DNA of 64,000 nucleotides from a bacterium SCSIO 12741 (GTDB lineage Bacteria; Bacteroidota; Bacteroidia; Flavobacteriales_G; Salibacteraceae). This document shows, in pieces, positions 1 to 64,000 of this stretch. The position numbers and the translations under genes are program-made. The stretch is from positions 4,526,594 through 4,590,593 of the forward strand of contig CP073749.1 of NCBI GenBank assembly GCA_024398055.1, given 5' to 3'. Positions within the stretch are counted from its first letter, which is position 1, and the number at the start of each line of letters is the position of its first letter. The notes beneath the pieces are model-generated. The model was not told the DNA's origin. It was given only the letters and a program-made list of their open reading frames with translations, and ran no database searches.

Positions 1-1430
1 TTGAGCAACTTTCCTTTACTCTTTCCCAAGACATCAAAAATTTCAAGGCTCACGACGGATTCTCCCCGAAGCTTGAAGGATACATAAGAAACATCTACCA
101 CAGGGTTTGGATAACTCTGAATCGATTCCAAAGGCACAGCTGATTGATTCTGGGCAATGGACAAATTAGTCCTCCTTGGAGTCACATCGGTCCACACACT
201 CAGGCGACCATTATCCATACGCGACCATATTGGACGAACGATGCCGTCATGTGCCACAATGTTGGTGTAATCTCCAAAAAACACACCCGGAGAAGGAATA
301 AATGAGGATTCGCTGATAACCTCATGTTCAAAGGTATTTCCCCCATCGCTTGAATGAGCTAGCACCACATCGGTCACATTATCCCATTCGCTTTCACGGC
401 TGTAGTAGACAAACCACAATTCACCATTGGTCTGATCCACAGCCATCCAGGTTAAAAATTGATGGGTCTTAACCTGGCTATTGTTCACTTGTATGGGAGG
501 ACTCCAGGTTTGACCTCCATTAACCGATCGGGAAAGCCAGATATCGGTGTCATCAGGACCATTTCGTTGATCGGCCCAGTTAACGTAAATGGTTCCTCGA
601 TGTGGTCCGGAACTGACGTCACAAGCAGTGACCGGAAGCCCATTACTTCGGTTCAATCCGGGAATGGTAAGATTCCACCCGCCCGGCATGGGATCAATTG
701 CAATTTCATCGTCCAGCCAGGTATCACCTCCATCCAGCGATTTATCAAACACCAATCCAGCTGGACCGGCCCAGGCCACATAAACTTCTCCATTTGGTCC
801 TACGGCGGGAACAGCACCTTCTACGGTGTTATCATCATCGATGCAATCTCCAGCGACCTTATTGATCCGCAACGGCTTGGTCCAACTGGCTCCCAAATCG
901 GTGGACTTGGAAAACAAAATCACCGAACTGTCCGATGGGGAATTGCTTCCATATTCATCAAACCGGGTCCAGGTCATGTAGAGATGATTATTGCTACGAT
1001 CCACTGCCATCCATTGTTTATCATGCTGGGTTTTCCCACTGGTATCAGGAAAGGTGCCATCGGTCCAATTAGCTCCATCATCATCTGAGCGCTGAATGAC
1101 GATACGATCAATCCAATGTCCTTGAGGTGGATTGGACAAATGGCTGAAGTAAAATCGTCCAGCCGTATCGACCACGAGCACTGGATCTCCCCACACACCA
1201 AAGGATGAGGTAAGAGCATGTTCCGTCCAGGTATATCCGGTATCTGAACTACGGTAGTAGTTATTGAGCACGGTAGCCGCCATCAACACATGAGGACGCT
1301 TAGGATCTATCATGATACAGGGCTCCGCCGGAGAATTGGAGTCAGAAATCAAAACATTTTGCCCTTTAACATAGGTGGTTAGGACTATGAGAAATCCAAC
1401 AATTAACCAGCGAAAGAATAATGTAGCCAT
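1..1430 (-). CDS. T9SS-sorted BNR/sialidase-like exported protein, 3' end cut by window edge
   Basis: Read by translating the minus strand from the ATG at 1430; the frame stays open to base 1 (about 476 codons), so the C-terminus lies outside the window. A hydrophobic signal peptide opens the protein. Repeated blocks of the kind S-x-D-x-G-x-T-W (for example SSDTGYTWTE, SDDDGANWTD, SLDGGDTWLD, SVNGGQTWSP) are BNR/Asp-box repeats, which build sialidase-like beta-propellers. Near the visible end, SYPNPV followed by a hydrophobic strand and IFDVLGK is the start of a type IX secretion sorting domain, so the protein is probably exported by T9SS and surface-bound or released. Substrate cannot be told; catalytic sialidase residues were not identified. 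Confidence 0.85.
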   Translation of the reverse strand, partial: MATLFFRWLIVGFLIVLTTYVKGQNVLISDSNSPAEPCIMIDPKRPHVLMAATVLNNYYRSSDTGYTWTEHALTSSFGVWGDPVLVVDTAGRFYFSHLSNPPQGHWIDRIVIQRSDDDGANWTDGTFPDTSGKTQHDKQWMAVDRSNNHLYMTWTRFDEYGSNSPSDSSVILFSKSTDLGASWTKPLRINKVAGDCIDDDNTVEGAVPAVGPNGEVYVAWAGPAGLVFDKSLDGGDTWLDDEIAIDPMPGGWNLTIPGLNRSNGLPVTACDVSSGPHRGTIYVNWADQRNGPDDTDIWLSRSVNGGQTWSPPIQVNNSQVKTHQFLTWMAVDQTNGELWFVYYSRESEWDNVTDVVLAHSSDGGNTFEHEVISESSFIPSPGVFFGDYTNIVAHDGIVRPIWSRMDNGRLSVWTDVTPRRTNLSIAQNQSAVPLESIQSYPNPVVDVSYVSFKLRGESVVSLEIFDVLGKSKGKLL

Positions 1431-1528
1431 GATGAATCACAAATGTATCCAACATTTTGATGAGGGCTAAGTCATTTCATTAAGCTGGTTGGGTGAATGA
1501 GCAAAGGGAGTGTTACCAAGGTAAGTGG

Positions 1529-2904
1529 TTAGATATCAACACTAAAATTGAATCCAATGTAAGGATTGTTCACAGGAGTAAGAAACTCTACTTTCTGTCC
1601 CTGGAGGCTCTGTACGTCGGAGTAAAGAGGAACACTCAATTTGTTTCCCAATTGAAATGCAACGATGGTGTTTTTGGGTAGAAAAGGAAGAGGGCCACCT
1701 ATACGCAGTCCAAATTCCCCATAAACCACCGGGGCAATGGAATGTGTATTCTGTACGGTTGCATCATCACCCGAATAGGTCATTTCATCGCGAACTCCTG
1801 CTCCCAAACCCAGGTAGGGGTTAATTTGAAACTCTGGCCGAACTTCCTGCCAGGACAACTCTCCTCCTACGCCCAGTTGAATGTACTGTCCCCTTACGTT
1901 CGGATAAACTGGAATTTGCGCTTGACTATAGGCTCCAAAGGCGTGATTAATACTTACATGCAGCGGCAAACTCCATAAATGAGCCACTTGACGTTTGTAT
2001 TTGTTTAGGTATCCACCCCGATCGAAAAGCATGTTGAATTCCACCGATAAATCTTCCGATTTAAAGTCACCTGGTGCGTTTAGTTTGAGCAGATTAATAC
2101 CAATTCGCCCCGTAGAAAAAGTGGATGGGAAATAAACATCCCAGGAATACATGAAGAAGGAAATGTCTTGACTAAAACCGAGCCTTATTCCCGTTTCCTG
2201 ATCTCCCACAGCGCTGGCCGTTGGACTTCCCATCATATCTTGGTTTTGGTAGGCGAGTCGAATTCCAATTCTATCATTCCATGGCCTTCCCAGATAAAAA
2301 CCAGTTTCAACCAAAAGATGGGAGGCATAATCAGAAACCAGGTAGTAGTCCAAATCGCTTTCCCAGTAATAGGGCAAGTTTCCGTCTGAATTCCATTCTT
2401 TCCGGTAAGCGAATCGGGCGCCCAGCAAAACGCCAAACTGGGAGGAATAGTCGTATGGCAAATCCAATAAGGGTTCGTCTACCGACTCATGAACATTGTT
2501 CTGAATGGACTCACCGCCCAAATCACCTGTAAGTGCAAATCCTATACTGGGATATACCCGAAAGCCCGAGAAGTCAGCTACGCGATAGGAACCTTTAACT
2601 AACAACTCATCTAGGCGACCGCTTTGGGTGGTATCCCCCAACTCAAATGGGTCAACCCTGAATAAAAAGCTCCAAACGAAAGTTTGTCTTTCTGTTGAAA
2701 TTGAGCATCGAAACCAAAAGAGCGATAATCATCTTTATTAGCGCCGATCCCTCCGTTTTGGCTGTCATTAAAAAATCCGACATGCAGTTGTTGTGCGTGA
2801 ATGGGAGCAATACCGATCGCAACGAGTGCAAACACAAAGACCGTAAATAGTCTACTGGCTACTATGAAATAAGGAGATTTAGCCTGTCGTTTATGGAGTG
2901 CCAA
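1529..2904 (-). pseudogene. Outer-membrane beta-barrel-like protein, frameshifted at a G5 run
   Basis: Two overlapping minus-strand frames belong together. The first (2904 to about 2640) starts with a signal peptide ending near HAQQ and continues FNDSQNGG...FSGLTHLSW; the second (to 1529) continues GDTTQSGRLDELLVKGSYR. Adding one G to the run at 2635-2639 joins them as THLSW-GDTTQSG, giving about 458 residues. Alternating aromatic and polar strands, many Gly and Tyr, and a final FNFSVDI suggest an outer-membrane barrel. The N-terminal NDS motif recalls lipid A deacylase LpxR, but that is too weak to use as a name. Function unknown. The break could be a sequencing error or a real mutation. Confidence 0.7.
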
Positions 2905-2925
2905 ATCGGAAGAATACTTTGGGGA

Positions 2926-3276
2926 TTATAAAATCCTTTTCAGGTAAATGGAATAAATCTGCTCGATTTGATTCAACTGACCATCGGCCAGGAAAATGCG
3001 CTTCATATCTTCCAACATCTTATCCCGCTGATCATCCGTTGGAAAAAACTTGTCTTTGAAGGAAGTCAATAATTGAATACGATCGTAGTCGTTGAGCTTA
3101 CCTAATATTTCTTCTACAATCTCAAAATGGCCTTCCCCTACCATGGTCTTCATCAGGCGCAGTTCTTCCCGATGAACTTCCAAATCACTGTATGCGGCAA
3201 ACATCAGGGTAAAGGCTAAAAAATCCTCATAATCCCACTCGTCCGTCTTGTATCTTTCTTTGACTTCCTGAAGCAT
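2926..3276 (-). CDS. Small acidic helical protein, TerB-like
   Basis: 116 residues, highly charged, predicted all-helical and without a signal peptide, so probably cytoplasmic. The pattern FTLMFAAYSDLEVHREELRLMKTM in the first half and FLADGQLNQIEQIYSIYL near the end resembles the paired helices of TerB-like domains, where an acidic helix begins with a D-x-E pattern. This is a fold-level resemblance seen by eye. It lies between the broken barrel gene and the SulP gene on the same strand but with separate start and stop. No specific function can be given. Confidence 0.55.
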   Translation of the reverse strand: MLQEVKERYKTDEWDYEDFLAFTLMFAAYSDLEVHREELRLMKTMVGEGHFEIVEEILGKLNDYDRIQLLTSFKDKFFPTDDQRDKMLEDMKRIFLADGQLNQIEQIYSIYLKRIL

Positions 3277-3370
3277 GCTAAAATTTTTGCTGATTTAGGT
3301 TTCTAAAGTACGAAATGTTCCAAAAGCATTGGATTGCCAAGTTCATTTTTTGCGAAGTCATTCCAAGGGA

Positions 3371-5118
3371 TTAGTCTTCGTCTGTTTGCAGGGCGTAGCG
3401 ATGAAGACCATCTGGATTTTCCTTGTAAAATCGAACGGCATCGCGAATGTTCATGAAGAAGTGGTCGTGGCCCACCGTATCCATAAATCCGCATCGATGC
3501 AATTTATCGCGAACCGGTCCTTTGATTCCTGAGAAGTAGAATTCTACTCCTTTTTCCCGGTAGGCTGTGATGAGTCCTTTCAGCTGGTAAATAGCCGTGG
3601 AGTCCATGTCGTTGATGGGTGTGGAGTCCACAACGATGACCTCCAAATGAGGCTTACCCGAAGACCAATCTTGAATACGATCTCTAAAATGAGCGAAGTT
3701 GGCAAAGTAGAGTTGGTAATCGAATCGTACAATCAATAGTCCTTCTGGCTCCTTGGCTTCTTCAAAACGGTTGAGGTTTCTAAAATACTCCGTGCCTTCA
3801 ATTTGTCCCAACCGAGCCATGTGGGGTTTAACCGATCGATAAATAAGCATGATAAGGCTCAGCAATACTCCTACCCCTATGCCTTCTGCAATTCCCAGAA
3901 AAAGAGTGGCTAAAAAGGTAGCCAGCAACATCATCAAATCCTTCTTCTCAGTTTTCCAAAGTCGAATCGGCTCCTTCCAATCAAATAGACCTAAAACGGC
4001 AACCATGATTATAGATGCCAGCAAAGCTGTTGGGAGGTAATAAAACAAGGGCGTTAGAAACAACAAGGTGCAACCAATAAGCGTCGCTGATATTAATAGA
4101 GCGATGGGCGTTCGAGCTCCGGCCTGTTCATTGACAGCCGATCTGGAAAATCCCCCGGTAACGGAAAAAGATTGAAATAGAGAACCCATCAAGTTGGACA
4201 ATCCCAAGGCGACCAATTCTTGATTGGGGTTCACATGTTGAACACCTCGCTTGGCTTCTATGGCCTTGGAAACCGAAATCGATTCGGCGTAGGCTACCAA
4301 CGATATGGTAAATGCCAAAGGCAGCAAATCCGTGATCCTTTCAACCGAAAAAGTAGGTAGGGTGAATTGTGGAAGTCCCCCGGAATGTCACGAACGACAA
4401 TTACACCAGCCGCATCCAGCCCAAACAAGGCGGTAATTAAAGTACCTAAAATGACCACCACCAAAGATCCAGGAACCTTTTTCGCCCATTTCTTGATGGC
4501 GAGAATGAGTGCCATCCCTCCTACTCCAAGAGCCAATGTGGGGTACGACCAAGACTCGGCCTTTTGTATGACCTCTACCAGGGTTTGAAATATGATCCCC
4601 GAAGAAGACAGCTTAATGCCAAACAAATGTTTGAGTTGAGAAAAGGCGATAATCAATGCTGCGGCGGAAGTAAATCCACTAATTACCGGACGGGACAAAA
4701 AATTGACCAGAAAGCCCAATCTGAGCAAACCAAAAACCAAAAGCAATCCACCTTCCAAAAAGGCCAGCAGCAGTGCCAACTCAATAAAGTCATCCGTTCC
4801 AGCTTGTGCCAAGACGCTCACACCGGCCATTACCATAAGAGAATCCATGGCGACGGGACCAACTCCCAATTGCCTGGAAGTACCGAAAACAGCGTAAATT
4901 ACCAAAGGAACCGTAGCGGCATAAAGTCCGTAAACCGGAGGCAATCCTGCTAACATAGCATAAGCCATACCTTGAGGTATCAGCATGACTCCCATGGTAA
5001 GCCCGGCCATCAAATCATGAAATAGATCTTCACGCTTGTAGTTTGGCAGCCACTCAAGGATAGGTATGTAATTCTTGGCATTCACCTGACCACGAAAATA
5101 TCCCTTTCCAAGAAACAA
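3371..5118 (-). pseudogene. SulP-family anion transporter with STAS domain, frameshifted at a G5 run
   Basis: SulP proteins are inner-membrane sulfate/bicarbonate-type anion transporters with a cytoplasmic STAS domain. The upstream part (5118 to about 4380) carries the family signature AGLTMGVMLIPQGMAYAMLAG and several membrane segments; the downstream part (to 3371) carries PLAFTISLVAYAESISVSKA, further membrane segments and a STAS domain around VIVVDSTPINDMDSTAIYQL. They lie in different frames. One extra G in the run at 4377-4381 gives RDIPGGLPQFTLP and restores about 582 residues, the usual family length. Substrate cannot be fixed from sequence. The gene is probably intact if the base is a sequencing undercall. 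Confidence 0.85.
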
Positions 5119-5136
5119 GGTAGGTTTTGGGGCTTC

Positions 5137-5178
5137 AATCTCGAATCTTCAATCTCGTTTCTCGCCTCTCGCTTCTCC
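5137..5178. repeat. Degenerate TCTCG/ATCTTC pyrimidine-rich short repeats
   Basis: The gap between the SulP gene and the BatA gene holds a string of near-repeats of AATCTCG, AATCTTC, TTCTCG and CCTCTCG. Similar text recurs at 10708-10747 and, in a related form, at 53849-53910. No palindrome or ORF explains it. Confidence 0.5.
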
Positions 5179-5281
5179 TTTCTTGTTTTCCGCCTCTCCC
5201 ACAAGGGTTAACACGAATTAAGACTTGCCTCTCCTTTTGAACCTTCCATCCATTCGAGTTATTTGATATTTTTGGCAACCG

Positions 5282-7318
5282 ATGAACTTTGTCTACCCCG
5301 GATTTTTATTCGCCTTGTTGGCGATAGCCATACCTATCCTGATCCACCTCTTTAATTTCCGGAAATTCAAGCGGGTTTACTTCAGTCATATTCGTTTTTT
5401 GAGAGAAGTTCAGGAAGAAACCAAATCCCGCTCGAGACTCAAGCATTTGCTCATTTTGGCCAGCAGAATATTGGCCGTTGCCTTTCTGGTATTGGCTTTT
5501 GCTCAGCCCTATGTGCCTTTAAGCGATCAAGAAGACTCAGGCGGAAAACGGGCCATCAGTATTTATGTGGACAATTCCTTTAGCATGAACAACCAGGGCG
5601 AACAAGGGGACTTGTTAGAAACCGCCCGTCAATATGCTTACGAGGTGCTGAAGTCTTATTCGGCATCAGATCGCTTTCAAATCATTACTAATGACTATGC
5701 TCCTGGTTCTGGTCGGTTGTTAAACCGAGAATCCGCGGAAGCCATGATTGCTGAGATTACTCCCTCAGGGGCTTCACGTCCAATTGGAGAAATTATTGGT
5801 CGCCAAATCAATGCCCTGGAAGAGTCGAATGCCGATAATAAAGAGGTCTTTCTGATCACCGATTTTCAGAAAAGTCAAATGGGCGATTCCTGGAATCTAC
5901 CAGATAGCAGCTACCCGGTTCACTTAATTCCCTTAGCAGCTCAGGAGCAATCCAATATTTCCTTGGATACCTGTTGGTTTGAATCACCAGTTCGTCAGGC
6001 GGGTGTTACTGAAAAATTGTTCTTCACACTTACCAATTATTCGGATCAGGAATTGAATGATTACACCGTAAGACTCTCGCTCAATGGGCAACCTAAAGGA
6101 GTGGTAAAAGTTTCGGTAAGTGGTGGTGCAACAGTAAATGGAGAATTCAATTTCACCGTAAATCAGTCCGGACTGTTTAAGGGATTGATTGAAGTGGATG
6201 ATTATCCTGTGGCTTTTGACAACAGGTTGTACTTTTCTTACGAAGTAGAAGCCAATAACCAAGTACTGGTGATCAACGAACAGGACAGCTCTCCAGCCTT
6301 TCACTCCCTATTTGGCAGGGACAGCAACTTCATTCTTTCCCAAACCTCGGTTAAATCCTTGAACACCGCTCGATTTGCCTCGAGTGATTTGATTGTACTC
6401 AATGGCGTTAGGGAAGTATCCAGCGGATTGCGATCCGATTTAAGAAACTACGTGGATCAAGGTGGGCATTTGGTTCTATTTCCTGGAAAAGAGATTAATC
6501 GCAACTCCTACCAACAACTGCTTCAAGAACTCAACGCCGGATCACTCGGTGAGCTCGACACCCATACAGTTCGGGTAAATTCCGTAGCGATGGATGATCC
6601 ATTGTTTGCGGACGTATTTCTTGATCAGGCAGGCAGACCTGATTTGCCGGTTGTTTTGCAACACTACCCTTTGCTTTCTTCTGGCGATGCGAGTAGAACA
6701 CGTTTGATGGGATTGGCCAATGGACAAGACTTTTTGGTTCGCACCAATCTTGGCAGCGGCCAGGTATACCTTTGGGCTGCTGCTCCGGATGAATCTTTTG
6801 GAAATTTGGGTCGCCACGCTATGTTCGTGCTTTCCCTGTATCGTTTTGCCATTTATACTCCACAGGTTGGCCAGTTGTTTTTTACCTTGGGAAATCAACC
6901 CTTCTACTTAACTGAAAAGACTTTTCAAAACGATGCTCCGCCGGTTATTCGCAGTGAGGACAGTGAATTCATTCCTGAAATTCGCTCCCATGGCAATGAG
7001 ACCGAAGTATGGTTTTACGATCAAATAAAAACCGACGGGCACTTTGAATTAATCAACAACGGGAAGACCGAAGCCGTTCTTTCAGCCAATTATCCCCGAA
7101 CCGAAAGCGATCCAAGACAAGAAAGTAAGGATGAACTCGAAGCCCGATTTACTGACCTTCCTAGCAATCAAGTGTTTATCCACGACAGTAGTTTTGACAA
7201 ACTCGGCGTAGCACTTCAAGAAATTCGATTTGGTAAAAAGTACTGGAAAACTATGCTTCTGCTGGCCTTGGCTATGATTCTTTTTGAGGTATTTTTGATC
7301 AAATTTTGGAAGGAATGA
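5282..7318 (+). CDS. BatA/VWA-domain membrane protein
   Basis: 678 residues. The N-terminus is the double-membrane-segment BatA-type domain (hydrophobic stretch at about 5-22, then HLFNFRKFKRVYFSHIRFLREV, second membrane segment about 58-78). It is followed by a von Willebrand A domain whose metal-site motif reads YVDNSFSMN (DxSxS, near residue 97). A last membrane helix closes the protein just before the C-terminus (LALAMILFEVFLIKF). Such proteins are common in Bacteroidota and are thought to act in envelope or aerotolerance functions, but the molecular role is not established. The stop overlaps the start of the dihydroorotase-like gene (ATGA), so the two are translationally coupled. Confidence 0.85.
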   Translation: MNFVYPGFLFALLAIAIPILIHLFNFRKFKRVYFSHIRFLREVQEETKSRSRLKHLLILASRILAVAFLVLAFAQPYVPLSDQEDSGGKRAISIYVDNSFSMNNQGEQGDLLETARQYAYEVLKSYSASDRFQIITNDYAPGSGRLLNRESAEAMIAEITPSGASRPIGEIIGRQINALEESNADNKEVFLITDFQKSQMGDSWNLPDSSYPVHLIPLAAQEQSNISLDTCWFESPVRQAGVTEKLFFTLTNYSDQELNDYTVRLSLNGQPKGVVKVSVSGGATVNGEFNFTVNQSGLFKGLIEVDDYPVAFDNRLYFSYEVEANNQVLVINEQDSSPAFHSLFGRDSNFILSQTSVKSLNTARFASSDLIVLNGVREVSSGLRSDLRNYVDQGGHLVLFPGKEINRNSYQQLLQELNAGSLGELDTHTVRVNSVAMDDPLFADVFLDQAGRPDLPVVLQHYPLLSSGDASRTRLMGLANGQDFLVRTNLGSGQVYLWAAAPDESFGNLGRHAMFVLSLYRFAIYTPQVGQLFFTLGNQPFYLTEKTFQNDAPPVIRSEDSEFIPEIRSHGNETEVWFYDQIKTDGHFELINNGKTEAVLSANYPRTESDPRQESKDELEARFTDLPSNQVFIHDSSFDKLGVALQEIRFGKKYWKTMLLLALAMILFEVFLIKFWKE

Positions 7319-8592
7319 ACCTATTGATCCGAAAAGCCCGAATCGTTGACCCACAAAGTGATCTTAATGGAAAAGTTCGGGATATTCTGATAAAAAACGG
7401 AACGATTGAACAGATTGGCCAGAAACTGGAAAATCCGGATGGAAAAATCAAGGAATATTCAGCATCCAATCTTCACGTTTCCCCGGGCTGGTTCGATATG
7501 AGTGCTCATATGGGTGAACCTGGGTTAGAAGAACGGGAAACCCTTGCAACCGGTGTAAATGCGGCGGTAGCAGGAGGATATACGCATGTAGCTGTTCTTC
7601 CTAATAACGACCCGGCCAGCGACACTGCTGTAGCCGTAAGCAACCTGGTTCAACGCGGTCAAAACACCTCCATTAATCTTCATCCTATCGGCACCCTGTC
7701 TAAGGGATTGGGCGGTGAAGACCTGGCCGAGATGTACGATATGACTCAGGCCGGAGCCATTGCTTTTTCCGATGATCTTCACCCGGTTAAAAATGCCAAG
7801 TTTCAGCAACTGGCTCAGGAATATGCCCGAAATTTTGATGGACTTGTCTTTTCCTTTCCCATGGATCCTAATATTCAGGGCAAGGGAAATGTTCATGAAG
7901 GTGGTGCCTCTACCCTGGCCGGACTTAAAGGAATACCTCATTTGGCCGAAGAAATAGTAGTAGAGCGTGATCTATCAATCACTGAATATACCGAGGGAAA
8001 ACTTCACTTTACGGGAATATCTTCAGCGGGAAGTTTAGATAGGATTCAAAAAGCCCGCAAACGCGGACTTCAAGTAACCTGTGATGTTCCTGTTGCCAAT
8101 TTGGTCTTGAATGAGGATGTCCTCTTAAAGTTTGACTCCAACTATAAAGTCATGCCCCCTATTCGCTCGGAAAAGGACAGAAAGGCATTGGTAAAGGGCA
8201 TTCAAAAAGGACAAGTAGATGCCATTAGCTCACACCACCGTCCACAAAACATAGAGAACAAAGCCTGCGAATTTGAATCTGCGAAATACGGAATGATCGG
8301 ATTGCAGACTACCTTCTCCTTATGCAGAACTTATTTGGAAGAGCTATCGCTGGATGAACTTATCCAAGTCCTGAGCATTGGCCCAAGAAAGGTTTACAAT
8401 CAAAATCCAGTTGCCATCCAGGAAGGACAGGAAGCCAACATCACGCTTTTTGATCCGGATAAGTCCTGGACCTATACGGAGAAGAATAACCGCTCTCTGG
8501 CTGAAAACAGCCCATTTCTGGGTGAAGAACTCAAGGGGCTTCCATTGGGGGTATTCACCAAAAACAAGCTTGTCTTAAATCCTGAGCACTAA
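7315..8592 (+). CDS. Dihydroorotase-like protein without metal ligands (probable pseudoenzyme)
   Basis: 425 residues from the ATG at 7315, chosen over an upstream in-frame TTG because it overlaps the previous stop and follows GGAAGG. The amidohydrolase fold and family landmarks are clear: PGWFDMSAHMGEPGLEERETL, then AVLPNNDPASD, FSDDLHPV and GLQTTFSL. The family metal site normally reads D-x-H-x-H-x-R-E-P-G; here it is D61-M-S63-A-H65-M-G67-E-P-G, so one histidine and the substrate-binding arginine are lost. The later metal histidines (here in FSFPMDP and FTGISSAG) and the catalytic aspartate (here ISSHHRPQ) are also replaced. A non-catalytic role, perhaps structural as for inactive dihydroorotase homologues that pair with aspartate carbamoyltransferase, is likely. 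Confidence 0.85.
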   Translation: MNLLIRKARIVDPQSDLNGKVRDILIKNGTIEQIGQKLENPDGKIKEYSASNLHVSPGWFDMSAHMGEPGLEERETLATGVNAAVAGGYTHVAVLPNNDPASDTAVAVSNLVQRGQNTSINLHPIGTLSKGLGGEDLAEMYDMTQAGAIAFSDDLHPVKNAKFQQLAQEYARNFDGLVFSFPMDPNIQGKGNVHEGGASTLAGLKGIPHLAEEIVVERDLSITEYTEGKLHFTGISSAGSLDRIQKARKRGLQVTCDVPVANLVLNEDVLLKFDSNYKVMPPIRSEKDRKALVKGIQKGQVDAISSHHRPQNIENKACEFESAKYGMIGLQTTFSLCRTYLEELSLDELIQVLSIGPRKVYNQNPVAIQEGQEANITLFDPDKSWTYTEKNNRSLAENSPFLGEELKGLPLGVFTKNKLVLNPEH

Positions 8593-8679
8593 GTTAGCCG
8601 CACGCTCCGTATTTTTGAATTTCTAATCCTACTTGTTGTACTTAATCCTACAAGGAGGAATTTGATTTAAGGTTTAAAG

Positions 8680-9789
8680 TTGAGCGTCTCTTCCCTACCC
8701 ATTCGAAAAATTATCCATGTGGATATGGATGCGTTTTACGCTTCTGTAGAACAAATGGATAATCCAGAGCTAAAAGGCAAACCCATTGCCGTAGGAGGAA
8801 ATAGTGAACGTGGCGTAGTAGCAGCTGCCAGCTACGAGGCCCGTACATTTGGAGTACGTTCCGCAATGCCCAGTTCCCTGGCCAAAAAGAAGTGCCCCGA
8901 TCTCATCTTCATCCATCCCCGGTTTGATCGCTACAAAGAGCTGTCGCTTCAAATTCGAGACATCTTTTTTGAATACACCGATTTGGTGGAACCGCTCTCC
9001 CTGGACGAGGCATTTTTGGATGTAACCGAAAATAAAATGGGTATTTCCTCTGCTTCAAAAATCGCCCGGGAAATTCGTGAAAAGATCGCTGAACGGGTTG
9101 GATTAACCGCCTCAGCGGGAATATCGATCAATAAGTTCACCGCCAAGATTGCCACTGAAGTCAATAAACCCAATGGCCAAAAAACGATCCTGCCAGAGGA
9201 CGTTATCCCCTTTCTGGAAGATCTCGAAGTTCACCGCTTTTTTGGCGTAGGAAAGGTGACGGCTGAAAAAATGAACCGACTGGGTATCTTTAAAGGAAAA
9301 GACCTCAAGAAGCAATCCTTAGAAGCTTTGACTCGAAACTTTGGGAAAATGGGACCTCACTTCTACAACATTGTTCGTGGCATTCAACACAGTGAGGTTA
9401 CGCCAGACAGAGTAAGAAAATCGGTGGGCGCAGAGCATACCTATTCTGAAAATTTGCGAACCTCGGAGGAAATGCTGGCCAAATTGGAAATAATTGCAGA
9501 AGAAGTTGAGCGTAGGCTGGTTAAAAACAAGATTAAGGGAAGAACGATTACCCTTAAAATTAAGTACAGCGACTTTAGTCAGCAAACCAGAAGCAGGTCT
9601 TTAGATCATTATGTACAGCGCAAATCGGAGATCTTTCCAATCATCACTGGTCTATTGAATCAGGATAAATTGTTGCTGGCGGTTCGTTTACTCGGCATTT
9701 CACTATCCAACCTGGATGTGCAGGAGGCCGATAAGATCTTTTATAAACAGCTCCGGTTCAACCATCCTTCCTTTGGGTCGGATCATTGA
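8680..9789 (+). CDS. dinB: DNA polymerase IV (Y-family)
   Basis: Error-prone translesion DNA polymerase. The first catalytic motif IIHVDMDAFYASVEQ sits at residues 11-25, YEARTFGVRSAMPS provides the finger residues, and SLDEAFLDVT supplies the second pair of acidic residues. The helix-hairpin-helix thumb (FFGVGKVTAEKMNRLGI) and the little-finger region follow; 369 residues is a normal length. The start is a TTG at 8680, the only sensible one before the catalytic motif. No LexA-like operator was recognised upstream. It converges with the barrel-like gene that follows. Confidence 0.95.
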   Translation: MSVSSLPIRKIIHVDMDAFYASVEQMDNPELKGKPIAVGGNSERGVVAAASYEARTFGVRSAMPSSLAKKKCPDLIFIHPRFDRYKELSLQIRDIFFEYTDLVEPLSLDEAFLDVTENKMGISSASKIAREIREKIAERVGLTASAGISINKFTAKIATEVNKPNGQKTILPEDVIPFLEDLEVHRFFGVGKVTAEKMNRLGIFKGKDLKKQSLEALTRNFGKMGPHFYNIVRGIQHSEVTPDRVRKSVGAEHTYSENLRTSEEMLAKLEIIAEEVERRLVKNKIKGRTITLKIKYSDFSQQTRSRSLDHYVQRKSEIFPIITGLLNQDKLLLAVRLLGISLSNLDVQEADKIFYKQLRFNHPSFGSDH

Positions 9790-9822
9790 ACCAGGCTGTG
9801 GATCGAGATTTTTGATACGCAC

Positions 9823-10554
9823 TTAGAAACTTCCAAACTTGAGGGTCATTCCACCTTGAAGACCGTCTAAAGTATGGGAAGCTGTATTTTCTAACTCAAG
9901 CCCACCGAGAATGGAATACTTTGCATTAAGTGCCAAACGACAAGCTTTGAAAACATTGAACTCCACTTCTACTCCAGGCTCGATGATTAGGAAGCCAGAG
10001 CTTGAATAGAGGTAGTCCTCTTCAAATTCATCCCAATCTTCAACGTCGTTGTCTTTCCAAAATGCGAATTCATCCTCAGGAACATAACCTGCCCAACCTC
10101 CACCAATGAGTAGGGGAAAAGAAAGGTGAACCTTAGATTCAGGAAAAAGAATACGCTCGAAAACCAATCCCCCGTACCCCATCTTCAAGGATACAGCTTC
10201 ATCTTCTCGTACGCCGGCAAAATCCACCCGGTTGGCCAGTGCATATCCGCCCATACCGATGGAAAAATTATGGTTGATCAACCAGCCACCTCGGGCACCG
10301 GCAAACAAAGCAGGCTGACCATTGAGCAAAGCAAAATTGACCGTAGTTGCGCCAAAACCACCGTGGCTGTGGATAAACTTTTTGTCCTTCTTTTTCTTCT
10401 TAGCCACAAAGGTCTCCATCGCAAAATCACTGCCCGCAGATTGCGTATTTGAGGAATCGACCACTTGGGCATTTCCAGAAAAGGAAAACAAAATCAAAGC
10501 TCCAAGTAAGCCTAAGGCCCAGTTGGGAGCGCCATATTTAATTCGAGTGTTCAT
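9823..10554 (-). CDS. Exported beta-rich protein, probably outer-membrane
   Basis: About 243 residues from the ATG at 10554 (two upstream in-frame ATGs exist, but this one directly precedes the signal peptide). A signal peptide ends near SGNAQ, then a linker with a lysine run (KKKKKDKKF), then short glycine-rich strands (FGATTVNFALLNGQPALFAGARGG, MGGYALANRV, YGGLVFERILF) ending in MTLKFGSF, a C-terminal aromatic typical of barrels. This looks like a small outer-membrane protein of the kind often annotated as hypothetical in Bacteroidota. It stands alone, converging with dinB. Function unknown. Confidence 0.65.
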   Translation of the reverse strand: MNTRIKYGAPNWALGLLGALILFSFSGNAQVVDSSNTQSAGSDFAMETFVAKKKKKDKKFIHSHGGFGATTVNFALLNGQPALFAGARGGWLINHNFSIGMGGYALANRVDFAGVREDEAVSLKMGYGGLVFERILFPESKVHLSFPLLIGGGWAGYVPEDEFAFWKDNDVEDWDEFEEDYLYSSSGFLIIEPGVEVEFNVFKACRLALNAKYSILGGLELENTASHTLDGLQGGMTLKFGSF

Positions 10555-10707
10555 GTTTATGTGTTCATGCATTTAAAAGGTAGACACCCCAAAAGCCAAT
10601 CCCCCCTACTCCAACCCAAAGAAATTTTAAGCTCCCCATAGATCATTCATCTATTAGCCATTAAACAAGCTCTCGCATCCAGTTGGTCATCGGGATAAGA
10701 ATATCAA

Positions 10708-10747
10708 CTCCCGATTCTCGCATCTCGCATCTTAAAACTCGCATCTC
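10708..10747. repeat. CTCGCATCT short tandem-like repeat
   Basis: The 280-base gap upstream of the DUF4252 gene contains CTCGCATCTCGCATCT followed after a short interval by another CTCGCATCT. It resembles the TCTCG-rich stretch at 5137-5178. No coding potential was seen in the rest of the gap. Confidence 0.5.
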
Positions 10748-10804
10748 AAAAAAAACAGTTCATCCTCCATTTTGGCCGTTCATAACAAAAAAAGGTACTT
10801 TGCA

Positions 10805-10836
10805 TTGCATAGTACTGTCTTTTGTACATATCTTTG
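10805..10836 (+). promoter_or_regulatory. Bacteroidota-type promoter of the DUF4252-PadR-PspC cluster
   Basis: TTG at 10805-10807, a 21-base spacer, and TATCTTTG at 10829-10836, matching the TTG / TAnnTTTG promoter of this phylum. The predicted transcript start is about 15 bases before the ATG at 10857. Confidence 0.6.
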
Positions 10837-10856
10837 TTTCACCAAATTGATAAATT

Positions 10857-11330
10857 ATGAAATCGATTGTACTGTTTTTGCTCTTAGCATTAAGTCTGAA
10901 TCTCGCTGCTGGTGGGAAAAGTAAGTCTGATGCTATTTACGATCAATACAACGGACAGGATGGCGTATTGGCTATGAGTTTTTCGAAAACCATGTTAGAT
11001 GCTGTTGATCTGGACGTAGAATGGAAGGAGCAAATGAAGTATGTGCAAGGTGATTTAAGTCAAATCCGAATGATGCTTTTATCGGATAATCGCGTGGAAG
11101 ATGGAAGCATCAAAAAGATCATTCGCTCCTTTAAAAAATCCGGCTACGAAGAAGTTTGGATTGAAAACGAAGGAGAAGATGAAAACGGTGAACCTGAAGA
11201 CGATTTATTATTAATGGTAAAGCGTGATGGAAATAACGTATCGGAGGTGCATTTTATCAGCTTCGGTTCGGACAGTATACAGGGGGTATTTTCGATTTAC
11301 GGAGATTTACAAGTAACTGACGACAAATAG
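10857..11330 (+). CDS. DUF4252-like exported protein
   Basis: 157 residues with a signal peptide (MKSIVLFLLLALSLNLAAGG). The mature part has DLDVEWKEQMKYVQGDLSQIRMMLL and acidic stretches ending DDLLLMVKRDGNNVSEV, resembling DUF4252 proteins, which in Bacteroidota commonly sit beside envelope-stress genes. No lipobox cysteine is present. It is first in a cluster with a PadR regulator (ATG six bases after this stop) and a PspC-domain protein, suggesting co-transcription and a link to envelope stress. Confidence 0.65.
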   Translation: MKSIVLFLLLALSLNLAAGGKSKSDAIYDQYNGQDGVLAMSFSKTMLDAVDLDVEWKEQMKYVQGDLSQIRMMLLSDNRVEDGSIKKIIRSFKKSGYEEVWIENEGEDENGEPEDDLLLMVKRDGNNVSEVHFISFGSDSIQGVFSIYGDLQVTDDK

Positions 11331-11336
11331 TTGGCA

Positions 11337-11675
11337 ATGAACATTGAGAATACCAAAGCACAGATGAGAAAGGGCATATTGGAGCTCTGCATTCTTTCGA
11401 TATTAGATAAGAACGAGGCTTATCCCTCCGACATTATCCGAGAGTTGAAAGAGGCCCGCCTGATTGTGGTGGAAGGCACCCTATATCCCCTACTCAACCG
11501 GTTGAAAAACGCCGGACTACTCACCTACCGATGGGAAGAATCCACCTCAGGACCACCCCGAAAGTACTATCAGTTAACGGAAGACGGCAAGAAGTTTTCG
11601 TCCGAACTGGATGGTACCTGGATGGACCTTCAAAAAGCGGTAGATCAAATCAGAAATAAAAAAACAACAAAGTAG
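11337..11675 (+). CDS. PadR-family transcriptional regulator
   Basis: 112 residues from the ATG at 11337, preferred over an in-frame TTG at 11331. The winged helix is clear: RKGILELCILSILDKNEAYPSDIIRELKEARL, then the PadR hallmark VVEGTLYPLLNRLKNAGLL and the wing SGPPRKYYQLTEDGKKF. PadR proteins are usually repressors acting on neighbouring genes. In Bacteroidota a PadR gene directly upstream of a PspC-domain gene is common, so the PspC gene 18 bases downstream is the likely target or partner. Confidence 0.93.
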   Translation: MNIENTKAQMRKGILELCILSILDKNEAYPSDIIRELKEARLIVVEGTLYPLLNRLKNAGLLTYRWEESTSGPPRKYYQLTEDGKKFSSELDGTWMDLQKAVDQIRNKKTTK

Positions 11676-11693
11676 ACAGTTATACCCAAAACG

Positions 11694-13805
11694 ATGAAGA
11701 AAACGGTTTCTATAAACATCAGCGGGCTCATATTCAACATTGACGAAGATGCCTACTTCGAGTTGAAGAAATACCTGGACACCATTCAGGGTTATTTCCG
11801 AAACCAGGAAGGCGGCGACGACATCATGGCCGATATTGAAGCCCGAATCGCAGAAATGTTCCAGGAACAAGTCACCGACCGCAAGGAGGTCATTTCTGAC
11901 AAAGAGGTAGCCCATGTCATATCTGTTATGGGGCAACCTGAAGATTACATAGACGATGAAATGCGCGAAGAGCAACAACAAACTTCCTCTTCTCAGTACC
12001 GCAGAACATCCACCCGAACCGAACAAGAGTTCAGTACCGGACCTAAGCGCTTCTTTAGAGATACCGAAAACCGGGTACTGGGCGGAGTATGTTCCGGATT
12101 GGGTTACTACTTCGGAGTAGACCCAGTTATTTTCCGATTGCTTTTTGTAGGTGTATTCTTCTTTGCTGGTACCGGTGTATTGGCCTATATCATTTTATGG
12201 ATCATCACCCCTGCGGCGGTTACTACAGCTGAAAAATTGCAGATGAAGGGTAAGCCAGTAAACATTGATAACATTCGAAAAGCGGTTGAAAACGACGCTG
12301 AAGATTTCAGAAAAAAAATACAGGACCTTGGAAGTAAGTCTGGCAACTTTGGGGGTAAGGTCCTGGATTTGATAAAATCCCTCTTGAATTTCCTGATTAA
12401 TCTTTTGCGATTTGTTTTACGGTTTGTGGGCAAGGCTTTGGGAATTTTTCTCATCGTGATTTGTTCCCTTTTCCTGGTTAGTGTTTTAGGCGCCTTATTG
12501 GGAATAACCACGATTTCAACCAGCGGTATTTTCGCTTTTACCGAAGAAGGTGTGGTATCCTTTCCTCCTTCTGATCTGGGTGATTTTTTTATGGTCAGCT
12601 CCAGTTCCTTGTATCTTTTTGAAATTGGAGCTACCCTCGTTTTGTGCATTCCTCTTATCTCTTTGATCTATGCTGGAATTCGCTTACTCTTTAATCCTGC
12701 ACCCTTGCACCGCGCCTATTCCATAACGGCCATGGCTTTGTGGGGCGTAGGTATAGCCCTCCTATTCTGGTCGGCTGCGCAATATGGCCGTGAGGTCAAC
12801 CAACACAACGAAGTGGTGGAAGAAATTACGCTTCCCCTACCGATGTCTGATACCCTATTTGTTCAATCCATGGAGGATAGAGCTTCGGACGATATGATCG
12901 CTAACCAAAAAGACGACACTCCCTTCTTGCTTGACTACGACGAAGAAGCTTTTTACCTGGGCAACGTACAATTTAATGTTCACCCCTCAAGAGATGATTC
13001 CATCCGAGTGAAGGTGACCAAAAAAGCAAGGGGTTCGAGTTCTAAAGAAGCTCAAGCCATTGCCGACAATGTTGAGTTTGACTTTTCGATAGACAGCAAC
13101 CGTATGGAGTTTAGTCCGATTACCAAAATTTACCGCGAAGATCACTTTCGTTTTCAACGGGTTCAAATATCCATTTACCTCCCCGTTGGCAAAACCATCT
13201 TCTTGCACAAAAACATTGGCTGGATTATCTACGACATTGATAACAAACTGAGAATTTATGATCGCGATATGGTGAACCATTATTGGACCATGACCGATGA
13301 AGGATTGGTTTGCCCAAAATGCCCTGAATCTCTGAGCCGTGTGCGCAAAGTAGAAAAAAGAGTGGCCCGGGTTTTGGAGGAGCTGGAGCGCGAACTCGAA
13401 GACATCAACATGGAGATCGATGAGATTACCGATGAGTATGCCTTTGATCGTCAAGAAATTGAAGACGATTTGAAATACGCCATTGAAGATTTGAAGATTC
13501 AGATTTCTACTGAAAATAATGCTGCCAAGGTGGACCAGTTAAACCTGGAAATGCAGCGCATTGAGCGTGAGTTTGATCGTAATATGCAAAAACTCGATCG
13601 CGAAATGAGTCGACGGATTCAAGATTTGAATCGGGAAAGAGAACGCATTAATCGAGAAATAGATAAAAAATTAGATCGTTTGAACCCATCCTCCAAAGGA
13701 GCCTCACCTGAGCCGAGCCCTTCTGTAGAAGATGGTGGAGACGACGAGATAAAAAGCTGGACCCTTGTCCGCTTCCCTGATCCCTTTACTTTCATACGAA
13801 GTTAG
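11694..13805 (+). CDS. PspC-domain membrane protein with C-terminal coiled coil
   Basis: 703 residues. An N-terminal domain (INISGLIFNIDEDAYFELKKYL) is followed by a PspC domain at about 115-175 (LGGVCSGLGYYFGVDPVIFRLLF, then a membrane segment ending LWIITP), more membrane segments at roughly 230-270 and 305-360, a beta-rich middle, and a long charged coiled coil of RELEDINMEIDEITDEYAF type before a low-complexity tail. PspC proteins act at the membrane in phage-shock-type envelope stress. The gene follows padR closely, and is ended by a strong terminator hairpin. Confidence 0.9.
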   Translation: MKKTVSINISGLIFNIDEDAYFELKKYLDTIQGYFRNQEGGDDIMADIEARIAEMFQEQVTDRKEVISDKEVAHVISVMGQPEDYIDDEMREEQQQTSSSQYRRTSTRTEQEFSTGPKRFFRDTENRVLGGVCSGLGYYFGVDPVIFRLLFVGVFFFAGTGVLAYIILWIITPAAVTTAEKLQMKGKPVNIDNIRKAVENDAEDFRKKIQDLGSKSGNFGGKVLDLIKSLLNFLINLLRFVLRFVGKALGIFLIVICSLFLVSVLGALLGITTISTSGIFAFTEEGVVSFPPSDLGDFFMVSSSSLYLFEIGATLVLCIPLISLIYAGIRLLFNPAPLHRAYSITAMALWGVGIALLFWSAAQYGREVNQHNEVVEEITLPLPMSDTLFVQSMEDRASDDMIANQKDDTPFLLDYDEEAFYLGNVQFNVHPSRDDSIRVKVTKKARGSSSKEAQAIADNVEFDFSIDSNRMEFSPITKIYREDHFRFQRVQISIYLPVGKTIFLHKNIGWIIYDIDNKLRIYDRDMVNHYWTMTDEGLVCPKCPESLSRVRKVEKRVARVLEELERELEDINMEIDEITDEYAFDRQEIEDDLKYAIEDLKIQISTENNAAKVDQLNLEMQRIEREFDRNMQKLDREMSRRIQDLNRERERINREIDKKLDRLNPSSKGASPEPSPSVEDGGDDEIKSWTLVRFPDPFTFIRS

Positions 13806-13846
13806 AAGCGAAACAGTTGATTCACAACTACCTGGGATTTAGGTCG

Positions 13847-13886
13847 AGCGTCAATGTTTATCCCCCTGAACATTGGCGCTTTTTTT
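13847..13886 (+). terminator. Rho-independent terminator after the PspC gene
   Basis: Twelve-base stem AGCGTCAATGTT (13847-13858) with AACATTGGCGCT (13869-13880, one G-T pair), followed by a run of T. Confidence 0.85.
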
Positions 13887-13953
13887 ATACTTTTGTAGCC
13901 CGAAAAACCCCTGTCTAATTCCACCCGACCGGGGATTCTAAAATCGCTCATTG

Positions 13954-16377
13954 ATGGTAACAGGAAAAGAAGAGACAGCCGTGCAAGAAGGGGTTCCAGC
14001 GGAAGCCAAAGAAGAGATTCTTAGAGATTTCAGAATTGCCGTTGAAAGTCGTGAAACGAGCCTATTGGGTCGTCGCGAAGTGTTGACCGGAAAAGCCAAA
14101 TTTGGCATCTTCGGCGACGGAAAAGAACTGGCTCAACTGGCCCTGGCCAAACAATGGAATCCAGGTGACTGGAGAAGTGGTTACTACCGCGACCAAACCA
14201 TGATGATGTCGGCCGGACTCCTGACTGTTCAAGGCTTTTTTGCTCAGCTTTATGCCCACCCGGATGTGGATGCTGAACCGGCCTCTGCAGGAAGGCAAAT
14301 GAATGGACACTACGCCACTCGGTTTATCGACGAAAACGGAAACTGGAAAAACCAGCTTGCCTCGCCAAACTCTTCTGCCGATGTATCCCCTACTGCCAGT
14401 CAGATGCCCCGTCTCTTGGGTTTGTCTTATGCCAGTAAATTTTACCGGGAGAATGAAGGCCTACACCACAAAACCGATTTCTCGAATAAAGGACAAGAAG
14501 TAGCTTTTGGAACCATTGGAGATTCCAGTACATCTGAAGGTATGTTTTGGGAAACGCTCAACGCTGCAGGTGTATTGAAAGTGCCTTTGGTCATGAGTGT
14601 TTGGGACGACGGACATGGAATTTCCGTTCCCAAAAAATACCAAACGATTAAAGAAAGTATTTCCGAGGCTCTCAAGGGATTTGCCCGTGAAGGAGACGGC
14701 CCTGGATTTGAAATATTCCGGGTAAAAGGATGGGATTACCCTAATCTTTGCCTTACCTATGACGAGGCCGTTAGAGTTGCTCGTGAAGAGCATGTTCCCG
14801 TTCTCATCCATGTTGAAGAGGTGACACAGCCACAAGGTCACTCTACTTCCGGTTCTCACGAGCGTTACAAGTCAAAAGATCGCTTGGCCTGGGAAACTGA
14901 ATACGACTGCATCCGTCAATTCCGCAATTGGATTGTGGAGATGGGCGCCGCCACTGAGGAAGAGTTAGATGAAATTCACAAGCAAGCCAAAAAGACCGTT
15001 AGAGACGGAAAGAAAGCGGCTTGGGAATCTTTTACCAAGTCTTTTGAGGGCGAACGCCAAGAGGCCATTGAATTGATTCAGCAGATGGCTGCTGCCAGTC
15101 CTAATAAAGTATTTATTGAGCCTTTGGCCAATAACCTTACTCAGGAAAGTGAACCTGAAAGAAAGGTTATTTACGAAGCTGTAAAAAGAGCCCTTCGCTA
15201 CACTCGTGGTGAGAACCAAACCGCTCGTGCCCAGTTGATTACCTGGCTTAACGAGCAGGATAAGTTGAATAGCGATCGCTACGATTCTTACCTGTATAAT
15301 GAAGGTGCTACCTCTGCCCTTTCCGTAGATCCTGTTGACGCGGAATACGCCAACGACAACATGGTTGACGGCCGGGAAATTATTCGCGACAACTTTGACA
15401 AGCAATTGGCAAATCGTCCAGAGCTATTGATTTTTGGGGAGGACGCTGGAAAAATTGGCGGGGTTAACCAAGGATTAGAAGGCCTTCAGGACAAGCACGG
15501 TGAATTACGGGTATTTGATACCGGAATTCGTGAGTGTACCATTATTGGACAAGCCATTGGTTTGGCTATGCGTGGTTTAAGACCGATTGCTGAAATTCAA
15601 TACCTCGATTACCTCAACTATGCCTTGCAACTGATGAGTGATGACTTATCAACGGTTCAGTACCGAACCAAAGGCGGTCAAAAGGCTCCGGTTATTATCC
15701 GTACTCGTGGTCACCGACTGGAAGGCATCTGGCACTCCGGTTCTCCTATGGGAATGCTGATTAACAGTGTTCGTGGAATGCACGTCTGTGTACCTCGTAA
15801 TATGACCCAAGCTGCTGGATTCTACAACACGCTTTTGGATTCTGAAGACCCTGCCATTGTGATTGAATCATTGAATGGCTACCGTTTGAAGGAAAAGCAG
15901 CCCACCAATTTGGGAGAATACAAGGTTCCACTTGGTATGCCTGAAGTGATTGCTGAAGGTGAGGACGTAACCTTGGTGACTTACGGCTCTATGGTAAGAA
16001 TGGCCGAAGTAGCTGCCAAGCAACTTCGTGAAGTAGGTATTAGCGTTGAAATTATTGATGTGCAAACCTTGCTCCCATTCGACTTGGATCATAGGATTGC
16101 TGACTCCTTGTCTAAAACGAATCGCATTTTGTTTGTAGATGAAGACGTTCCTGGAGGAGCTTCTGCCTATATGATGCAAAAGGTGATGGAAGAGCAACAA
16201 GGATACTTCCACCTGGATGCACAGCCTGCTACCCTTTCGGCTAAGGCTCACCGCCCCGCTTATGGTTCGGATGGAGATTACTTCTCCAAACCTTCTGTTG
16301 AGGATATTTTTGATTCTGTATATGCTCTGATGAATGAATCTGATCCAGGTAAGTTCCCTGGGTTGTACGACGCATGA
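13954..16377 (+). CDS. Fused 2-oxoacid (branched-chain type) dehydrogenase E1 alpha-beta
   Basis: A thiamine-diphosphate enzyme whose alpha and beta subunits are fused in one chain of about 807 residues, a usual arrangement in Bacteroidota. The alpha half has YYRDQTMMMSAGL and the ThDP-binding region FGTIGDSSTSEGMFWETLNAAG...LVMSVWDDG. The beta half begins near VDGREIIRDNFDKQL and shows LLIFGEDAGKIGG and AEIQYLDYLNYALQ, with the C-terminal LPFDLDHRIADSLSKTNRILFVDEDVPGG. It feeds acyl groups to a lipoyl E2 that is not in this window, in branched-chain or related 2-oxoacid breakdown. A promoter-like TACTTTTG lies at 13888-13895. ATG at 13954 is chosen over the preceding TTG. Confidence 0.9.
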   Translation: MVTGKEETAVQEGVPAEAKEEILRDFRIAVESRETSLLGRREVLTGKAKFGIFGDGKELAQLALAKQWNPGDWRSGYYRDQTMMMSAGLLTVQGFFAQLYAHPDVDAEPASAGRQMNGHYATRFIDENGNWKNQLASPNSSADVSPTASQMPRLLGLSYASKFYRENEGLHHKTDFSNKGQEVAFGTIGDSSTSEGMFWETLNAAGVLKVPLVMSVWDDGHGISVPKKYQTIKESISEALKGFAREGDGPGFEIFRVKGWDYPNLCLTYDEAVRVAREEHVPVLIHVEEVTQPQGHSTSGSHERYKSKDRLAWETEYDCIRQFRNWIVEMGAATEEELDEIHKQAKKTVRDGKKAAWESFTKSFEGERQEAIELIQQMAAASPNKVFIEPLANNLTQESEPERKVIYEAVKRALRYTRGENQTARAQLITWLNEQDKLNSDRYDSYLYNEGATSALSVDPVDAEYANDNMVDGREIIRDNFDKQLANRPELLIFGEDAGKIGGVNQGLEGLQDKHGELRVFDTGIRECTIIGQAIGLAMRGLRPIAEIQYLDYLNYALQLMSDDLSTVQYRTKGGQKAPVIIRTRGHRLEGIWHSGSPMGMLINSVRGMHVCVPRNMTQAAGFYNTLLDSEDPAIVIESLNGYRLKEKQPTNLGEYKVPLGMPEVIAEGEDVTLVTYGSMVRMAEVAAKQLREVGISVEIIDVQTLLPFDLDHRIADSLSKTNRILFVDEDVPGGASAYMMQKVMEEQQGYFHLDAQPATLSAKAHRPAYGSDGDYFSKPSVEDIFDSVYALMNESDPGKFPGLYDA

Positions 16378-16847
16378 AGCACTTTCAATACTTAGCCATA
16401 CTCTTGTTGGCTCTTTCTGGCACTTTATTTACTGGTTGTGAACACAATCCTGGTCTAAACGGTTTTAACTGGATTTTGGGCGTGTGGGAGGTTCAGAACA
16501 AAGACACCACCACTTTCGAAATTTGGGAACCCGTGAACGATACCTTGTATGAGGGGTTCAATTTTCAGGTTCTCCATGGGGATACCACCATCAAGGAGCA
16601 CCTTTGGTTGCAGAGTGCAAAAGGAGAAATCAAGTTTTCGGCCAAGGTATATGGACACAATGAAAACCGACGGGTGTATTTTACCCTGACTCATCAAAAC
16701 ATGAATCAGGCTCGCTTTGAAAATAAGAACCACGATTTTCCTACTATGATTCAATACACCAAATCCGGCGTACATTACGTGAAGATTAAGTACCGTAATG
16801 AAGACGTAGAATTGCCGGAAGTGGTGATGGAAAAAGTTGACAGTTAA
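16374..16847 (+). CDS. DUF6265-like lipoprotein
   Basis: 157 residues. A signal peptide with lipobox LFTGC (Cys at about residue 22) marks a lipoprotein. The mature part starts NGFNWILGVWEVQNKDTTTFEIWEPVNDTLYEGFNF, a pattern of the DUF6265 lipocalin-like family, with RARFENKNHDFP-type text near the end (ARFENKNHDFPTMIQY). The ATG overlaps the stop of the E1 gene by four bases, so they share a transcript, though no metabolic link is evident. Confidence 0.75.
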   Translation: MKHFQYLAILLLALSGTLFTGCEHNPGLNGFNWILGVWEVQNKDTTTFEIWEPVNDTLYEGFNFQVLHGDTTIKEHLWLQSAKGEIKFSAKVYGHNENRRVYFTLTHQNMNQARFENKNHDFPTMIQYTKSGVHYVKIKYRNEDVELPEVVMEKVDS

Positions 16848-16922
16848 GCCACAAAAAAGCCCGTCTTGCGACAGGCTCCGGGACTCAGCCCTCATTCTAA
16901 ATAGTAAGCAACTAAAAGAGCT

Positions 16923-17339
16923 CTAAATCACGATCATTGGAGCTCCCGGTCCTCCCATCCAGTTTATGGTAGCCCAGGTACCGCAGGTATTACACAAATT
17001 CCAGTTGACCATATTGGGTCCAGGAGCGCAACAGGCCCAGGGAGCATGTGCTATTGCCGAACATGGCGGGATGGGATAAGGAGGTGGTACATCTGAAGCA
17101 TAAGCCACTTCGAAAGCTCCACCTACAATCGGATTAGCCACAGCCATGCCATTGGCAGGTATATTGAATGTTTGCAACGATGTATTACATACAGCATCAT
17201 ACTCCACCACGGTCACAAAAACCGGGCAAGGCTGGGTATTATTAATAACTAATGGATTGGGAGGATTACAGGCCTGGGCCTGTGCTCCAAGTGTAAAAGC
17301 TCCTAGAGCCAACACTAAGGCAATTAAAGGTTTCATCAT
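16923..17339 (-). CDS. Small Cys-rich secreted protein (paralogue of 17577-18001)
   Basis: 138 residues with a signal peptide ending AQAQA. The mature protein has nine cysteines and the blocks VINNTQPCPVFVTVVEYDAVC, PPYPIPPCSAIAHAPWACC and GGPGAPMIVI at the C-terminus. No known domain is recognised. The neighbour at 17577-18001 carries the same blocks in the same order, so the two arose by duplication. Conserved cysteines and the secretion signal suggest a disulfide-stabilised extracellular protein. Confidence 0.75.
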   Translation of the reverse strand: MMKPLIALVLALGAFTLGAQAQACNPPNPLVINNTQPCPVFVTVVEYDAVCNTSLQTFNIPANGMAVANPIVGGAFEVAYASDVPPPYPIPPCSAIAHAPWACCAPGPNMVNWNLCNTCGTWATINWMGGPGAPMIVI

Positions 17340-17516
17340 GATTAATTAGTTTAAGGTGCCTACCCCATCTTCAGAAAGAAAACGAGGCAATGCGTTACGA
17401 ATCAACTAATAACCTGAAATAAAATGCGGTATTTATGCAGTAAGTGAAAAATGTGAAAGAATTCGACGAAGTGCATTCATCAAAAGTTCTCCCGTTTTTA
17501 GGTGGTCTATGAACTA

Positions 17517-17556
17517 AAAAAGGGGCTCGCTTTCCAAAGAAAACAGGCCCCTTTTG
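17517..17556 (-). terminator. Terminator hairpin downstream of the second Cys-rich gene
   Basis: AAAAGGGGC at 17517-17525 pairs with GCCCCTTTT at 17548-17556; A and T runs flank it on both sides, so it could work in either direction. Confidence 0.7.
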
Positions 17557-17576
17557 CAGGTACTGCGATTCAAACT

Positions 17577-18001
17577 TTAAATCGTAATGGTGGGCGCACC
17601 AGGTCCACCACCCCAAGTCATCATTACCGGTACACCTCCGCCACAAGGGCTACACATGTTCCAAGGAACTACAGGCGGTCCAGGAGCTACACAGCAAGCC
17701 CAAGGAGCATTTCCCATAGCTGAACAGGGAGGTGGTGGAAATGGTGGTGGGTTATCAGAAACCATTGCTCCTTCAATCGAACCTCCGCACGAAGGTGGAA
17801 CAAAAACAATTCCCCCTGGTGGCACACAAATGGTGACCGCAGGACAGGGGTTGCACATAGGATCGTACTCAAACAGGGTAAAACATATACCACAAGGCTG
17901 AGTATTAATTAGGGTAACGCCTGCGGGGGATTGCATTGGGCGTTTGAGGTAAAGGTGAATGCCATTAAGGCAAAGCACACAGCAAGTAACTGTTTCATCA
18001 T
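17577..18001 (-). pseudogene. Small Cys-rich secreted protein, frameshifted at a C5 run
   Basis: From the ATG at 18001 a signal peptide (MKQLLAVCFALMAFTFTSNAQ) runs into CNPP and then a stop; the continuing frame gives AGVTLINTQPCGICFTLFEYDPMC and the same PPCSAMGNAPWACC and GGPGAPTITI blocks as its paralogue. Adding one C (one G on the plus strand at 17925-17929) gives NAQCNPPAGVTLINTQPC, which lines up directly with NPPNPLVINNTQPC of the paralogue and makes about 141 residues against 138. The frame also extends upstream to 18161 without a signal peptide; that extension is not believed. Confidence 0.8.
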
Positions 18002-18239
18002 AGCAAGATTTGTTGATGCCTACTCTATTCGTTCCTTGGGTGGAAGCCAGCTTTTCGGTAACCGCTTTGTTAAGAATAAATGTCTGACAGCCTTCTGAAC
18101 TATTATCGCAGAGAACTATAACGCACTGATTCTCTTCCAGATACACCATAATCCTTTCCAAAATTCCATTTTTAACTCCCCTACCCGTTCTAGCCGTGGC
18201 ATCCGGGAAAGCCTTACTGCTTTTTAACCGCAGTAAAAC

Positions 18240-18276
18240 AAGAAAAGCCCTCCGATTTGATCCGGAGAGCTTTTCT
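18240..18276 (-). terminator. Terminator hairpin downstream of the lectin-like T9SS gene
   Basis: AGAAAAGC and CTCCG on the left pair with CGGAG and GCTTTTCT on the right (18241-18275), with T-rich flanks on the minus strand, between the 18305 stop and the preceding Cys-rich gene. Confidence 0.8.
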
Positions 18277-18304
18277 TATCCCTTTATTCTACCTGCTGAA
18301 TTAC

Positions 18305-21280
18305 CTATTCAATAACCACAATGGGCAAGGTTGATCTGTATTGTCCAGAAGATAGTTGTACCGAATAAGATCCTGGCACCCATCCTTCCGTACTCCATTC
18401 AATTTGACCATTGACCACCTCAGCCTGGGTTTGCTGAACAACTACCTGCCCAGTGACCGAGAGAACCTCAATCAACCATTTATCCGAACCCGACAAATCA
18501 GGCAACTGGATGGTGAATTCCTCTCCTGAAGAAATTGGATTGGGGTACAATTGTGCATCCTTGGATTCTTTCTGAACCTCGTCAGCATCCAACGTTGTTT
18601 TACGGGTGGAGCCTGGAGGGCAAAAAGGAACATCAAAATAAGGACGTGAATAATGGAAAATGGATGTATTTGCCACACTCATATTCATTTGATCTGTGAC
18701 TACTGTAATTACATACTGACCCACAGATACGGATGATGGGTTCAAATTTCCAAAGCAAGTGAAGGGGTTTCCTAAAGTCCTTCTCATGAGCATGTGCTCA
18801 TATTGTCCTGAACCTACCGATACTTCAGCCACACCCACTACCGATACGTTCGTGAAGTTTCGATATTCCATTGTAACCGAATAGACTTCTTCATTTTGCA
18901 AAAAGAATCCCAAGCTTTCTATGGCAGCAATAGATCCTCCCAAATTGAATTGAGTAATGACAACATCCTCTATTCCGCCTTGTGAAAGATCCATAAACTC
19001 TCCAGAAACAAACAAATCACCTGTTACGCTTTGTTCTAATGCTCGTCCTTTAAGTCGGCCAGATGCTTCATTGTACAAATTCCCGTTCCAGGATGCACCA
19101 AAGCCAAATTCTACAAGCATCATTTCACCAGTATTGGTCCAGCCCAATAAGGCAAACTCATTGGCATCTCGAATCATGTCCTGGTTAATATCGAGCTGCT
19201 TGATATCTTCACCATGACTATCCACATAATCCACAATTACCTCTTGTTGCCAGTCCCCCAGCGGACTGATGAGGGCTGCATAGGCTCGGATAGCACCATT
19301 GATATTCACATCTCCACAAATTACGAATCCATCATCGGCCACTTCATCTCCATCATTGGATAGAGGCTGTACGGCATTGGATGTGATTGGAAAAGTGGTA
19401 TTGTTCACCGAAAACTGAATAGCCTTACTCCATAAAATCGCACCATTGGAAGTCAATCGAGCCAAGAATGCCTCATTTCCTGTGGTACCCGTAACCACGA
19501 TGTCACCATTGTTGATAACCTCAATATCATTTCCAATTTGTTCGGTACCAGGTGTGGGGTTAAAAAAGATTTGATGCCAAAGCGGACCTCCAGAAGCAGT
19601 TGTTCTCATTACCACCAAATGCTTGTTGCTACCTTGTGGCCCGCTGAGGTAGCCAGTAACTAACAAATCGCCATTTTGAGCAACATTGATGTTCTCAAAA
19701 CGCCCTTCGTCAAATCCGATGAAATCATATTGATATGCCCAAACTGTATTACCAACAGAAGATTTCTTAGTGATTCCAGGCTTAGGTAGGTTCTGCGCAT
19801 CCAACATACTTCCAGCCGCAACTATATCACAAGTTCCCAATGTTTTGCTAGAGCGCAACTCCTCGGATTGCGATGGAAAGGTAGTTTGCTTGTATACCTG
19901 AGCATGGTCTGCAGGTCCAGCATTACAAACGGGAAGTACTACATGGGGAGTACTGCAGGTATAGGAAATGTTGCACACTGTTTGAGGGTTATGAGTATTC
20001 CCGGTACTTCCAGTTATTCCCCATTTTACAAGAGCAGATCCGCCGAATACAGTATTAATTAAATCGATATTTTTTCGAATATGCTGAATGTTGTCTATGT
20101 ATACAATGTAATCCTGAGTAGATGGCTCCCAGGTAATTTTAATCCGATGATCGTTCCCGTCCTCAATATTGCCACCAACCACGGTCATTGGAAATGGGCC
20201 GGCTACCGGAGCATTCTGCATTTGATTTTGAACCATGGATACATGATCATCAGCAATATCTGCATAGGTCACACCATTATAATCCGTATCAAATTCCACC
20301 GCAATGGACGGATTGAACAAAGTAGTTCCAGCATATCCCAATTCAGCGCTGTTCATACCCAATTGATTGGTATTGTTTTGATCTTTTAAAATGAAAGCCA
20401 TACCGTCTCCTCCGACATCCTGGGTTCCAAAATTGGCATCGAAACAAATAGAGAATGGATTGTTCAGGTCAATAACATCATCAGACCAAATGGCACCGGC
20501 CTGATTCGGAACATCCTCCGTAATTTGATAGCAAGTACAAGTTGTTTTACTTGCATTTCCGGCTATACTTATGGAATGGTCGAATTCCACCCATTGGTAG
20601 TTAGAATGAATTCCTGTTGCTCCCGTTATACCCCATTCAATAGGCACATTGGTCCCTAAGAGTGCGAACAGATTAACTTGGTGAGTAATAATCAGATTTC
20701 CATCCACAAAAACCTCGAGGATATTTGAAACCGCCGTCCATTTGATTTGAATGGCATGTACTTGTCCATCTTCTAAGTTGGGCACAGTTACCGGACCAGC
20801 GGCCGGGGTACCTTGCAGAGCATTGTAGATAATATCTACATGATCGCCAGCAGGATCAACCATGGGAGATATGTTTTGATAAGTATCAAACTCAACGGCC
20901 AGACATGGGTTGAAATTGGTGGACCCAGCATACCCCAAATGCCCCCCATTTCCACCAATATGGATAGGATTGACCGCTCGAAGAACAAATGCCAAACCAT
21001 CGGCCCCGAGGGCATCTTTTGTTCCAAAATAGGCATCAAAGCAAATCAGGAAATCACTAGAAGGATCTACGGCTTGAGCATTCCAAACCGCTCCGGCTTT
21101 GTACGTAAAATCTTGGGTTATCCGAAACTTGTTTCCTCCTAAAGATGTAGCATTTCCAGCGGTAAAATAGGTTTGCGCCTGGGGCACAAAAAAGCATACT
21201 AAAAACATCAACGAGAGCCCACCCTTTATCCAATGTGGATATTTCAAGGCCCTATTTGTGTAACTGTCGAGTAGATTCAT
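18305..21280 (-). CDS. Secreted protein with two L-type lectin domains and T9SS sorting domain
   Basis: 991 residues. After a signal peptide come two legume-type lectin domains at about 38-240 and 245-435, each with the family pattern (LGADGLAFVLRAVNP...LGYAGSTNFNPCLAVEFDTYQN and VGGDGMAFILKDQNN...LGYAGTTLFNPSIAVEFDTDYN). A middle region of repeated strands (NGDLLVTGYLSG, NGDIVVTGTTGNEAFLARL, GDLFVSGEFMD) looks like a propeller. The last 75 residues, starting AQLYPNPISSGEEF, are a type IX secretion sorting domain. Binding of surface or environmental polysaccharide is the likely role; the ligand is unknown. Confidence 0.88.
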   Translation of the reverse strand: MNLLDSYTNRALKYPHWIKGGLSLMFLVCFFVPQAQTYFTAGNATSLGGNKFRITQDFTYKAGAVWNAQAVDPSSDFLICFDAYFGTKDALGADGLAFVLRAVNPIHIGGNGGHLGYAGSTNFNPCLAVEFDTYQNISPMVDPAGDHVDIIYNALQGTPAAGPVTVPNLEDGQVHAIQIKWTAVSNILEVFVDGNLIITHQVNLFALLGTNVPIEWGITGATGIHSNYQWVEFDHSISIAGNASKTTCTCYQITEDVPNQAGAIWSDDVIDLNNPFSICFDANFGTQDVGGDGMAFILKDQNNTNQLGMNSAELGYAGTTLFNPSIAVEFDTDYNGVTYADIADDHVSMVQNQMQNAPVAGPFPMTVVGGNIEDGNDHRIKITWEPSTQDYIVYIDNIQHIRKNIDLINTVFGGSALVKWGITGSTGNTHNPQTVCNISYTCSTPHVVLPVCNAGPADHAQVYKQTTFPSQSEELRSSKTLGTCDIVAAGSMLDAQNLPKPGITKKSSVGNTVWAYQYDFIGFDEGRFENINVAQNGDLLVTGYLSGPQGSNKHLVVMRTTASGGPLWHQIFFNPTPGTEQIGNDIEVINNGDIVVTGTTGNEAFLARLTSNGAILWSKAIQFSVNNTTFPITSNAVQPLSNDGDEVADDGFVICGDVNINGAIRAYAALISPLGDWQQEVIVDYVDSHGEDIKQLDINQDMIRDANEFALLGWTNTGEMMLVEFGFGASWNGNLYNEASGRLKGRALEQSVTGDLFVSGEFMDLSQGGIEDVVITQFNLGGSIAAIESLGFFLQNEEVYSVTMEYRNFTNVSVVGVAEVSVGSGQYEHMLMRRTLGNPFTCFGNLNPSSVSVGQYVITVVTDQMNMSVANTSIFHYSRPYFDVPFCPPGSTRKTTLDADEVQKESKDAQLYPNPISSGEEFTIQLPDLSGSDKWLIEVLSVTGQVVVQQTQAEVVNGQIEWSTEGWVPGSYSVQLSSGQYRSTLPIVVIE

Positions 21281-21523
21281 AATCTGAATTTTTATTGATT
21301 TAATTCAAAAATCGACATCATCAACCGGGCATAATCAGCTGATTACGTGACCTGTTGAGTTCTTTTTGTGAGTTGTATACTTTTCTTTGTAAATGGGATC
21401 TTCCTATAAAATTTTGAGAGATTTATGGAGTAAGCTGTGAGCATTGTGGTGGATAAATACTCCTGCCTTGGCTTGCACCCTTACCGTCAATCAACCTACT
21501 TTTACCTCCTATTCACTTTACGT

Positions 21524-22777
21524 ATGAGCGAGTCCAACATTTCCTGCCCTAACTGTGGGCATCCTATCAATATTGACGAAGCATTTGTTCACCAAGCGGA
21601 AGACCGCATCAAAAAGGAATTTGAAGCAAAAGCGGCCCGACAGGCCACCCTACTCAATCAGCAGCGAGAAAAGCTGGAAAATGAGCGGAAGCAATTGGAA
21701 GAGTTTCGCCAAACGGAAAATGAACGCCTTCGCAAAAAGCTGAATCAGGAAAGAGATTTGCTCCGGGAGCAGGAAAACAAGCGTATCCGTGAGGAGTACG
21801 AACTTCAGATGAAACAACTCTCCGAGGAAAATGCTCGCCGTAAGGATGAAAACCAAACCCTGAAGAAACGCGAACTGGAACTGCTCCAGGCTGAAAAATC
21901 GCTACAGGAAAAACAGGAACAAGCCGAACTGGAAATTCAGAAAAAGCTTTTGGAAAAGGAAACAGAAATCCGTTCCAAGATTCAGCAGGGAGAACAGGAA
22001 AAGAATCAGCTCAAGTTTAAAGAATATGAAAAGCAGCTGAACGATCAGAAGAAGTTGATCGAGGAAATGAAACGCAAAGCTGAACAGGGATCGATGCAAA
22101 TGCAGGGAGAGGTTCAGGAATTGGCCATTGAGGAGTACCTCAAGCAACAGTTTCCCTTGGATACGATTTCTGAAATCAAAAAAGGAGCCCGTGGTGCCGA
22201 TTGCATTCAAACCATACATACCCGCGAACAGACCAACTGTGGCATGATTTACTACGAAAGCAAGAGAACCAAGGAATTTCAACCGACCTGGATTGAGAAA
22301 TTTAAAAGCGATATGCGCACCATCAACGCACATATGGGCGTATTGGTAACCGAAGCCATGCCCAAGGATATGCCGAAAATGGGACAGCGCGATGGCATTT
22401 GGATTTGCTCATTTGAAGAATTTAAAGGGCTTTCTCGAGTTTTAAGAGATTCGGTGATTAAGATCAATCAAGCTTTGGCTTCGCAGGAAAACAAAGGCGA
22501 CAAGATGTCTCTGCTCTACGATTTCTTAACCAGCAATGAGTTCCGACTACAGATAGAAGGCATAGTAGAAGGATTTGCACAAATGCAGGAGGACCTGAAT
22601 CGTGAAAAAAGAGCCATGGAAGGCATTTGGAAACGTAGGGAGAAACAGCTGCATAAGGTGCTGAGGAATACCAACGAATTCTACAACTCGGTTAAAGGCA
22701 TTGCCGGAAATGCCATCGGCAGCATTGATGCGTTGGAATTACCCGGTGCAGATCAAGACGATTTGGATTCCGTATAA
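21524..22777 (+). CDS. DUF2130 protein with zinc-ribbon start and long coiled coil
   Basis: About 417 residues from the ATG at 21524, chosen because MSESNISCPNCGHPINIDEAF is the conserved family start; the open frame extends upstream without support. A long charged coiled coil fills roughly residues 30-220, followed by the DUF2130 core (EEYLKQQFPLDTISEIKKGARGADCIQTIHT, then GMIYYESKRTKEFQPTWIEKF and MPKDMPKMGQRDGIWICSF). The core has restriction-endonuclease-like text, but the biological role of the family is not established. Confidence 0.9.
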   Translation: MSESNISCPNCGHPINIDEAFVHQAEDRIKKEFEAKAARQATLLNQQREKLENERKQLEEFRQTENERLRKKLNQERDLLREQENKRIREEYELQMKQLSEENARRKDENQTLKKRELELLQAEKSLQEKQEQAELEIQKKLLEKETEIRSKIQQGEQEKNQLKFKEYEKQLNDQKKLIEEMKRKAEQGSMQMQGEVQELAIEEYLKQQFPLDTISEIKKGARGADCIQTIHTREQTNCGMIYYESKRTKEFQPTWIEKFKSDMRTINAHMGVLVTEAMPKDMPKMGQRDGIWICSFEEFKGLSRVLRDSVIKINQALASQENKGDKMSLLYDFLTSNEFRLQIEGIVEGFAQMQEDLNREKRAMEGIWKRREKQLHKVLRNTNEFYNSVKGIAGNAIGSIDALELPGADQDDLDSV

Positions 22778-22780
22778 GCC

Positions 22781-23794
22781 TTAAAAAGTATAACCCAGAG
22801 AAGTTACGATACCCCAATCCGAGTTGGATGCCTCTTCTGCCCTCGGTTTGTTATCGAAGGTGTAGTAAAAGTTAACCCCGACAAATAAATCCTTGACCAC
22901 CTCCAAGCGAACTTGAAGGTCGTATTGAGCCCGATAACGTCCCGATTGAGTTAAACTGGGATAAAGCTTACCTGAGGTAAAAAGATCCAATTTGGGGCTA
23001 TCGTAGCGATAATGACGGTAGGTAACTACCAAGGCTCCCTCCAAACTATTGGTCGTAATATCCTCCCCTTCCTCAGCATTGTAATAAAGACCGGTAGACA
23101 GTTTGAGGCTGCTGAATATATCCCGGACTACTTCATGGCCAAACTCTCCCCCGCCCAGGACCCTCCATTTCAGTCCGAGCTCTGAGTTCGATTCCTGGGT
23201 CAGGTTGGCATTTACAAACCAGTTCGCTTCCAGCTGATAGGTATAAAACAAGTTAATGTCCTGCTTCCGGGCATTGGGATTGGAAGCCTGCTGTGTATAA
23301 ATCAAAGAAGCCCGAAAGCCCGTTTCAAATTGACGTCCTTTATAAGTTGCATCCGCACTCGTATTAATTTGAGCCACATCACTTGCTTTGGTATAACTCA
23401 AGCCTACATCCACCGCTCCATCGATCCGTCTGAAAAAGCTGTTGTTGATAGGCGTCATTCGTACAATCTGAAATAGATCCACTTCCTGCACCATCATGGG
23501 AATAATGAGGCGTACCGTTCCCGATTGGCGAGAAGGTCGCACATGGGCATAGTGAATCGTACCATCCTTGGTAACCACCTCTAAAAACTGGCAGGTGTAC
23601 AGCGATTTGACCTTGTCCCACTTGATATAGAGGGTACCCATATCGTCGGTTTTGTAGCGCAACTTCCCGTAGTCCAGCGACTTTACCTCACCCGTAATCT
23701 TGTCGCCATTATACAGGTAGATGGTATCGCATTTGGCAGCGAAAGAAACTTCCAGGAGAAGCAAAAAGGCAGCGGCTAATAACCAACGAAGCAT
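22781..23794 (-). CDS. DUF481-type outer-membrane protein
   Basis: About 337 residues from the ATG at 23794, which directly precedes a signal peptide (MLRWLLAAAFLLLLEVSFA); an upstream in-frame ATG at 23869 is less likely. The N-terminal half has CDTIYLYNGDKITGEVKSLDYGKLRYKTDDMG, and the C-terminal half alternating barrel strands ending GIVTSLGYTF, as in DUF481 outer-membrane proteins. It converges with the DUF2130 gene. Role unknown. Confidence 0.82.
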   Translation of the reverse strand: MLRWLLAAAFLLLLEVSFAAKCDTIYLYNGDKITGEVKSLDYGKLRYKTDDMGTLYIKWDKVKSLYTCQFLEVVTKDGTIHYAHVRPSRQSGTVRLIIPMMVQEVDLFQIVRMTPINNSFFRRIDGAVDVGLSYTKASDVAQINTSADATYKGRQFETGFRASLIYTQQASNPNARKQDINLFYTYQLEANWFVNANLTQESNSELGLKWRVLGGGEFGHEVVRDIFSSLKLSTGLYYNAEEGEDITTNSLEGALVVTYRHYRYDSPKLDLFTSGKLYPSLTQSGRYRAQYDLQVRLEVVKDLFVGVNFYYTFDNKPRAEEASNSDWGIVTSLGYTF

Positions 23795-23901
23795 CGGCCA
23801 AAAATAAGGAAACCGCCTTATGAATAGGGATCGGGATTTGGATGGAAATAATTCTTGAAAAAGGGCCACGAAAAATTAGCCGAATAAAATTTTACATTTT
23901 C

Positions 23902-23931
23902 TTGAATAACTGAAAAAGTATTGTATTTTTG
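23902..23931 (+). promoter_or_regulatory. Promoter of tRNA-Pro
   Basis: TTG at 23902-23904, 19-base spacer, TATTTTTG at 23924-23931: a close match to the phylum's promoter. The mature tRNA begins 64 bases after the -7 element, leaving a short 5' leader. Confidence 0.75.
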
Positions 23932-23994
23932 CCCCCGTTTTGAGGGAGTTCAAACTTCTGAAAGCGGCGAGCAGAAAGGCTCGATAAAAACTTT

Positions 23995-24069
23995 CGGGGT
24001 GTAGCGTAGCCCGGTCATCGCGCCTGCTTTGGGAGCAGGAGGTCGCAGGTTCGAATCCTGCCACCCCGA
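23995..24069 (+). tRNA. tRNA-Pro (anticodon TGG)
   Basis: Cloverleaf folded by hand: acceptor stem CGGGGTG (23995-24001) with CACCCCG (24062-24068), discriminator A at 24069. The anticodon stem CCTGC/GCAGG encloses the loop TTTGGGA, giving anticodon TGG. The T arm reads GCAGG-TTCGAAT-CCTGC. CCA is not encoded. Confidence 0.97.
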
Positions 24070-24076
24070 CAAATAC

Positions 24077-24111
24077 AAAAGCCTTTCCACCTTTGGTGGG
24101 GAGGCTTTTTT
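24077..24111 (+). terminator. Terminator of tRNA-Pro
   Basis: Fifteen-base stem AAAAGCCTTTCCACC (24077-24091) with GGTGGGGAGGCTTTT (24095-24109, two G-T pairs) and a T run, eight bases after the tRNA end. Confidence 0.85.
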
Positions 24112-24240
24112 GTTGGATTGCGAGCCAAGTTCCTGGCACTTAAGAGAGTGATTCAATAAAAAAGGCGGTAGACTGACGAACGAAATGAGGAAGGATTGGC
24201 ATTTGAATTTGTCCCCTTAACCAAACCGAGGATCATTCAT

Positions 24241-24293
24241 TAATCCTGCCACACCGACAGAACGAAAGCCTCGCAGTTTTACTGCGGAGCTTT
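24241..24293 (+). repeat. Copy of the tRNA-Pro 3' end plus a terminator-like hairpin
   Basis: Bases 24242-24258 match 16 of 17 bases of the tRNA-Pro 3' end (24054-24070). A hairpin follows (AAAGC-CT-CGCAG with CTGCG-GA-GCTTT, 24265-24293), mirroring the order of tRNA end then terminator. It is either the remnant of a duplicated tRNA gene or a trace of site-specific integration at the tRNA 3' end. No integrase is nearby. Confidence 0.6.
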
Positions 24294-24830
24294 GCTGCTG
24301 CGAATGTGCAAAGCTGAAAAAGACTGATCAAACTTCGAATGCAGCGATCAGCGAACAAAGCGAGGTAACTCAAGGCTGACTTTTGGTCTTTCTCTACCTC
24401 TGAATCAGAATCGTTGAGTAATCCTGACTTCCTAAATAAATGAAAGCCTTCCATATCAAGGTGATTTTGGGGTATCTTTCACTATTCTTTTCAGAGCTTT
24501 GGAGTACTGCATGTTGCTGGACTTTCTAAAATCGAAATGTTTTTTTCCAGTACGAATCGATCTTTTGGAATCCAGTATCTGTGATAAATTTCGAATGAAT
24601 TATAATTTAGAAAAAAGCAAAATTCATTGAACTTCATTACAAGCCCCTTAAACTCAATACTCCAGCACTCCATCTCCTAATTTCTTACTCAAAGTAAACT
24701 TTCGGAAGACCGAATTCTTGGCCATACATCCTGAATTCTAAGTCACCCTTACTGAATTCTAATTGGGCCTATCATTTACCAAACCCTCATAATAACTTGC
24801 TGATTCATTAATAATTAAACCACCACAATT
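24294..24830. other. Gap of about 540 bases with no gene seen
   Basis: AT-rich. Open frames here are short, cross stop-rich stretches and lack any start context or family pattern. It probably contains the upstream region of the large T9SS gene; no clear TAnnTTTG box was identified. Confidence 0.5.
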
Positions 24831-27800
24831 ATGTCTGGATTAATCAAGTTCCTCTTCCCCTTAATACTATTAATGATGTCTGCAATTGGAGCAAAGAGTC
24901 AATGTCCAACCTCAGATCTACGGAGTTACCTACAAAGTGACCAAAAGGACAACTACCTCTGCTCGTCGCCAATTACGCTGGAGTTAAACGTGCAAGTTCC
25001 AGATTCAGCCACATCGGTTACCTACCAGTGCAATTGGAACGGTAATGGACCTACAAACAGCACAACCTATACTGTTTCTTCAGCACCACTCACTGTAAAT
25101 GTAACAGGCCATGTAACCTACACCATCGAACATCAAGGTAATACCGTTACCTGTTCCTCCATCCCCTTTCATGATGCAAGTTTAACGGTACTCGATGGGT
25201 CAAACTCGGTTGGGGCGTTTACACCGGTTCATTATTGGACATTTGAACCTACAGGCAGCGTGATTATTGACGGCCAAGGTCACGATATTCCTAGCAGTGG
25301 GAGTTGTTTAACCAAGTGTAACGCCAACAATGCCACTCTTCATGACTACCAATCAGATTTAATGACCATAAATGATTGCGGTTCAGGCCCAGAATGTTAC
25401 AATGCCGCATTCAACCTGCGAAATTCTACGGGACAAAACGACCCTTTTCTGGTAACCAATGGAGTAGTTGGTCAATGTGCGATAATGGATCAAAAACTTG
25501 CCACTGCGTCGCCTCCAGATGCGCTGGATGGGACCAAAGTTACTCAAGAGTATCTGATCAAATTCCACCCTGATTTCCAACGGGGTACTTGGACGAATAA
25601 TGTATTAAGTAATGGAGGATATGGATCTTGCCTTCGGTTCTCCATTGTGGCACAAGAAATTCAATTTGGAGTATATTTTGAACGAAATGGTTATTCCAAT
25701 TGGTTGAGCGAAACCAAAACGGTAACCTTGTCTGGTGTTGATCGTAAAGGCTGGGAGTATTACCTGGATGACGAATGGCATCACATAGCAGTCACAGCCG
25801 ACCTTACAACTGGTACTGTTAAACTTTACATTGATGGAATTTGCCCTGAAGGATTTACCCATCAGTATTATCCAGATCCGTCAGATGAAATATCTATTGG
25901 TGCAAATCATATTTTTGGACAAAGTACCGTGCCCGGAGCAGAGGATTTTGGCTGGATTGACGAGTTCGCCTACCACACGGAGGTACTACCACCCACGCTC
26001 ATTTACAAACATTATACAGAAGCTATTAATCAAGGTCTTCATTATTCATTCTTAAATACCATTAACTATTGTTCTTCCGGTGCATCAATCTCCCCTAATA
26101 CTACGGGTTCAATTAATATCTTAGAATATCCAGAAGGCTACAGCGGAAGCGGCACAGGCGCCAGCAATATTGACATCCCCATCCATCAATTTGAGAACAG
26201 TCCATTTCCAAGGTACTTACCAGGTAACACACTTCTACGCAACTTTCCCTGGTTTGAGATTAAATACTTAGCAGGATCTGAACCGTCCTATGGCAGCGTA
26301 CCTTATGAGGATATGGCAGCGGATCTTGCAGCTGAATTGGCCTTGAATTGGAATTATTACACCATGATTACCAATAATTCACAGAGTTCTAATCAAGCCT
26401 ATACCAAGTTAAAGTCCTTTGCAAATTCCCATCCGGAAATACCGGCGTGTATGTTTGTATTTTGGGCTCAATTAGATGGTAGTAATATTGGAAACCCTTC
26501 CATGAGTCCTAATTATTATCTACGCGATTCTTCGGGTAATATAACAAATCGATGGAGTCCACTGGCTCCCCTAGAAATATTGGTGGCTGACGGTGATAAA
26601 ATGGCTAAAAAAATTGTCCCGGCACTTAATGGGCTTCAACGTCCGTTGGATATTATTAATGAAAATGGAGAGTTAACTCCTGATAAAAACACCTGGTGGG
26701 ATATTAATACACTTCATGGTTTTAATCCCAACGTATTAACCGACTTTGCAAATTCAGGTTTGGATTGGAATCATTACATGGGACGCCAAAAAACTGCCTA
26801 TAGAAATTCCTTTAGAGATGGCTTGTTAGGAGGATCTCCATTACTCACCAACACACGGTTCACCCATTATTCAGTAAATGGGCTTGGTGGCCATTCTTTC
26901 TCCAATAAAAAATGCTGGAATGAGATAAAAAAAGTGCAGAAAAACATTCCTGGCGACAACTACTATGCGACTCCAAGTTTTGACCCTTTGCGTCCTGCTT
27001 ATTGGAATCAAATCCAGGGAGATCGACATGGAACAGAATGGATCCGACAATGCAGACTGTATGAACTACCCGAAGGGGATGATTTGTTTTCTCCCTTTGT
27101 TTGTGCTGGACGGCGTGAAAATCCAACGACCAATATCAGACCCGGGCAATGGCTGGGACTACTAAAAGGCATGGCGGTGCTCGGGTCAGAATTCTACTAT
27201 ACCTCGTATTTTTCGGCTGTGGACAAAGATTCTGAAGGGAATTATATATTCCAGGATCCCCGGCATTGGGCTTGGCAAATCTTAATGCCCAGCTATGCAC
27301 AAGCGATTACCAGCCGATATGAACATATTCTTAGAAATGGGGAACTGCTCATGCAACCGACAGTTGACAAATTCAACCTGAAAGGTGGTGGCACTCAGGT
27401 GTATAACATTGTTAAAAAATGGACCAATCCCAATCAAAGCAATGACATACAATATGTAATTACTACTTCTCATCAGCGGTATTATAACACCATTTCTCCC
27501 CAAGAGAAGGCTATAACGCTGTCTAATTTGGGGATCCAAATCATGACTCGGCCACAGGGATCAACCTATATTTTCAAAAAAGATGAAATCAACTACACGG
27601 AGCCAGTAATGATCCAATTGGATGGCTGGCATGAGTCTATTCACCCCACAAGATGGAGCAAAGATTTTGTATTTGAAGCCGAAGTACCTGATTATGTGGA
27701 ACAAATTCACACAACCACCGCAGACAAGGAATTTATGATGGTACGAACCCGCTTCTTTGACCCGATAACGGGAGAAGAAAAGGTTCCTCAAGCCAACACC

Positions 27801-30053
27801 GTGGATTACACAGATTTTGTTACTTATTATACGTTCCCCAATTTTTATCCCGTTCAAAACCCCACCCTATTGCCCTTCTCTGATTGGAGCTTAAATGGGA
27901 ATTCACCCAAATTGACCTATCAGTTCAGGGTTTCCAATGGTCCATCTGACTATCGACTTTATGTTAGAGCGCGTATCAAAGAAAACTTGAATGGAGATAC
28001 CACTGGAATCCACATCAACTTGACGAATGAAGATCGATCAATACAGCTGCACTCGGATTATCTTGGATGCATAAATGATGATGAATGGACCTGGTACTCT
28101 TTTGGACTCTGCAATGAGGTTGATTTTGACCAATTGAACAATGGCTATTATCTACTGGACCTGATTCCGGAAAATGAAAAAGTTGAAATCGATAAAATCA
28201 TTCTTGATTATAATAAGGATATCAGCACTCTTCCTCAAAATGAATTAGCAGGAAGCTGTGGAAGTGCCACTCCCAATATTACCCCTTATGCATTAGACAA
28301 GGACTTTACCTGGATTAAGAATTGTGTAGGCGAAGTTGAATTTACAAGCTCTATCTGGCCACTACTAAACCCTACTTGCGGGAATAATTTGGAATATGAA
28401 TGGAATTTTTCGGATGCTTCTGGAACCATAGCCCAAACCCAGAAAAGCAATGGCATCTTGAACCAACCGCCATACTTGACCGGAACCTATGAAAACCCCA
28501 TATTCAAATTCAATACCCCTGGGACGTATACGGTTACCATGACCGTATATAAAAATGGTGTGCCAACAGCTCTACCCAAAACCATTCAAATCAACCCGAA
28601 TCCTGCAGTTATCGTAAACGCTTCGAATAGTACCATTTGCGCAGGTGAGTCCGTGCATCTTAGCTCCACGGTAACTGGGGGAAATGCGCCATATACCTAT
28701 TCCTGGTATCCATCCATCACCCTTTCTGATCCCGAAGCAGCTAACACCGATGCCTACCCTTCTGAGATTAACGGGACGGCTAATACGCTAAACCCTTTTC
28801 AGCAAAATCAATACAAACTGACTGTGACCGACGCAAACGGTTGCACTTCTGAAGGCGAAATTGCACCTATTAGTATAGCTCCTCCCCTTTGTGTGGATAT
28901 AACCACCAACTCTTCTCTTCCGCTCTGTTATGGAACTGATGGTTTGGCGCCGAACTTAATAGAACTAACGGCTGATGTTTGTGTCAGTAATTGCACGGAT
29001 TGCTCTAGCCCAACAGGTCCAATAACTTATGACTGGAAACCCAGTTCACAATTGTCAACTACCTCCGGACAAATAGTGAATATATCGAATCCAAATGGTC
29101 TAATTTCAAATAGTTACACCGTAGTAGCAAAAGATCAGAGTGGATGTGTTGGTGAAAAGACCATTGATGTACTGATTAAGTCCTCAGATATTGAAGTAAA
29201 AGCCAATGGGATTGACCCATCCTACACGATTAGCAAATGTCAGGGAGATAAAAGTGTCATTTTCCTGGGAACTGCAACTGCATCTGGTGGTGGTGGAACC
29301 TATACCTATGAATGGTCTGCTCAACCTTTGGGCGCTACCCCTACCACTCTAAATATCCCGGTAACGAATCCATACGCTACTGCCGGAGATGGGAATGAAT
29401 TGCAATCTACCTTGTACACGATTACCGCCAAAGATCAAAACGGCTGCATTGGAGAAGGCTACGTTTTGTTAGATGTATACGACAAAATACAAGCCTCTCT
29501 CACTCCTGAAGAACTGTTCATTTGTCCGCCAACGAGTAATCCTCAGCAACTCATGGCCTCTCATTCAGGAACCATTACCGGCAGTCCTACCTATTTTTGG
29601 ACACTAGGAACAAACTCATATTCCACTTCGGTACCCACTACAAGTTTCGTTCCTCCCGGAGCAAATTATTCAGGAACCTATTCGGTCAAAATTGAGGATG
29701 GAGACGATTGTTATAGCGAAGCATTCTGTGATATTGTAGTAACCAATACTTGCAAAACCGGCTCAGAAGGGATGAACTTAAATTCAGTTGAACAACAACC
29801 TTCTTCAAGCGGCAAAATTATTCTCTACCCGAATCCAAATAGCGGTAGTTTTCAATTGGAATTTAGTGGCGGTTTTGAACAAGAATCCTGGAATGTAGTG
29901 GTCTTTAACCTTCAGGGAAAGGTAATTTCACAAAAGATGAATGTATCCTCTAAAACAATGACCTTTAATCTAAATGAGATTCCCAGGGGAGTCTACTTTA
30001 TTCGAGTTTTCAATTCGACCCATCATTTTAGAATGAAGACCGTAATTGATTAG
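24831..30053 (+). CDS. Large secreted protein: LamG, unknown central domain, PKD/Ig-like repeats, T9SS domain
   Basis: 1740 residues with a signal peptide (about 1-24). A LamG/concanavalin-like domain lies near 150-400 (DDEWHHIAVTADLTTGTVKLYIDG is the hallmark). Residues about 470-960 form a large region with many Trp and Tyr (GQWLGLLKGMAVLGSEFYYTSYF, HWAWQILMPSYAQAITSRYEHIL) that reads like a carbohydrate-active catalytic or binding domain but which I do not recognise. A PKD domain (FKFNTPGTYTVTMTVYKNG) and several Ig-like repeats with conserved cysteines follow. The last 75 residues (ILYPNPNSGSFQLEF) are a type IX sorting domain. Likely a surface protein acting on polysaccharide; this is inference. 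Confidence 0.85.
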   Translation: MSGLIKFLFPLILLMMSAIGAKSQCPTSDLRSYLQSDQKDNYLCSSPITLELNVQVPDSATSVTYQCNWNGNGPTNSTTYTVSSAPLTVNVTGHVTYTIEHQGNTVTCSSIPFHDASLTVLDGSNSVGAFTPVHYWTFEPTGSVIIDGQGHDIPSSGSCLTKCNANNATLHDYQSDLMTINDCGSGPECYNAAFNLRNSTGQNDPFLVTNGVVGQCAIMDQKLATASPPDALDGTKVTQEYLIKFHPDFQRGTWTNNVLSNGGYGSCLRFSIVAQEIQFGVYFERNGYSNWLSETKTVTLSGVDRKGWEYYLDDEWHHIAVTADLTTGTVKLYIDGICPEGFTHQYYPDPSDEISIGANHIFGQSTVPGAEDFGWIDEFAYHTEVLPPTLIYKHYTEAINQGLHYSFLNTINYCSSGASISPNTTGSINILEYPEGYSGSGTGASNIDIPIHQFENSPFPRYLPGNTLLRNFPWFEIKYLAGSEPSYGSVPYEDMAADLAAELALNWNYYTMITNNSQSSNQAYTKLKSFANSHPEIPACMFVFWAQLDGSNIGNPSMSPNYYLRDSSGNITNRWSPLAPLEILVADGDKMAKKIVPALNGLQRPLDIINENGELTPDKNTWWDINTLHGFNPNVLTDFANSGLDWNHYMGRQKTAYRNSFRDGLLGGSPLLTNTRFTHYSVNGLGGHSFSNKKCWNEIKKVQKNIPGDNYYATPSFDPLRPAYWNQIQGDRHGTEWIRQCRLYELPEGDDLFSPFVCAGRRENPTTNIRPGQWLGLLKGMAVLGSEFYYTSYFSAVDKDSEGNYIFQDPRHWAWQILMPSYAQAITSRYEHILRNGELLMQPTVDKFNLKGGGTQVYNIVKKWTNPNQSNDIQYVITTSHQRYYNTISPQEKAITLSNLGIQIMTRPQGSTYIFKKDEINYTEPVMIQLDGWHESIHPTRWSKDFVFEAEVPDYVEQIHTTTADKEFMMVRTRFFDPITGEEKVPQANTVDYTDFVTYYTFPNFYPVQNPTLLPFSDWSLNGNSPKLTYQFRVSNGPSDYRLYVRARIKENLNGDTTGIHINLTNEDRSIQLHSDYLGCINDDEWTWYSFGLCNEVDFDQLNNGYYLLDLIPENEKVEIDKIILDYNKDISTLPQNELAGSCGSATPNITPYALDKDFTWIKNCVGEVEFTSSIWPLLNPTCGNNLEYEWNFSDASGTIAQTQKSNGILNQPPYLTGTYENPIFKFNTPGTYTVTMTVYKNGVPTALPKTIQINPNPAVIVNASNSTICAGESVHLSSTVTGGNAPYTYSWYPSITLSDPEAANTDAYPSEINGTANTLNPFQQNQYKLTVTDANGCTSEGEIAPISIAPPLCVDITTNSSLPLCYGTDGLAPNLIELTADVCVSNCTDCSSPTGPITYDWKPSSQLSTTSGQIVNISNPNGLISNSYTVVAKDQSGCVGEKTIDVLIKSSDIEVKANGIDPSYTISKCQGDKSVIFLGTATASGGGGTYTYEWSAQPLGATPTTLNIPVTNPYATAGDGNELQSTLYTITAKDQNGCIGEGYVLLDVYDKIQASLTPEELFICPPTSNPQQLMASHSGTITGSPTYFWTLGTNSYSTSVPTTSFVPPGANYSGTYSVKIEDGDDCYSEAFCDIVVTNTCKTGSEGMNLNSVEQQPSSSGKIILYPNPNSGSFQLEFSGGFEQESWNVVVFNLQGKVISQKMNVSSKTMTFNLNEIPRGVYFIRVFNSTHHFRMKTVID

Positions 30054-30141
30054 AATGCGCCAAAATTCACACTGGATGTGATCCACATAAATACCGGCTA
30101 AATTCTCTGAGTGGATAAATCTTCGCAAAACTATCAACCTG

Positions 30142-30170
30142 AAAGGCTGCAATTCGTTGCAGCCTTTTTT
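30142..30170 (+). terminator. Terminator of the large T9SS gene
   Basis: Perfect 11-base stem AAAGGCTGCAA / TTGCAGCCTTT with a TTCG loop (30142-30167) followed by T residues. Confidence 0.92.
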
Positions 30171-30231
30171 GTTGGCACCCAAATTCCCAGAATTTCTAAT
30201 CTTTGAATCATCCGCCTGGAAAACGATCAAA

Positions 30232-31638
30232 ATGGGAACAATCAAACAATACCTTAAGGCCTCTTTCTTTATTCTGCTTCTCACGTTAATGGCCTCTTGG
30301 AGCTTTGCTCAAGAGAATTTTATCCTTCGCGACAGTATAGAAGATTACGCCGAAATAAGATTGGAAAAGCAAGATTTCAATCAGGTTTTTGTTAAGCTCA
30401 ATATACTTAATGAATTGTTTCTAAAAAGTGTAAAAGTCAAGGATACGGCTTTATTCTATGGGAATAGTATTGGTTCTAATTTCCGAATTGACACTTTGGA
30501 AGCTCAAAACTTAATCATCCAATACTCTGAAAGTTGGAAGAGTTACTTGGAACAGTTAAGGATTGAAAACAAGGTAGACATTTCGGGGATAGAAGGTAAA
30601 AGCATAGAGGTTCATGAGCTATTTGCCGGAGGCGAGTTTAACTTATCGGAAAACTACGTAATGGATTTATACTTAAGAAGATCTACCGTTGAAAAACGTT
30701 TTATGTGCTTTGGAAACGAGGTAATTGGAGACTTCTACCTGGATAGATTGCATTTCCATTCCAATGCAGAATTCACATTAAATGAGGTGGACAGTAGTTT
30801 GATCATGATCGATTGCGATTTTAGCACCTCCCCAAATCTCTCTTTCGATGGATTGGCTGCTCAGCAACTAACCTTAAGAGATTGCCAACTGCCAGATACC
30901 TTAACCCTAAAGGATTTGGTCATTGAGAACCAAATTGACTTGAGCCAAAACAATGTGATTGGTGAGCGAAACACGCCATGCGTACTGGTCATTGACGAAT
31001 CGGTCATTGGGAAGTTAAAGCTGCGGTATAGCAACTTTCAACTTTTGATTCCTGAAGAACTTAGTAGCGTGCAGTTTGAGCAATACTCCTACTTGTTTGA
31101 AACCCTTTTGAGCGATCATCAGGAATACGGTTTCATGGCTAGCTATGAGACGCTGGATAAGGATTACCAGAGATTTAAGCTCAGCCAAAATCCCAATGAC
31201 TCAAAACTGGTGCAGTCTATTGGCAAAATCCTGAGCCTGCTCAATGAATACTGGAACGGCTACGGCTATGAAAAAGAAAGAATTTGGTTTAATTCCTTTT
31301 TCCTCATCTTCTTGTTTGGACTGATCAATTGGATCCTTTTTCCCTTTCTCATCTCAGAGGTTTACCCCATAAAAGCTATTGCCGAGTCGAATAATCGTTT
31401 GGTTGCGCAGAAAATCAATCGGTCGCAAAACGTTAAGCATTTCTTTTTGATGAGGAATCCTTACATGGTTTTCTTTTACACCTGCCTGATCTTCTTTGGA
31501 TTGAAAATTTCGGTCGAAAATCTCAAGTTTGATCACAAGATATCGGTCGTTTACATTTTGCTGCAATATACCATGGGCTTGATTTGCCTGGCTTATATGG
31601 CCAACTTTGTGATTAGTTCCAGTTTGATCGGGTCTTAA
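30232..31638 (+). CDS. Exported strand-rich protein with C-terminal membrane helices, function unknown
   Basis: 468 residues from the ATG at 30232, which begins a good signal peptide (ending SWSFAQ); an in-frame ATG at 30157 lies in the terminator of the previous gene and is rejected. Residues about 30-290 are short regular strands of the kind seen in beta-helical proteins (EVIGDFYLDRLHFHSNAEFTLNEVDSSLIMIDCDF, LTLRDCQLPDTLTLKDLVIENQIDLSQNNV). After a charged linker, three or four hydrophobic helices occupy about 360-468 (FLIFLFGLINWILFPFLI and VYILLQYTMGLICLAYMANFVI). No known family recognised. Confidence 0.75.
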   Translation: MGTIKQYLKASFFILLLTLMASWSFAQENFILRDSIEDYAEIRLEKQDFNQVFVKLNILNELFLKSVKVKDTALFYGNSIGSNFRIDTLEAQNLIIQYSESWKSYLEQLRIENKVDISGIEGKSIEVHELFAGGEFNLSENYVMDLYLRRSTVEKRFMCFGNEVIGDFYLDRLHFHSNAEFTLNEVDSSLIMIDCDFSTSPNLSFDGLAAQQLTLRDCQLPDTLTLKDLVIENQIDLSQNNVIGERNTPCVLVIDESVIGKLKLRYSNFQLLIPEELSSVQFEQYSYLFETLLSDHQEYGFMASYETLDKDYQRFKLSQNPNDSKLVQSIGKILSLLNEYWNGYGYEKERIWFNSFFLIFLFGLINWILFPFLISEVYPIKAIAESNNRLVAQKINRSQNVKHFFLMRNPYMVFFYTCLIFFGLKISVENLKFDHKISVVYILLQYTMGLICLAYMANFVISSSLIGS

Positions 31639-31660
31639 CGGAGAGTATTAAGTTCTTTCC

Positions 31661-32506
31661 TCAATTTAGCTTAAGGGCATTCTTCGAAAAATGCTCAATC
31701 AATTTTGCAATAGCCAAATTCCCTAAACTCTTCCTCGGATAGGAAAGGCCAACTTCTCTGAAATACTGTGGCCCGTTGAAGGGTTTCACCTCAAACCCAG
31801 GCCAGCCATCCACGAAGTTTTCGGGTAAAAAGGTAACTCCCAATCCGGCCATAAGTAAGGTCAATGTTTCGGTTTTGGTGGAACAATTGGCCACCGTTCG
31901 CATTTTGTTGGATTCATGATTCAATATGGACAAACACTGCTGATGAGCTTCACAGGGAGGACAATGGATAAAGGCTTCCCTCTCCAAATCCTTTAAATCG
32001 ATCGTAGCCTTATTAAGCAAATGATGCCCATCGGGTATACAAAGCACATAGTTTTCTTTCCAAAGTGGTAAAAACAAATCCTCTTCGTGTTTCCATTCTC
32101 TTACCAATAGGTTGATTTCGTTCTCTCTACCAATCTCCTTTACCTCCCATTCTACGGATTCACATAAGTTCGATGCCGTTTTAAAAAACTGCTGTTTATG
32201 CTCCTGAGGTAAACTATCCGCCACTCCAATTTGAATTCTGTTTTCAAACTGCCGATCGGTAAATACCTCACTCAATCCATCTACTTCTCCAACCAACCTT
32301 TTAGCAATTGGATATAAATAATGAGCTTCTACCTTGGACTCCACTCCTCTTTTATGGCGGGTAAATAGGGACTTGTTCAACTCCTCTTCCAGCTGTTTGA
32401 TTCCATTAGAAATATTGGGCTGAGACACAAAGCACTGTTCAGCGGCCCTGGTCAAATTCTTTTGCTCATACACGGCTATAAAAAACCTTAACAACCTTAA
32501 ATCCAT
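31661..32506 (-). CDS. LysR-family transcriptional regulator
   Basis: 281 residues. The N-terminal winged helix is typical (MDLRLLRFFIAVYEQKNLTRAAEQCFVSQPNISNGIKQLEEELNKSLF), followed by a periplasmic-binding-like effector domain (IQIGVADSLPQ...). It is divergent from the short-chain dehydrogenase gene at 32642, the classic arrangement in which LysR controls its neighbour. Cysteines in HCPPCEAHQQC and VANCSTKTE lie in the effector domain and might sense redox, but that is speculation. Confidence 0.93.
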   Translation of the reverse strand: MDLRLLRFFIAVYEQKNLTRAAEQCFVSQPNISNGIKQLEEELNKSLFTRHKRGVESKVEAHYLYPIAKRLVGEVDGLSEVFTDRQFENRIQIGVADSLPQEHKQQFFKTASNLCESVEWEVKEIGRENEINLLVREWKHEEDLFLPLWKENYVLCIPDGHHLLNKATIDLKDLEREAFIHCPPCEAHQQCLSILNHESNKMRTVANCSTKTETLTLLMAGLGVTFLPENFVDGWPGFEVKPFNGPQYFREVGLSYPRKSLGNLAIAKLIEHFSKNALKLN

Positions 32507-32529
32507 AACTTCTAATTATAACAACTATA

Positions 32530-32581
32530 CAAAATGGGTATTTTGAGTGAAGTAGCACTACCCTTACCTTTGTCAAAGGTA
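32530..32581 (+). promoter_or_regulatory. SDR promoter with two overlapping palindromes
   Basis: TTG at 32543-32545, 19-base spacer and TACCTTTG at 32565-32572 form a strong promoter for the dehydrogenase. CAAAAT-GGGT-ATTTTG (32530-32545) covers the -33 element, and TACCTTTG-T-CAAAGGTA (32565-32581) covers the -7 element. Both are good candidates for LysR binding. A direct repeat of ATTATCATAA follows at 32615-32639. Confidence 0.6.
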
Positions 32582-32641
32582 TTTATTAGAAAGCTCTTGT
32601 AAAGAAAGCGCCCCATTATCATAATTAAAAATTATCATAAA

Positions 32642-33370
32642 ATGTCATCAAAGAAATTAGTCGTAATCACCGGTGCCAGTTCAGGATTTGGCTTAGAAAT
32701 GGCGAAACAATTCTCAAAAGATGGATATCCATTGCTCCTTCTCGCTCGAAGAATTGATAAAATGGAAGCCCTGAATCTGCCCAATACACTTTGCAAAAAA
32801 GTGGATGTAACCGATAAGGATGGTTTTGCTGAAGCCATAAAAGAGGCGGAAGCCTCATTCGGGCCAGTGGACCTGCTGGTTAACAACGCTGGTGTAATGC
32901 TCTTGGGTGACCTGGCAACCCAAGATCCAGAAGAATGGAAAAAAATGCTGGATGTGAATCTCCTTGGGGTAATGAACGGAATGCAGCTGGTGATAGATGG
33001 AATGAAATCCAGAAACCGAGGAACGATTATCAACCTCTCTTCTATCGCAGGTATTCAACCCTTTCCTAACCACGCGGCATACTGTGCCAGTAAATATGGG
33101 GTTAGAGGCTTAACTCAAACGGCGAGAATGGAACTGTCCCCATTCAATGTTCGGGTGATAGCTATCGAGCCCGGTGCGGTTTCTACGGAACTGCTTGGTC
33201 ACACCACGGATAAAAGCATCGTAGATGGATACAATGAATGGAAGGAAAACGTAGGAGCAGTTAGCATTACTGCTGCAGATGTGGCCACCACCATCAAGTT
33301 TGCCTATGAGCTTCCGCAAGGCGTTTTGCTCCGTGAAATTGTGATTACCGATACTCGGCAAGATGCCTAA
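32642..33370 (+). CDS. Short-chain dehydrogenase/reductase (SDR)
   Basis: 242 residues, the classical SDR length. TGASSGFGLEMAKQF (residues 10-24) is the nucleotide-binding TGxxxGxG motif, NNAGVM the structural motif, LSSIAG the catalytic Ser, and YCASKYG the Tyr-x-x-x-Lys pair. It acts on an unknown alcohol or carbonyl with NAD(P)H. The gene is divergent from the LysR gene and probably controlled by it. Confidence 0.93.
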   Translation: MSSKKLVVITGASSGFGLEMAKQFSKDGYPLLLLARRIDKMEALNLPNTLCKKVDVTDKDGFAEAIKEAEASFGPVDLLVNNAGVMLLGDLATQDPEEWKKMLDVNLLGVMNGMQLVIDGMKSRNRGTIINLSSIAGIQPFPNHAAYCASKYGVRGLTQTARMELSPFNVRVIAIEPGAVSTELLGHTTDKSIVDGYNEWKENVGAVSITAADVATTIKFAYELPQGVLLREIVITDTRQDA

Positions 33371-33474
33371 TATCGATGGAGTAAGCGTGTGCTCAATGGG
33401 ATTTACCGAGATTTTAGCCGCTGACTTTTCGATTTAAAAAAAAGAAGTAACATTGCACCAGCAAAAACACAGAA

Positions 33475-33537
33475 GTGAATTTTAGAACCCTACATCATCA
33501 TCATTTTCATCCTTGCATTCAGGCGAGCTGGAAATGA
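33475..33537 (+). CDS. hisL: Histidine operon leader peptide
   Basis: A 20-codon ORF from a GTG at 33475 to TGA at 33535-33537, encoding MNFRTL-HHHHFHP-CIQASWK. Five of six consecutive codons (33493-33510) are CAT, interrupted by one Phe. It lies 105 bases before hisG and directly ahead of a terminator. It is the sensor of a transcription attenuator: ribosomes stall at the His codons when charged tRNA-His is scarce. The start codon is inferred; the open frame and His run are seen directly. Confidence 0.87.
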   Translation: MNFRTLHHHHFHPCIQASWK

Positions 33538-33595
33538 TTTGTAGGTAAATCAATGATATTTCAAAACCCGTCTGAGTACATCAGGCGGGTTTTTT
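33518..33595 (+). promoter_or_regulatory. his attenuator: terminator and competing antiterminator
   Basis: The terminator stem pairs AAAACCCG and CTGA (33563-33575) with TCAG and CGGGTTTT (33581-33593), followed by T residues. The text TCAGGCG of its 3' arm (33581-33587) is repeated exactly at 33519-33525 inside the leader ORF, so this upstream copy can pair with CGTCTGA of the 5' arm and prevent the terminator. A ribosome stalled at the His codons leaves 33519-33525 free (read-through); one that reaches the stop codon at 33535 covers it (termination). Confidence 0.83.
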
Positions 33596-33642
33596 ATTTG
33601 CTGAAATTCCCAATCGGTTTACTCAGGCACTAAAGCCCAAAA

Positions 33643-34500
33643 ATGAGTAAACTAAAAATCGCCATCCAAAAACAAGGTCGGCTGAATGAAGGATCGCTGC
33701 AGCTTTTGAAAAGCTGCGGAATTTCCATCAGCAACGGAAACGACCAGCTCAAAGTGAGTGTAGCCAATTTTCCGATTGAAATTCTCTACCTCCGCAATTC
33801 TGACATTCCCCAATACATCGAAGATGGGGTGGCCGATATTGGAATTATTGGGGAGAACCTACTGTTTGAAAAGCAGGGTAAAGTAGAATTGGTGGAGCGC
33901 TTGGGCTTTTCCAAATGCAAGGTCTGCCTGGCAGTTCCGAAGGATGTTGTCGAAGATTCGGTGACCTACTTTGAAGGAAAGAAAATAGCGACCTCCTACC
34001 CCAAAACACTGCAACATTACCTGGCTCAAAATGGGGTCAATGCGGAAATCCATACCATCTCTGGGTCGGTGGAGATTGCTCCTAACATTGGATTGGCTGA
34101 TGGCATTTGCGACATCGTTAGTTCGGGAAGTACGCTCTTTAAAAACGGCTTGAGAAAAACGCAAACCATTCTTTCATCAGAAGCGGTTTTGGTCAAATCC
34201 CCCAAGTTATCGGACGAGAAGGAAGCCGTATTGGACAAGCTTTTGTTTCGCCTTCGAGCGGTACTGAGAGCCCGAAATTCCAAATACATTCTGCTCAATG
34301 TTCCCAATGAAAAAATTGAACAGGTGGCTGAGATTCTACCGGTTATGAAAAGCCCTACGATTTTGCCCTTGGCCCAGGAAGGATGGAGTTCGCTACACTC
34401 AGTCATCGATGAAAGCACCTTTTGGGAAGTCATAGATGAGCTTAAAGCGGCTGGAGCTGAGGATATTTTGATTGTTCCTATCGATAAAATGGTGAGGTGA
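33643..34500 (+). CDS. hisG: ATP phosphoribosyltransferase
   Basis: First step of histidine synthesis: ATP plus PRPP gives phosphoribosyl-ATP. 285 residues, the long form with a C-terminal ACT-like regulatory domain (about 215-285), which normally gives feedback inhibition by histidine. Family motifs include LKIAIQKQGRLNEGS, IEDGVADIGIIGENLL and the PRPP loop region DGICDIVSSGSTL. It follows the attenuator, and its TGA overlaps the ATG of hisD. Confidence 0.96.
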   Translation: MSKLKIAIQKQGRLNEGSLQLLKSCGISISNGNDQLKVSVANFPIEILYLRNSDIPQYIEDGVADIGIIGENLLFEKQGKVELVERLGFSKCKVCLAVPKDVVEDSVTYFEGKKIATSYPKTLQHYLAQNGVNAEIHTISGSVEIAPNIGLADGICDIVSSGSTLFKNGLRKTQTILSSEAVLVKSPKLSDEKEAVLDKLLFRLRAVLRARNSKYILLNVPNEKIEQVAEILPVMKSPTILPLAQEGWSSLHSVIDESTFWEVIDELKAAGAEDILIVPIDKMVR

Positions 34501-35788
34501 TGGAAAAACTGAAAAATCCCAAACAGCAGGAGTGGTCTTCTCTCACTGAACGGCCTCGAATGGAAAATGACAGTCTGAACGCGGTAGTAAGCGATATCCT
34601 AAACACGGTGCGGCGGGAAAAGGACGCTGCCCTCATCCAATATGCCTGGCAATTTGACCAGACTCGCCTGGAATCATTGATTGTGAGCAAAAACGAAATT
34701 CAAGAGGCAGTTAACCAAGTTTCAGATGAACTAAAAGCAGCCATTCAATTGGCTCGTAAGAATATCGAAACCTTTCACACTTCACAGCGTCTGGACGAAG
34801 AAAAAATCGAGACCACCCCGGTGTAACCTGCTGGCGTAAAAGCGTAGCCATCGAAAAAGTGGGACTTTATATTCCGGGTGGATCTGCTCCCCTATTCTCG
34901 ACCATTTTGATGTTGGGAGTGCCTGCGCAAATTGCCGGATGTCAGGAGGTGATTCTGTGCACTCCTTGCGATTCTAATGGGAAGATCAATCCTGCCATTC
35001 TCTATACGGCTAACCTCTTAGGCATTGAAAAAATCTACAAGGTAGGAGGCGCTCAAGCGATTGCCGCCATGGCTTATGGCACGGAGAGTATTCCTCAGGT
35101 CTACAAGATATTTGGTCCTGGCAACCAGTATGTAACCAAAGCCAAGGAGCTGATTCAGCAAAACGGTATTGCCATTGATTTACCAGCAGGTCCCAGCGAA
35201 GTGTTGATCATTGCCGATGAATCCGGCAATCCTGAATTTATCGCAGCTGATTTGCTCTCGCAAGCTGAGCATGGTCCGGATAGTCAAGTGTTTTTGTTGT
35301 CTGCTCAGGAAGAAGTCCTGGATCAAACAATGAAAGCTCTCGAGGGACAACTCCGGGGTTTGCCACGAAAATCCATTGCTGAGCAGGCTTTAAAAAACAG
35401 CAAAGCTCTACTTCTGAATAGCATGGTCGAGTGCTTTCAATTCAGCAATCAATATGCTCCGGAACACCTCATTATGGCATCCGAAAAGGCGGATTTATAC
35501 ATACCGCTGATCACCAATGCCGGATCCGTTTTTCTGGGCAACTACAGCTGCGAAAGTGCCGGTGATTATGCCAGTGGAACAAATCACACGCTACCCACTA
35601 ATGGTTTCGCCAAAAACTACAGCGGCGTTTCGCTCGACAGCTTTGTGAAGAAAATCACCTTTCAAGAGATAAGTCCCAAGGGCATTCAAAATCTGGGTAA
35701 GGCCATTGAAACCATGGCCGAAGCCGAACAATTGTTTGCCCACAAAAATGCGGTAACCCTCCGCCTAAAAAAGCTGCAAGATGTTTGA
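34500..35788 (+). pseudogene. hisD: Histidinol dehydrogenase, frameshifted at a C4 run
   Basis: Catalyses the last two oxidations, histidinol to histidine. The first part (34500-34826) ends ...EEKIETTP then a stop; the second (from about 34820) continues the family text VTCWRKSVAIEKVGLYIPGGSAP. Adding one C to the run at 34816-34819 gives TTPGVTCWRKS and 429 residues, the standard length. [23 protein letters not shown] and QAEHGPDSQ are conserved, the last with a zinc-binding His region. A truly broken hisD would make the organism a histidine auxotroph despite an otherwise complete, attenuator-regulated operon, so a sequencing error is likely. Confidence 0.93.
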
Positions 35789-36806
35789 TATTGACCAAGC
35801 TATCCGAAAGAATATTAGGGAACTCAAGTCCTATAGTTCAGCCCGGGACGAATTTTGTGGGGACGCTTCCATTTGGCTGGATGCCAATGAGAATCCCTAC
35901 GAAACGGACATGAACCGTTATCCGGATCCCTACCAAACAGAATTAAAAAAGGCCGTTGCGAAGCTCAAAAAGGTAGAGGAAAATCAAATCTTTATTGGTC
36001 ACGGTAGCGATGAAATAATCGATCTGCTATTCCGGGCCTTTTGCGAACCCCAGGTAGACAAGGCCTACCTCTTCCCTCCTACTTATGGGATGTACGCCAT
36101 TGGAGCACAGATCAATCAGGTGGAAATAGTTGAATTGCCCCTGCTCCAAGATTTCGACTTGCCCGAATGGTCCCAAATTCAGTCTATAATACGGTCAAAG
36201 GGTTTGCTCTTTATGTGCTCACCAAACAATCCAACAGGAACGGCCTATTCCTTGAATTCTATTCAAGAACTGGCCTCACAATTCCCAGGAATTGTAGCGG
36301 TGGATGAAGCCTACATCGATTTTTCCGAGACTCCCAGTGCTATCAGTTTATTGAGTAAAATTCCCAATCTCGTGGTCCTTCAAACTTTGAGTAAAGCCTA
36401 TGGTTTAGCGGGTTTACGCGTTGGCATGGCCTTTACTCATCCGGAAATCATCAAGGTGCTCAATAAAATCAAACCACCCTACAACATCAATACCCTGAGT
36501 CAACAAATGGGCCTTAAGGCTCTTGAAAATCGTGAGATCGTACTCCAACAAATTCAGGAAATTAAACACCAGCGTGAGTGGCTTAGAAATGAATTAGAAA
36601 TACTTCCTCAGGTTGTGAAGGTACATCCCTCGGAGGCCAATTTTCTTCTGGTTCAATTCGAGGATACCTCCACCAACTTTAAGGCCCTACTCGATCATGG
36701 GATTGTGGTACGAAACAGAGCCCGCCAGGTGGAAGGTTGTTTGCGCATCACCATAGGCACTCCTGATCAAAACAAAACCCTACTTCAAACCCTAAAATCA
36801 CTGTAA
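35781..36806 (+). CDS. hisC: Histidinol-phosphate aminotransferase
   Basis: PLP-dependent class I/II aminotransferase converting imidazole acetol phosphate to histidinol phosphate. 341 residues. WLDANENPY near the start, CSPNNPTG, VDEAYIDFS and the PLP-lysine region TLSKAYGLAGLRVG are all present. The ATG overlaps the end of hisD, as throughout this operon. Confidence 0.96.
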   Translation: MFDIDQAIRKNIRELKSYSSARDEFCGDASIWLDANENPYETDMNRYPDPYQTELKKAVAKLKKVEENQIFIGHGSDEIIDLLFRAFCEPQVDKAYLFPPTYGMYAIGAQINQVEIVELPLLQDFDLPEWSQIQSIIRSKGLLFMCSPNNPTGTAYSLNSIQELASQFPGIVAVDEAYIDFSETPSAISLLSKIPNLVVLQTLSKAYGLAGLRVGMAFTHPEIIKVLNKIKPPYNINTLSQQMGLKALENREIVLQQIQEIKHQREWLRNELEILPQVVKVHPSEANFLLVQFEDTSTNFKALLDHGIVVRNRARQVEGCLRITIGTPDQNKTLLQTLKSL

Positions 36807-37895
36807 ATGAAAAAAGTACTCTTTATCGATCGAGATGGAACTCTGGTCATAGAACCTCCTATCGATTATCAATTGGATAGCCTCGAAAAATTGGAGTTTT
36901 ACCCAGGCGTATTTCAAGGTTTATCCCAAATAGCCCGGGAATTGGATTATGAACTCGTAATGGTTACCAATCAAGATGGACTTGGCACTCCCTCTTTTCC
37001 AGAAGAAGATTTTTGGCCTGCCCAAAACAAGATCATTCAAACCTTTAGAAACGAAGGAGTTGAATTTGCTGAAGTACTTATTGACCGAAGCCTACCCGAA
37101 GAAAATGCTCCTACCCGGAAACCCGGCATTGGCCTGCTTCAGAAGTACATTTACGGCCATTACGACCTGGAGAACTCCTATGTTATTGGAGACCGAATTA
37201 CGGACATGGAATTGGCCCAAAACCTAAAAGCCCGGGGAATCTACCTCGGTGAATCCAACGAACTCGCCGAATTGAGCACTCACAGCTGGCAAACTATTTA
37301 CCAATACCTCAAGGATAAACCCAGAACAGCACAGGTGCAACGATCGACAAAGGAGACGAGCATTTCTATCTCCCTCAATCTTGACGGTCAAGGTAAGTCC
37401 AAAATTTCCACCGGCATCGGATTTTACGATCACTTACTGGAACAACTGGCCAAACATGGAAAGTTGGATCTCACTATTCAATCCCAAGGGGATTTACACG
37501 TGGATAATCACCACACGATAGAGGATGTTGCTCTTGCTTTAGGAGAAACCTTTCGCAAAGCCTTGGGAAGTAAAAAGGGCATCGAACGGTATGGATTCCT
37601 CTTGCCCATGGATGATTGCCTGGCCCAAGTAGCCATCGACTTTGGAGGAAGGCCCTGGTTGGTTTGGGAGGCTGAGTTTAATCGTGAAAAAGTGGGAGAA
37701 ATGCCTACCGAGATGTTTGTTCACTTCTTCAAATCCTTTAGTGATTCAGCTCAATGCAACCTCAACATAAAAGCAGAGGGACAAAATGAGCATCATAAGA
37801 TTGAAGGCATTTTCAAGGCCCTGGCCAAGGCCATCAGAATGGCTGTCAAACGAACGAACGATTACTCCATCCCCAGCACCAAAGGACAGTTATGA
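36807..37895 (+). CDS. hisB: Bifunctional histidinol-phosphatase / imidazoleglycerol-phosphate dehydratase
   Basis: 362 residues. The N-terminal HAD-type phosphatase domain (about 1-165) starts [10 protein letters not shown] with the nucleophile DxD and has the zinc-loop and [10 protein letters not shown]. The C-terminal dehydratase domain (about 175-362) shows [31 protein letters not shown] and the matching C-terminal [16 protein letters not shown] manganese-binding repeat. It performs steps 6 and 8 of the pathway. It starts immediately after the hisC stop. Confidence 0.96.
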
Positions 37896-38470
37896 TTGCT
37901 TTAGTAAAATACAACGCCGGAAATCTTAGTTCGGTTCGAAATGCGCTTTCAAGATTGGGCTGTGAATGCCTAATATCTGATGACGCCTCAATTCTACAAC
38001 GTGCTGATAAAGTCATCTTTCCAGGAGTTGGTGAAGCCAGTTCCGCTATGCGAAGTCTACGAAACGCCGGATTGGATCGAACGATCCCTTCTCTGATCCA
38101 ACCTACTTTGGGAATATGTCTGGGACTTCAACTGATGTGTCAACGCAGTGAAGAAGGAAATACAGATGGCCTTGGTCTATTTGACACTGAAGTGAAGCGT
38201 TTTCCCTCAAGGGATATTGTACCACACATGGGTTGGAATAATCTATCGCACATGGAAGGCTCGCTGTTTCAGGACATCCAAATTCAGGATGACGTATACT
38301 TCGTGCACAGCTATTACGCCGAACCCTGCGATCAAACTGTGGCTCTCGGAGAATACATCGTCCCCTTTAGTGCCAGCTTGCAAAAGGACAACTTTTACGC
38401 CACCCAGTTTCACCCTGAAAAGTCAGGACCTGTAGGCGAGCAAATCCTCAAAAACTTCCTGGAATTATGA
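37892..38470 (+). CDS. hisH: Imidazole glycerol phosphate synthase, glutaminase subunit
   Basis: 192 residues, class I glutamine amidotransferase. The nucleophile lies in [10 protein letters not shown] and the His-Glu pair in [18 protein letters not shown] is also conserved. It supplies ammonia to HisF in the same complex. ATG overlaps the hisB stop. Confidence 0.96.
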
Positions 38471-39180
38471 GAATTATACCTGCCATTGACATAATAAATG
38501 GAAAATGCGTGCGACTTTCTCAGGGAGATTACCAAACCCAAAAGGTCTACCATGAAGACCCACTGGAAGTGGCCAAACAGTTTGAAGCCAGCGGTATTCA
38601 ATACCTACACTTGGTGGATTTAGACGGAGCCCGAGCGAAGCGACTGATTAACCATTCCGTTTTAGAAAAAATCTGCACCCAAACTGAATTGCACGTTGAT
38701 TTTGGGGGCGGTGTTCAATCCCATCAAGATATCCAAATGGCCTTCGAATGCGGAGCACAACAGGTAACTGCAGGAAGCATCGCCGTGAAAAATCCGCTCC
38801 TTTTTCTGGATTGGATCAACCAATACGGAAAGGACAAAATCATACTCGGTGCCGATTGCCACAACCGAAGAATAGCCACCCACGGTTGGTTAGAAAATTC
38901 TGATTGGGAAGTAGTGGACTTTATCCAACAGTACAAGCATCAAGGGGTAGAATATGTCATTTGCACCGACATTGAGAAGGACGGAATGCTGGCCGGTAGC
39001 TCCTTTGAGCTCTACCAGGAGATCATTGAGAAAACCCAGGTAAAGCTGATAGCCAGCGGAGGCGTATCCTCCCTATCCGACCTAAAGCAATTGAAAGAAA
39101 TGGGCTGCGAAGGAGCCATCATCGGCAAGGCCATTTATGAAGGAAACATCACCTTAAAAGAATTGGAAACATTATGCTAA
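38467..39180 (+). CDS. hisA: ProFAR isomerase
   Basis: 237 residues, TIM barrel. [22 protein letters not shown] contains the first catalytic Asp, and [15 protein letters not shown] the second; [25 protein letters not shown] is the phosphate-binding end. It isomerises the phosphoribosylformimino intermediate. Overlaps hisH by four bases. Confidence 0.96.
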
Positions 39181-39941
39181 AAAAGAGAATTATACCCTGC
39201 TTAGACATCCGGAATGGACGAACTGTGAAAGGGACGAATTTCGTGGGAATTCAAGATGCTGGCGATCCCGTGGAGATGGCTCGACGTTATGTTCAAAACG
39301 GTGCAGATGAGCTTGTTTTATTAGACATCACAGCCACCGTGGAAAAGCGAAAAACCAGGGTTGAATGGGTCCAACGAGTAGCTCGGGAGATTAGCGTTCC
39401 ATTTACCGTTGGTGGTGGCATAAATACGCTAGAAGACGCTCGTATCCTCATCCAGGCCGGTGCCGATAAAATCAGCTTGAATTCTGCCGCAGTTCAACAT
39501 CCTAAACTCATTCAGGAGATGGCCCGTGAATTTGGCCAACAATGCGTTGTAGTTGCCATTGACACCCAATATGTTCGGGATAAATGGAAAGTATTTGTCC
39601 ACGGCGGCCGCACTGAGACTGCGCTTGAAACCGTATCCTGGGCTCAACAGGCCGAGAAATTAGGTGCTGGTGAACTTCTCCTGACTTCCATCAACAACGA
39701 TGGCACCAAAACAGGATTTGCCTTAAACATAACCCATCAGGTTTCTCAAAGCGTATCCATTCCGGTCATTGCCTCCGGAGGTGCTGGTTCTCTGGAACAT
39801 TTCAAAACCGTTTTTGAACAGACCCGAGCCACAGGTGGACTGGCCGCAGGAATCTTTCACTATGGTGAGATTGCCATAGCCGAGTTAAAGAACTATTTGT
39901 CCGAAGAAAAAATCGCCATAAGGCAGAACTATAAAAGATGA
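39174..39941 (+). CDS. hisF: Imidazole glycerol phosphate synthase, cyclase subunit
   Basis: 255 residues, TIM barrel. [18 protein letters not shown] has the catalytic Asp, and [14 protein letters not shown] the second; [13 protein letters not shown] binds phosphate. It partners HisH and also yields AICAR for purine synthesis. Overlaps the hisA stop by seven bases. Confidence 0.96.
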
Positions 39942-40537
39942 ATATAGATTTTGAAAAAGGGGATGGATTGGTTCCCGTAATCGTTCAAAACAATCAAACC
40001 CTACAGGTGCTTATGCTGGGTTACATGGATGAAGAGGCCTTTGAGGTAACCCAGGCTACTCGACGCGTCACTTTTTTTAGCCGCAGCAAAAATCGACTTT
40101 GGACCAAGGGACAACAATCCAGGAACTATTTATTGGTCGATGAAATTCGGGTAGACTGTGACCGCGATACCCTCTTAATTAAAGCCACACCCCAAGGGCC
40201 CACCTGCCATACCGGTAGCACCTCCTGTTTTGGAGAAGAAACCAGCAAAGGATTTATCTATGAGCTGGAAAAAACCATTCACCAGCGAATCGAAGCAAAC
40301 GACCGTGAATCGTATACCAACAAACTCTATCGAAGCGGGATCAACAAAGTGGCTCAGAAAGTAGGTGAAGAGGCCGTGGAGTTGATCATAGAAGCCAAAG
40401 ACCACAACGACGAATTATTCAAAAACGAGGCGGCCGATTTGCTTTACCACTATCTGATCCTGCTGAAGGCAAAGGGGTTTTGTGTTGGGGACGTTGAAGA
40501 GGTTTTGTTGGGACGGAGTATACCGACTAAACTGTAA
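39938..40537 (+). CDS. hisIE: Phosphoribosyl-AMP cyclohydrolase / phosphoribosyl-ATP pyrophosphatase
   Basis: 199 residues with both domains fused. The HisI part has LGYMDEEAFEVT and the metal-binding CDRDTLLIKATPQGPTCH; the HisE part (about 110-199) has VGEEAVELIIEAK and NEAADLLYHYLILL. It performs steps 2 and 3. Last gene of the operon; a terminator follows after 23 bases. Confidence 0.96.
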   Translation: MNIDFEKGDGLVPVIVQNNQTLQVLMLGYMDEEAFEVTQATRRVTFFSRSKNRLWTKGQQSRNYLLVDEIRVDCDRDTLLIKATPQGPTCHTGSTSCFGEETSKGFIYELEKTIHQRIEANDRESYTNKLYRSGINKVAQKVGEEAVELIIEAKDHNDELFKNEAADLLYHYLILLKAKGFCVGDVEEVLLGRSIPTKL

Positions 40538-40560
40538 TGATTCGATTGATTTACCAACGG

Positions 40561-40591
40561 AAAAGGGACGCTATTAATTCCGTCCCTTTTT
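40561..40591 (+). terminator. Terminator of the his operon
   Basis: Ten-base perfect stem AAAAGGGACG / CGTCCCTTTT (40561-40590) followed by T. With A residues on the other side it may also serve the converging nadV transcript. Confidence 0.9.
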
Positions 40592-40635
40592 CGATTTAAG
40601 TAAGCACTTAATGGTTTCACTGATCAAAAGAGATC

Positions 40636-42108
40636 TTAGTGAACGAGATTCTTAGCTCGAATCCTTTCCCGGATTTCTTGCAAAGTAGTCTCCTTTAGTA
40701 ATTGACCGTCTTGATAAACTAATTCTAACAGTCCTTGCTTCTCTTCTGTGTGGTCGAGTTGATCTCTCATCGTCAATTTTCCATTATCATCTTCAAATAT
40801 TCCCAATAAACCTCTTGCACTTTTCTTAGTTCCGTCATCCGTTTTAGGGTCTTTATAAATCTCTCTTCCCTGCCCTGCAACTTGCCCATAGGTCGCTTTC
40901 ATGGCAAACCCGAAAGTATCCCGAGTTACATATTGATAGGTGTAGCTCCCAATTCCAAAGACTACATTGGTGCTTGCAAAACCTTTTGCCTTCAATTGTT
41001 TGCAAATTTCCTCGCACCGTTCGAGTGTAATACTGTCTCCATATATGAGGCCCACATGCTGATTCAGCAGTTTATATCCAGTAGGAGTTAAAGTTCCTCC
41101 AAAAGTTTCAAATAGGCATTCTACCGCTCCCTTGTATTGAGGTGTACCCAATGGAGCAGTAGGATCTCCACAAAGTATTTTTACCGGATCTCCACTATCA
41201 GGTCGGATTACTACCTTTCCATTTCTATTCAATATTTGTTTCTTAAGAGCAGGTAAATACTCAGTAATCACCTTCCAAAAATCCCATGTATCACTAACGA
41301 TACTTACGATCCCTGTTGGATAAGTTTGAGTTATCAATCGCTCAAAAGTGTCTTGTTCATAAAGAACAGTACCCATGCACATTACACTATGCTCGGTGGC
41401 TGGGACACTGGCTCCAATTAATTCGCACTCGGTTTGTGCATGGTAGTACTGTTCTAAAAAATCTATGGCTGGAATAGTATCTGTGCCTGTAAAATTTAAA
41501 AGATGCCCTGCTCCGCTCATCATTGCAGCTTCCAATCCCGCCATTCCGCGAAAACTAAAATCATGAGCTTGAAAGGGCACGAAATCAGGATCACCACCAG
41601 TCTCTAATGCATATTGATCTAAAAGCACTCGATATTGCTTGGCAATTGTAGCGCTTGTACAGGGCATCCAGATAATGCAACTCAAAATGGTTTCAAAAAA
41701 GTTGGTTAGCCAAAAGAACTCAGGAAGAGTGTTCTTAATGGTAAACATCGCCGTTCTCAAAGGAACACTTGTTCCTTCGGGCAGTGCTTTTATTTCCAGA
41801 GGTAAATAACCTAAATCATGAAGAGCCTCAATATGCTCGTAAGTAATGGCATCCGGTCCAAGGTAAGCTCCTATTCTTCTTCTATATGCGTTTACCACTT
41901 TGTCTTTTGGCTGGCCGAAGAAGTTCTTGTCAAAATCTTCCTGTAAATACTTTTTAATGAAGTATTGCAATCCAAAAAAAGTAACCTGGTCAATTTTTGG
42001 AATTCGACTTTTTCTGGGTGTCCAATTGCTGTAAACCATTTCAGTCCCGTTTGGGTATTGACTTTTGTGATCTACTTTATATCCGTCGGTAAGGTTCAGG
42101 GTATTCAT
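40636..42108 (-). CDS. nadV: Nicotinamide phosphoribosyltransferase
   Basis: Makes NMN from nicotinamide and PRPP, the first step of the amidated NAD salvage route. 490 residues, the normal length. YKVDHKSQYPNGTEMVYSNWTPRKSR opens the protein; VPATEHS (about residue 238) carries the histidine that is phosphorylated in the human enzyme, followed by IVSDTWDFW and VIRPDSGDP (about 303), which bind nicotinamide and PRPP phosphates. It ends the island; an 80-base gap with two operator palindromes separates it from the metallophosphatase, so it has its own promoter. No NMN adenylyltransferase was seen in this island, so NMN must be finished elsewhere. Confidence 0.95.
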   Translation of the reverse strand: MNTLNLTDGYKVDHKSQYPNGTEMVYSNWTPRKSRIPKIDQVTFFGLQYFIKKYLQEDFDKNFFGQPKDKVVNAYRRRIGAYLGPDAITYEHIEALHDLGYLPLEIKALPEGTSVPLRTAMFTIKNTLPEFFWLTNFFETILSCIIWMPCTSATIAKQYRVLLDQYALETGGDPDFVPFQAHDFSFRGMAGLEAAMMSGAGHLLNFTGTDTIPAIDFLEQYYHAQTECELIGASVPATEHSVMCMGTVLYEQDTFERLITQTYPTGIVSIVSDTWDFWKVITEYLPALKKQILNRNGKVVIRPDSGDPVKILCGDPTAPLGTPQYKGAVECLFETFGGTLTPTGYKLLNQHVGLIYGDSITLERCEEICKQLKAKGFASTNVVFGIGSYTYQYVTRDTFGFAMKATYGQVAGQGREIYKDPKTDDGTKKSARGLLGIFEDDNGKLTMRDQLDHTEEKQGLLELVYQDGQLLKETTLQEIRERIRAKNLVH

Positions 42109-42119
42109 CTCTTTTTATT

Positions 42120-42143
42120 TTGCGTTATAACAACACAAATATA
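42120..42143 (-). promoter_or_regulatory. Operator A and -7 box of nadV
   Basis: TTGCGT-TATAACA-ACACAA at 42120-42138, a near-perfect match to the palindrome found at the prs/nrtR promoters. On the minus strand TATATTTG (42136-42143) is a full -7 element that overlaps the operator, so bound regulator would block RNA polymerase. Confidence 0.75.
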
Positions 42144-42158
42144 AATTAAAAAATGAAT

Positions 42159-42177
42159 ATGCGTATTTTTTACACAA
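42159..42177 (-). promoter_or_regulatory. Operator B upstream of nadV
   Basis: ATGCGT-ATTTTTT-ACACAA, same half-sites and seven-base spacing as the other copies, with one change in each arm. Its centre lies 39 bases from operator A's. Confidence 0.6.
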
Positions 42178-42187
42178 TTAAATAAAA

Positions 42188-42911
42188 TTAGTTTCTCCCT
42201 TGTTCTTCAGGGTATAAAGAAATCAATGTGTCACTTTGCCAAACCTGCTTGTGATTAACCTCCAAGGCCGAAAGCTTACCCGTGAAGGCTGCTCCAGTAT
42301 CTACATTCCAAACATTTGCTCTTTGCCAAGGTGTATCCACTTGCCATTCTATAGTTGGTGTATGCCCGATAAATATCTCTTTATAATGACCCAATCGCTT
42401 TGGATAATCCCTATCTCCTATTAAAACTCTGTTGTGAATGGCACGGGCGACCTCCCATAGCGTTCGATCCCAATAATAATTTGATGCATAATGTTCTTTT
42501 TTGGGCCCATGCATTGAGGAGAAACCAGCGTGGATGAACAAACGGTTCTCTGCATCAACATAAAAATTCTGTAGTTCATCCAAAAACTGAATGTGAGCTT
42601 CTTTAGATGCACTCCCATAACCTGCGTAGCTTTCAACGGTAGCCTGCCCCCACTGGTCATCCATATAGAATTTGGATCTCCGGATTTAAGCCATTGGCAT
42701 AACCATACATCATGATTTCCACGAATAAACTGGCATTTGTAATGAGTTTTTAGCTCAAGTAAAAAATCAATGACCTGAGCAGATTCACTCCACCCGTCAA
42801 CATAGTCGCCCAAAAAAATTAACTCATCGTCCTTCTGAAGATCAATTCTACCTATCAATTGGGTCAGGGCCTTTAGCCCCCATGAATATCACCAAAAACC
42901 AATGTTCTCAT
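42188..42911 (-). pseudogene. Calcineurin-like metallophosphatase, two frameshifts at G5 runs
   Basis: Reading from the ATG at 42911, which overlaps the kptA stop as ATGA, gives MRTLVFGDIHGG and then a stop. Adding one G at 42877-42881 gives GDIHGGLKALTQLIGRIDLQKDDELIFLGDYVDGW; adding one at 42647-42651 joins MTSGG to QATVESYAGYG. The result is 241 residues with the family motifs GDIHG, GDYVDGW, RGNHD, HAGF and GHTP. Such enzymes hydrolyse phosphoesters, including dinucleotide polyphosphates; the substrate here is unknown, but the context suggests phosphates produced by ADP-ribose or RNA processing. Confidence 0.88.
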
Positions 42912-43456
42912 GATTCAAACTCGATAAATTCGGGGCTTATATTTTGAGTGAGCCATACCCCATTGTGTGATAGGTAAAATGGCTGGCCGCTTGCAAATAG
43001 ATCGGCCGCTTTAATTCTCAATAAAACCGGTTTGCCTCTTCTACTTCCCACTTTTTGGGCGGTTTGCATATCCGCGCTTAGATGAACATGATTTCTGGAC
43101 ATTCTTTTTAAGCCCTCCTTTCGAATAGCAGGAATGAAACGATCAACCGTACCATGAAAGAGTATTTCGGGTGGCGTTGTTGATACGAAATCAAGATTGA
43201 CCTCAATTGAATGCCCTTGATTCGCTCTTATATAATTACCATCCTCGCTGATTTTAAACCGTTGTTTATCATTGGTTCTCACGACTTCTTCCAGGAGTTT
43301 ACGATCCACTCTAATTCCCTTCCTCTTCATTCCAGCGAGTAGCTCATCTATGGATAGCCAACCCTCTTCGTCTAATTGAACTCCAATATACTCGGGTTGA
43401 TGCCGAAGAACCAAGCTCATTAGTTTGCTTATTTGCTTGTTATTACTTTTCATCAT
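42908..43456 (-). CDS. kptA: RNA 2'-phosphotransferase (Tpt1/KptA)
   Basis: The family uses NAD to remove an internal RNA 2'-phosphate through an ADP-ribosylated intermediate, releasing ADP-ribose 1'',2''-cyclic phosphate; some members can also ADP-ribosylate 5'-phosphorylated nucleic acid ends. 182 residues. All four catalytic residues are present: R18-H19 (LRHQ), R77 (YIRANQGHS) and an Arg in VGSRRGKP (139/140); HGT at 101-103 and LSHNGVWLT are also conserved. Bacteria lack the tRNA splicing that this enzyme serves in eukaryotes, so the NAD/ADP-ribose neighbours are the best clue. Overlaps both flanking genes. Confidence 0.95.
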   Translation of the reverse strand: MMKSNNKQISKLMSLVLRHQPEYIGVQLDEEGWLSIDELLAGMKRKGIRVDRKLLEEVVRTNDKQRFKISEDGNYIRANQGHSIEVNLDFVSTTPPEILFHGTVDRFIPAIRKEGLKRMSRNHVHLSADMQTAQKVGSRRGKPVLLRIKAADLFASGQPFYLSHNGVWLTQNISPEFIEFES

Positions 43457-44282
43457 TATCGGTTAAGTGTGATTTAAATGCTTGTATAAACCTAGGACTC
43501 CTTGAATAAATGGCGAATACTATTTTTTTGACCCGGCCTTTGAATTTTGTGTTCAACAATTCCGCAAATAGAGCAGCAATATCATCAGGATCATTTTGGA
43601 ACACTCCACACCCCCAAGCTCCTAATATTAGGGTATCATAGCCTTTAAGGTACGCCAATGATAAAATCCGATCGATTCTGCGCTTCATGGTTGGCACAAC
43701 CTCATTTAATCTATCCATCTCTTTGTGTTGGATGACTCCCTTATTCACAGCAGCGCTGGTGATCAAACTGCAAAGTTTAAAGGCTGGTAAAAGATCGCCA
43801 TTTGTATCTCGGAAAATTGGAACATTAGGGCTGTAAATTATCCGATCAGAATAAAAACAGGTCTTTTGATTACGATGGTATTCGTAAAAGTCAAAATGCT
43901 TTAATTGCGTCAGGTAAAGTCCGGTTGATACGGCAAGACTTTCCTCCTGGGCTAACGAACCATTCAGAAACCCTCCTCCTGGATTTCTTGCAGAAGCAAA
44001 ATTGAGGCAAAGAATCCGGGCATTTCCCTCTTCTTTAAGCCTTAAAATACAACTCAGAGTATCCTCATGTACAATCTCAGTTTGCATGTCCCAACTTTTG
44101 TCAAATTCTAAAGAATGGGATACATCACTCAGTTCATCAGGACTAAAGAGTTGTGATTTATTTATGGATCTTTTTAACTCTGATGAAAAGTCAATAGCGG
44201 TTTCAGGGTTTAAAGAATATCCCCCCTTCTCCAATATCTTTAATGTTTCTTGGGCCTTAGTTTTTCTTATTTCTCGATTCAT
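43443..44282 (-). CDS. TIGR02452 family, microbial PARG-like glycohydrolase
   Basis: 279 residues. The poly(ADP-ribose) glycohydrolase signature GGG-x(7)-QEE is seen at 102-114 (NPGGGFLNGSLAQEESL), with NFASARNPGGG before it, TGLYLTQLKHFDFY, and ILGAWGCGVFQNDP near residue 220. The N-terminal helix KAQETLKILEKGGY is typical of the family. By analogy it removes ADP-ribose chains or terminal groups; the substrate is not known. The gene contains an in-frame G6 run at 44221-44226, showing that six-base G runs can be read correctly here. It overlaps macro and kptA. Confidence 0.92.
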   Translation of the reverse strand: MNREIRKTKAQETLKILEKGGYSLNPETAIDFSSELKRSINKSQLFSPDELSDVSHSLEFDKSWDMQTEIVHEDTLSCILRLKEEGNARILCLNFASARNPGGGFLNGSLAQEESLAVSTGLYLTQLKHFDFYEYHRNQKTCFYSDRIIYSPNVPIFRDTNGDLLPAFKLCSLITSAAVNKGVIQHKEMDRLNEVVPTMKRRIDRILSLAYLKGYDTLILGAWGCGVFQNDPDDIAALFAELLNTKFKGRVKKIVFAIYSRSPRFIQAFKSHLTDNDEK

Positions 44283-44808
44283 TGGTTTGTTGATTGATTA
44301 GGTTAGTATATAATTGGTAATTCTCCAGTTCAAAACAAACAAAGACGACTTTTTTCAAGGCCCTCTCATTTTTGAATTGAAGAACAGTTTCTACAGCTAT
44401 TGTTGCTGCTAATTCTTTTGGGAATCTATAAATCCCGGTGCTGATATTCGGGAATGCTATTTTTTCATATCCTCCTTTTAAGAGCAGCTGAATTGAATTG
44501 GAGTAACATGCTGCAAGAAGTCTTTCCTTATCCTGTCCTCCCTGGTTATAAACGGGGCCCACGGTGTGAATTACTCGTTTGCAGGGTAATGCTCCCGAAC
44601 CGGTCATCACGGCTTCTCCTACCTCACATCCTCCCTGCTTTCTACGAATGGTTCTACACTCCTCCAACAGTTCAGGTCCAGCGGCTCGGTGAATAGCACC
44701 ATCAACTCCGCCGCCGCCTAAAAGTGAACTATTTGCCGCATTTACAATTACATCAATTGGTAATTGGGTAATATCTCCATGTACAATTTCTAAAAACATT
44801 TTTCTCAA
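44257..44808 (-). CDS. Macro-domain ADP-ribose hydrolase (MacroD/YmdB type)
   Basis: 183 residues. NAANSSLLGGGGVDGAIHRAAG at 23-44 is the adenine/ribose-binding signature of active MacroD-type domains, VIHTVGPVY and FPNISTGIYRFP complete the pocket. Such enzymes deacetylate O-acetyl-ADP-ribose and remove mono-ADP-ribose from proteins or nucleic acid ends. ATGA overlap with NADAR upstream; overlaps the TIGR02452 gene by 26 bases. Confidence 0.95.
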   Translation of the reverse strand: MRKMFLEIVHGDITQLPIDVIVNAANSSLLGGGGVDGAIHRAAGPELLEECRTIRRKQGGCEVGEAVMTGSGALPCKRVIHTVGPVYNQGGQDKERLLAACYSNSIQLLLKGGYEKIAFPNISTGIYRFPKELAATIAVETVLQFKNERALKKVVFVCFELENYQLYTNLINQQTNESRNKKN

Positions 44809-45356
44809 TTGCTTTTAAGCCAATCGCGAACCTCCATCAAGGCAAATCCTAATAAGTTCTGCCCTCTCCATTTATCAGGACTCTCTATATCAGAATGATT
44901 TTTCGACATACCAATTCCCCAGATTCTATCATATGGGCTGGCCTCCACTATGATTTTATCCCCTGTGCTTATTAGAAAATCAGCTAACTCTCTATTTTGA
45001 AAAAACTTATGTCTATTCCCCTCGACCACGAATTCAAATTTCTTCTTATTCCATAAATGGGGATCGAAATTTTGGACCTTTCGTCCTAGCTTTTTCACCT
45101 TTGCCGGAGACTCGCATTGGAGAATTTCTTCTGCCATTTGAGCATCCTTAAATAACTCCGCCTTTTTATACATCATCCAATGCTCGGCAGTGGCAAAATG
45201 CATTCCTTGAAACTCAAAAGCTGACATCCACCATTGACTCAAACAACCGCTTCCAATGGTTCCGTCCTTCTTGGGCTGATGCCCCCAGAAAAAAAGAAAT
45301 TCCGAACTATTTAACTGACCATTCATGGTCAACAGTTTTTCAATGGAGTATTTCAT
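44805..45356 (-). CDS. NADAR family protein
   Basis: 183 residues. FWGHQPKK at 23-30, FATAEHWMMYKKAELFKD (54-71), IVEASPYDRIWGIGM (136-150) and WRGQNLLG (163-170) are the NADAR/YbiA signature. The family name reflects its association with NAD and ADP-ribose genes; some members have been reported to remove ADP-ribose from guanine in DNA or RNA. It overlaps prs and the macro gene by four bases each, so all are translated from one message. Confidence 0.93.
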   Translation of the reverse strand: MKYSIEKLLTMNGQLNSSEFLFFWGHQPKKDGTIGSGCLSQWWMSAFEFQGMHFATAEHWMMYKKAELFKDAQMAEEILQCESPAKVKKLGRKVQNFDPHLWNKKKFEFVVEGNRHKFFQNRELADFLISTGDKIIVEASPYDRIWGIGMSKNHSDIESPDKWRGQNLLGFALMEVRDWLKSN

Positions 45357-46188
45357 GGTTTTAATATTTGGTTTAATTTAATTTGGATTATTTCTTGATT
45401 TTCAAAGCTTTGAAAAGAATCTGTACAAATAATCTCATCGTACCATTTCAACAACTCTTCAAAACCTTTGCTAAAAATTCCGTGTGTTGCTACAAGAACT
45501 AAACTTCCTGCTCCTTTCCTTTTCAACTCTTTAGCCAATCCTAAAAAGGTTCCTCCTCCGTCACAAATATCATCTACAACAACACAGGTTCTTCCATCCA
45601 GATCTTCCGCATGAACTTGGAAATCGCTCAACTTTCCAGTGGCCACATTTCTTTTTTTAGCACATTCAATTACTTCATTCTTTCCTAAGTACTGTGCAAC
45701 TCTAAAAGTTCTTTTCAAAGCACCATTATCAGGTGCAACGAGTACAAAATCTAAATAGTTCTTGGTGGCCAATTCCACGAAATACTCGTTAGTTATAACT
45801 TTCACTCGATCGAGCAAAGCCGGAGTCACATCGCTATGAGGGTCTAATACAGTAACCCTTTTCAGATTCATTGAATTAATAAGATTTGCATAAACCTTAG
45901 CAGTTAGTGGCTCACCATACACCATTAACCGATCTTGTCGTGCGCCAGGGAAATAAGGAATCAACAAATGGATATCCGAAACATCAGCCCTTCTCAATGC
46001 GTCAACCGCAACAAACAATAATCCAAGATCATTAAATGATCGAATTCTGCATGTGATCGTTACCTCATCTCTTTCCGTTAATTCCTCCAACAACTTAATA
46101 TGAGGCTCCCTCCTGAAAATGTCATGGATTCGAACTTCACTGAAGATCCAAAGGGCTCAAATTGGGTATCTAGGTTTAGGTATTTCAT
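45353..46188 (-). pseudogene. prs: Ribose-phosphate pyrophosphokinase, frameshifted near the start
   Basis: Makes PRPP, the co-substrate of NadV (and of HisG next door). Reading from the ATG at 46188 gives YLNLDTQF...VKFESMTFSGG then goes out of frame; adding one C to the run at 46108-46110 (a G on the coding strand) gives FSGGEPHIKLLEELTERDEV and 278 residues. LLIPYFPGARQDRLM, the flexible loop, LDPHSDVTPALL and the PRPP loop VVVDDICDGGGTFLGLA are present. It is somewhat shorter than housekeeping Prs (about 310), as in the PRPP synthetases that travel with NAD-salvage genes. First gene of the island, its -7 box lying inside operator C. Confidence 0.9.
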
Positions 46189-46192
46189 GGTT

Positions 46193-46241
46193 TTGCGTAT
46201 TAACAACGCAAATATATAGGATTTAGATCCAAACCAGCAAA
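46193..46241 (-). promoter_or_regulatory. Operator C and prs promoter
   Basis: Perfect palindrome TTGCGT-ATTAACA-ACGCAA at 46193-46211. On the minus strand TATATTTG (46209-46216) is a consensus -7 box overlapping its distal arm, and TTTG at 46238-46241 sits 21 bases further up as the -33 element. Layout at nadV is the same (operator over the -7 box). Confidence 0.82.
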
Positions 46242-46246
46242 CCTTT

Positions 46247-46265
46247 TTGCGTTTATTTTACACAT
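46247..46265. promoter_or_regulatory. Operator D in the prs/nrtR divergent region
   Basis: TTGCGT-TTATTTT-ACACAT, one perfect arm and one with two changes, same spacing as the others. It lies just upstream of the prs -33 element. Confidence 0.55.
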
Positions 46266-46309
46266 ATAAATTCAATCCTTCTATTTCAGAGCACTTTACC
46301 CTACCTTTA

Positions 46310-46328
46310 TTGCGTGAAAGAAACGCAA
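46310..46328 (+). promoter_or_regulatory. Operator E across the nrtR start codon
   Basis: Perfect palindrome TTGCGT-GAAAGAA-ACGCAA that contains the GTG start of nrtR at 46314. A -7-like TACCTTTA at 46302-46309 directly precedes it. Suggests autorepression. Confidence 0.78.
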
Positions 46329-47003
46329 AATATAAGTCTGGCCGTGGATGCTATCGTCTTCGGTTACAGCAAGGAAGAAGGAGTATCTCTGTTACTTATC
46401 AAACGAAAATATCCTCCTTTTCAAGGCGATTGGGCCATTCCAGGTGGATTTGTGAAGAATGATGAGTCACTGGAAACAGCCGTGGAACGCGAATTATTGG
46501 AGGAAACTGGGGTAAAAATTAATTACCTCGAACAGCTTTACACCTTTGGTAAACCCGATCGTGATCCAAGAAGAAGGGTGGTCTCAGTAGCTTACTTTGG
46601 TTTGGTCAAGTCGAAACAGTTTAGCAAATTGAAGGCCTCTACCGATGCTGAAGAAGCTGGATGGTTTAACATCAAAAACCTTCCTGAATTGGCTTTTGAT
46701 CATGCCCAAATTCTGGAAATGGCCATCGAACGTCTTCGTAGCAAAATCACTTACCAGCCCATCGGTTTTGAATTGTTAGATCCTAAGTTTCCTTTCTCCG
46801 ATTTGGAGCACTTGTACTCTACCCTTCTCGATCGCCCGATTGATCGTAGAAACTTTAAGAAGAAGGTCATGCACCTCGGCATCCTGGATGAATTGGATGA
46901 AAAAGCCATAAAATCTGGAGCTGGTAGACCGGGCAACTTGTTTCGCTTTAACAAAAAGATGTATAATCGGTTGTTGAAGGATGGGATGCATTTTGAGATA
47001 TAA
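46314..47003 (+). CDS. nrtR: NrtR-type Nudix/winged-helix regulator of NAD metabolism
   Basis: 229 residues from a GTG at 46314; no ATG lies in frame before the conserved region. The Nudix domain (about 1-145) has a complete Nudix box: G45-x5-E51-x7-R59-E60-x2-E63-E64-x-G66. The C-terminal winged helix reads PIDRRNFKKKVMHLGIL...GRPGNLFRFNKKMY, as in NrtR repressors, which bind ADP-ribose or NAD-related ligands and control NAD genes. It is divergent from the NAD/ADP-ribose operon with palindromes between. Because the Nudix box is intact, hydrolase activity on ADP-ribose is possible, in contrast to many NrtR proteins where it is degraded. Confidence 0.92.
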   Translation: MKETQNISLAVDAIVFGYSKEEGVSLLLIKRKYPPFQGDWAIPGGFVKNDESLETAVERELLEETGVKINYLEQLYTFGKPDRDPRRRVVSVAYFGLVKSKQFSKLKASTDAEEAGWFNIKNLPELAFDHAQILEMAIERLRSKITYQPIGFELLDPKFPFSDLEHLYSTLLDRPIDRRNFKKKVMHLGILDELDEKAIKSGAGRPGNLFRFNKKMYNRLLKDGMHFEI

Positions 47004-47097
47004 ATAATCTCTTACTTATAGCCATTGGACTTTTGGGAAATATCAGCTGGATATCTAACTATCCCAAAAAATTGGTTCACTTTCCCTCAGCTCAAAA

Positions 47098-47640
47098 ATG
47101 AAAATCGAGGAAATATACCAGACGATTAATAGCCATCGCCACAACGTACGATTGATCATTCATCATTTTGAGCGCTACCGGAAGAGGATTTTAGCAGAGG
47201 CCTTAACACCTGAACAAATTGAAACTTTGAGATATGTAGGTGAGGCCTACTTCCTGCAGAACAATTTAGCTAAAGTATTTCTGCTTTTTGATGACTTCAA
47301 ACTACTTGTAGTTGGAAATAGATGTGCGCAAAACCATCACTTCATTCATCTAACCAAACTTTATGGCAAAAGCCTGCTTATTAGAAAACAGAGAAAAAGA
47401 ATAAATCAATATCTCGACTTTTGTGAGTCGATTAAATATCAGGATAATCTGGTTATTGAATTAAAAGAATTAAAGCGGTTCAGGACTAGGAGGATTTCGT
47501 TGATCTCAATGGTCGAAGCGGCTCTTATTCTTCTTACTGTTATACTATTTCAATCCGTTTCAAAGAGTGTCTTTCTAATATTCCTTGGTCTTTCCTTTAT
47601 TGTTCATGTGGTCAATCTTTATCTATCATTAAAGAAGTAG
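47098..47640 (+). CDS. Hypothetical protein with C-terminal membrane hairpin
   Basis: 180 residues. The first 125 are charged and helical with many His and Arg (INSHRHNVRLIIHHFERYRKRIL); two hydrophobic helices end the protein (LISMVEAALILLTVILF and SVFLIFLGLSFIVHVVNLYLSL). No family recognised. It lies 95 bases after nrtR on the same strand and could read through from it, but no functional link is visible. Confidence 0.65.
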   Translation: MKIEEIYQTINSHRHNVRLIIHHFERYRKRILAEALTPEQIETLRYVGEAYFLQNNLAKVFLLFDDFKLLVVGNRCAQNHHFIHLTKLYGKSLLIRKQRKRINQYLDFCESIKYQDNLVIELKELKRFRTRRISLISMVEAALILLTVILFQSVSKSVFLIFLGLSFIVHVVNLYLSLKK

Positions 47641-47730
47641 TACGGCGTACAAATTCTATCCATTGTTCTATATTGCAAGCAGTTTCGAAGAAATAAACAA
47701 CCTCTGAATTGAAACTCAAAATCAACTGCA

Positions 47731-48123
47731 ATGAAAATTTATAGCCCCTGTCCTACTTGCCCCCATGTACTTTCTCACTCTACCTGGTCGCCTACCCGAG
47801 CTGAATTGGCGCGGCGTGAAGGTGATGCGATTAAGGTGAATTGCCCGGAGTGCAACACGGCTCATGAAATCGATGTGGATGAGTGGACAGCCAAACCTTC
47901 TAAACTGGCACTTGTTGTGGCTACGGCGGTTTTCATTCTCGGTACTCCGCTCCTGTTCTACTATGTTTTGGGAGTCGTGGCGAATTCCAGTAACCATTAT
48001 ACGGTTTATATAATAGGAGGCTTTTTCTCACTACCGGTAATCGTTTATGGTATTCTTCTCAAACAGGATCGCGATCGGGTCAATGCCTTTAATCGCGGAA
48101 AGTTTCGAGGTCGAATTGTTTGA
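47731..48123 (+). CDS. Zinc-ribbon protein with two membrane segments
   Basis: 130 residues. CPTC and CPEC pairs (residues about 7-10 and 46-49) form a zinc ribbon; two hydrophobic helices follow (LALVVATAVFILGTPLLFYYVL and YIIGGFFSLPVIVYGILL). Function unknown. The next gene begins within 15 bases. Confidence 0.65.
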   Translation: MKIYSPCPTCPHVLSHSTWSPTRAELARREGDAIKVNCPECNTAHEIDVDEWTAKPSKLALVVATAVFILGTPLLFYYVLGVVANSSNHYTVYIIGGFFSLPVIVYGILLKQDRDRVNAFNRGKFRGRIV

Positions 48124-48135
48124 TTGCTTTGGCTC

Positions 48136-48696
48136 ATGAACAATCAGAAAGTCGCATTTCTATTGCTCATCGTATTCCTGGCGGTGTATGGATTAAACGG
48201 GGCGCTACCGGATACCTTTGAATTCAGTGGTCTAATCTATCTCTTATTACTCTTTCTTCCTGGAATCTTATGGTGGCGAAATCGAAGCAACCGAAGGAAG
48301 TATATACGTTGCCAGGAGAAATTGAAAGAACACAACTTAGTTTATCAGGAAATCCCTCTCGAGGTGGAGATATTCTGGCATCCAACACGCACGGTAACTC
48401 CTCGCTTTAATCATCCTGTTACCCTAAACCATTTTAGCCAAAAAAGACAAGCCCAAATATGCTATTCGAATGACTACCTCATTCTACTGATTCAAACCAA
48501 GCACTGGTGGGGCTATCGACTTCATCGTCCATTAATTGTACGGCGAAACCTGGAAACAATAGAAGTACGCATTTTCCGGCCCAATGCTCAGCTACGAGAA
48601 TCTTCTGACCTAAGCGAATTGATTCCGGATCAAAGTTATCCTGACATTTCCAAAATTGAGTGGAAATCAATATCCACAATGCATTCCTCAAAATAA
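48136..48696 (+). CDS. Hypothetical membrane-anchored protein
   Basis: About 186 residues from the ATG at 48136. Two N-terminal membrane segments (VAFLLLIVFLAVYGLNGALP and LIYLLLLFLPGILWW) then a soluble basic domain. It probably forms a two-gene unit with the zinc-ribbon gene before it. Function unknown. Confidence 0.65.
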   Translation: MNNQKVAFLLLIVFLAVYGLNGALPDTFEFSGLIYLLLLFLPGILWWRNRSNRRKYIRCQEKLKEHNLVYQEIPLEVEIFWHPTRTVTPRFNHPVTLNHFSQKRQAQICYSNDYLILLIQTKHWWGYRLHRPLIVRRNLETIEVRIFRPNAQLRESSDLSELIPDQSYPDISKIEWKSISTMHSSK

Positions 48697-48789
48697 TCCC
48701 CCACTCCCCTTCGCTCTTTTTATGCCAATAGCCTAATTTCGACGACATGGAATGAAGCGCATTCCCCACCATAACAACACTGCATAATC

Positions 48790-50211
48790 ATGGAAAAGAG
48801 AACGGAAATTGACCTTTTGGGCGAAATGGAGATTGATCAAAATCTGTACTATGGCATTCATACGCAACGAGCTATGGATAACTTCAAGATTTCGAATGGC
48901 GTAATCGGAGATCACCTCTTTTTTGTGCAAGGCATGGTACTCACTAAAAAAGCCTGTGCCAGTGCCAATCGGGATATTGGTACCATTCCGGAAGACAAAG
49001 CGAATATGATTATTCAGGCCTGTGATGAAATACTGGCCAACTTGGAGAAGTATGCAGTCTATTTCCCCTCGGACGTGTTTCAGGGAGGTGCTGGTACCTC
49101 GGTGAACATGAATACCAATGAGGTAATTGCCAATGTAGCTCTCGAAATGAATGGACATGCTAAAGGCGATTATTCTGTGCTTCATCCCAACGATCATGTG
49201 AACAAATCGCAATCCACGAATGATGCCTACCCGACTGGATTCAGAGTAGCGCTGTTCTTCCATATCAATCACCTGCTGGAACGGGTTAATCTATTGTGTA
49301 CAGAGCTGGATGTTAAATCAGCTGAATTTCGCAATGTGCTTAAAATGGGACGAACCCAACTTCAGGATGCGGTTCCTATGTCTTTGGGAGATGAATTTGC
49401 CGCTTGGTCTACTAATCTACGCGAAGAATCTAAGAACCTCAAAATGGTTCGCAACCTGATTCTGGAAGTGAACTTGGGGGCTACTGCGATCGGTACTGGA
49501 GTGAATGCACCTAAGGGTTATGCTGAATTGGCGGTGAGTTATCTGGCTCAATTTACCAAAGCCAGTTTTGAGTGTTCATCTAACCTGATCGAAGCTACAT
49601 CGGATTGTGGAGCTTATGTGATGATCTCCGGAGCGCTCAAACGGACGGCGGTGAAACTATCCAAGATCTGTAACGACCTCAGGCTCCTGTCTTCTGGACC
49701 AAGGTGCGGTCTCAACGAAATTAATCTTCCTGAAATGCAGGCCGGTTCATCGATTATGCCGGCTAAGGTAAATCCGGTAATCCCGGAAGTGGTTAACCAG
49801 GTGTGTTTTAAGATTATCGGAAATGATGTGGCTATCTCCTTTGCTGCGGAAGCCGGCCAGCTTCAGTTGAATGTGATGGAACCGGTAATTGCACAGTGTA
49901 TGTTTGAATCCATCGATTTGTTGTCTAATGCTTTAAGTACGCTTTCATCGAAGTGCATTTCAGGCATAACGGCGAATGCTGAGCACACCCGAGACATGGT
50001 CTACAATTCCGTCGGTCTGATTACCTTCCTGAATCCCTACATCGGCCACCACATGGGAGACGTAATTGGTAAGGAAGCCGTGACAACCGGAAAATCGATT
50101 CGGGAGCTGATTTTGGAAAAGGAATTACTTACCGAGGAAGAACTGGATAGAATTTTGGATGCAGATAACCTGATGCGTCCACAGTACCAAGCCAAACTGC
50201 ACAAGAAATAG
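48790..50211 (+). CDS. aspA: Aspartate ammonia-lyase
   Basis: 473 residues, fumarase/aspartase family: L-aspartate to fumarate and ammonia. The signature [11 protein letters not shown] lies at about 318-328; [33 protein letters not shown] and [11 protein letters not shown] are typical of AspA rather than FumC or ArgH. It is a single gene with its own start, feeding the TCA cycle and nitrogen release. Confidence 0.92.
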
Positions 50212-50345
50212 CTCCGGTTAAAGCCATTGATCGCTTTGGATTTCGCATACTATTTCATGCATTCTGCAAAGAAGATCGGATAGAGAGGCTACCATATTTT
50301 TAGTTTGATATAGTTTTGGTCAACTAATAAACCAAAACCAGTACC

Positions 50346-52355
50346 ATGAAGATTGACCTCTGGCGACCAACTGCCTTGATGTGCTTCGTATTGCTATTTT
50401 CTACCCTGACTCTTCAGGCCCAGAAAAAGAAAAAAATTCCTGGAAAAATCAGAAAATCCTACGTCCTGTTGGCGCATTACTTAACGGATGATCTGAAAAC
50501 GGAAGAGGAAAAACTCGACACCATTTACAGTTGGATTACGCACAACATTGCATATGACTACGGCAGGTTAAGTGACAACAAATGCTACGAATATGAATCG
50601 CCTGATGCGACCTTGAAACGGAAGCGAGGCATGAGTTCGGAATATTCCCGCCTACTGAGCTTTATGCTACTGGAAGTAGGCATTGAAGCCGAACCCATTC
50701 AAGGCTACATTCGCGCAGCGGCCTGGGAAGATTCGCTTATGATGTGCCGGGCCGGTCACAGCTGGGTAGGCGCCGTCGTTGACAGCGAATGGCGACTCTT
50801 TGACCCTACCTGGGATGCCGGATACATTGGCCGGATACCTATCGAATACAAAAAGCCCAAAAAGAAAACTCCCAAAATCTGGGCTACTCCCGGCCGGATT
50901 CGTCGGTTTGAAAAACGCTACAAAAAGCGAATGAAGCGGTATGAGGAAAAAGTAGAGAAAGGGCCCAGTCATGAAAAGAGGATTGACTTTGTACAAGCTC
51001 CTGCCAAGGACTGGTTTATGCCTGAAAACGATACCTTTCTTCTCACTCATCTCCCAGCCGTTAAGTTTTGGCAGCTTCGAAATCACCCCATCGGTATCGA
51101 CGACTTCAAAAAAGAAGAGGAAGAACTAAAGGAAATACTCGGCTCTACTTCTGATGTGGCCTACGACTATTACGATGTATTGAATGAACATCAAATCAAA
51201 GGACCCTTGGAGAAAATGATTGAGGTAGCAGACAAGAGCTATGAGTACAATCCAGACAACGCTGGCATGAAGGCTTTGAATTACTTCAATTACATCAGCA
51301 TTTTGAACAACCAGGACCTGAAGAAATACTTTAAGGATGCCCCAGAGGCCATGACGATTGCCGTATACAGCCAACTACTGGCCTACACCGATACGGTAAT
51401 TACCTACAGCAAAAAAGACATGGCCAACCAGAAGAAGAACTTCAAGCTGGAAAAGAAAATGCTGAAGGGGAGCTACAAATTGGCTCAAAATTCTAACAAA
51501 ACGATTGGCAAAAAGGAAACCAAGACCAAGCAAAAACACGACAAATGCCTGGGGCAAATTGATCGTTTAAAAGAACGCCTTGTTTCCAACCAGAAAAAGC
51601 TTCAAGGATACCTGGAGCAGATTGGCCGAACTTATCCGGAATTGGTCAATGGCGAGTATGAAGTACCTACAGATACGGAACCCGTGAAACTGTGGCAGGA
51701 TTCCATTAGGGAAGTTGCCCAGGTATTTGATAGCCTCAATGCGGCAACGGCTGAACACTTTCAAAACTCCGAACTGAAACCCTTGTTCTACAACATTCAA
51801 GAAATTGAATACCTGCTTCGCCTGAGCGGTGAATACATCCGGCATAACAACTTTGGCTACAATCGATTTATCCATCAAGTAGATAGCCAGATTGTATTGG
51901 AGTTTGATAGCTTGATGACCAGCTATGTCCTACTTATGGATCAGGAGTTACCAGACAAAACGGCCATGAATCTGCTTAAGCAAATGAATACCTATACCAA
52001 GAAGGGAAAGGCGGATGCAAAGGTTCAAATGAATGAGGGAACCATTGTGAGTGCGATTAAGTATGACAAGTACCTGAAATACCTGTATATGGAGGAGATT
52101 AAGAAGGTTATGGCCTATCAACGGGATGCCTTGAGACACTTAAATTGGTTGGAAGAAAACTTTGCCTTGGTAGAAGATTTCTGGGGAAAAATAGAAGGTC
52201 AAGTAGAGAGAAAGGAGAAACTGGATGAACAGAAAAACACCTTTATGCTTGAGCACTACGAACATGCCTTTAATCGGGACAAGGACCTGTATGACCTTAT
52301 GCAGAAACGCGCTGTAAGCTGGAAGAAAAAATTCAAAAGCATCATTGAAAATTGA
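50346..52355 (+). CDS. Exported transglutaminase-like protein, Ser in place of catalytic Cys
   Basis: 669 residues with a signal peptide (ends TLQAQ). Residues about 20-170 follow the transglutaminase-core pattern: DTIYSWITHNIAYDYG, RKRGMSSEYSRLLSFMLLEVGI, AGHSWVGAVVDSEWRLFDPTWD. His and Asp of the triad are present, but the position of the nucleophile in the usual G-x-C-x-x-Y text reads MSSEY, so the Cys is a Ser (about residue 97). The remaining 500 residues are long charged helices. It may be a binding or structural domain rather than an enzyme. Confidence 0.72.
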   Translation: MKIDLWRPTALMCFVLLFSTLTLQAQKKKKIPGKIRKSYVLLAHYLTDDLKTEEEKLDTIYSWITHNIAYDYGRLSDNKCYEYESPDATLKRKRGMSSEYSRLLSFMLLEVGIEAEPIQGYIRAAAWEDSLMMCRAGHSWVGAVVDSEWRLFDPTWDAGYIGRIPIEYKKPKKKTPKIWATPGRIRRFEKRYKKRMKRYEEKVEKGPSHEKRIDFVQAPAKDWFMPENDTFLLTHLPAVKFWQLRNHPIGIDDFKKEEEELKEILGSTSDVAYDYYDVLNEHQIKGPLEKMIEVADKSYEYNPDNAGMKALNYFNYISILNNQDLKKYFKDAPEAMTIAVYSQLLAYTDTVITYSKKDMANQKKNFKLEKKMLKGSYKLAQNSNKTIGKKETKTKQKHDKCLGQIDRLKERLVSNQKKLQGYLEQIGRTYPELVNGEYEVPTDTEPVKLWQDSIREVAQVFDSLNAATAEHFQNSELKPLFYNIQEIEYLLRLSGEYIRHNNFGYNRFIHQVDSQIVLEFDSLMTSYVLLMDQELPDKTAMNLLKQMNTYTKKGKADAKVQMNEGTIVSAIKYDKYLKYLYMEEIKKVMAYQRDALRHLNWLEENFALVEDFWGKIEGQVERKEKLDEQKNTFMLEHYEHAFNRDKDLYDLMQKRAVSWKKKFKSIIEN

Positions 52356-52520
52356 TGCGATCAAGCCCAGCAGCTGCAACCTCCTAACAATCAGATAATC
52401 GTGTAATTTTTATCGAAACCAGATGATAATCTCCAAGCCGTTAATGATTTGTTAATCCCCTGGAGCGGGTCCTGAATTCTGGCTCATTATTCTCAATTTC
52501 ACACCAACAATCTGAGAAAA

Positions 52521-53044
52521 ATGAACCGAATCCTTCTTATTTTATCCCTGGTAATACTGGCCAGCTGCAATCATGAAACGCCTAATGCCTCAAAAGAATC
52601 TCCCCCACAACCCTCCTACCATGGAAACGATATTGGAGAGATACCTTTTGACGCTCAAACAGACAATCCAGAATTTTCCTTTTGCGACTCCAATCGCATC
52701 TACCACAGTCGAGGTGCATTGAAGTATGAAGGGGATGGAAGGCCCTGGAAAAGGAAATAAGAATCGGACTCGAATCCAAGGCCATCCAATCCGATTACAG
52801 TGGCTATATCATCATTCGATTTATGATGAATTGTAACCAACAAACCGACCGATATCGGGCGGAAACTCTGGATTCAAAATACGTCGAACAACCCGCTCCG
52901 AAAGAACTTGTGGATACCCTCATTCAATTGACCCGAGGTCTGGACAAATGGCAATCCGGCCGATCGAATAAAGAAAACCTGGACTGCTCAAAATTCATTA
53001 ACTACAAATTTAACCATGGACAGCTTGAAACCATTTTCCATTAA
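52521..53044 (+). pseudogene. Short lipoprotein, frameshifted
   Basis: A lipoprotein signal (ILLILSLVILASC, Cys about residue 16) leads into HSRGALKYEGDG and then a stop at 52760. The following frame continues ALEKEIRIGLESKAIQSDYSGYIIIRFMMNC to 53044, so the two belong together: adding one base near 52738-52744 gives KYEGDGKALEKEI and about 174 residues. The final part overlaps the start of the next gene by 29 bases. No domain recognised. Confidence 0.65.
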
Positions 53045-53843
53045 ATCTACCCTACTCCTATTTGCCGTTATCGGCCTTTTTCAAACCAGCTGGGCTCAAG
53101 GTAACTGCTTGCTCTACCCAGAAGGAAGCGGAGAACGTAAGGCATGTGAACTCTCTTATAAAGCCATTGAACACCGCCAGGGAAGTATTGAATCCCAAAT
53201 TCTATTTGACTCTGCGATTACGGTTGGTCCCAACTTCGCCTATGCCTATTGCGAAAAAGCAGTCCCCTATATGAAACGGGGAAAAATTGGCGAGGGCATG
53301 AAACTGCTCAATAAAGCTGTGGAGCTCGATCCCATTACCTATCAATGCTACCGGGCCTATTGGTATTTTTCATTCCACAGTTATCAAGCCTGTATTGAAG
53401 ATGTTGAATCTTATTTGGCAAGAGAAGGATCTTACCCGCAATACAGTCCAGGTGGTGAAATCGGAATGAAGCTCATCTTGAGTATCTGCTACGCAAAAAC
53501 GGATAGTTTGCAAAAAGCCGTACTAACTGCCCAAGAAGCCATTGCGGAATTAAAATCAGAGGAGTTTGCCGGAACTTATGATTTCTATACGCTTGGTGTT
53601 TTGCTCTATCAAAATGGTCAATTCGAGGAAGCCGAGACTGCCTTTCAAAAACAAGTAAAACTCTACGATCGATTGGCTAATAGCTACTATTACCTCGGCC
53701 TGATCAAAAAAGAGCAAAAGCAAATGAACGAAGCGACTGCCTATTTTCAAACCGCTCAGGAAAAAGCCAGCGGCAAACAAGGATATCTTGGATGGAGTAT
53801 GTATTTGCCGGTAAGTGCGGAGGAGATTGACGAACAGCTTTGA
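53016..53843 (+). CDS. Exported TPR protein
   Basis: 275 residues. A signal peptide (ends TSWAQ) is followed by tetratricopeptide repeats, for example NFAYAYCEKAVPYMKRGKIGEGMKLLNKAVELDP, FYTLGVLLYQNGQFEEAETAFQKQV and NSYYYLGLIKKEQKQMNEATAYFQTAQEKA. A periplasmic or surface scaffold role is likely; the partner is unknown. It overlaps the preceding lipoprotein gene. Confidence 0.8.
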   Translation: MDSLKPFSIKSTLLLFAVIGLFQTSWAQGNCLLYPEGSGERKACELSYKAIEHRQGSIESQILFDSAITVGPNFAYAYCEKAVPYMKRGKIGEGMKLLNKAVELDPITYQCYRAYWYFSFHSYQACIEDVESYLAREGSYPQYSPGGEIGMKLILSICYAKTDSLQKAVLTAQEAIAELKSEEFAGTYDFYTLGVLLYQNGQFEEAETAFQKQVKLYDRLANSYYYLGLIKKEQKQMNEATAYFQTAQEKASGKQGYLGWSMYLPVSAEEIDEQL

Positions 53844-53848
53844 TTTTG

Positions 53849-53910
53849 AGGATCAATCTTCAGGATCAATCTTCAATCTTCAGGGTTAATCTTAAAGTTA
53901 AATCTTAAGG
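53849..53910. repeat. Short repeats of GATCAATCTTCAG type
   Basis: GATCAATCTTCAG occurs twice in tandem (53850 onward), followed by shortened and altered copies (AATCTTCAGGG, TTAATCTTAAAG, AAATCTTAAGG). It lies between the TPR and DUF2007 genes. It shares the AATCTTC word with 5137-5178. Confidence 0.5.
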
Positions 53911-54051
53911 ATATTATTGAGGCGATGGGATAGTAGAGAGATTGGAAATTACTTTAAGATTTATGATTTAGCCTGATCATTTAACATTAAGCTCCCAAGC
54001 TTATCTGGCTCCACTATTTTTCCTATTCTTGTATAACAAGACCACGATTTC

Positions 54052-54777
54052 ATGACCCGCCCAGTTACCATTGCTACATTTACTTATCCATCGGAGTTGG
54101 CCGTTATTCGTGCTCGACTGGAGTCTGAAGGTATTGAATGTTTTGCAGCAGATGAATTGACCGTTCAGGTGTATAATTTGATGTCGAATGCCATGGGAGG
54201 AATTCGGCTGCAGGTGGATGAGAAAGACGCCGTTAGGGCTACGGAATTGCTTAAGGAATGGGGGCAAATTCCGGAAGAAGAACCTGGAGTTGGTGCGTTT
54301 TGGATCAAGTTTAATCGACTTACCCATAATCTACCTTGGATTGGGAAACTCCAGCTACAACTTCGCTTTTTGGTCCTGTTGGGTATTATAGGTTTAACTC
54401 CACTACCCTTTCTTTATGCCTCTTTGGTCCCATCGGTCAAGAGTCAATTAATGTCCCAGAACTGGTGTGTGAACTACATCACTTTTGACGGACAGTACTT
54501 CGAACCAAAGACCATTGAAAATCGAGAACGAAACTTGACTTCGGAAAGCTGCTCAGAGACTTTGATGTTTGCCAGGCGTGTTATGATCATTCCAGGCTTC
54601 CAAAGCCGCCCAGTTATGGGCAAATGGGAACTGATCGACGATGAGGTATATATCTCCGAACTCGATACCTTCGAGCACATCTTTGAAGGATTCTACGCCA
54701 TCGAAATAAATGACCAGACCTTGGTCTTAACATCTGAGCATACGACCATTCATTGTAAGATGGAAGCTCATCCATAA
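54052..54777 (+). CDS. DUF2007-domain membrane protein
   Basis: 241 residues. The first 70 residues match the DUF2007 (putative signal-transducing) fold: FTYPSELAVIRARLESEGIECFAADELTVQVYNLMSNAMGGIRLQVDEKDAVRATELLKEWG. A membrane helix lies at about 102-120 (FLVLLGIIGLTPLPFLYASL) with a soluble domain after it. Function of the family is not settled. It heads a close set with the zinc-ribbon and GldL-like genes. Confidence 0.75.
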   Translation: MTRPVTIATFTYPSELAVIRARLESEGIECFAADELTVQVYNLMSNAMGGIRLQVDEKDAVRATELLKEWGQIPEEEPGVGAFWIKFNRLTHNLPWIGKLQLQLRFLVLLGIIGLTPLPFLYASLVPSVKSQLMSQNWCVNYITFDGQYFEPKTIENRERNLTSESCSETLMFARRVMIIPGFQSRPVMGKWELIDDEVYISELDTFEHIFEGFYAIEINDQTLVLTSEHTTIHCKMEAHP

Positions 54778-54785
54778 ATTTTGTT

Positions 54786-55004
54786 TTGAGTAAAAAAATT
54801 CAAATAAAATGCCCCCAATGTGGCTCTGATGAAATATCACGTCCACGGTATTCACCAAGAGGTATTGCCATTGGTTTGCTCTTGCTTGGCATTCCACTAC
54901 CCTTCATGGGCAAAATTTGCCATTGCTTTGACTGCGGATTGGATTTTAAGAAAAAAGACCTTGCCGAACCCAAAACACCTTATCGAGAAAAGCCCCTACC
55001 ATGA
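54786..55004 (+). CDS. Small zinc-ribbon membrane protein
   Basis: 72 residues from a TTG start. CPQC (residues 9-12) and CFDC (about 47-50) flank a membrane segment (GIAIGLLLLGIPLPFMG). Eight bases after the previous gene and overlapping the next by four. Function unknown. Confidence 0.6.
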   Translation: MSKKIQIKCPQCGSDEISRPRYSPRGIAIGLLLLGIPLPFMGKICHCFDCGLDFKKKDLAEPKTPYREKPLP

Positions 55005-55522
55005 GTATCCATTCCCCTCTTGACGAATCCGTATTTCCTGATCAGGAGCCCGTTTTCTCTTATTCCAGTCGAATTCGGATGGTAGAAATAGCCTGTTTTT
55101 CCTTCTTCGTAATTGGTTTTGTCATGAGGCTTATGCACTGGCCCGGAGGTTCGTTACTTCTCATTTTGTCGACCCTTGTAGTATCCATCTACTATTTTCC
55201 CTTTGGACTATACGTTTTTGGAGCACTTGCCAAGAAACGTCCCTTTTCCTCAAGTCACATCAAAGCCGCTGGAGTTTCCCGGCTTCTTTTCACACTTGCC
55301 ACTGGTTTTAGTTTAGCCACCGGAATGCTTGGGTTGCTATTCAAGATTCAGCACTATCCCGGAGCAGAACCATTGTTGAATTTCACTTCGATCCTGGCAT
55401 TCGTACTAATCTTTTTTGGGCTTATTCGACGAAATAGTAACAATCGGAACTTCCTGGACCCGCTACTTTTTCGCCTTATTCCCATTTTGATCTTAGTCGG
55501 TTTTGGGTCCTTTCTCGGCTAA
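55001..55522 (+). CDS. GldL-like membrane protein
   Basis: 173 residues with five or six hydrophobic helices. FVMRLMHWPGGSLLLILS and GLLFKIQHYPGAEPLLNF repeat the (F/L)K-x-HWPG motif of GldL N-terminal helices, the T9SS/gliding motor subunit. It lacks the long cytoplasmic domain of true GldL, so it is a relative, not GldL itself. It overlaps the zinc-ribbon gene by four bases. Confidence 0.6.
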   Translation: MSIHSPLDESVFPDQEPVFSYSSRIRMVEIACFSFFVIGFVMRLMHWPGGSLLLILSTLVVSIYYFPFGLYVFGALAKKRPFSSSHIKAAGVSRLLFTLATGFSLATGMLGLLFKIQHYPGAEPLLNFTSILAFVLIFFGLIRRNSNNRNFLDPLLFRLIPILILVGFGSFLG

Positions 55523-55708
55523 ACAATCGCTCAAGTTTTTGTACCTAATTAGTCCGTTATTCCTGCCCTCTGAAAACATCAGAAAGTACCGGTAATTCAG
55601 GAAAACCCAAAAAATCAGGCATTCACCGAACAATTATCGGCGGCTGGTAGTTTCTTCTACCTTTGATCGGAAAACCAAGAGGTTTTAAGCCTCTATAATG
55701 ATTATAAT

Positions 55709-55999
55709 ATGGAACACGATCCGTATAACACCACTGCAGAAGTGGTCGGAGCTACAGAGATCCGGTTAGAGTTTCACTGCGACACCGGAGAAGGACAAAA
55801 CCTGGAGTTTGGAGGGCACACTGGCTCACCTACTTGCGGGGAAGTTATTTACAATTTAATCCATGATCCCGCACAAAGCGATCATTGTATCCAAGTAGAT
55901 CATACCTTTGATGGGATGATGGCCGGTCAATCCGAGGTACTTGTCCTGGTGAGAGAGGGCGGCGATATCAAAGGACGAAAAATTGTGATCATTCAGTGA
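55709..55999 (+). CDS. Small acidic protein, function unknown
   Basis: 96 residues, acidic and His-rich (EIRLEFHCDTGEGQNLEFGGHTGSPTCGEVIYNL), strand-rich, no signal peptide. A TACCTTTG box at 55658-55665 and an AGAGG/CCTCT hairpin at 55679-55695 precede it. The next gene starts eight bases after it, so they are probably co-transcribed. No family recognised. Confidence 0.55.
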   Translation: MEHDPYNTTAEVVGATEIRLEFHCDTGEGQNLEFGGHTGSPTCGEVIYNLIHDPAQSDHCIQVDHTFDGMMAGQSEVLVLVREGGDIKGRKIVIIQ

Positions 56000-56006
56000 T
56001 CTTCTA

Positions 56007-57441
56007 ATGCGACAACCTCTACTTAAACTCATATTAATTGTAATTCTAACAGGGGGAATGTCGCCCTGGCTTATGGCCGGGGACGATTTATCCCACTTGG
56101 CGACGCTCCAGGAATCAGGAGAATATGAGCAACTGTTGTCAGAATCTTTAAAGCTTTATTCCCAAGCCGAATCCGATCAGGTGAAGGCTGAGGCGGCTCG
56201 ATATGCGGGCAATTGCTATTTTCATGAGGGCGATCTAAAACAAGCCCTACTCTATTACCTCAAATCAGATTCGCTTGCCGCAAAGAGTAAAACCTTTTCT
56301 AATCTCGGTGGAGTCTACTTCACTTTGGGGGATTTAAACCAAGCACAGTATTATTTTCAGCGGGCCCAGCAATCCGCAACCACACCAGCCGAATTATCCG
56401 TTGCCATGCATAACCAATGCCTGGTATACTCTGAACGTGAACAACCCGATAGTGCCTTGCACTGGATGCGCTGGGTAAAACGATCGTTTGAAGATCATGG
56501 CCAATTGCACCTCGCCTGGATGGCCGCCATCAACGAAGCTGAATTTTTGATGGAAATGGACTCCAACCAGCAGGCTCTTCAATTGCTGGAAGATCTACTT
56601 CCCGTTATTCAGGATACCACACTAACCCACAACATTTCAGCCTTCCTGCATTACAACCTATTTGCCGTTCGCCTTAAAATGCAGGACAACCAAATGGCCT
56701 TTCGCCATCAGCAGGTGTATGACTCTTTGCAGCAAATTACCAATCGTCAGGACCTTCATCTAATTGAACAGCGTCACCAAAACGCCTTGCTTCAAACGGA
56801 GATGGAAGCCCGAAGAAAGCAAAGCAAGCTCGTCTTGATCTTTGTCGGTCTTCTTTCGGTATTGGTCATCCTCTTTATCGTGGTTATCAATCGGCTTTAA
56901 GTTTCGGGCACAAACCGAGTCTAACCGAAGATTTGTAGACCAGATTGAAAGTGAATCCGGGCACCTGGCGGAATTAATTAAACGCTTTCGAATTGGGGTG
57001 CTACGACTTTCCTCTGAACAACACGATGACTCTACACCATCCAAAGAATTAGACGATTTGCTCGATCGAATTGATACACTTTCTCAATTGACGGCCGGCT
57101 GGGACTTTGAGAAGGAAGGGCTACGTCTTTCTCTGGATCGCTTGGTATTGCTGTTTACCTCCTGGCATGGAAGCGAGATTCAGGTGGATTATCACAACCT
57201 GGATGTGTTGGAAAGAACCGGCGTTGACAAAAAGGTTTACTTCCTATTCCTCGATATTCTACGTGCTGCCGGAAAACAGAATATTCGCATAGAATTGACC
57301 AATCGCCCCGGTCAGGTAGAACTGCGTATTTACCTGCATGAGCAGCTAACTGAAATCTACCAACTTATTCAGACTCGTATTACCGATGTGGGTCGCGTTC
57401 GGTTGGAAGGCAGTGGACTTTTGGTTGTGGTTGATAAGTAA
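56007..57441 (+). pseudogene. TPR sensor protein with degenerate kinase-like C-terminus, frameshifted
   Basis: The first part (56007-56900) has a signal peptide, TPR repeats (SNLGGVYFTLGDLNQAQYYFQRAQ) and a membrane helix (LVLIFVGLLSVLVILFIVVI) then a stop. The next frame continues KFRAQTESNRRFVDQIESESGHLAELIKRF and a domain resembling the dimerisation and ATPase parts of LytS-like histidine kinases, without recognisable catalytic histidine or ATP-lid motifs. Removing one T from TTT at 56896-56898 joins them as NRLKFRAQTES, giving 477 residues. Unlike the other breaks, this one is an apparent extra base. The order TPR, membrane helix, cytoplasmic kinase-like domain is common in Bacteroidota. 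Confidence 0.65.
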
Positions 57442-57479
57442 ACTTGAGAGGATATTGCTTTAGGTTTTGGAACGGAAGG

Positions 57480-57902
57480 TCAACACTCCTCTACTTTTAT
57501 AACTCCCTCATAACCCGAGCCATACTCCAGATTCAAGGTTAAGGTTTTAGTACTGCTATCATAGATCCCATCGCCTCTTATGGAATAGGTTTGCTCGTAA
57601 ATGGAACCACCGGGAGACATTCTCGAAGCGGTAATTTCCTGTTCAGGAATCGTAACGGAATGATCGGCATTCAGTTTAAAATTAAAAGATTCTGTTCGGT
57701 TAAATAGGTATAAGCCGGGCTCCGTTTGACAAACCGAATAGCTGGTGCCGGAAGAGTCGCTGGTGCAGTATTTACCGCTAATGTCGATTTCGGCAATATC
57801 CTCATCCTTCTTGCACGAAGAAAAAATGAGGAGGAATAGAATCATTGATAATCCCAATCGGGAAAGAGTCTGGTTGTATTTAGTCTTGGTCATAGTATTC
57901 AT
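57480..57902 (-). CDS. Small lipoprotein
   Basis: 140 residues from the ATG at 57902; the frame extends to 57968 but only this start (or 57893) leads straight into the signal peptide. Lipobox FSSC is followed by KKDEDIAEIDISGKYCTSDSS and a strand-rich domain with two further Cys. It converges with the kinase-like gene. No family recognised. Confidence 0.7.
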   Translation of the reverse strand: MNTMTKTKYNQTLSRLGLSMILFLLIFSSCKKDEDIAEIDISGKYCTSDSSGTSYSVCQTEPGLYLFNRTESFNFKLNADHSVTIPEQEITASRMSPGGSIYEQTYSIRGDGIYDSSTKTLTLNLEYGSGYEGVIKVEEC

Positions 57903-58092
57903 ATAACGTTTAGTTAGTTTCTGGGTTGGTTCAACTTGGTAATCGAAGGTCTTAGGAATCAGCTTCATGTTGGTTTATTGGAATTTGGCAAGTATGATCT
58001 ACAAAGTACGAATTCGGACCGCAAAAAGCAAAATTGGAGCCGTTGAGGATTGGAAAAGATCGATCGACCTTGTGGGTGAAATCCTTTGGAGA

Positions 58093-58142
58093 AACTTGTG
58101 CTTTTAATTTTCTACCGGAGGTGGACCTCCGGTAGAGGCTTA
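58093..58142. repeat. Hairpin repeat, copy 1
   Basis: Begins AACTTGTGCTTTT and contains the perfect stem CTACCGGAGGT / ACCTCCGGTAG (58112-58122 with 58125-58135), ending GAGGCTTA. A second copy at 59893 matches 40 of 50 positions. It lies between two minus-strand genes. Confidence 0.75.
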
Positions 58143-58197
58143 GTGTTAGTTTGCGATGAATCTTCTTATTAGCCTGTCCAGGCTTCATTTAGGTTGA

Positions 58198-59676
58198 TCA
58201 CTGCTTAAACAGACGACTTTTCAAACGGGATTCAAAAAAAGAATGGATGGGAAACATCATTCCTCCCATGACCGCATTGATCATGAGTTTATACATCGGA
58301 ATACCGCCGGTGAACTCTTCCACATAAGGGTCGGTTAACACCAGAAGAAACTCAAAAAGAATTAGAAAGGGAACAAATACGGCCAACTCAATGACCCAGG
58401 TGGGAAGCGAATAATTACCCATTAAAAACAATCCTCCAAAAAGCATAAATAGGATAACACCTATCCCCGAATACTGCAATCGATTGGAGCGTTCCTTTTC
58501 CTTATCTAATTGATCACGAGCATCTTTATCTCTCTGCCTCTGGTAAATAGCTTCCTTTTCAAACTCATTCTTCGCAGCAATTTCAAGCATTTCACGCTCC
58601 ACATCAACATTGTGAAGGCTGTCTCTCATGCCGACATAAAGCTCATACATTTCAAAGGCTTGCTCCCAATTTCCTTCTAGGCGGTAAATGGTACTCAGTA
58701 CTTTAGACGAACCTTTAATCAACTCGGGATATCCAAGTTTTTGTGCCTTAGCCAAAGCACGTTTTGCCTCTTCTTCAGCCAGGGCGATTTGACCAGCCTG
58801 CAAATGAACTTGTGCCAAAGAAACTAAACCGGCCACAATACCTGGCGAATAACCCAATTCCCTGGATAAATCCAAACTCTGCTGGCCATATTCAATGGCT
58901 TCATTCAATCTTCCCAAATGGAAATGGTTATTTCCAATTTTTTGCAAGCAAGTTATTCTGACCACTTCCATATTGGCTTCCTGGGTCAAAATCAATGCCC
59001 GTTGGAAATGTTTGATGGATCCTTCGTAATCGCCCATTTCTTCATAAATATGCCCCAAGTTTATCAAGGATGCAGCAATGCCTTTGTTGTCCTCAATTTC
59101 AGCAGCCAGGTGGACACATTTATTAAAATGCTCCAGGGATAAAGCGTAGTTGTCTTGGTGACGGTATACCAATCCAATATTGATCATGATACGCACTTTA
59201 TATACTTCAATTTCAAGCCTATCGGCTATTTTCAAACCTTTATGAAAGTAATACAGGGCTCTTTTTAGATCACCTTTTTCCTCACAATGAATGCCGAGGT
59301 TGTTCAAACCACTCCCATAAGATCGAAGCAATCGTAGTTCGGTCTTCTTATCATTTTTCTTTTTGAGGTATTCCTCGGTCAAATCCACGATGAATTTCTG
59401 GTAATCATTGTAGCACTCATGGACCATGAAGGCACACACGCCAGCCATGGATTTGATGCGATCGGTATCGCTCTCAGCACAGTGAAACAGGTTGAGACAG
59501 CTATCCAGCAGATACCTATCGGATTCAGAAAGCTCGTTTAATGGTACACTATCCAGGAGGTAATAATTCTCCGGAAGTTCATCATCAAGAGCCTCGTAAC
59601 CCACACCGATAAAACCGTAGCCCTGAAACAAAAGAGCCAAGCCCAATACTACAAATCCAAATAGTTTAGCTTTCAT
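58198..59676 (-). CDS. TPR sensor-like membrane protein
   Basis: 492 residues. Signal peptide, then at least six tetratricopeptide repeats from about 60 to 360 (YFHKGLKIADRLEIEVYKVRIMINIGLVYRHQDNYALSLEHFNKCV; ASLINLGHIYEEMGDYEGSIKHFQRAL). A coiled coil (EKEAIYQRQRDKDARDQLDKEKERSNRLQ) leads to three hydrophobic helices near the C-terminus. The layout is that of TPR-histidine kinases or LytTR regulators, but it stops without kinase or DNA-binding domain. It lies between the two hairpin repeats. Confidence 0.75.
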   Translation of the reverse strand: MKAKLFGFVVLGLALLFQGYGFIGVGYEALDDELPENYYLLDSVPLNELSESDRYLLDSCLNLFHCAESDTDRIKSMAGVCAFMVHECYNDYQKFIVDLTEEYLKKKNDKKTELRLLRSYGSGLNNLGIHCEEKGDLKRALYYFHKGLKIADRLEIEVYKVRIMINIGLVYRHQDNYALSLEHFNKCVHLAAEIEDNKGIAASLINLGHIYEEMGDYEGSIKHFQRALILTQEANMEVVRITCLQKIGNNHFHLGRLNEAIEYGQQSLDLSRELGYSPGIVAGLVSLAQVHLQAGQIALAEEEAKRALAKAQKLGYPELIKGSSKVLSTIYRLEGNWEQAFEMYELYVGMRDSLHNVDVEREMLEIAAKNEFEKEAIYQRQRDKDARDQLDKEKERSNRLQYSGIGVILFMLFGGLFLMGNYSLPTWVIELAVFVPFLILFEFLLVLTDPYVEEFTGGIPMYKLMINAVMGGMMFPIHSFFESRLKSRLFKQ

Positions 59677-59892
59677 GTTCGAGAATCGACACCCAAGTAT
59701 TTATGGGTCAAATCATTACCCTAAAATAAACAATTGAAATGATGACCGGTTCAAGGGCGCTAAGAATGGGAGGGTCTATGGCGTTTTATGGATACCCTGA
59801 AAACATGAGGTGGGTTGAATTTGATGTGGGGAAAATTTGACCGAAAATTTAGGGTTCAGGTTCTATTGAAAAAGGGAGTGGATATTAATTGG

Positions 59893-59964
59893 AACTTGTG
59901 CTTTTGATGCTCTTTCAGAGGTGGTTCTCTGGAAGAGGCTTATTTCCTCAATATAATAAGCCTC
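59893..59964. repeat. Hairpin repeat, copy 2, with a second stem
   Basis: Same 50-base unit as at 58093, with stem CTTTCAGAG / CTCTGGAAG (59912 onward). Compared with copy 1, two base pairs differ on both sides and still pair. A second stem GAGGCTTATT / AATAAGCCTC (59935-59944 with 59955-59964) follows. The gap from 59677 to 60028 holds nothing else recognised. Confidence 0.75.
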
Positions 59965-60028
59965 AGAATAGAATGTGTGTCAAGACATACCATGGATAAA
60001 TTGCCCTTCGCACTGAAGTGAACAATAC

Positions 60029-60286
60029 CTACCTCAGTGCAGCAAACGATGAAATTGCTCCTACAATTGAAGCTATGATGATCAAGCTTATAATGAGTTC
60101 AATTAGAAATCTTGTCTGAACTTTTCTTATTTCTTTTTTGTTTAGCCCTCTATAATCAGGAAGGCCATTGAAATTTCGAAGTTTGGCAATCCTCTTTCTT
60201 ATCCGAGATACTCGCAGGTATCCATAAATTGTCCAAACTATCAGAATAATATAAGTCAGAATCTCAAGGGCATTTTTACTGTTCAT
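60029..60286 (-). CDS. Small membrane protein
   Basis: 85 residues with two membrane helices (LEILTYIILIVWTIYGYL at 7-24; FLIELIISLIIIASIVGAISSF near the end) joined by a basic loop. No family recognised. Same strand as the PP2C gene 63 bases upstream. Confidence 0.55.
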   Translation of the reverse strand: MNSKNALEILTYIILIVWTIYGYLRVSRIRKRIAKLRNFNGLPDYRGLNKKEIRKVQTRFLIELIISLIIIASIVGAISSFAALR

Positions 60287-60348
60287 TATTCATTACTGCA
60301 GATCCAATTTCATCAAAACTCTACTTCATTTCTGAGTGTATTAATCTA

Positions 60349-61056
60349 TCATATTCTTATTCCAACAGCCGTCATATCATCCCGGGCAGAAATCTCATAC
60401 CTCGTAAAAAGTTCTGAAAATTTCTTCTTCCATTCAGTGCTCCCAGCCAGTTCCATCATATCCCGTTGGAATGAACCTTTACGAGCATCATAAAATCCAT
60501 CTGTGGCTAAAACATAGATAGATTCTTCATTCAGCCTTATAGGTTCGATCCGTATTTCAATATGGCTTTTTCCCAAGGCATTGGTTAGGCTCGAAACTTG
60601 GAGGGTTCTTCTGCCCAATTCTGATTGAACGACCCTCGTTCCCTTTATGCTGTCATCTCGGGTAAGCTGCTTTAGTTCGTTTGGTGTGCACTCATAGATT
60701 CGTGAATCACCGAGATTGCACATAACTCCATCATTCGTTTTGTGATTGACAACCAAGATGCTGAAGGTTGTACTTAGTCCACCGCAGTCGCCTTCCACGG
60801 ATAAAAGTCTACGATTGACCTCTTGAACACTTTGAATAACCCGCTGCGATAAATCAAGTTTCCCATTTTTTCTGAATGAATCCACAAATTGATTGCAGGC
60901 CATCTCTGATGCCATCCAATCGCAGGGTTGTTTGCTTACCCCGTCGCAAACAATGGCTATGAGAAAGTTTTCTTCCTCCATGTTCTCTAGTTGGAAATGG
61001 TCGCCATTCTTTTCTTTGAGGTAGTATTTGATTGAATTTGCTGTTGTTTCAAGCAT
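60349..61056 (-). CDS. PP2C-family Ser/Thr phosphatase
   Basis: 235 residues. Metal-binding motifs of PP2C are present: IVCDGVSKQP (about 34), LGDSRIYEC (about 117), ATDGFYDARK (about 189) and the C-terminal RDDMTAVGIRI. It removes phosphate from Ser/Thr residues of unknown protein targets; no kinase is nearby in the window. The gene at 61077-61421 ends 20 bases upstream and is probably co-transcribed. Confidence 0.85.
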   Translation of the reverse strand: MLETTANSIKYYLKEKNGDHFQLENMEEENFLIAIVCDGVSKQPCDWMASEMACNQFVDSFRKNGKLDLSQRVIQSVQEVNRRLLSVEGDCGGLSTTFSILVVNHKTNDGVMCNLGDSRIYECTPNELKQLTRDDSIKGTRVVQSELGRRTLQVSSLTNALGKSHIEIRIEPIRLNEESIYVLATDGFYDARKGSFQRDMMELAGSTEWKKKFSELFTRYEISARDDMTAVGIRI

Positions 61057-61076
61057 GGGTTGGATTGGCTATTGAT

Positions 61077-61421
61077 TTATGCGTTAAAGGTATTCAAAAC
61101 TTTTTGGGCCAATTGGGTTATTCGGATCCACCTGGGATCATTTTGCATGGTGCGAGGGTTGGGAGGTTCTTCGTATTCTGTTAACTCTTTGGATAACTGT
61201 TGGAATAAAACTATTTCCTCTGAGGAATGGGTTGATTTATCTAGGCTTTCTGCAAAGTCGAAAAATAGATAATCATCTAACAGATTAACAGCCTCGTCAA
61301 AGTTAAGCACCTCATTATAATACAGTTGACTAATCCAAACGTCCTCTTGAAATTTTCGATTAGCTAACTTTTCTAAGATTCTAACAATTGCTGTTGATTG
61401 ATTATCGTTTAGAAAGGACAT
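61077..61421 (-). CDS. Hypothetical acidic protein upstream of PP2C
   Basis: 114 residues, acidic and helical (AVNLLDDYLFFDFAESLDKSTHSSEEIVLFQQLSKELTEYEE). No signal peptide. Probably transcribed with the PP2C phosphatase. No family recognised. Confidence 0.6.
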   Translation of the reverse strand: MSFLNDNQSTAIVRILEKLANRKFQEDVWISQLYYNEVLNFDEAVNLLDDYLFFDFAESLDKSTHSSEEIVLFQQLSKELTEYEEPPNPRTMQNDPRWIRITQLAQKVLNTFNA

Positions 61422-61647
61422 GGTGCTTGTTCAAAATTTAGACTTTTATACCTGAGCAATGTGCTATAAAATTATCATCCAAAATTCAAGAACATTGGCA
61501 TGAGCTAAAATTCCTTGCCTAATAGTAAGCACAATCTATTGAGTCAAACATCCTTTTCACCCATTATCGTGCACTACCGCTTTTCCATTAGTATAAATGA
61601 AAATTCATCAATTTTGGACTCAAATTCATCGAGATCGAGTTTCTCAT

Positions 61648-61989
61648 CTAATACATAAATCCGAAGCCCCCACCATCCAACAGACCGAACATATAACCAC
61701 CGGTCATTTTCCTTTTTTTATCCTTTTTTAATCTAAGCCTGAAATAGTTTTTTTGAACGATAAGATCATCATAATCGTAGATCACTTTCTCACTTTTACC
61801 ACCAGAAAATACAGTGTATTCCACATTCTCTGAATTGAAGTAAACTAAAATGGATAATGAATCTTGCTTGTCCTCATTATCAATATTACAGCTTAGCCAA
61901 TAATTGTCAATGACCTCGGATTCAAATACATTGTTGCTTGGCTGAATACACCAGGACTGAAAAATTATAAATAATAGTATCGATTTCAA
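61648..61989 (-). CDS. Small exported protein, unknown
   Basis: 113 residues with a short hydrophobic start (MKSILLFIIFQSWC, perhaps a lipobox Cys at residue 14), then IDNYWLSCNIDNEDKQDSLSILVYF and a glycine-rich C-terminus. AT-rich like the rest of the region from 61.4 kb on. No family recognised. Confidence 0.5.
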   Translation of the reverse strand: MKSILLFIIFQSWCIQPSNNVFESEVIDNYWLSCNIDNEDKQDSLSILVYFNSENVEYTVFSGGKSEKVIYDYDDLIVQKNYFRLRLKKDKKRKMTGGYMFGLLDGGGFGFMY

Positions 61990-62041
61990 ATTAGAATCAC
62001 GGTTTTCATTTTTGTCCTATCTACAAAAAAATCCATAGGAA

Positions 62042-62353
62042 CTAATACGTATCAGGATCATCCCAAAACAAAAAATCATCAAAAAATTGTCCATCTTCAA
62101 AAAAGTACATGGCGTATGTACCATGAAAATTCTGATTTTCACTGGACTCAAGATCAAACCTTAACTCCAACAAAGTCCCATCGTACATTTTGTTGAAGTA
62201 ATTTCTACTAACCTTAGATAAGGATGGAATTATCGAAGATGTTTTCTCAATTCCATCAGATTTAAGTTCCTGGATTAACTCTGGGTTCTTCAGGTTCTCC
62301 GAAAGGTAATTTAATGCCTTAATCTTGAGTTGATTGATTTCGCTTTGTTCCAT
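62042..62353 (-). CDS. Small acidic protein, immunity-like
   Basis: 103 residues, acidic, no signal peptide (YDGTLLELRFDLESSENQNFHGTYAMYFFEDGQFFDDFLFWDDPDTY). It overlaps the upstream gene at 62319-62789 by 35 bases, so they form a unit. Size, acidity and context fit an immunity protein, but no family is recognised. Confidence 0.5.
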   Translation of the reverse strand: MEQSEINQLKIKALNYLSENLKNPELIQELKSDGIEKTSSIIPSLSKVSRNYFNKMYDGTLLELRFDLESSENQNFHGTYAMYFFEDGQFFDDFLFWDDPDTY

Positions 62354-62789
62354 TTAACAGTATGCTATCAATTGATTTCAACTTTGAATTAACACTACTC
62401 AAGGGCTGGGTAACGCAAAAATACTCATCACGAAAATCATCCATCCCCTTGGAACAGTATGAATACACACCCTTCTTGGACATTGGAACATAAGCGTTAA
62501 GAAAACCAGGGCTTGTTGAAGCTGGAACATGTAGACCAATATTATCCAACGACCAAGCAGCGCGTCCAATAAACTTGTTAATTTCAGGATGAAAAATTTT
62601 CACCTCACTAATGTCGGGCAAACTATTGAAATAATTACTCAAAATTTTCAGATCGGATTTAGATTTCATGGCTCCAGCAGGCATCAAGAAACCACCCGAA
62701 AAGAAACGAGCAATTTGTCCGATTTGATCAATTCCATACCATTCGAAATCAAATATTTCTAGATCATCTTCTAATATTCTATCGTTCAT
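62319..62789 (-). CDS. Small protein, possibly immunity-like
   Basis: 156 residues, no signal peptide. DLEIFDFEWYGIDQIGQIARFFSGG near the start is the kind of acidic, Trp-containing beginning seen in many contact-toxin immunity proteins; the rest (AAWSLDNIGLHVPASTSPGFLNAYVPMSKKGVYSY) is mixed strand and helix. No family is recognised with confidence. Confidence 0.5.
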   Translation of the reverse strand: MNDRILEDDLEIFDFEWYGIDQIGQIARFFSGGFLMPAGAMKSKSDLKILSNYFNSLPDISEVKIFHPEINKFIGRAAWSLDNIGLHVPASTSPGFLNAYVPMSKKGVYSYCSKGMDDFRDEYFCVTQPLSSVNSKLKSIDSILLNGTKRNQSTQD

Positions 62790-62997
62790 CTAAATGGGGT
62801 CAAATACCATGCGAGTACCAAATTATTGAACAATTAATAATTAGATTAAAACCGTTATCGTCGATTGTTTCTTTCCTGGTTTGGTTTTGTTGATTTTTAC
62901 CACTGGATTGGCGCATTGAGTGCAGATAGTTGTTCCGTCAATACTTTTGTGCCATTACCCTTTTTTGAGGCACTACCCATCGCAAATTACTGCTTAC

Positions 62998-63279
62998 TTA
63001 AAAGGGATCAAACCAAACACCTTTTTCAACTACTGCATACAAGTGATCAAGATTAAGCGATTTTATTTTGGTTCTTTTGAAAAGATTTACTCCACCGGGC
63101 ACATAATCTTGAAGATTAAAATCGGCAGGATCAATTTCATATTTTTCCATAAATTTCAAAATAAAAGTTTCCAAATCTATTCCAGCTAATCCCAAATCGT
63201 CGAAAAAAATAGTTTCGGAATCAACCGGATAGAGTAATGCTTCTGATAGCCAACACCTAAGACTTTCCTTACTTTCCAT
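62998..63279 (-). CDS. DUF1493 family protein
   Basis: 93 residues. The DUF1493 pattern is good: IFFDDLGLAGIDLETFILKFMEKYEIDPADFNLQDYVPGG, then IKSLNLDHLYAVVEKGVWFD at the end. The family is acyl-carrier-like in fold and often found beside toxins or in immunity arrays; its function is not established. Confidence 0.75.
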   Translation of the reverse strand: MESKESLRCWLSEALLYPVDSETIFFDDLGLAGIDLETFILKFMEKYEIDPADFNLQDYVPGGVNLFKRTKIKSLNLDHLYAVVEKGVWFDPF

Positions 63280-63444
63280 AATTCTTAATTTAATCTAACT
63301 GAATTAATCATTTATAGAATTCCTAACCGCTATTCAAGACATTACCCCCCTTTCCAACAAAGACAAAGAGCATATTTTCTATACACTTGACAACCTTATA
63401 AAGGCAGCTAAACTCAGCAATCTCTATGTTCACACTACCACCAT

Positions 63445-63472
63445 AAAAAGCCCCAGTAGCATTACCAGGGCT
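63445..63472 (-). terminator. Terminator of the Imm35-like gene
   Basis: Ten-base stem AGCCCTGGTA / TACTGGGGCT on the minus strand (two G-T pairs; plus coordinates 63449-63458 and 63463-63472), followed by T residues. Confidence 0.8.
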
Positions 63473-63479
63473 CTCATTC

Positions 63480-63692
63480 TTATTTTATAAACCGTCGTAG
63501 TAGCAAACTACGACCAGAGAGGGTTTCGAGGTATTCAATTGGGGTTGGATAAAGTATCCAACCAAATTCGAATTCAACTGTCCTGATCCCATCAATCACC
63601 AATTTGGTCGGAAATGTTGGTTGCGCTTTTTTAGTCGCCAAATAGTTGCTTGCTATTTCCTTTACTTTTTTAAAGTGCATTATTCTCATCAT
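63480..63692 (-). CDS. Imm35/YrhB-like small protein, possibly truncated
   Basis: 70 residues. KEIASNYLATKKAQPTFPTKLVIDGIRTVEFEFGWILYPTPIEYLET follows the start of YrhB-type immunity proteins (helix, then VID-x(5)-EFEFGW strand). The usual C-terminal half with a Gly-x-x-P-x-x-V strand is missing; the frame ends LLLRRFIK just before the terminator. It could be a shortened member or another frameshifted gene. Confidence 0.5.
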   Translation of the reverse strand: MMRIMHFKKVKEIASNYLATKKAQPTFPTKLVIDGIRTVEFEFGWILYPTPIEYLETLSGRSLLLRRFIK

Positions 63693-63797
63693 CTGATTAA
63701 AACTCCAAAATGTTCTATTTCTGTATCGATCCGGGCAGGTGATTGCGGATAACTTCGACGAGATGAGTACTTACCACATCGTCACAACAATTGCATT

Positions 63798-64000
63798 TCA
63801 ATAAATAATGCTGCTCTTGGAATAATATCTGACAGTGTCAATTTCACCATTTTCAAGCCAAAGAGAATCATAAAGGCGTTTGGTGTCAGCATCATAGAAT
63901 TCAAAATCCCTATCCTCTGGAACATAACCAAAACCAACCTTGCTTCGAATAGAGCCACTCTCATAATAGTATTCCCATCTATGATCTTTCCATTTTAGAT
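63798..64000 (-). CDS. MORN-like repeat protein, start cut by window edge
   Basis: Open from the window end to a TGA at 63798-63800, about 66 codons. HRWEYYYESGSIRSKVGFGY and KRLYDSLWLENGEIDTVRYY have the pattern W-x-x-Y-Y-x-x-G-x-(I/L)-x-x-x found in YwqK/MORN_2-type repeats, some of which occur as antitoxins in toxin systems. An overlapping frame (63782-63964) was rejected as it lacks this pattern. Confidence 0.5.
   Translation of the reverse strand, partial: LKWKDHRWEYYYESGSIRSKVGFGYVPEDRDFEFYDADTKRLYDSLWLENGEIDTVRYYSKSSIIY

Follow-up and report, generated by a model that had tools for sequence, protein, structure and literature searches.

A histidine operon attenuator in Bacteroidota with a conserved pairing between the terminator and the hisG start region

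The his operon of the bacterium SCSIO 12741 is preceded by a leader in which one RNA segment (segment 3, the 5′ arm and loop of a transcription terminator) is common to three competing helices. The attenuation part of this leader is of an ordinary, known kind; the new part is the third helix (3:5), in which segment 3 pairs with a short segment (segment 5) that closely precedes the hisG start codon. The 3:5 helix is well supported by the sequence comparisons described below, from which we infer an effect on hisG translation. We lean toward a ribosome-mediated his attenuator in which segment 3 has three competing partners and the 3:5 pairing adds translational control. Coordinates are positions in the window, the whole 64,000-nucleotide stretch of DNA that was analyzed; features are on its forward strand unless stated otherwise.

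The leader peptide ORF (MNFRTLHHHHFHPCIQASWK, 33475-33537) has 20 codons, with a GTG start at 33475 and a TGA stop at 33535-33537; relatives have ATG at the same position and in the same frame (60-locus alignment). Its regulatory codons are CAT CAT CAT CAT TTT CAT (33493-33510), and a run of four His codons occurs once in the window versus 0.14 times expected by chance. A short ORF rich in codons for the amino acid of the pathway, characteristic of leader-peptide attenuators, thus stands before the biosynthetic operon. The word TCAGGCG at 33519-33525, inside the leader ORF, is a copy of a word in the 3′ arm of the terminator (33581-33587); the 7-mer has nine copies across the window versus 4.9 expected, and the repeat taken alone is weak evidence. 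A preliminary description of this DNA had reported the ORF, the His codons, their positions, and the TCAGGCG repeat, all of which are borne out by direct reading of the sequence; missing from it were the GTG start, a competing pause hairpin (33489-33516 with 33523-33545), and the segment at 33618-33628, beyond the region it covered.

Promoters of Bacteroidota have the -7 consensus TAnnTTTG; a similar box (TAACATTG, 33448-33455), conserved ahead of the leader ORF across the 60 aligned loci, is the probable -7 box predicted for this operon. The first regulated gene, hisG (33643-34500; TIGR00070 and TIGR03455), has its start codon 49 nt downstream of the terminator and about 100 nt from the leader stop codon. 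The remainder of the operon (34500-40537) comprises hisD (frameshifted), hisC, hisB, hisH, hisA, hisF, and hisIE, giving the order hisG-D-C-B-H-A-F-IE, which ends at 40537. The hisD gene (34500-35788) is divided between two frames: a short C-run (accaccccggtgtaa) at about 34826 contains the end of the first ORF, and the remainder, in another frame, matches TIGR00069. The split is either a sequencing error or a real frameshift. A metallophosphatase-like gene (42188-42858, minus strand; named by eye from the sequence) is likewise in two overlapping frames, possibly through a second indel.

Regions upstream of hisG were gathered from genomes across the phylum, with minus-strand loci reoriented before leaders were counted, and helix covariation was scored on an alignment of 60 of these loci. 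Judged by covariation in this alignment, helices 1:2, 2:3, 3:4, and 3:5 all exist. The intrinsic terminator (3:4), located between the leader ORF and hisG, reads AAAACCCGTCTGA-GTACA-TCAGGCGGGTTTT (33563-33593), with a 13-bp stem, a 5-nt loop, and a T-run at 33590-33595; it consists of segment 3 (AAAACCCGTCTGAGTACA, 33563-33580) and segment 4 (TCAGGCGGGTTTT plus the U-tract, 33581-33595), and 95.5% of its cells are paired, with double changes at four pairs. The antiterminator (2:3) is formed by segment 2 (TTCAGGCG, 33518-33525), within the leader ORF, and positions 33569-33576. This pairing excludes the terminator and is kept by compensatory change: 94.2% of cells are paired, G-C has become A-U in 14 sequences, and six double changes map on the HisG tree. 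The pause, or anti-antiterminator, hairpin (1:2; 33489-33545, arms 33489-33516 and 33523-33545 in the minimum free energy fold) pairs the His codons with segment 2 and would occupy that segment in an untranslated leader; 80% of its cells are paired, and ten pairs have double changes. Slid controls for 3:4, 2:3, and 1:2 gave a far lower percentage of paired cells each time, and the fold of the window leader is 5.7 sd better than that of shuffled sequences. Equilibrium folding with blocked ribosome positions gave no 2:3 helix, the antiterminator being a transient, co-transcriptional structure.

The assignment of TCAGGCG as the antiterminator strand, made in the preliminary description, holds across the 60 relatives, in which 94% of cells preserve the pairs with 33569-33575 and compensatory changes occur. 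Alignment of relatives for His codons and covarying stems, suggested there as a check, finds the His codons, antiterminator, terminator, and pause hairpin conserved and covarying. The core of that reading, classic ribosome-mediated attenuation with a 2:3 antiterminator, therefore stands; it was incomplete in overlooking the conserved 3:5 helix.

Segment 5 (TTTACTCAGGC, 33618-33628) ends 14 nt before the hisG start codon and is complementary to 33570-33580, that is, to the upper part of the terminator 5′ arm plus the loop; in the window the helix has one C x U mismatch, at 33579. Among the 60 loci, 95.2% of cells are paired, versus 26-42% when the segment is slid, and five pairs have double changes (37 double-change cells in all). 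Mapped on the HisG tree, these amount to 18 independent compensatory double changes versus 0-2 in slid controls. Nine of the 18 are at terminator-loop positions, and eight of the loop changes are at 33577 and 33579, which are paired in neither 3:4 nor 2:3 and so cannot be by-products of the other helices. Coordinated changes include GAATAAA with TTTATTC (L114), GAGCAAA with TTTGCTC (L046 and L141), GAGTACA with TGTACTC (L131), and GAGACAA with TTGTTTC (L132).

Conservation around segment 5 is limited to its 11 pairing bases. Its distance to the start codon is nearly constant (median 15 nt, IQR 14-17), and the distance from the end of the terminator to segment 5 is variable (10 to 51 nt); this spacing, fixed relative to the start codon and free relative to the terminator, points to a role at hisG initiation and not at termination. 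The sequence between segment 5 and the ATG is 65% A. The segment that switches the attenuator is thus also tied, through a conserved helix, to the region around the start of the first gene, as expected of an attenuator that also controls translation.

With its ribosome steps modeled on the known mechanism, the system would operate as follows. When histidine is scarce, the ribosome on the leader would stall at the CAT codons and leave segment 2 (TTCAGGCG) free; 2:3 would form in place of the terminator, and RNA polymerase would continue. When histidine is plentiful, the ribosome would reach the stop codon and cover segment 2, so that 3:4 forms and transcription stops; with no translation at all, segment 2 would be held in hairpin 1:2 and the terminator would again form. 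In transcripts that have been read through, segment 3, including the loop, could pair with segment 5 and mask the hisG initiation region unless a stalled ribosome holds 2:3. The level of histidine would then set both the number of finished his mRNAs and the translation of hisG from each. Most likely, the 3:5 helix lowers hisG translation from mRNAs that have escaped the terminator once histidine becomes available.

The estimated energies in the window are -13.6 kcal/mol for 2:3, -13.8 for 3:5, and -19.5 for 3:4. In equilibrium models 3:4 wins in most sequences, with 3:5 winning in L021, L039, L066, and L124 and mostly in L085 and L146. Because 3:4 is favored at equilibrium, 3:5 would have to act kinetically via loop invasion, by forming a pseudoknot that involves the lower stem, or in trans. 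With segment 5 ending some 15 nt ahead of the start codon, about as far as a ribosome footprint reaches, strong masking is uncertain.

The option of action in trans amounts to an explanation in its own right, which we regard as unlikely but worth keeping in view: when histidine is plentiful, the released, terminated leader RNA would seed with its loop (GAGUAAA type) on segment 5 and block hisG translation or trigger decay of the full-length his mRNA. It needs the same base pairs, the loop bases are a natural seed, and the freedom in the distance from terminator to segment 5 suits it well. Terminated leaders that act in trans are known, for example rnTrpL of Sinorhizobium (cited in PMC7298713) and vsr217 from the malK 5′ UTR (PMC8265627). 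Copies of segment 5 at other genes would have hinted at targets in trans, an idea that was considered and rejected: in five relatives scanned, segment 5 near start codons was found solely at hisG, and the window genome has one other exact copy, inside an ORF. With no other gene start carrying segment 5 in these six genomes, the operon itself is the only target, which gives a local advantage to pairing in cis. Whether Flavobacteria and their relatives possess a five-segment his switch that controls both transcription and translation, by the cis route or through the released leader in trans, we consider evenly poised between true and false.

The pairing might instead aid expression, by shortening the path from leader to hisG and easing ribosome hand-over, protecting the read-through mRNA, or keeping segment 3 from refolding, with better hisG translation or longer mRNA life as the outcome; we think this doubtful. 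The A-rich start region downstream of segment 5 (65% A) would stay free, and a ribosome leaving a leader may start again at a gene close by (PMC4833913), but the roughly 100 nt between the leader stop codon and hisG are far above the 10-16 bp discussed for reinitiation.

Leaders of this type are widespread. Of the 118 Bacteroidota genomes sampled, 107 have a short His-rich ORF before hisG; the corresponding counts were 5.3 for dinucleotide shuffles and 3 for the reverse strand, and His leader peptides appear almost universal in Bacteroidota. Segment 5 is frequent in family f53, which its number of genomes and the named loci suggest to be the Flavobacteriaceae, and in f23 (Chryseobacterium-type), and it is also found in the family of the window (the window and L013), in L029, and in L138. 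Most other families, and L122, L130, L142, and L144 among the Flavobacteriaceae, have the leader and terminator without segment 5, so the 3:5 helix is inessential for attenuation. These many leaders would suit a plain three-way attenuator whose segment 5 is left over from the past or plays no part in regulation, an explanation we hold to be improbable given that 18 compensatory changes and conservation confined to 11 bases are hard to explain without selection on pairing. Least probable of all, segments 3 and 5 could be half-sites of a DNA-binding regulator and not an RNA helix, since an 11-bp inverted repeat would covary too, but the spacing between them varies widely (10-51 nt from the terminator end to segment 5), one of the halves is itself part of the terminator (its arm and loop), and the position of the other is tied to the start codon.

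Several loci depart from the common arrangement. A metagenome-assembled genome (L054, JAHDFT010000073) carries a tandem pair of complete His leaders, each with a terminator, between about 370 and 50 nt before hisG; segment 5 is absent. In family f42 (L180, L182, L196, L197, L198, and L199) His-rich leaders precede hisG with no recognizable terminator; they share a conserved word near TATGTTTCTACG and possibly use a different mode of control. The leader of L141 has one His codon left (MTFIQNYHRFYNCSQAI), and the antiterminator, terminator, and segment 5 are kept. In Chryseobacterium-type loci (L003, L057-L059, and others) the leader ends in runs of the HHYHHHLC type about 45 nt before the terminator, and the antiterminator word AGACGG follows the stop codon and is not inside the ORF. 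The HisG of the window is 82% identical to that of a Saprospiraceae metagenome-assembled genome, about 78% identical to those of Flavobacteriales, and only about 60% identical to those of the other three members of its own family that carry the gene, a family in which 31 of 35 genomes have no hisG match; the operon (33475-40537) and its attenuator may have been acquired horizontally.

Leader peptides were also found upstream of other amino acid operons, rich in Ile/Val before ilvD (L232) and in Thr/Ile before thrA (L237-L240); L237 and L232 carry terminators, and L238-L240 share a CCCYTWGGGGT-like word. By these sequences attenuation seems general in Flavobacteria. No helix like 3:5 was present in the three regions upstream of flavobacterial ilvD or thrA that had a detected terminator, a small sample.

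Leader-peptide attenuation of his operons has long been known in gammaproteobacteria. The leader of the window resembles hisL of E. coli and Salmonella (RF00514) in its His-codon leader peptide, its alternative pause, antiterminator, and terminator hairpins, and its position before hisG; it differs in sequence and in the order of its elements. In the E. coli hisL-hisG region, unlike the window, no pairing of the terminator arm or loop with the hisG start region was found. Against the window, the Rfam model RF00514 (His_leader) scores 33.1 bits (E 0.0008 in a 301-base search), below its gathering score of 49, and membership was rejected; at gathering thresholds Rfam gave no match except a tRNA elsewhere. 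A T-box or riboswitch was likewise rejected, since none of the known families that bind tRNA or a ligand was matched. Rfam is thus without a matching family, though His leader peptides are nearly universal in Bacteroidota.

Within the phylum, a study of Flavobacterium psychrophilum reports, before hisG in this species and other Flavobacteriaceae, a structured element that has no Rfam hit, together with strong clues of leader-peptide attenuation at amino acid operons (PMC9723704). The element shares gene and phylum with that of the window, but neither its segments nor any pairing with the start region of hisG are described in the main text of that study (PMC9723704). The statement in the preliminary description that such attenuation is less often described in Bacteroidota is fair as far as description goes, but the phylum uses the attenuator almost everywhere, and the F. 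psychrophilum hisG leader was already listed (PMC9723704). We found no description of the 3:5 pairing in the open-licence literature.

In Firmicutes, leader-peptide attenuation of his operons has been reported, and the attenuators of the his operon and of hisZ/hisS have His-codon runs and a terminator and antiterminator, as in the window (PMC9413887; PMC2965389). Some attenuators carry a structure that sequesters the ribosome-binding site in place of a terminator (PMC9413887). Attenuators in Firmicutes thus act on transcription or on translation, whereas the window has a terminator and a possible start-region pairing in one leader. Such a combination has a likeness in the trp leader of B. subtilis, in which TRAP governs a terminator and, in read-through mRNA, a hairpin that blocks the Shine-Dalgarno sequence, so that one leader controls transcription and then translation; that leader differs in being protein-sensed, in having no leader peptide, and in its unrelated sequence. 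The usual account of ribosome-mediated attenuation has two alternative helices, and the choice between them decides only whether the polymerase continues. Across much of Bacteroidota, a third, independent constraint acts on the 5′ arm and loop of the terminator, namely pairing with the region where the first gene starts. If the 3:5 helix controls translation, attenuators could also regulate mRNAs already past the point of termination, and the loops of terminators, commonly regarded as filler, can have regulatory roles; the 3:5 pairing, absent from the textbook attenuator, may provide a second control point.
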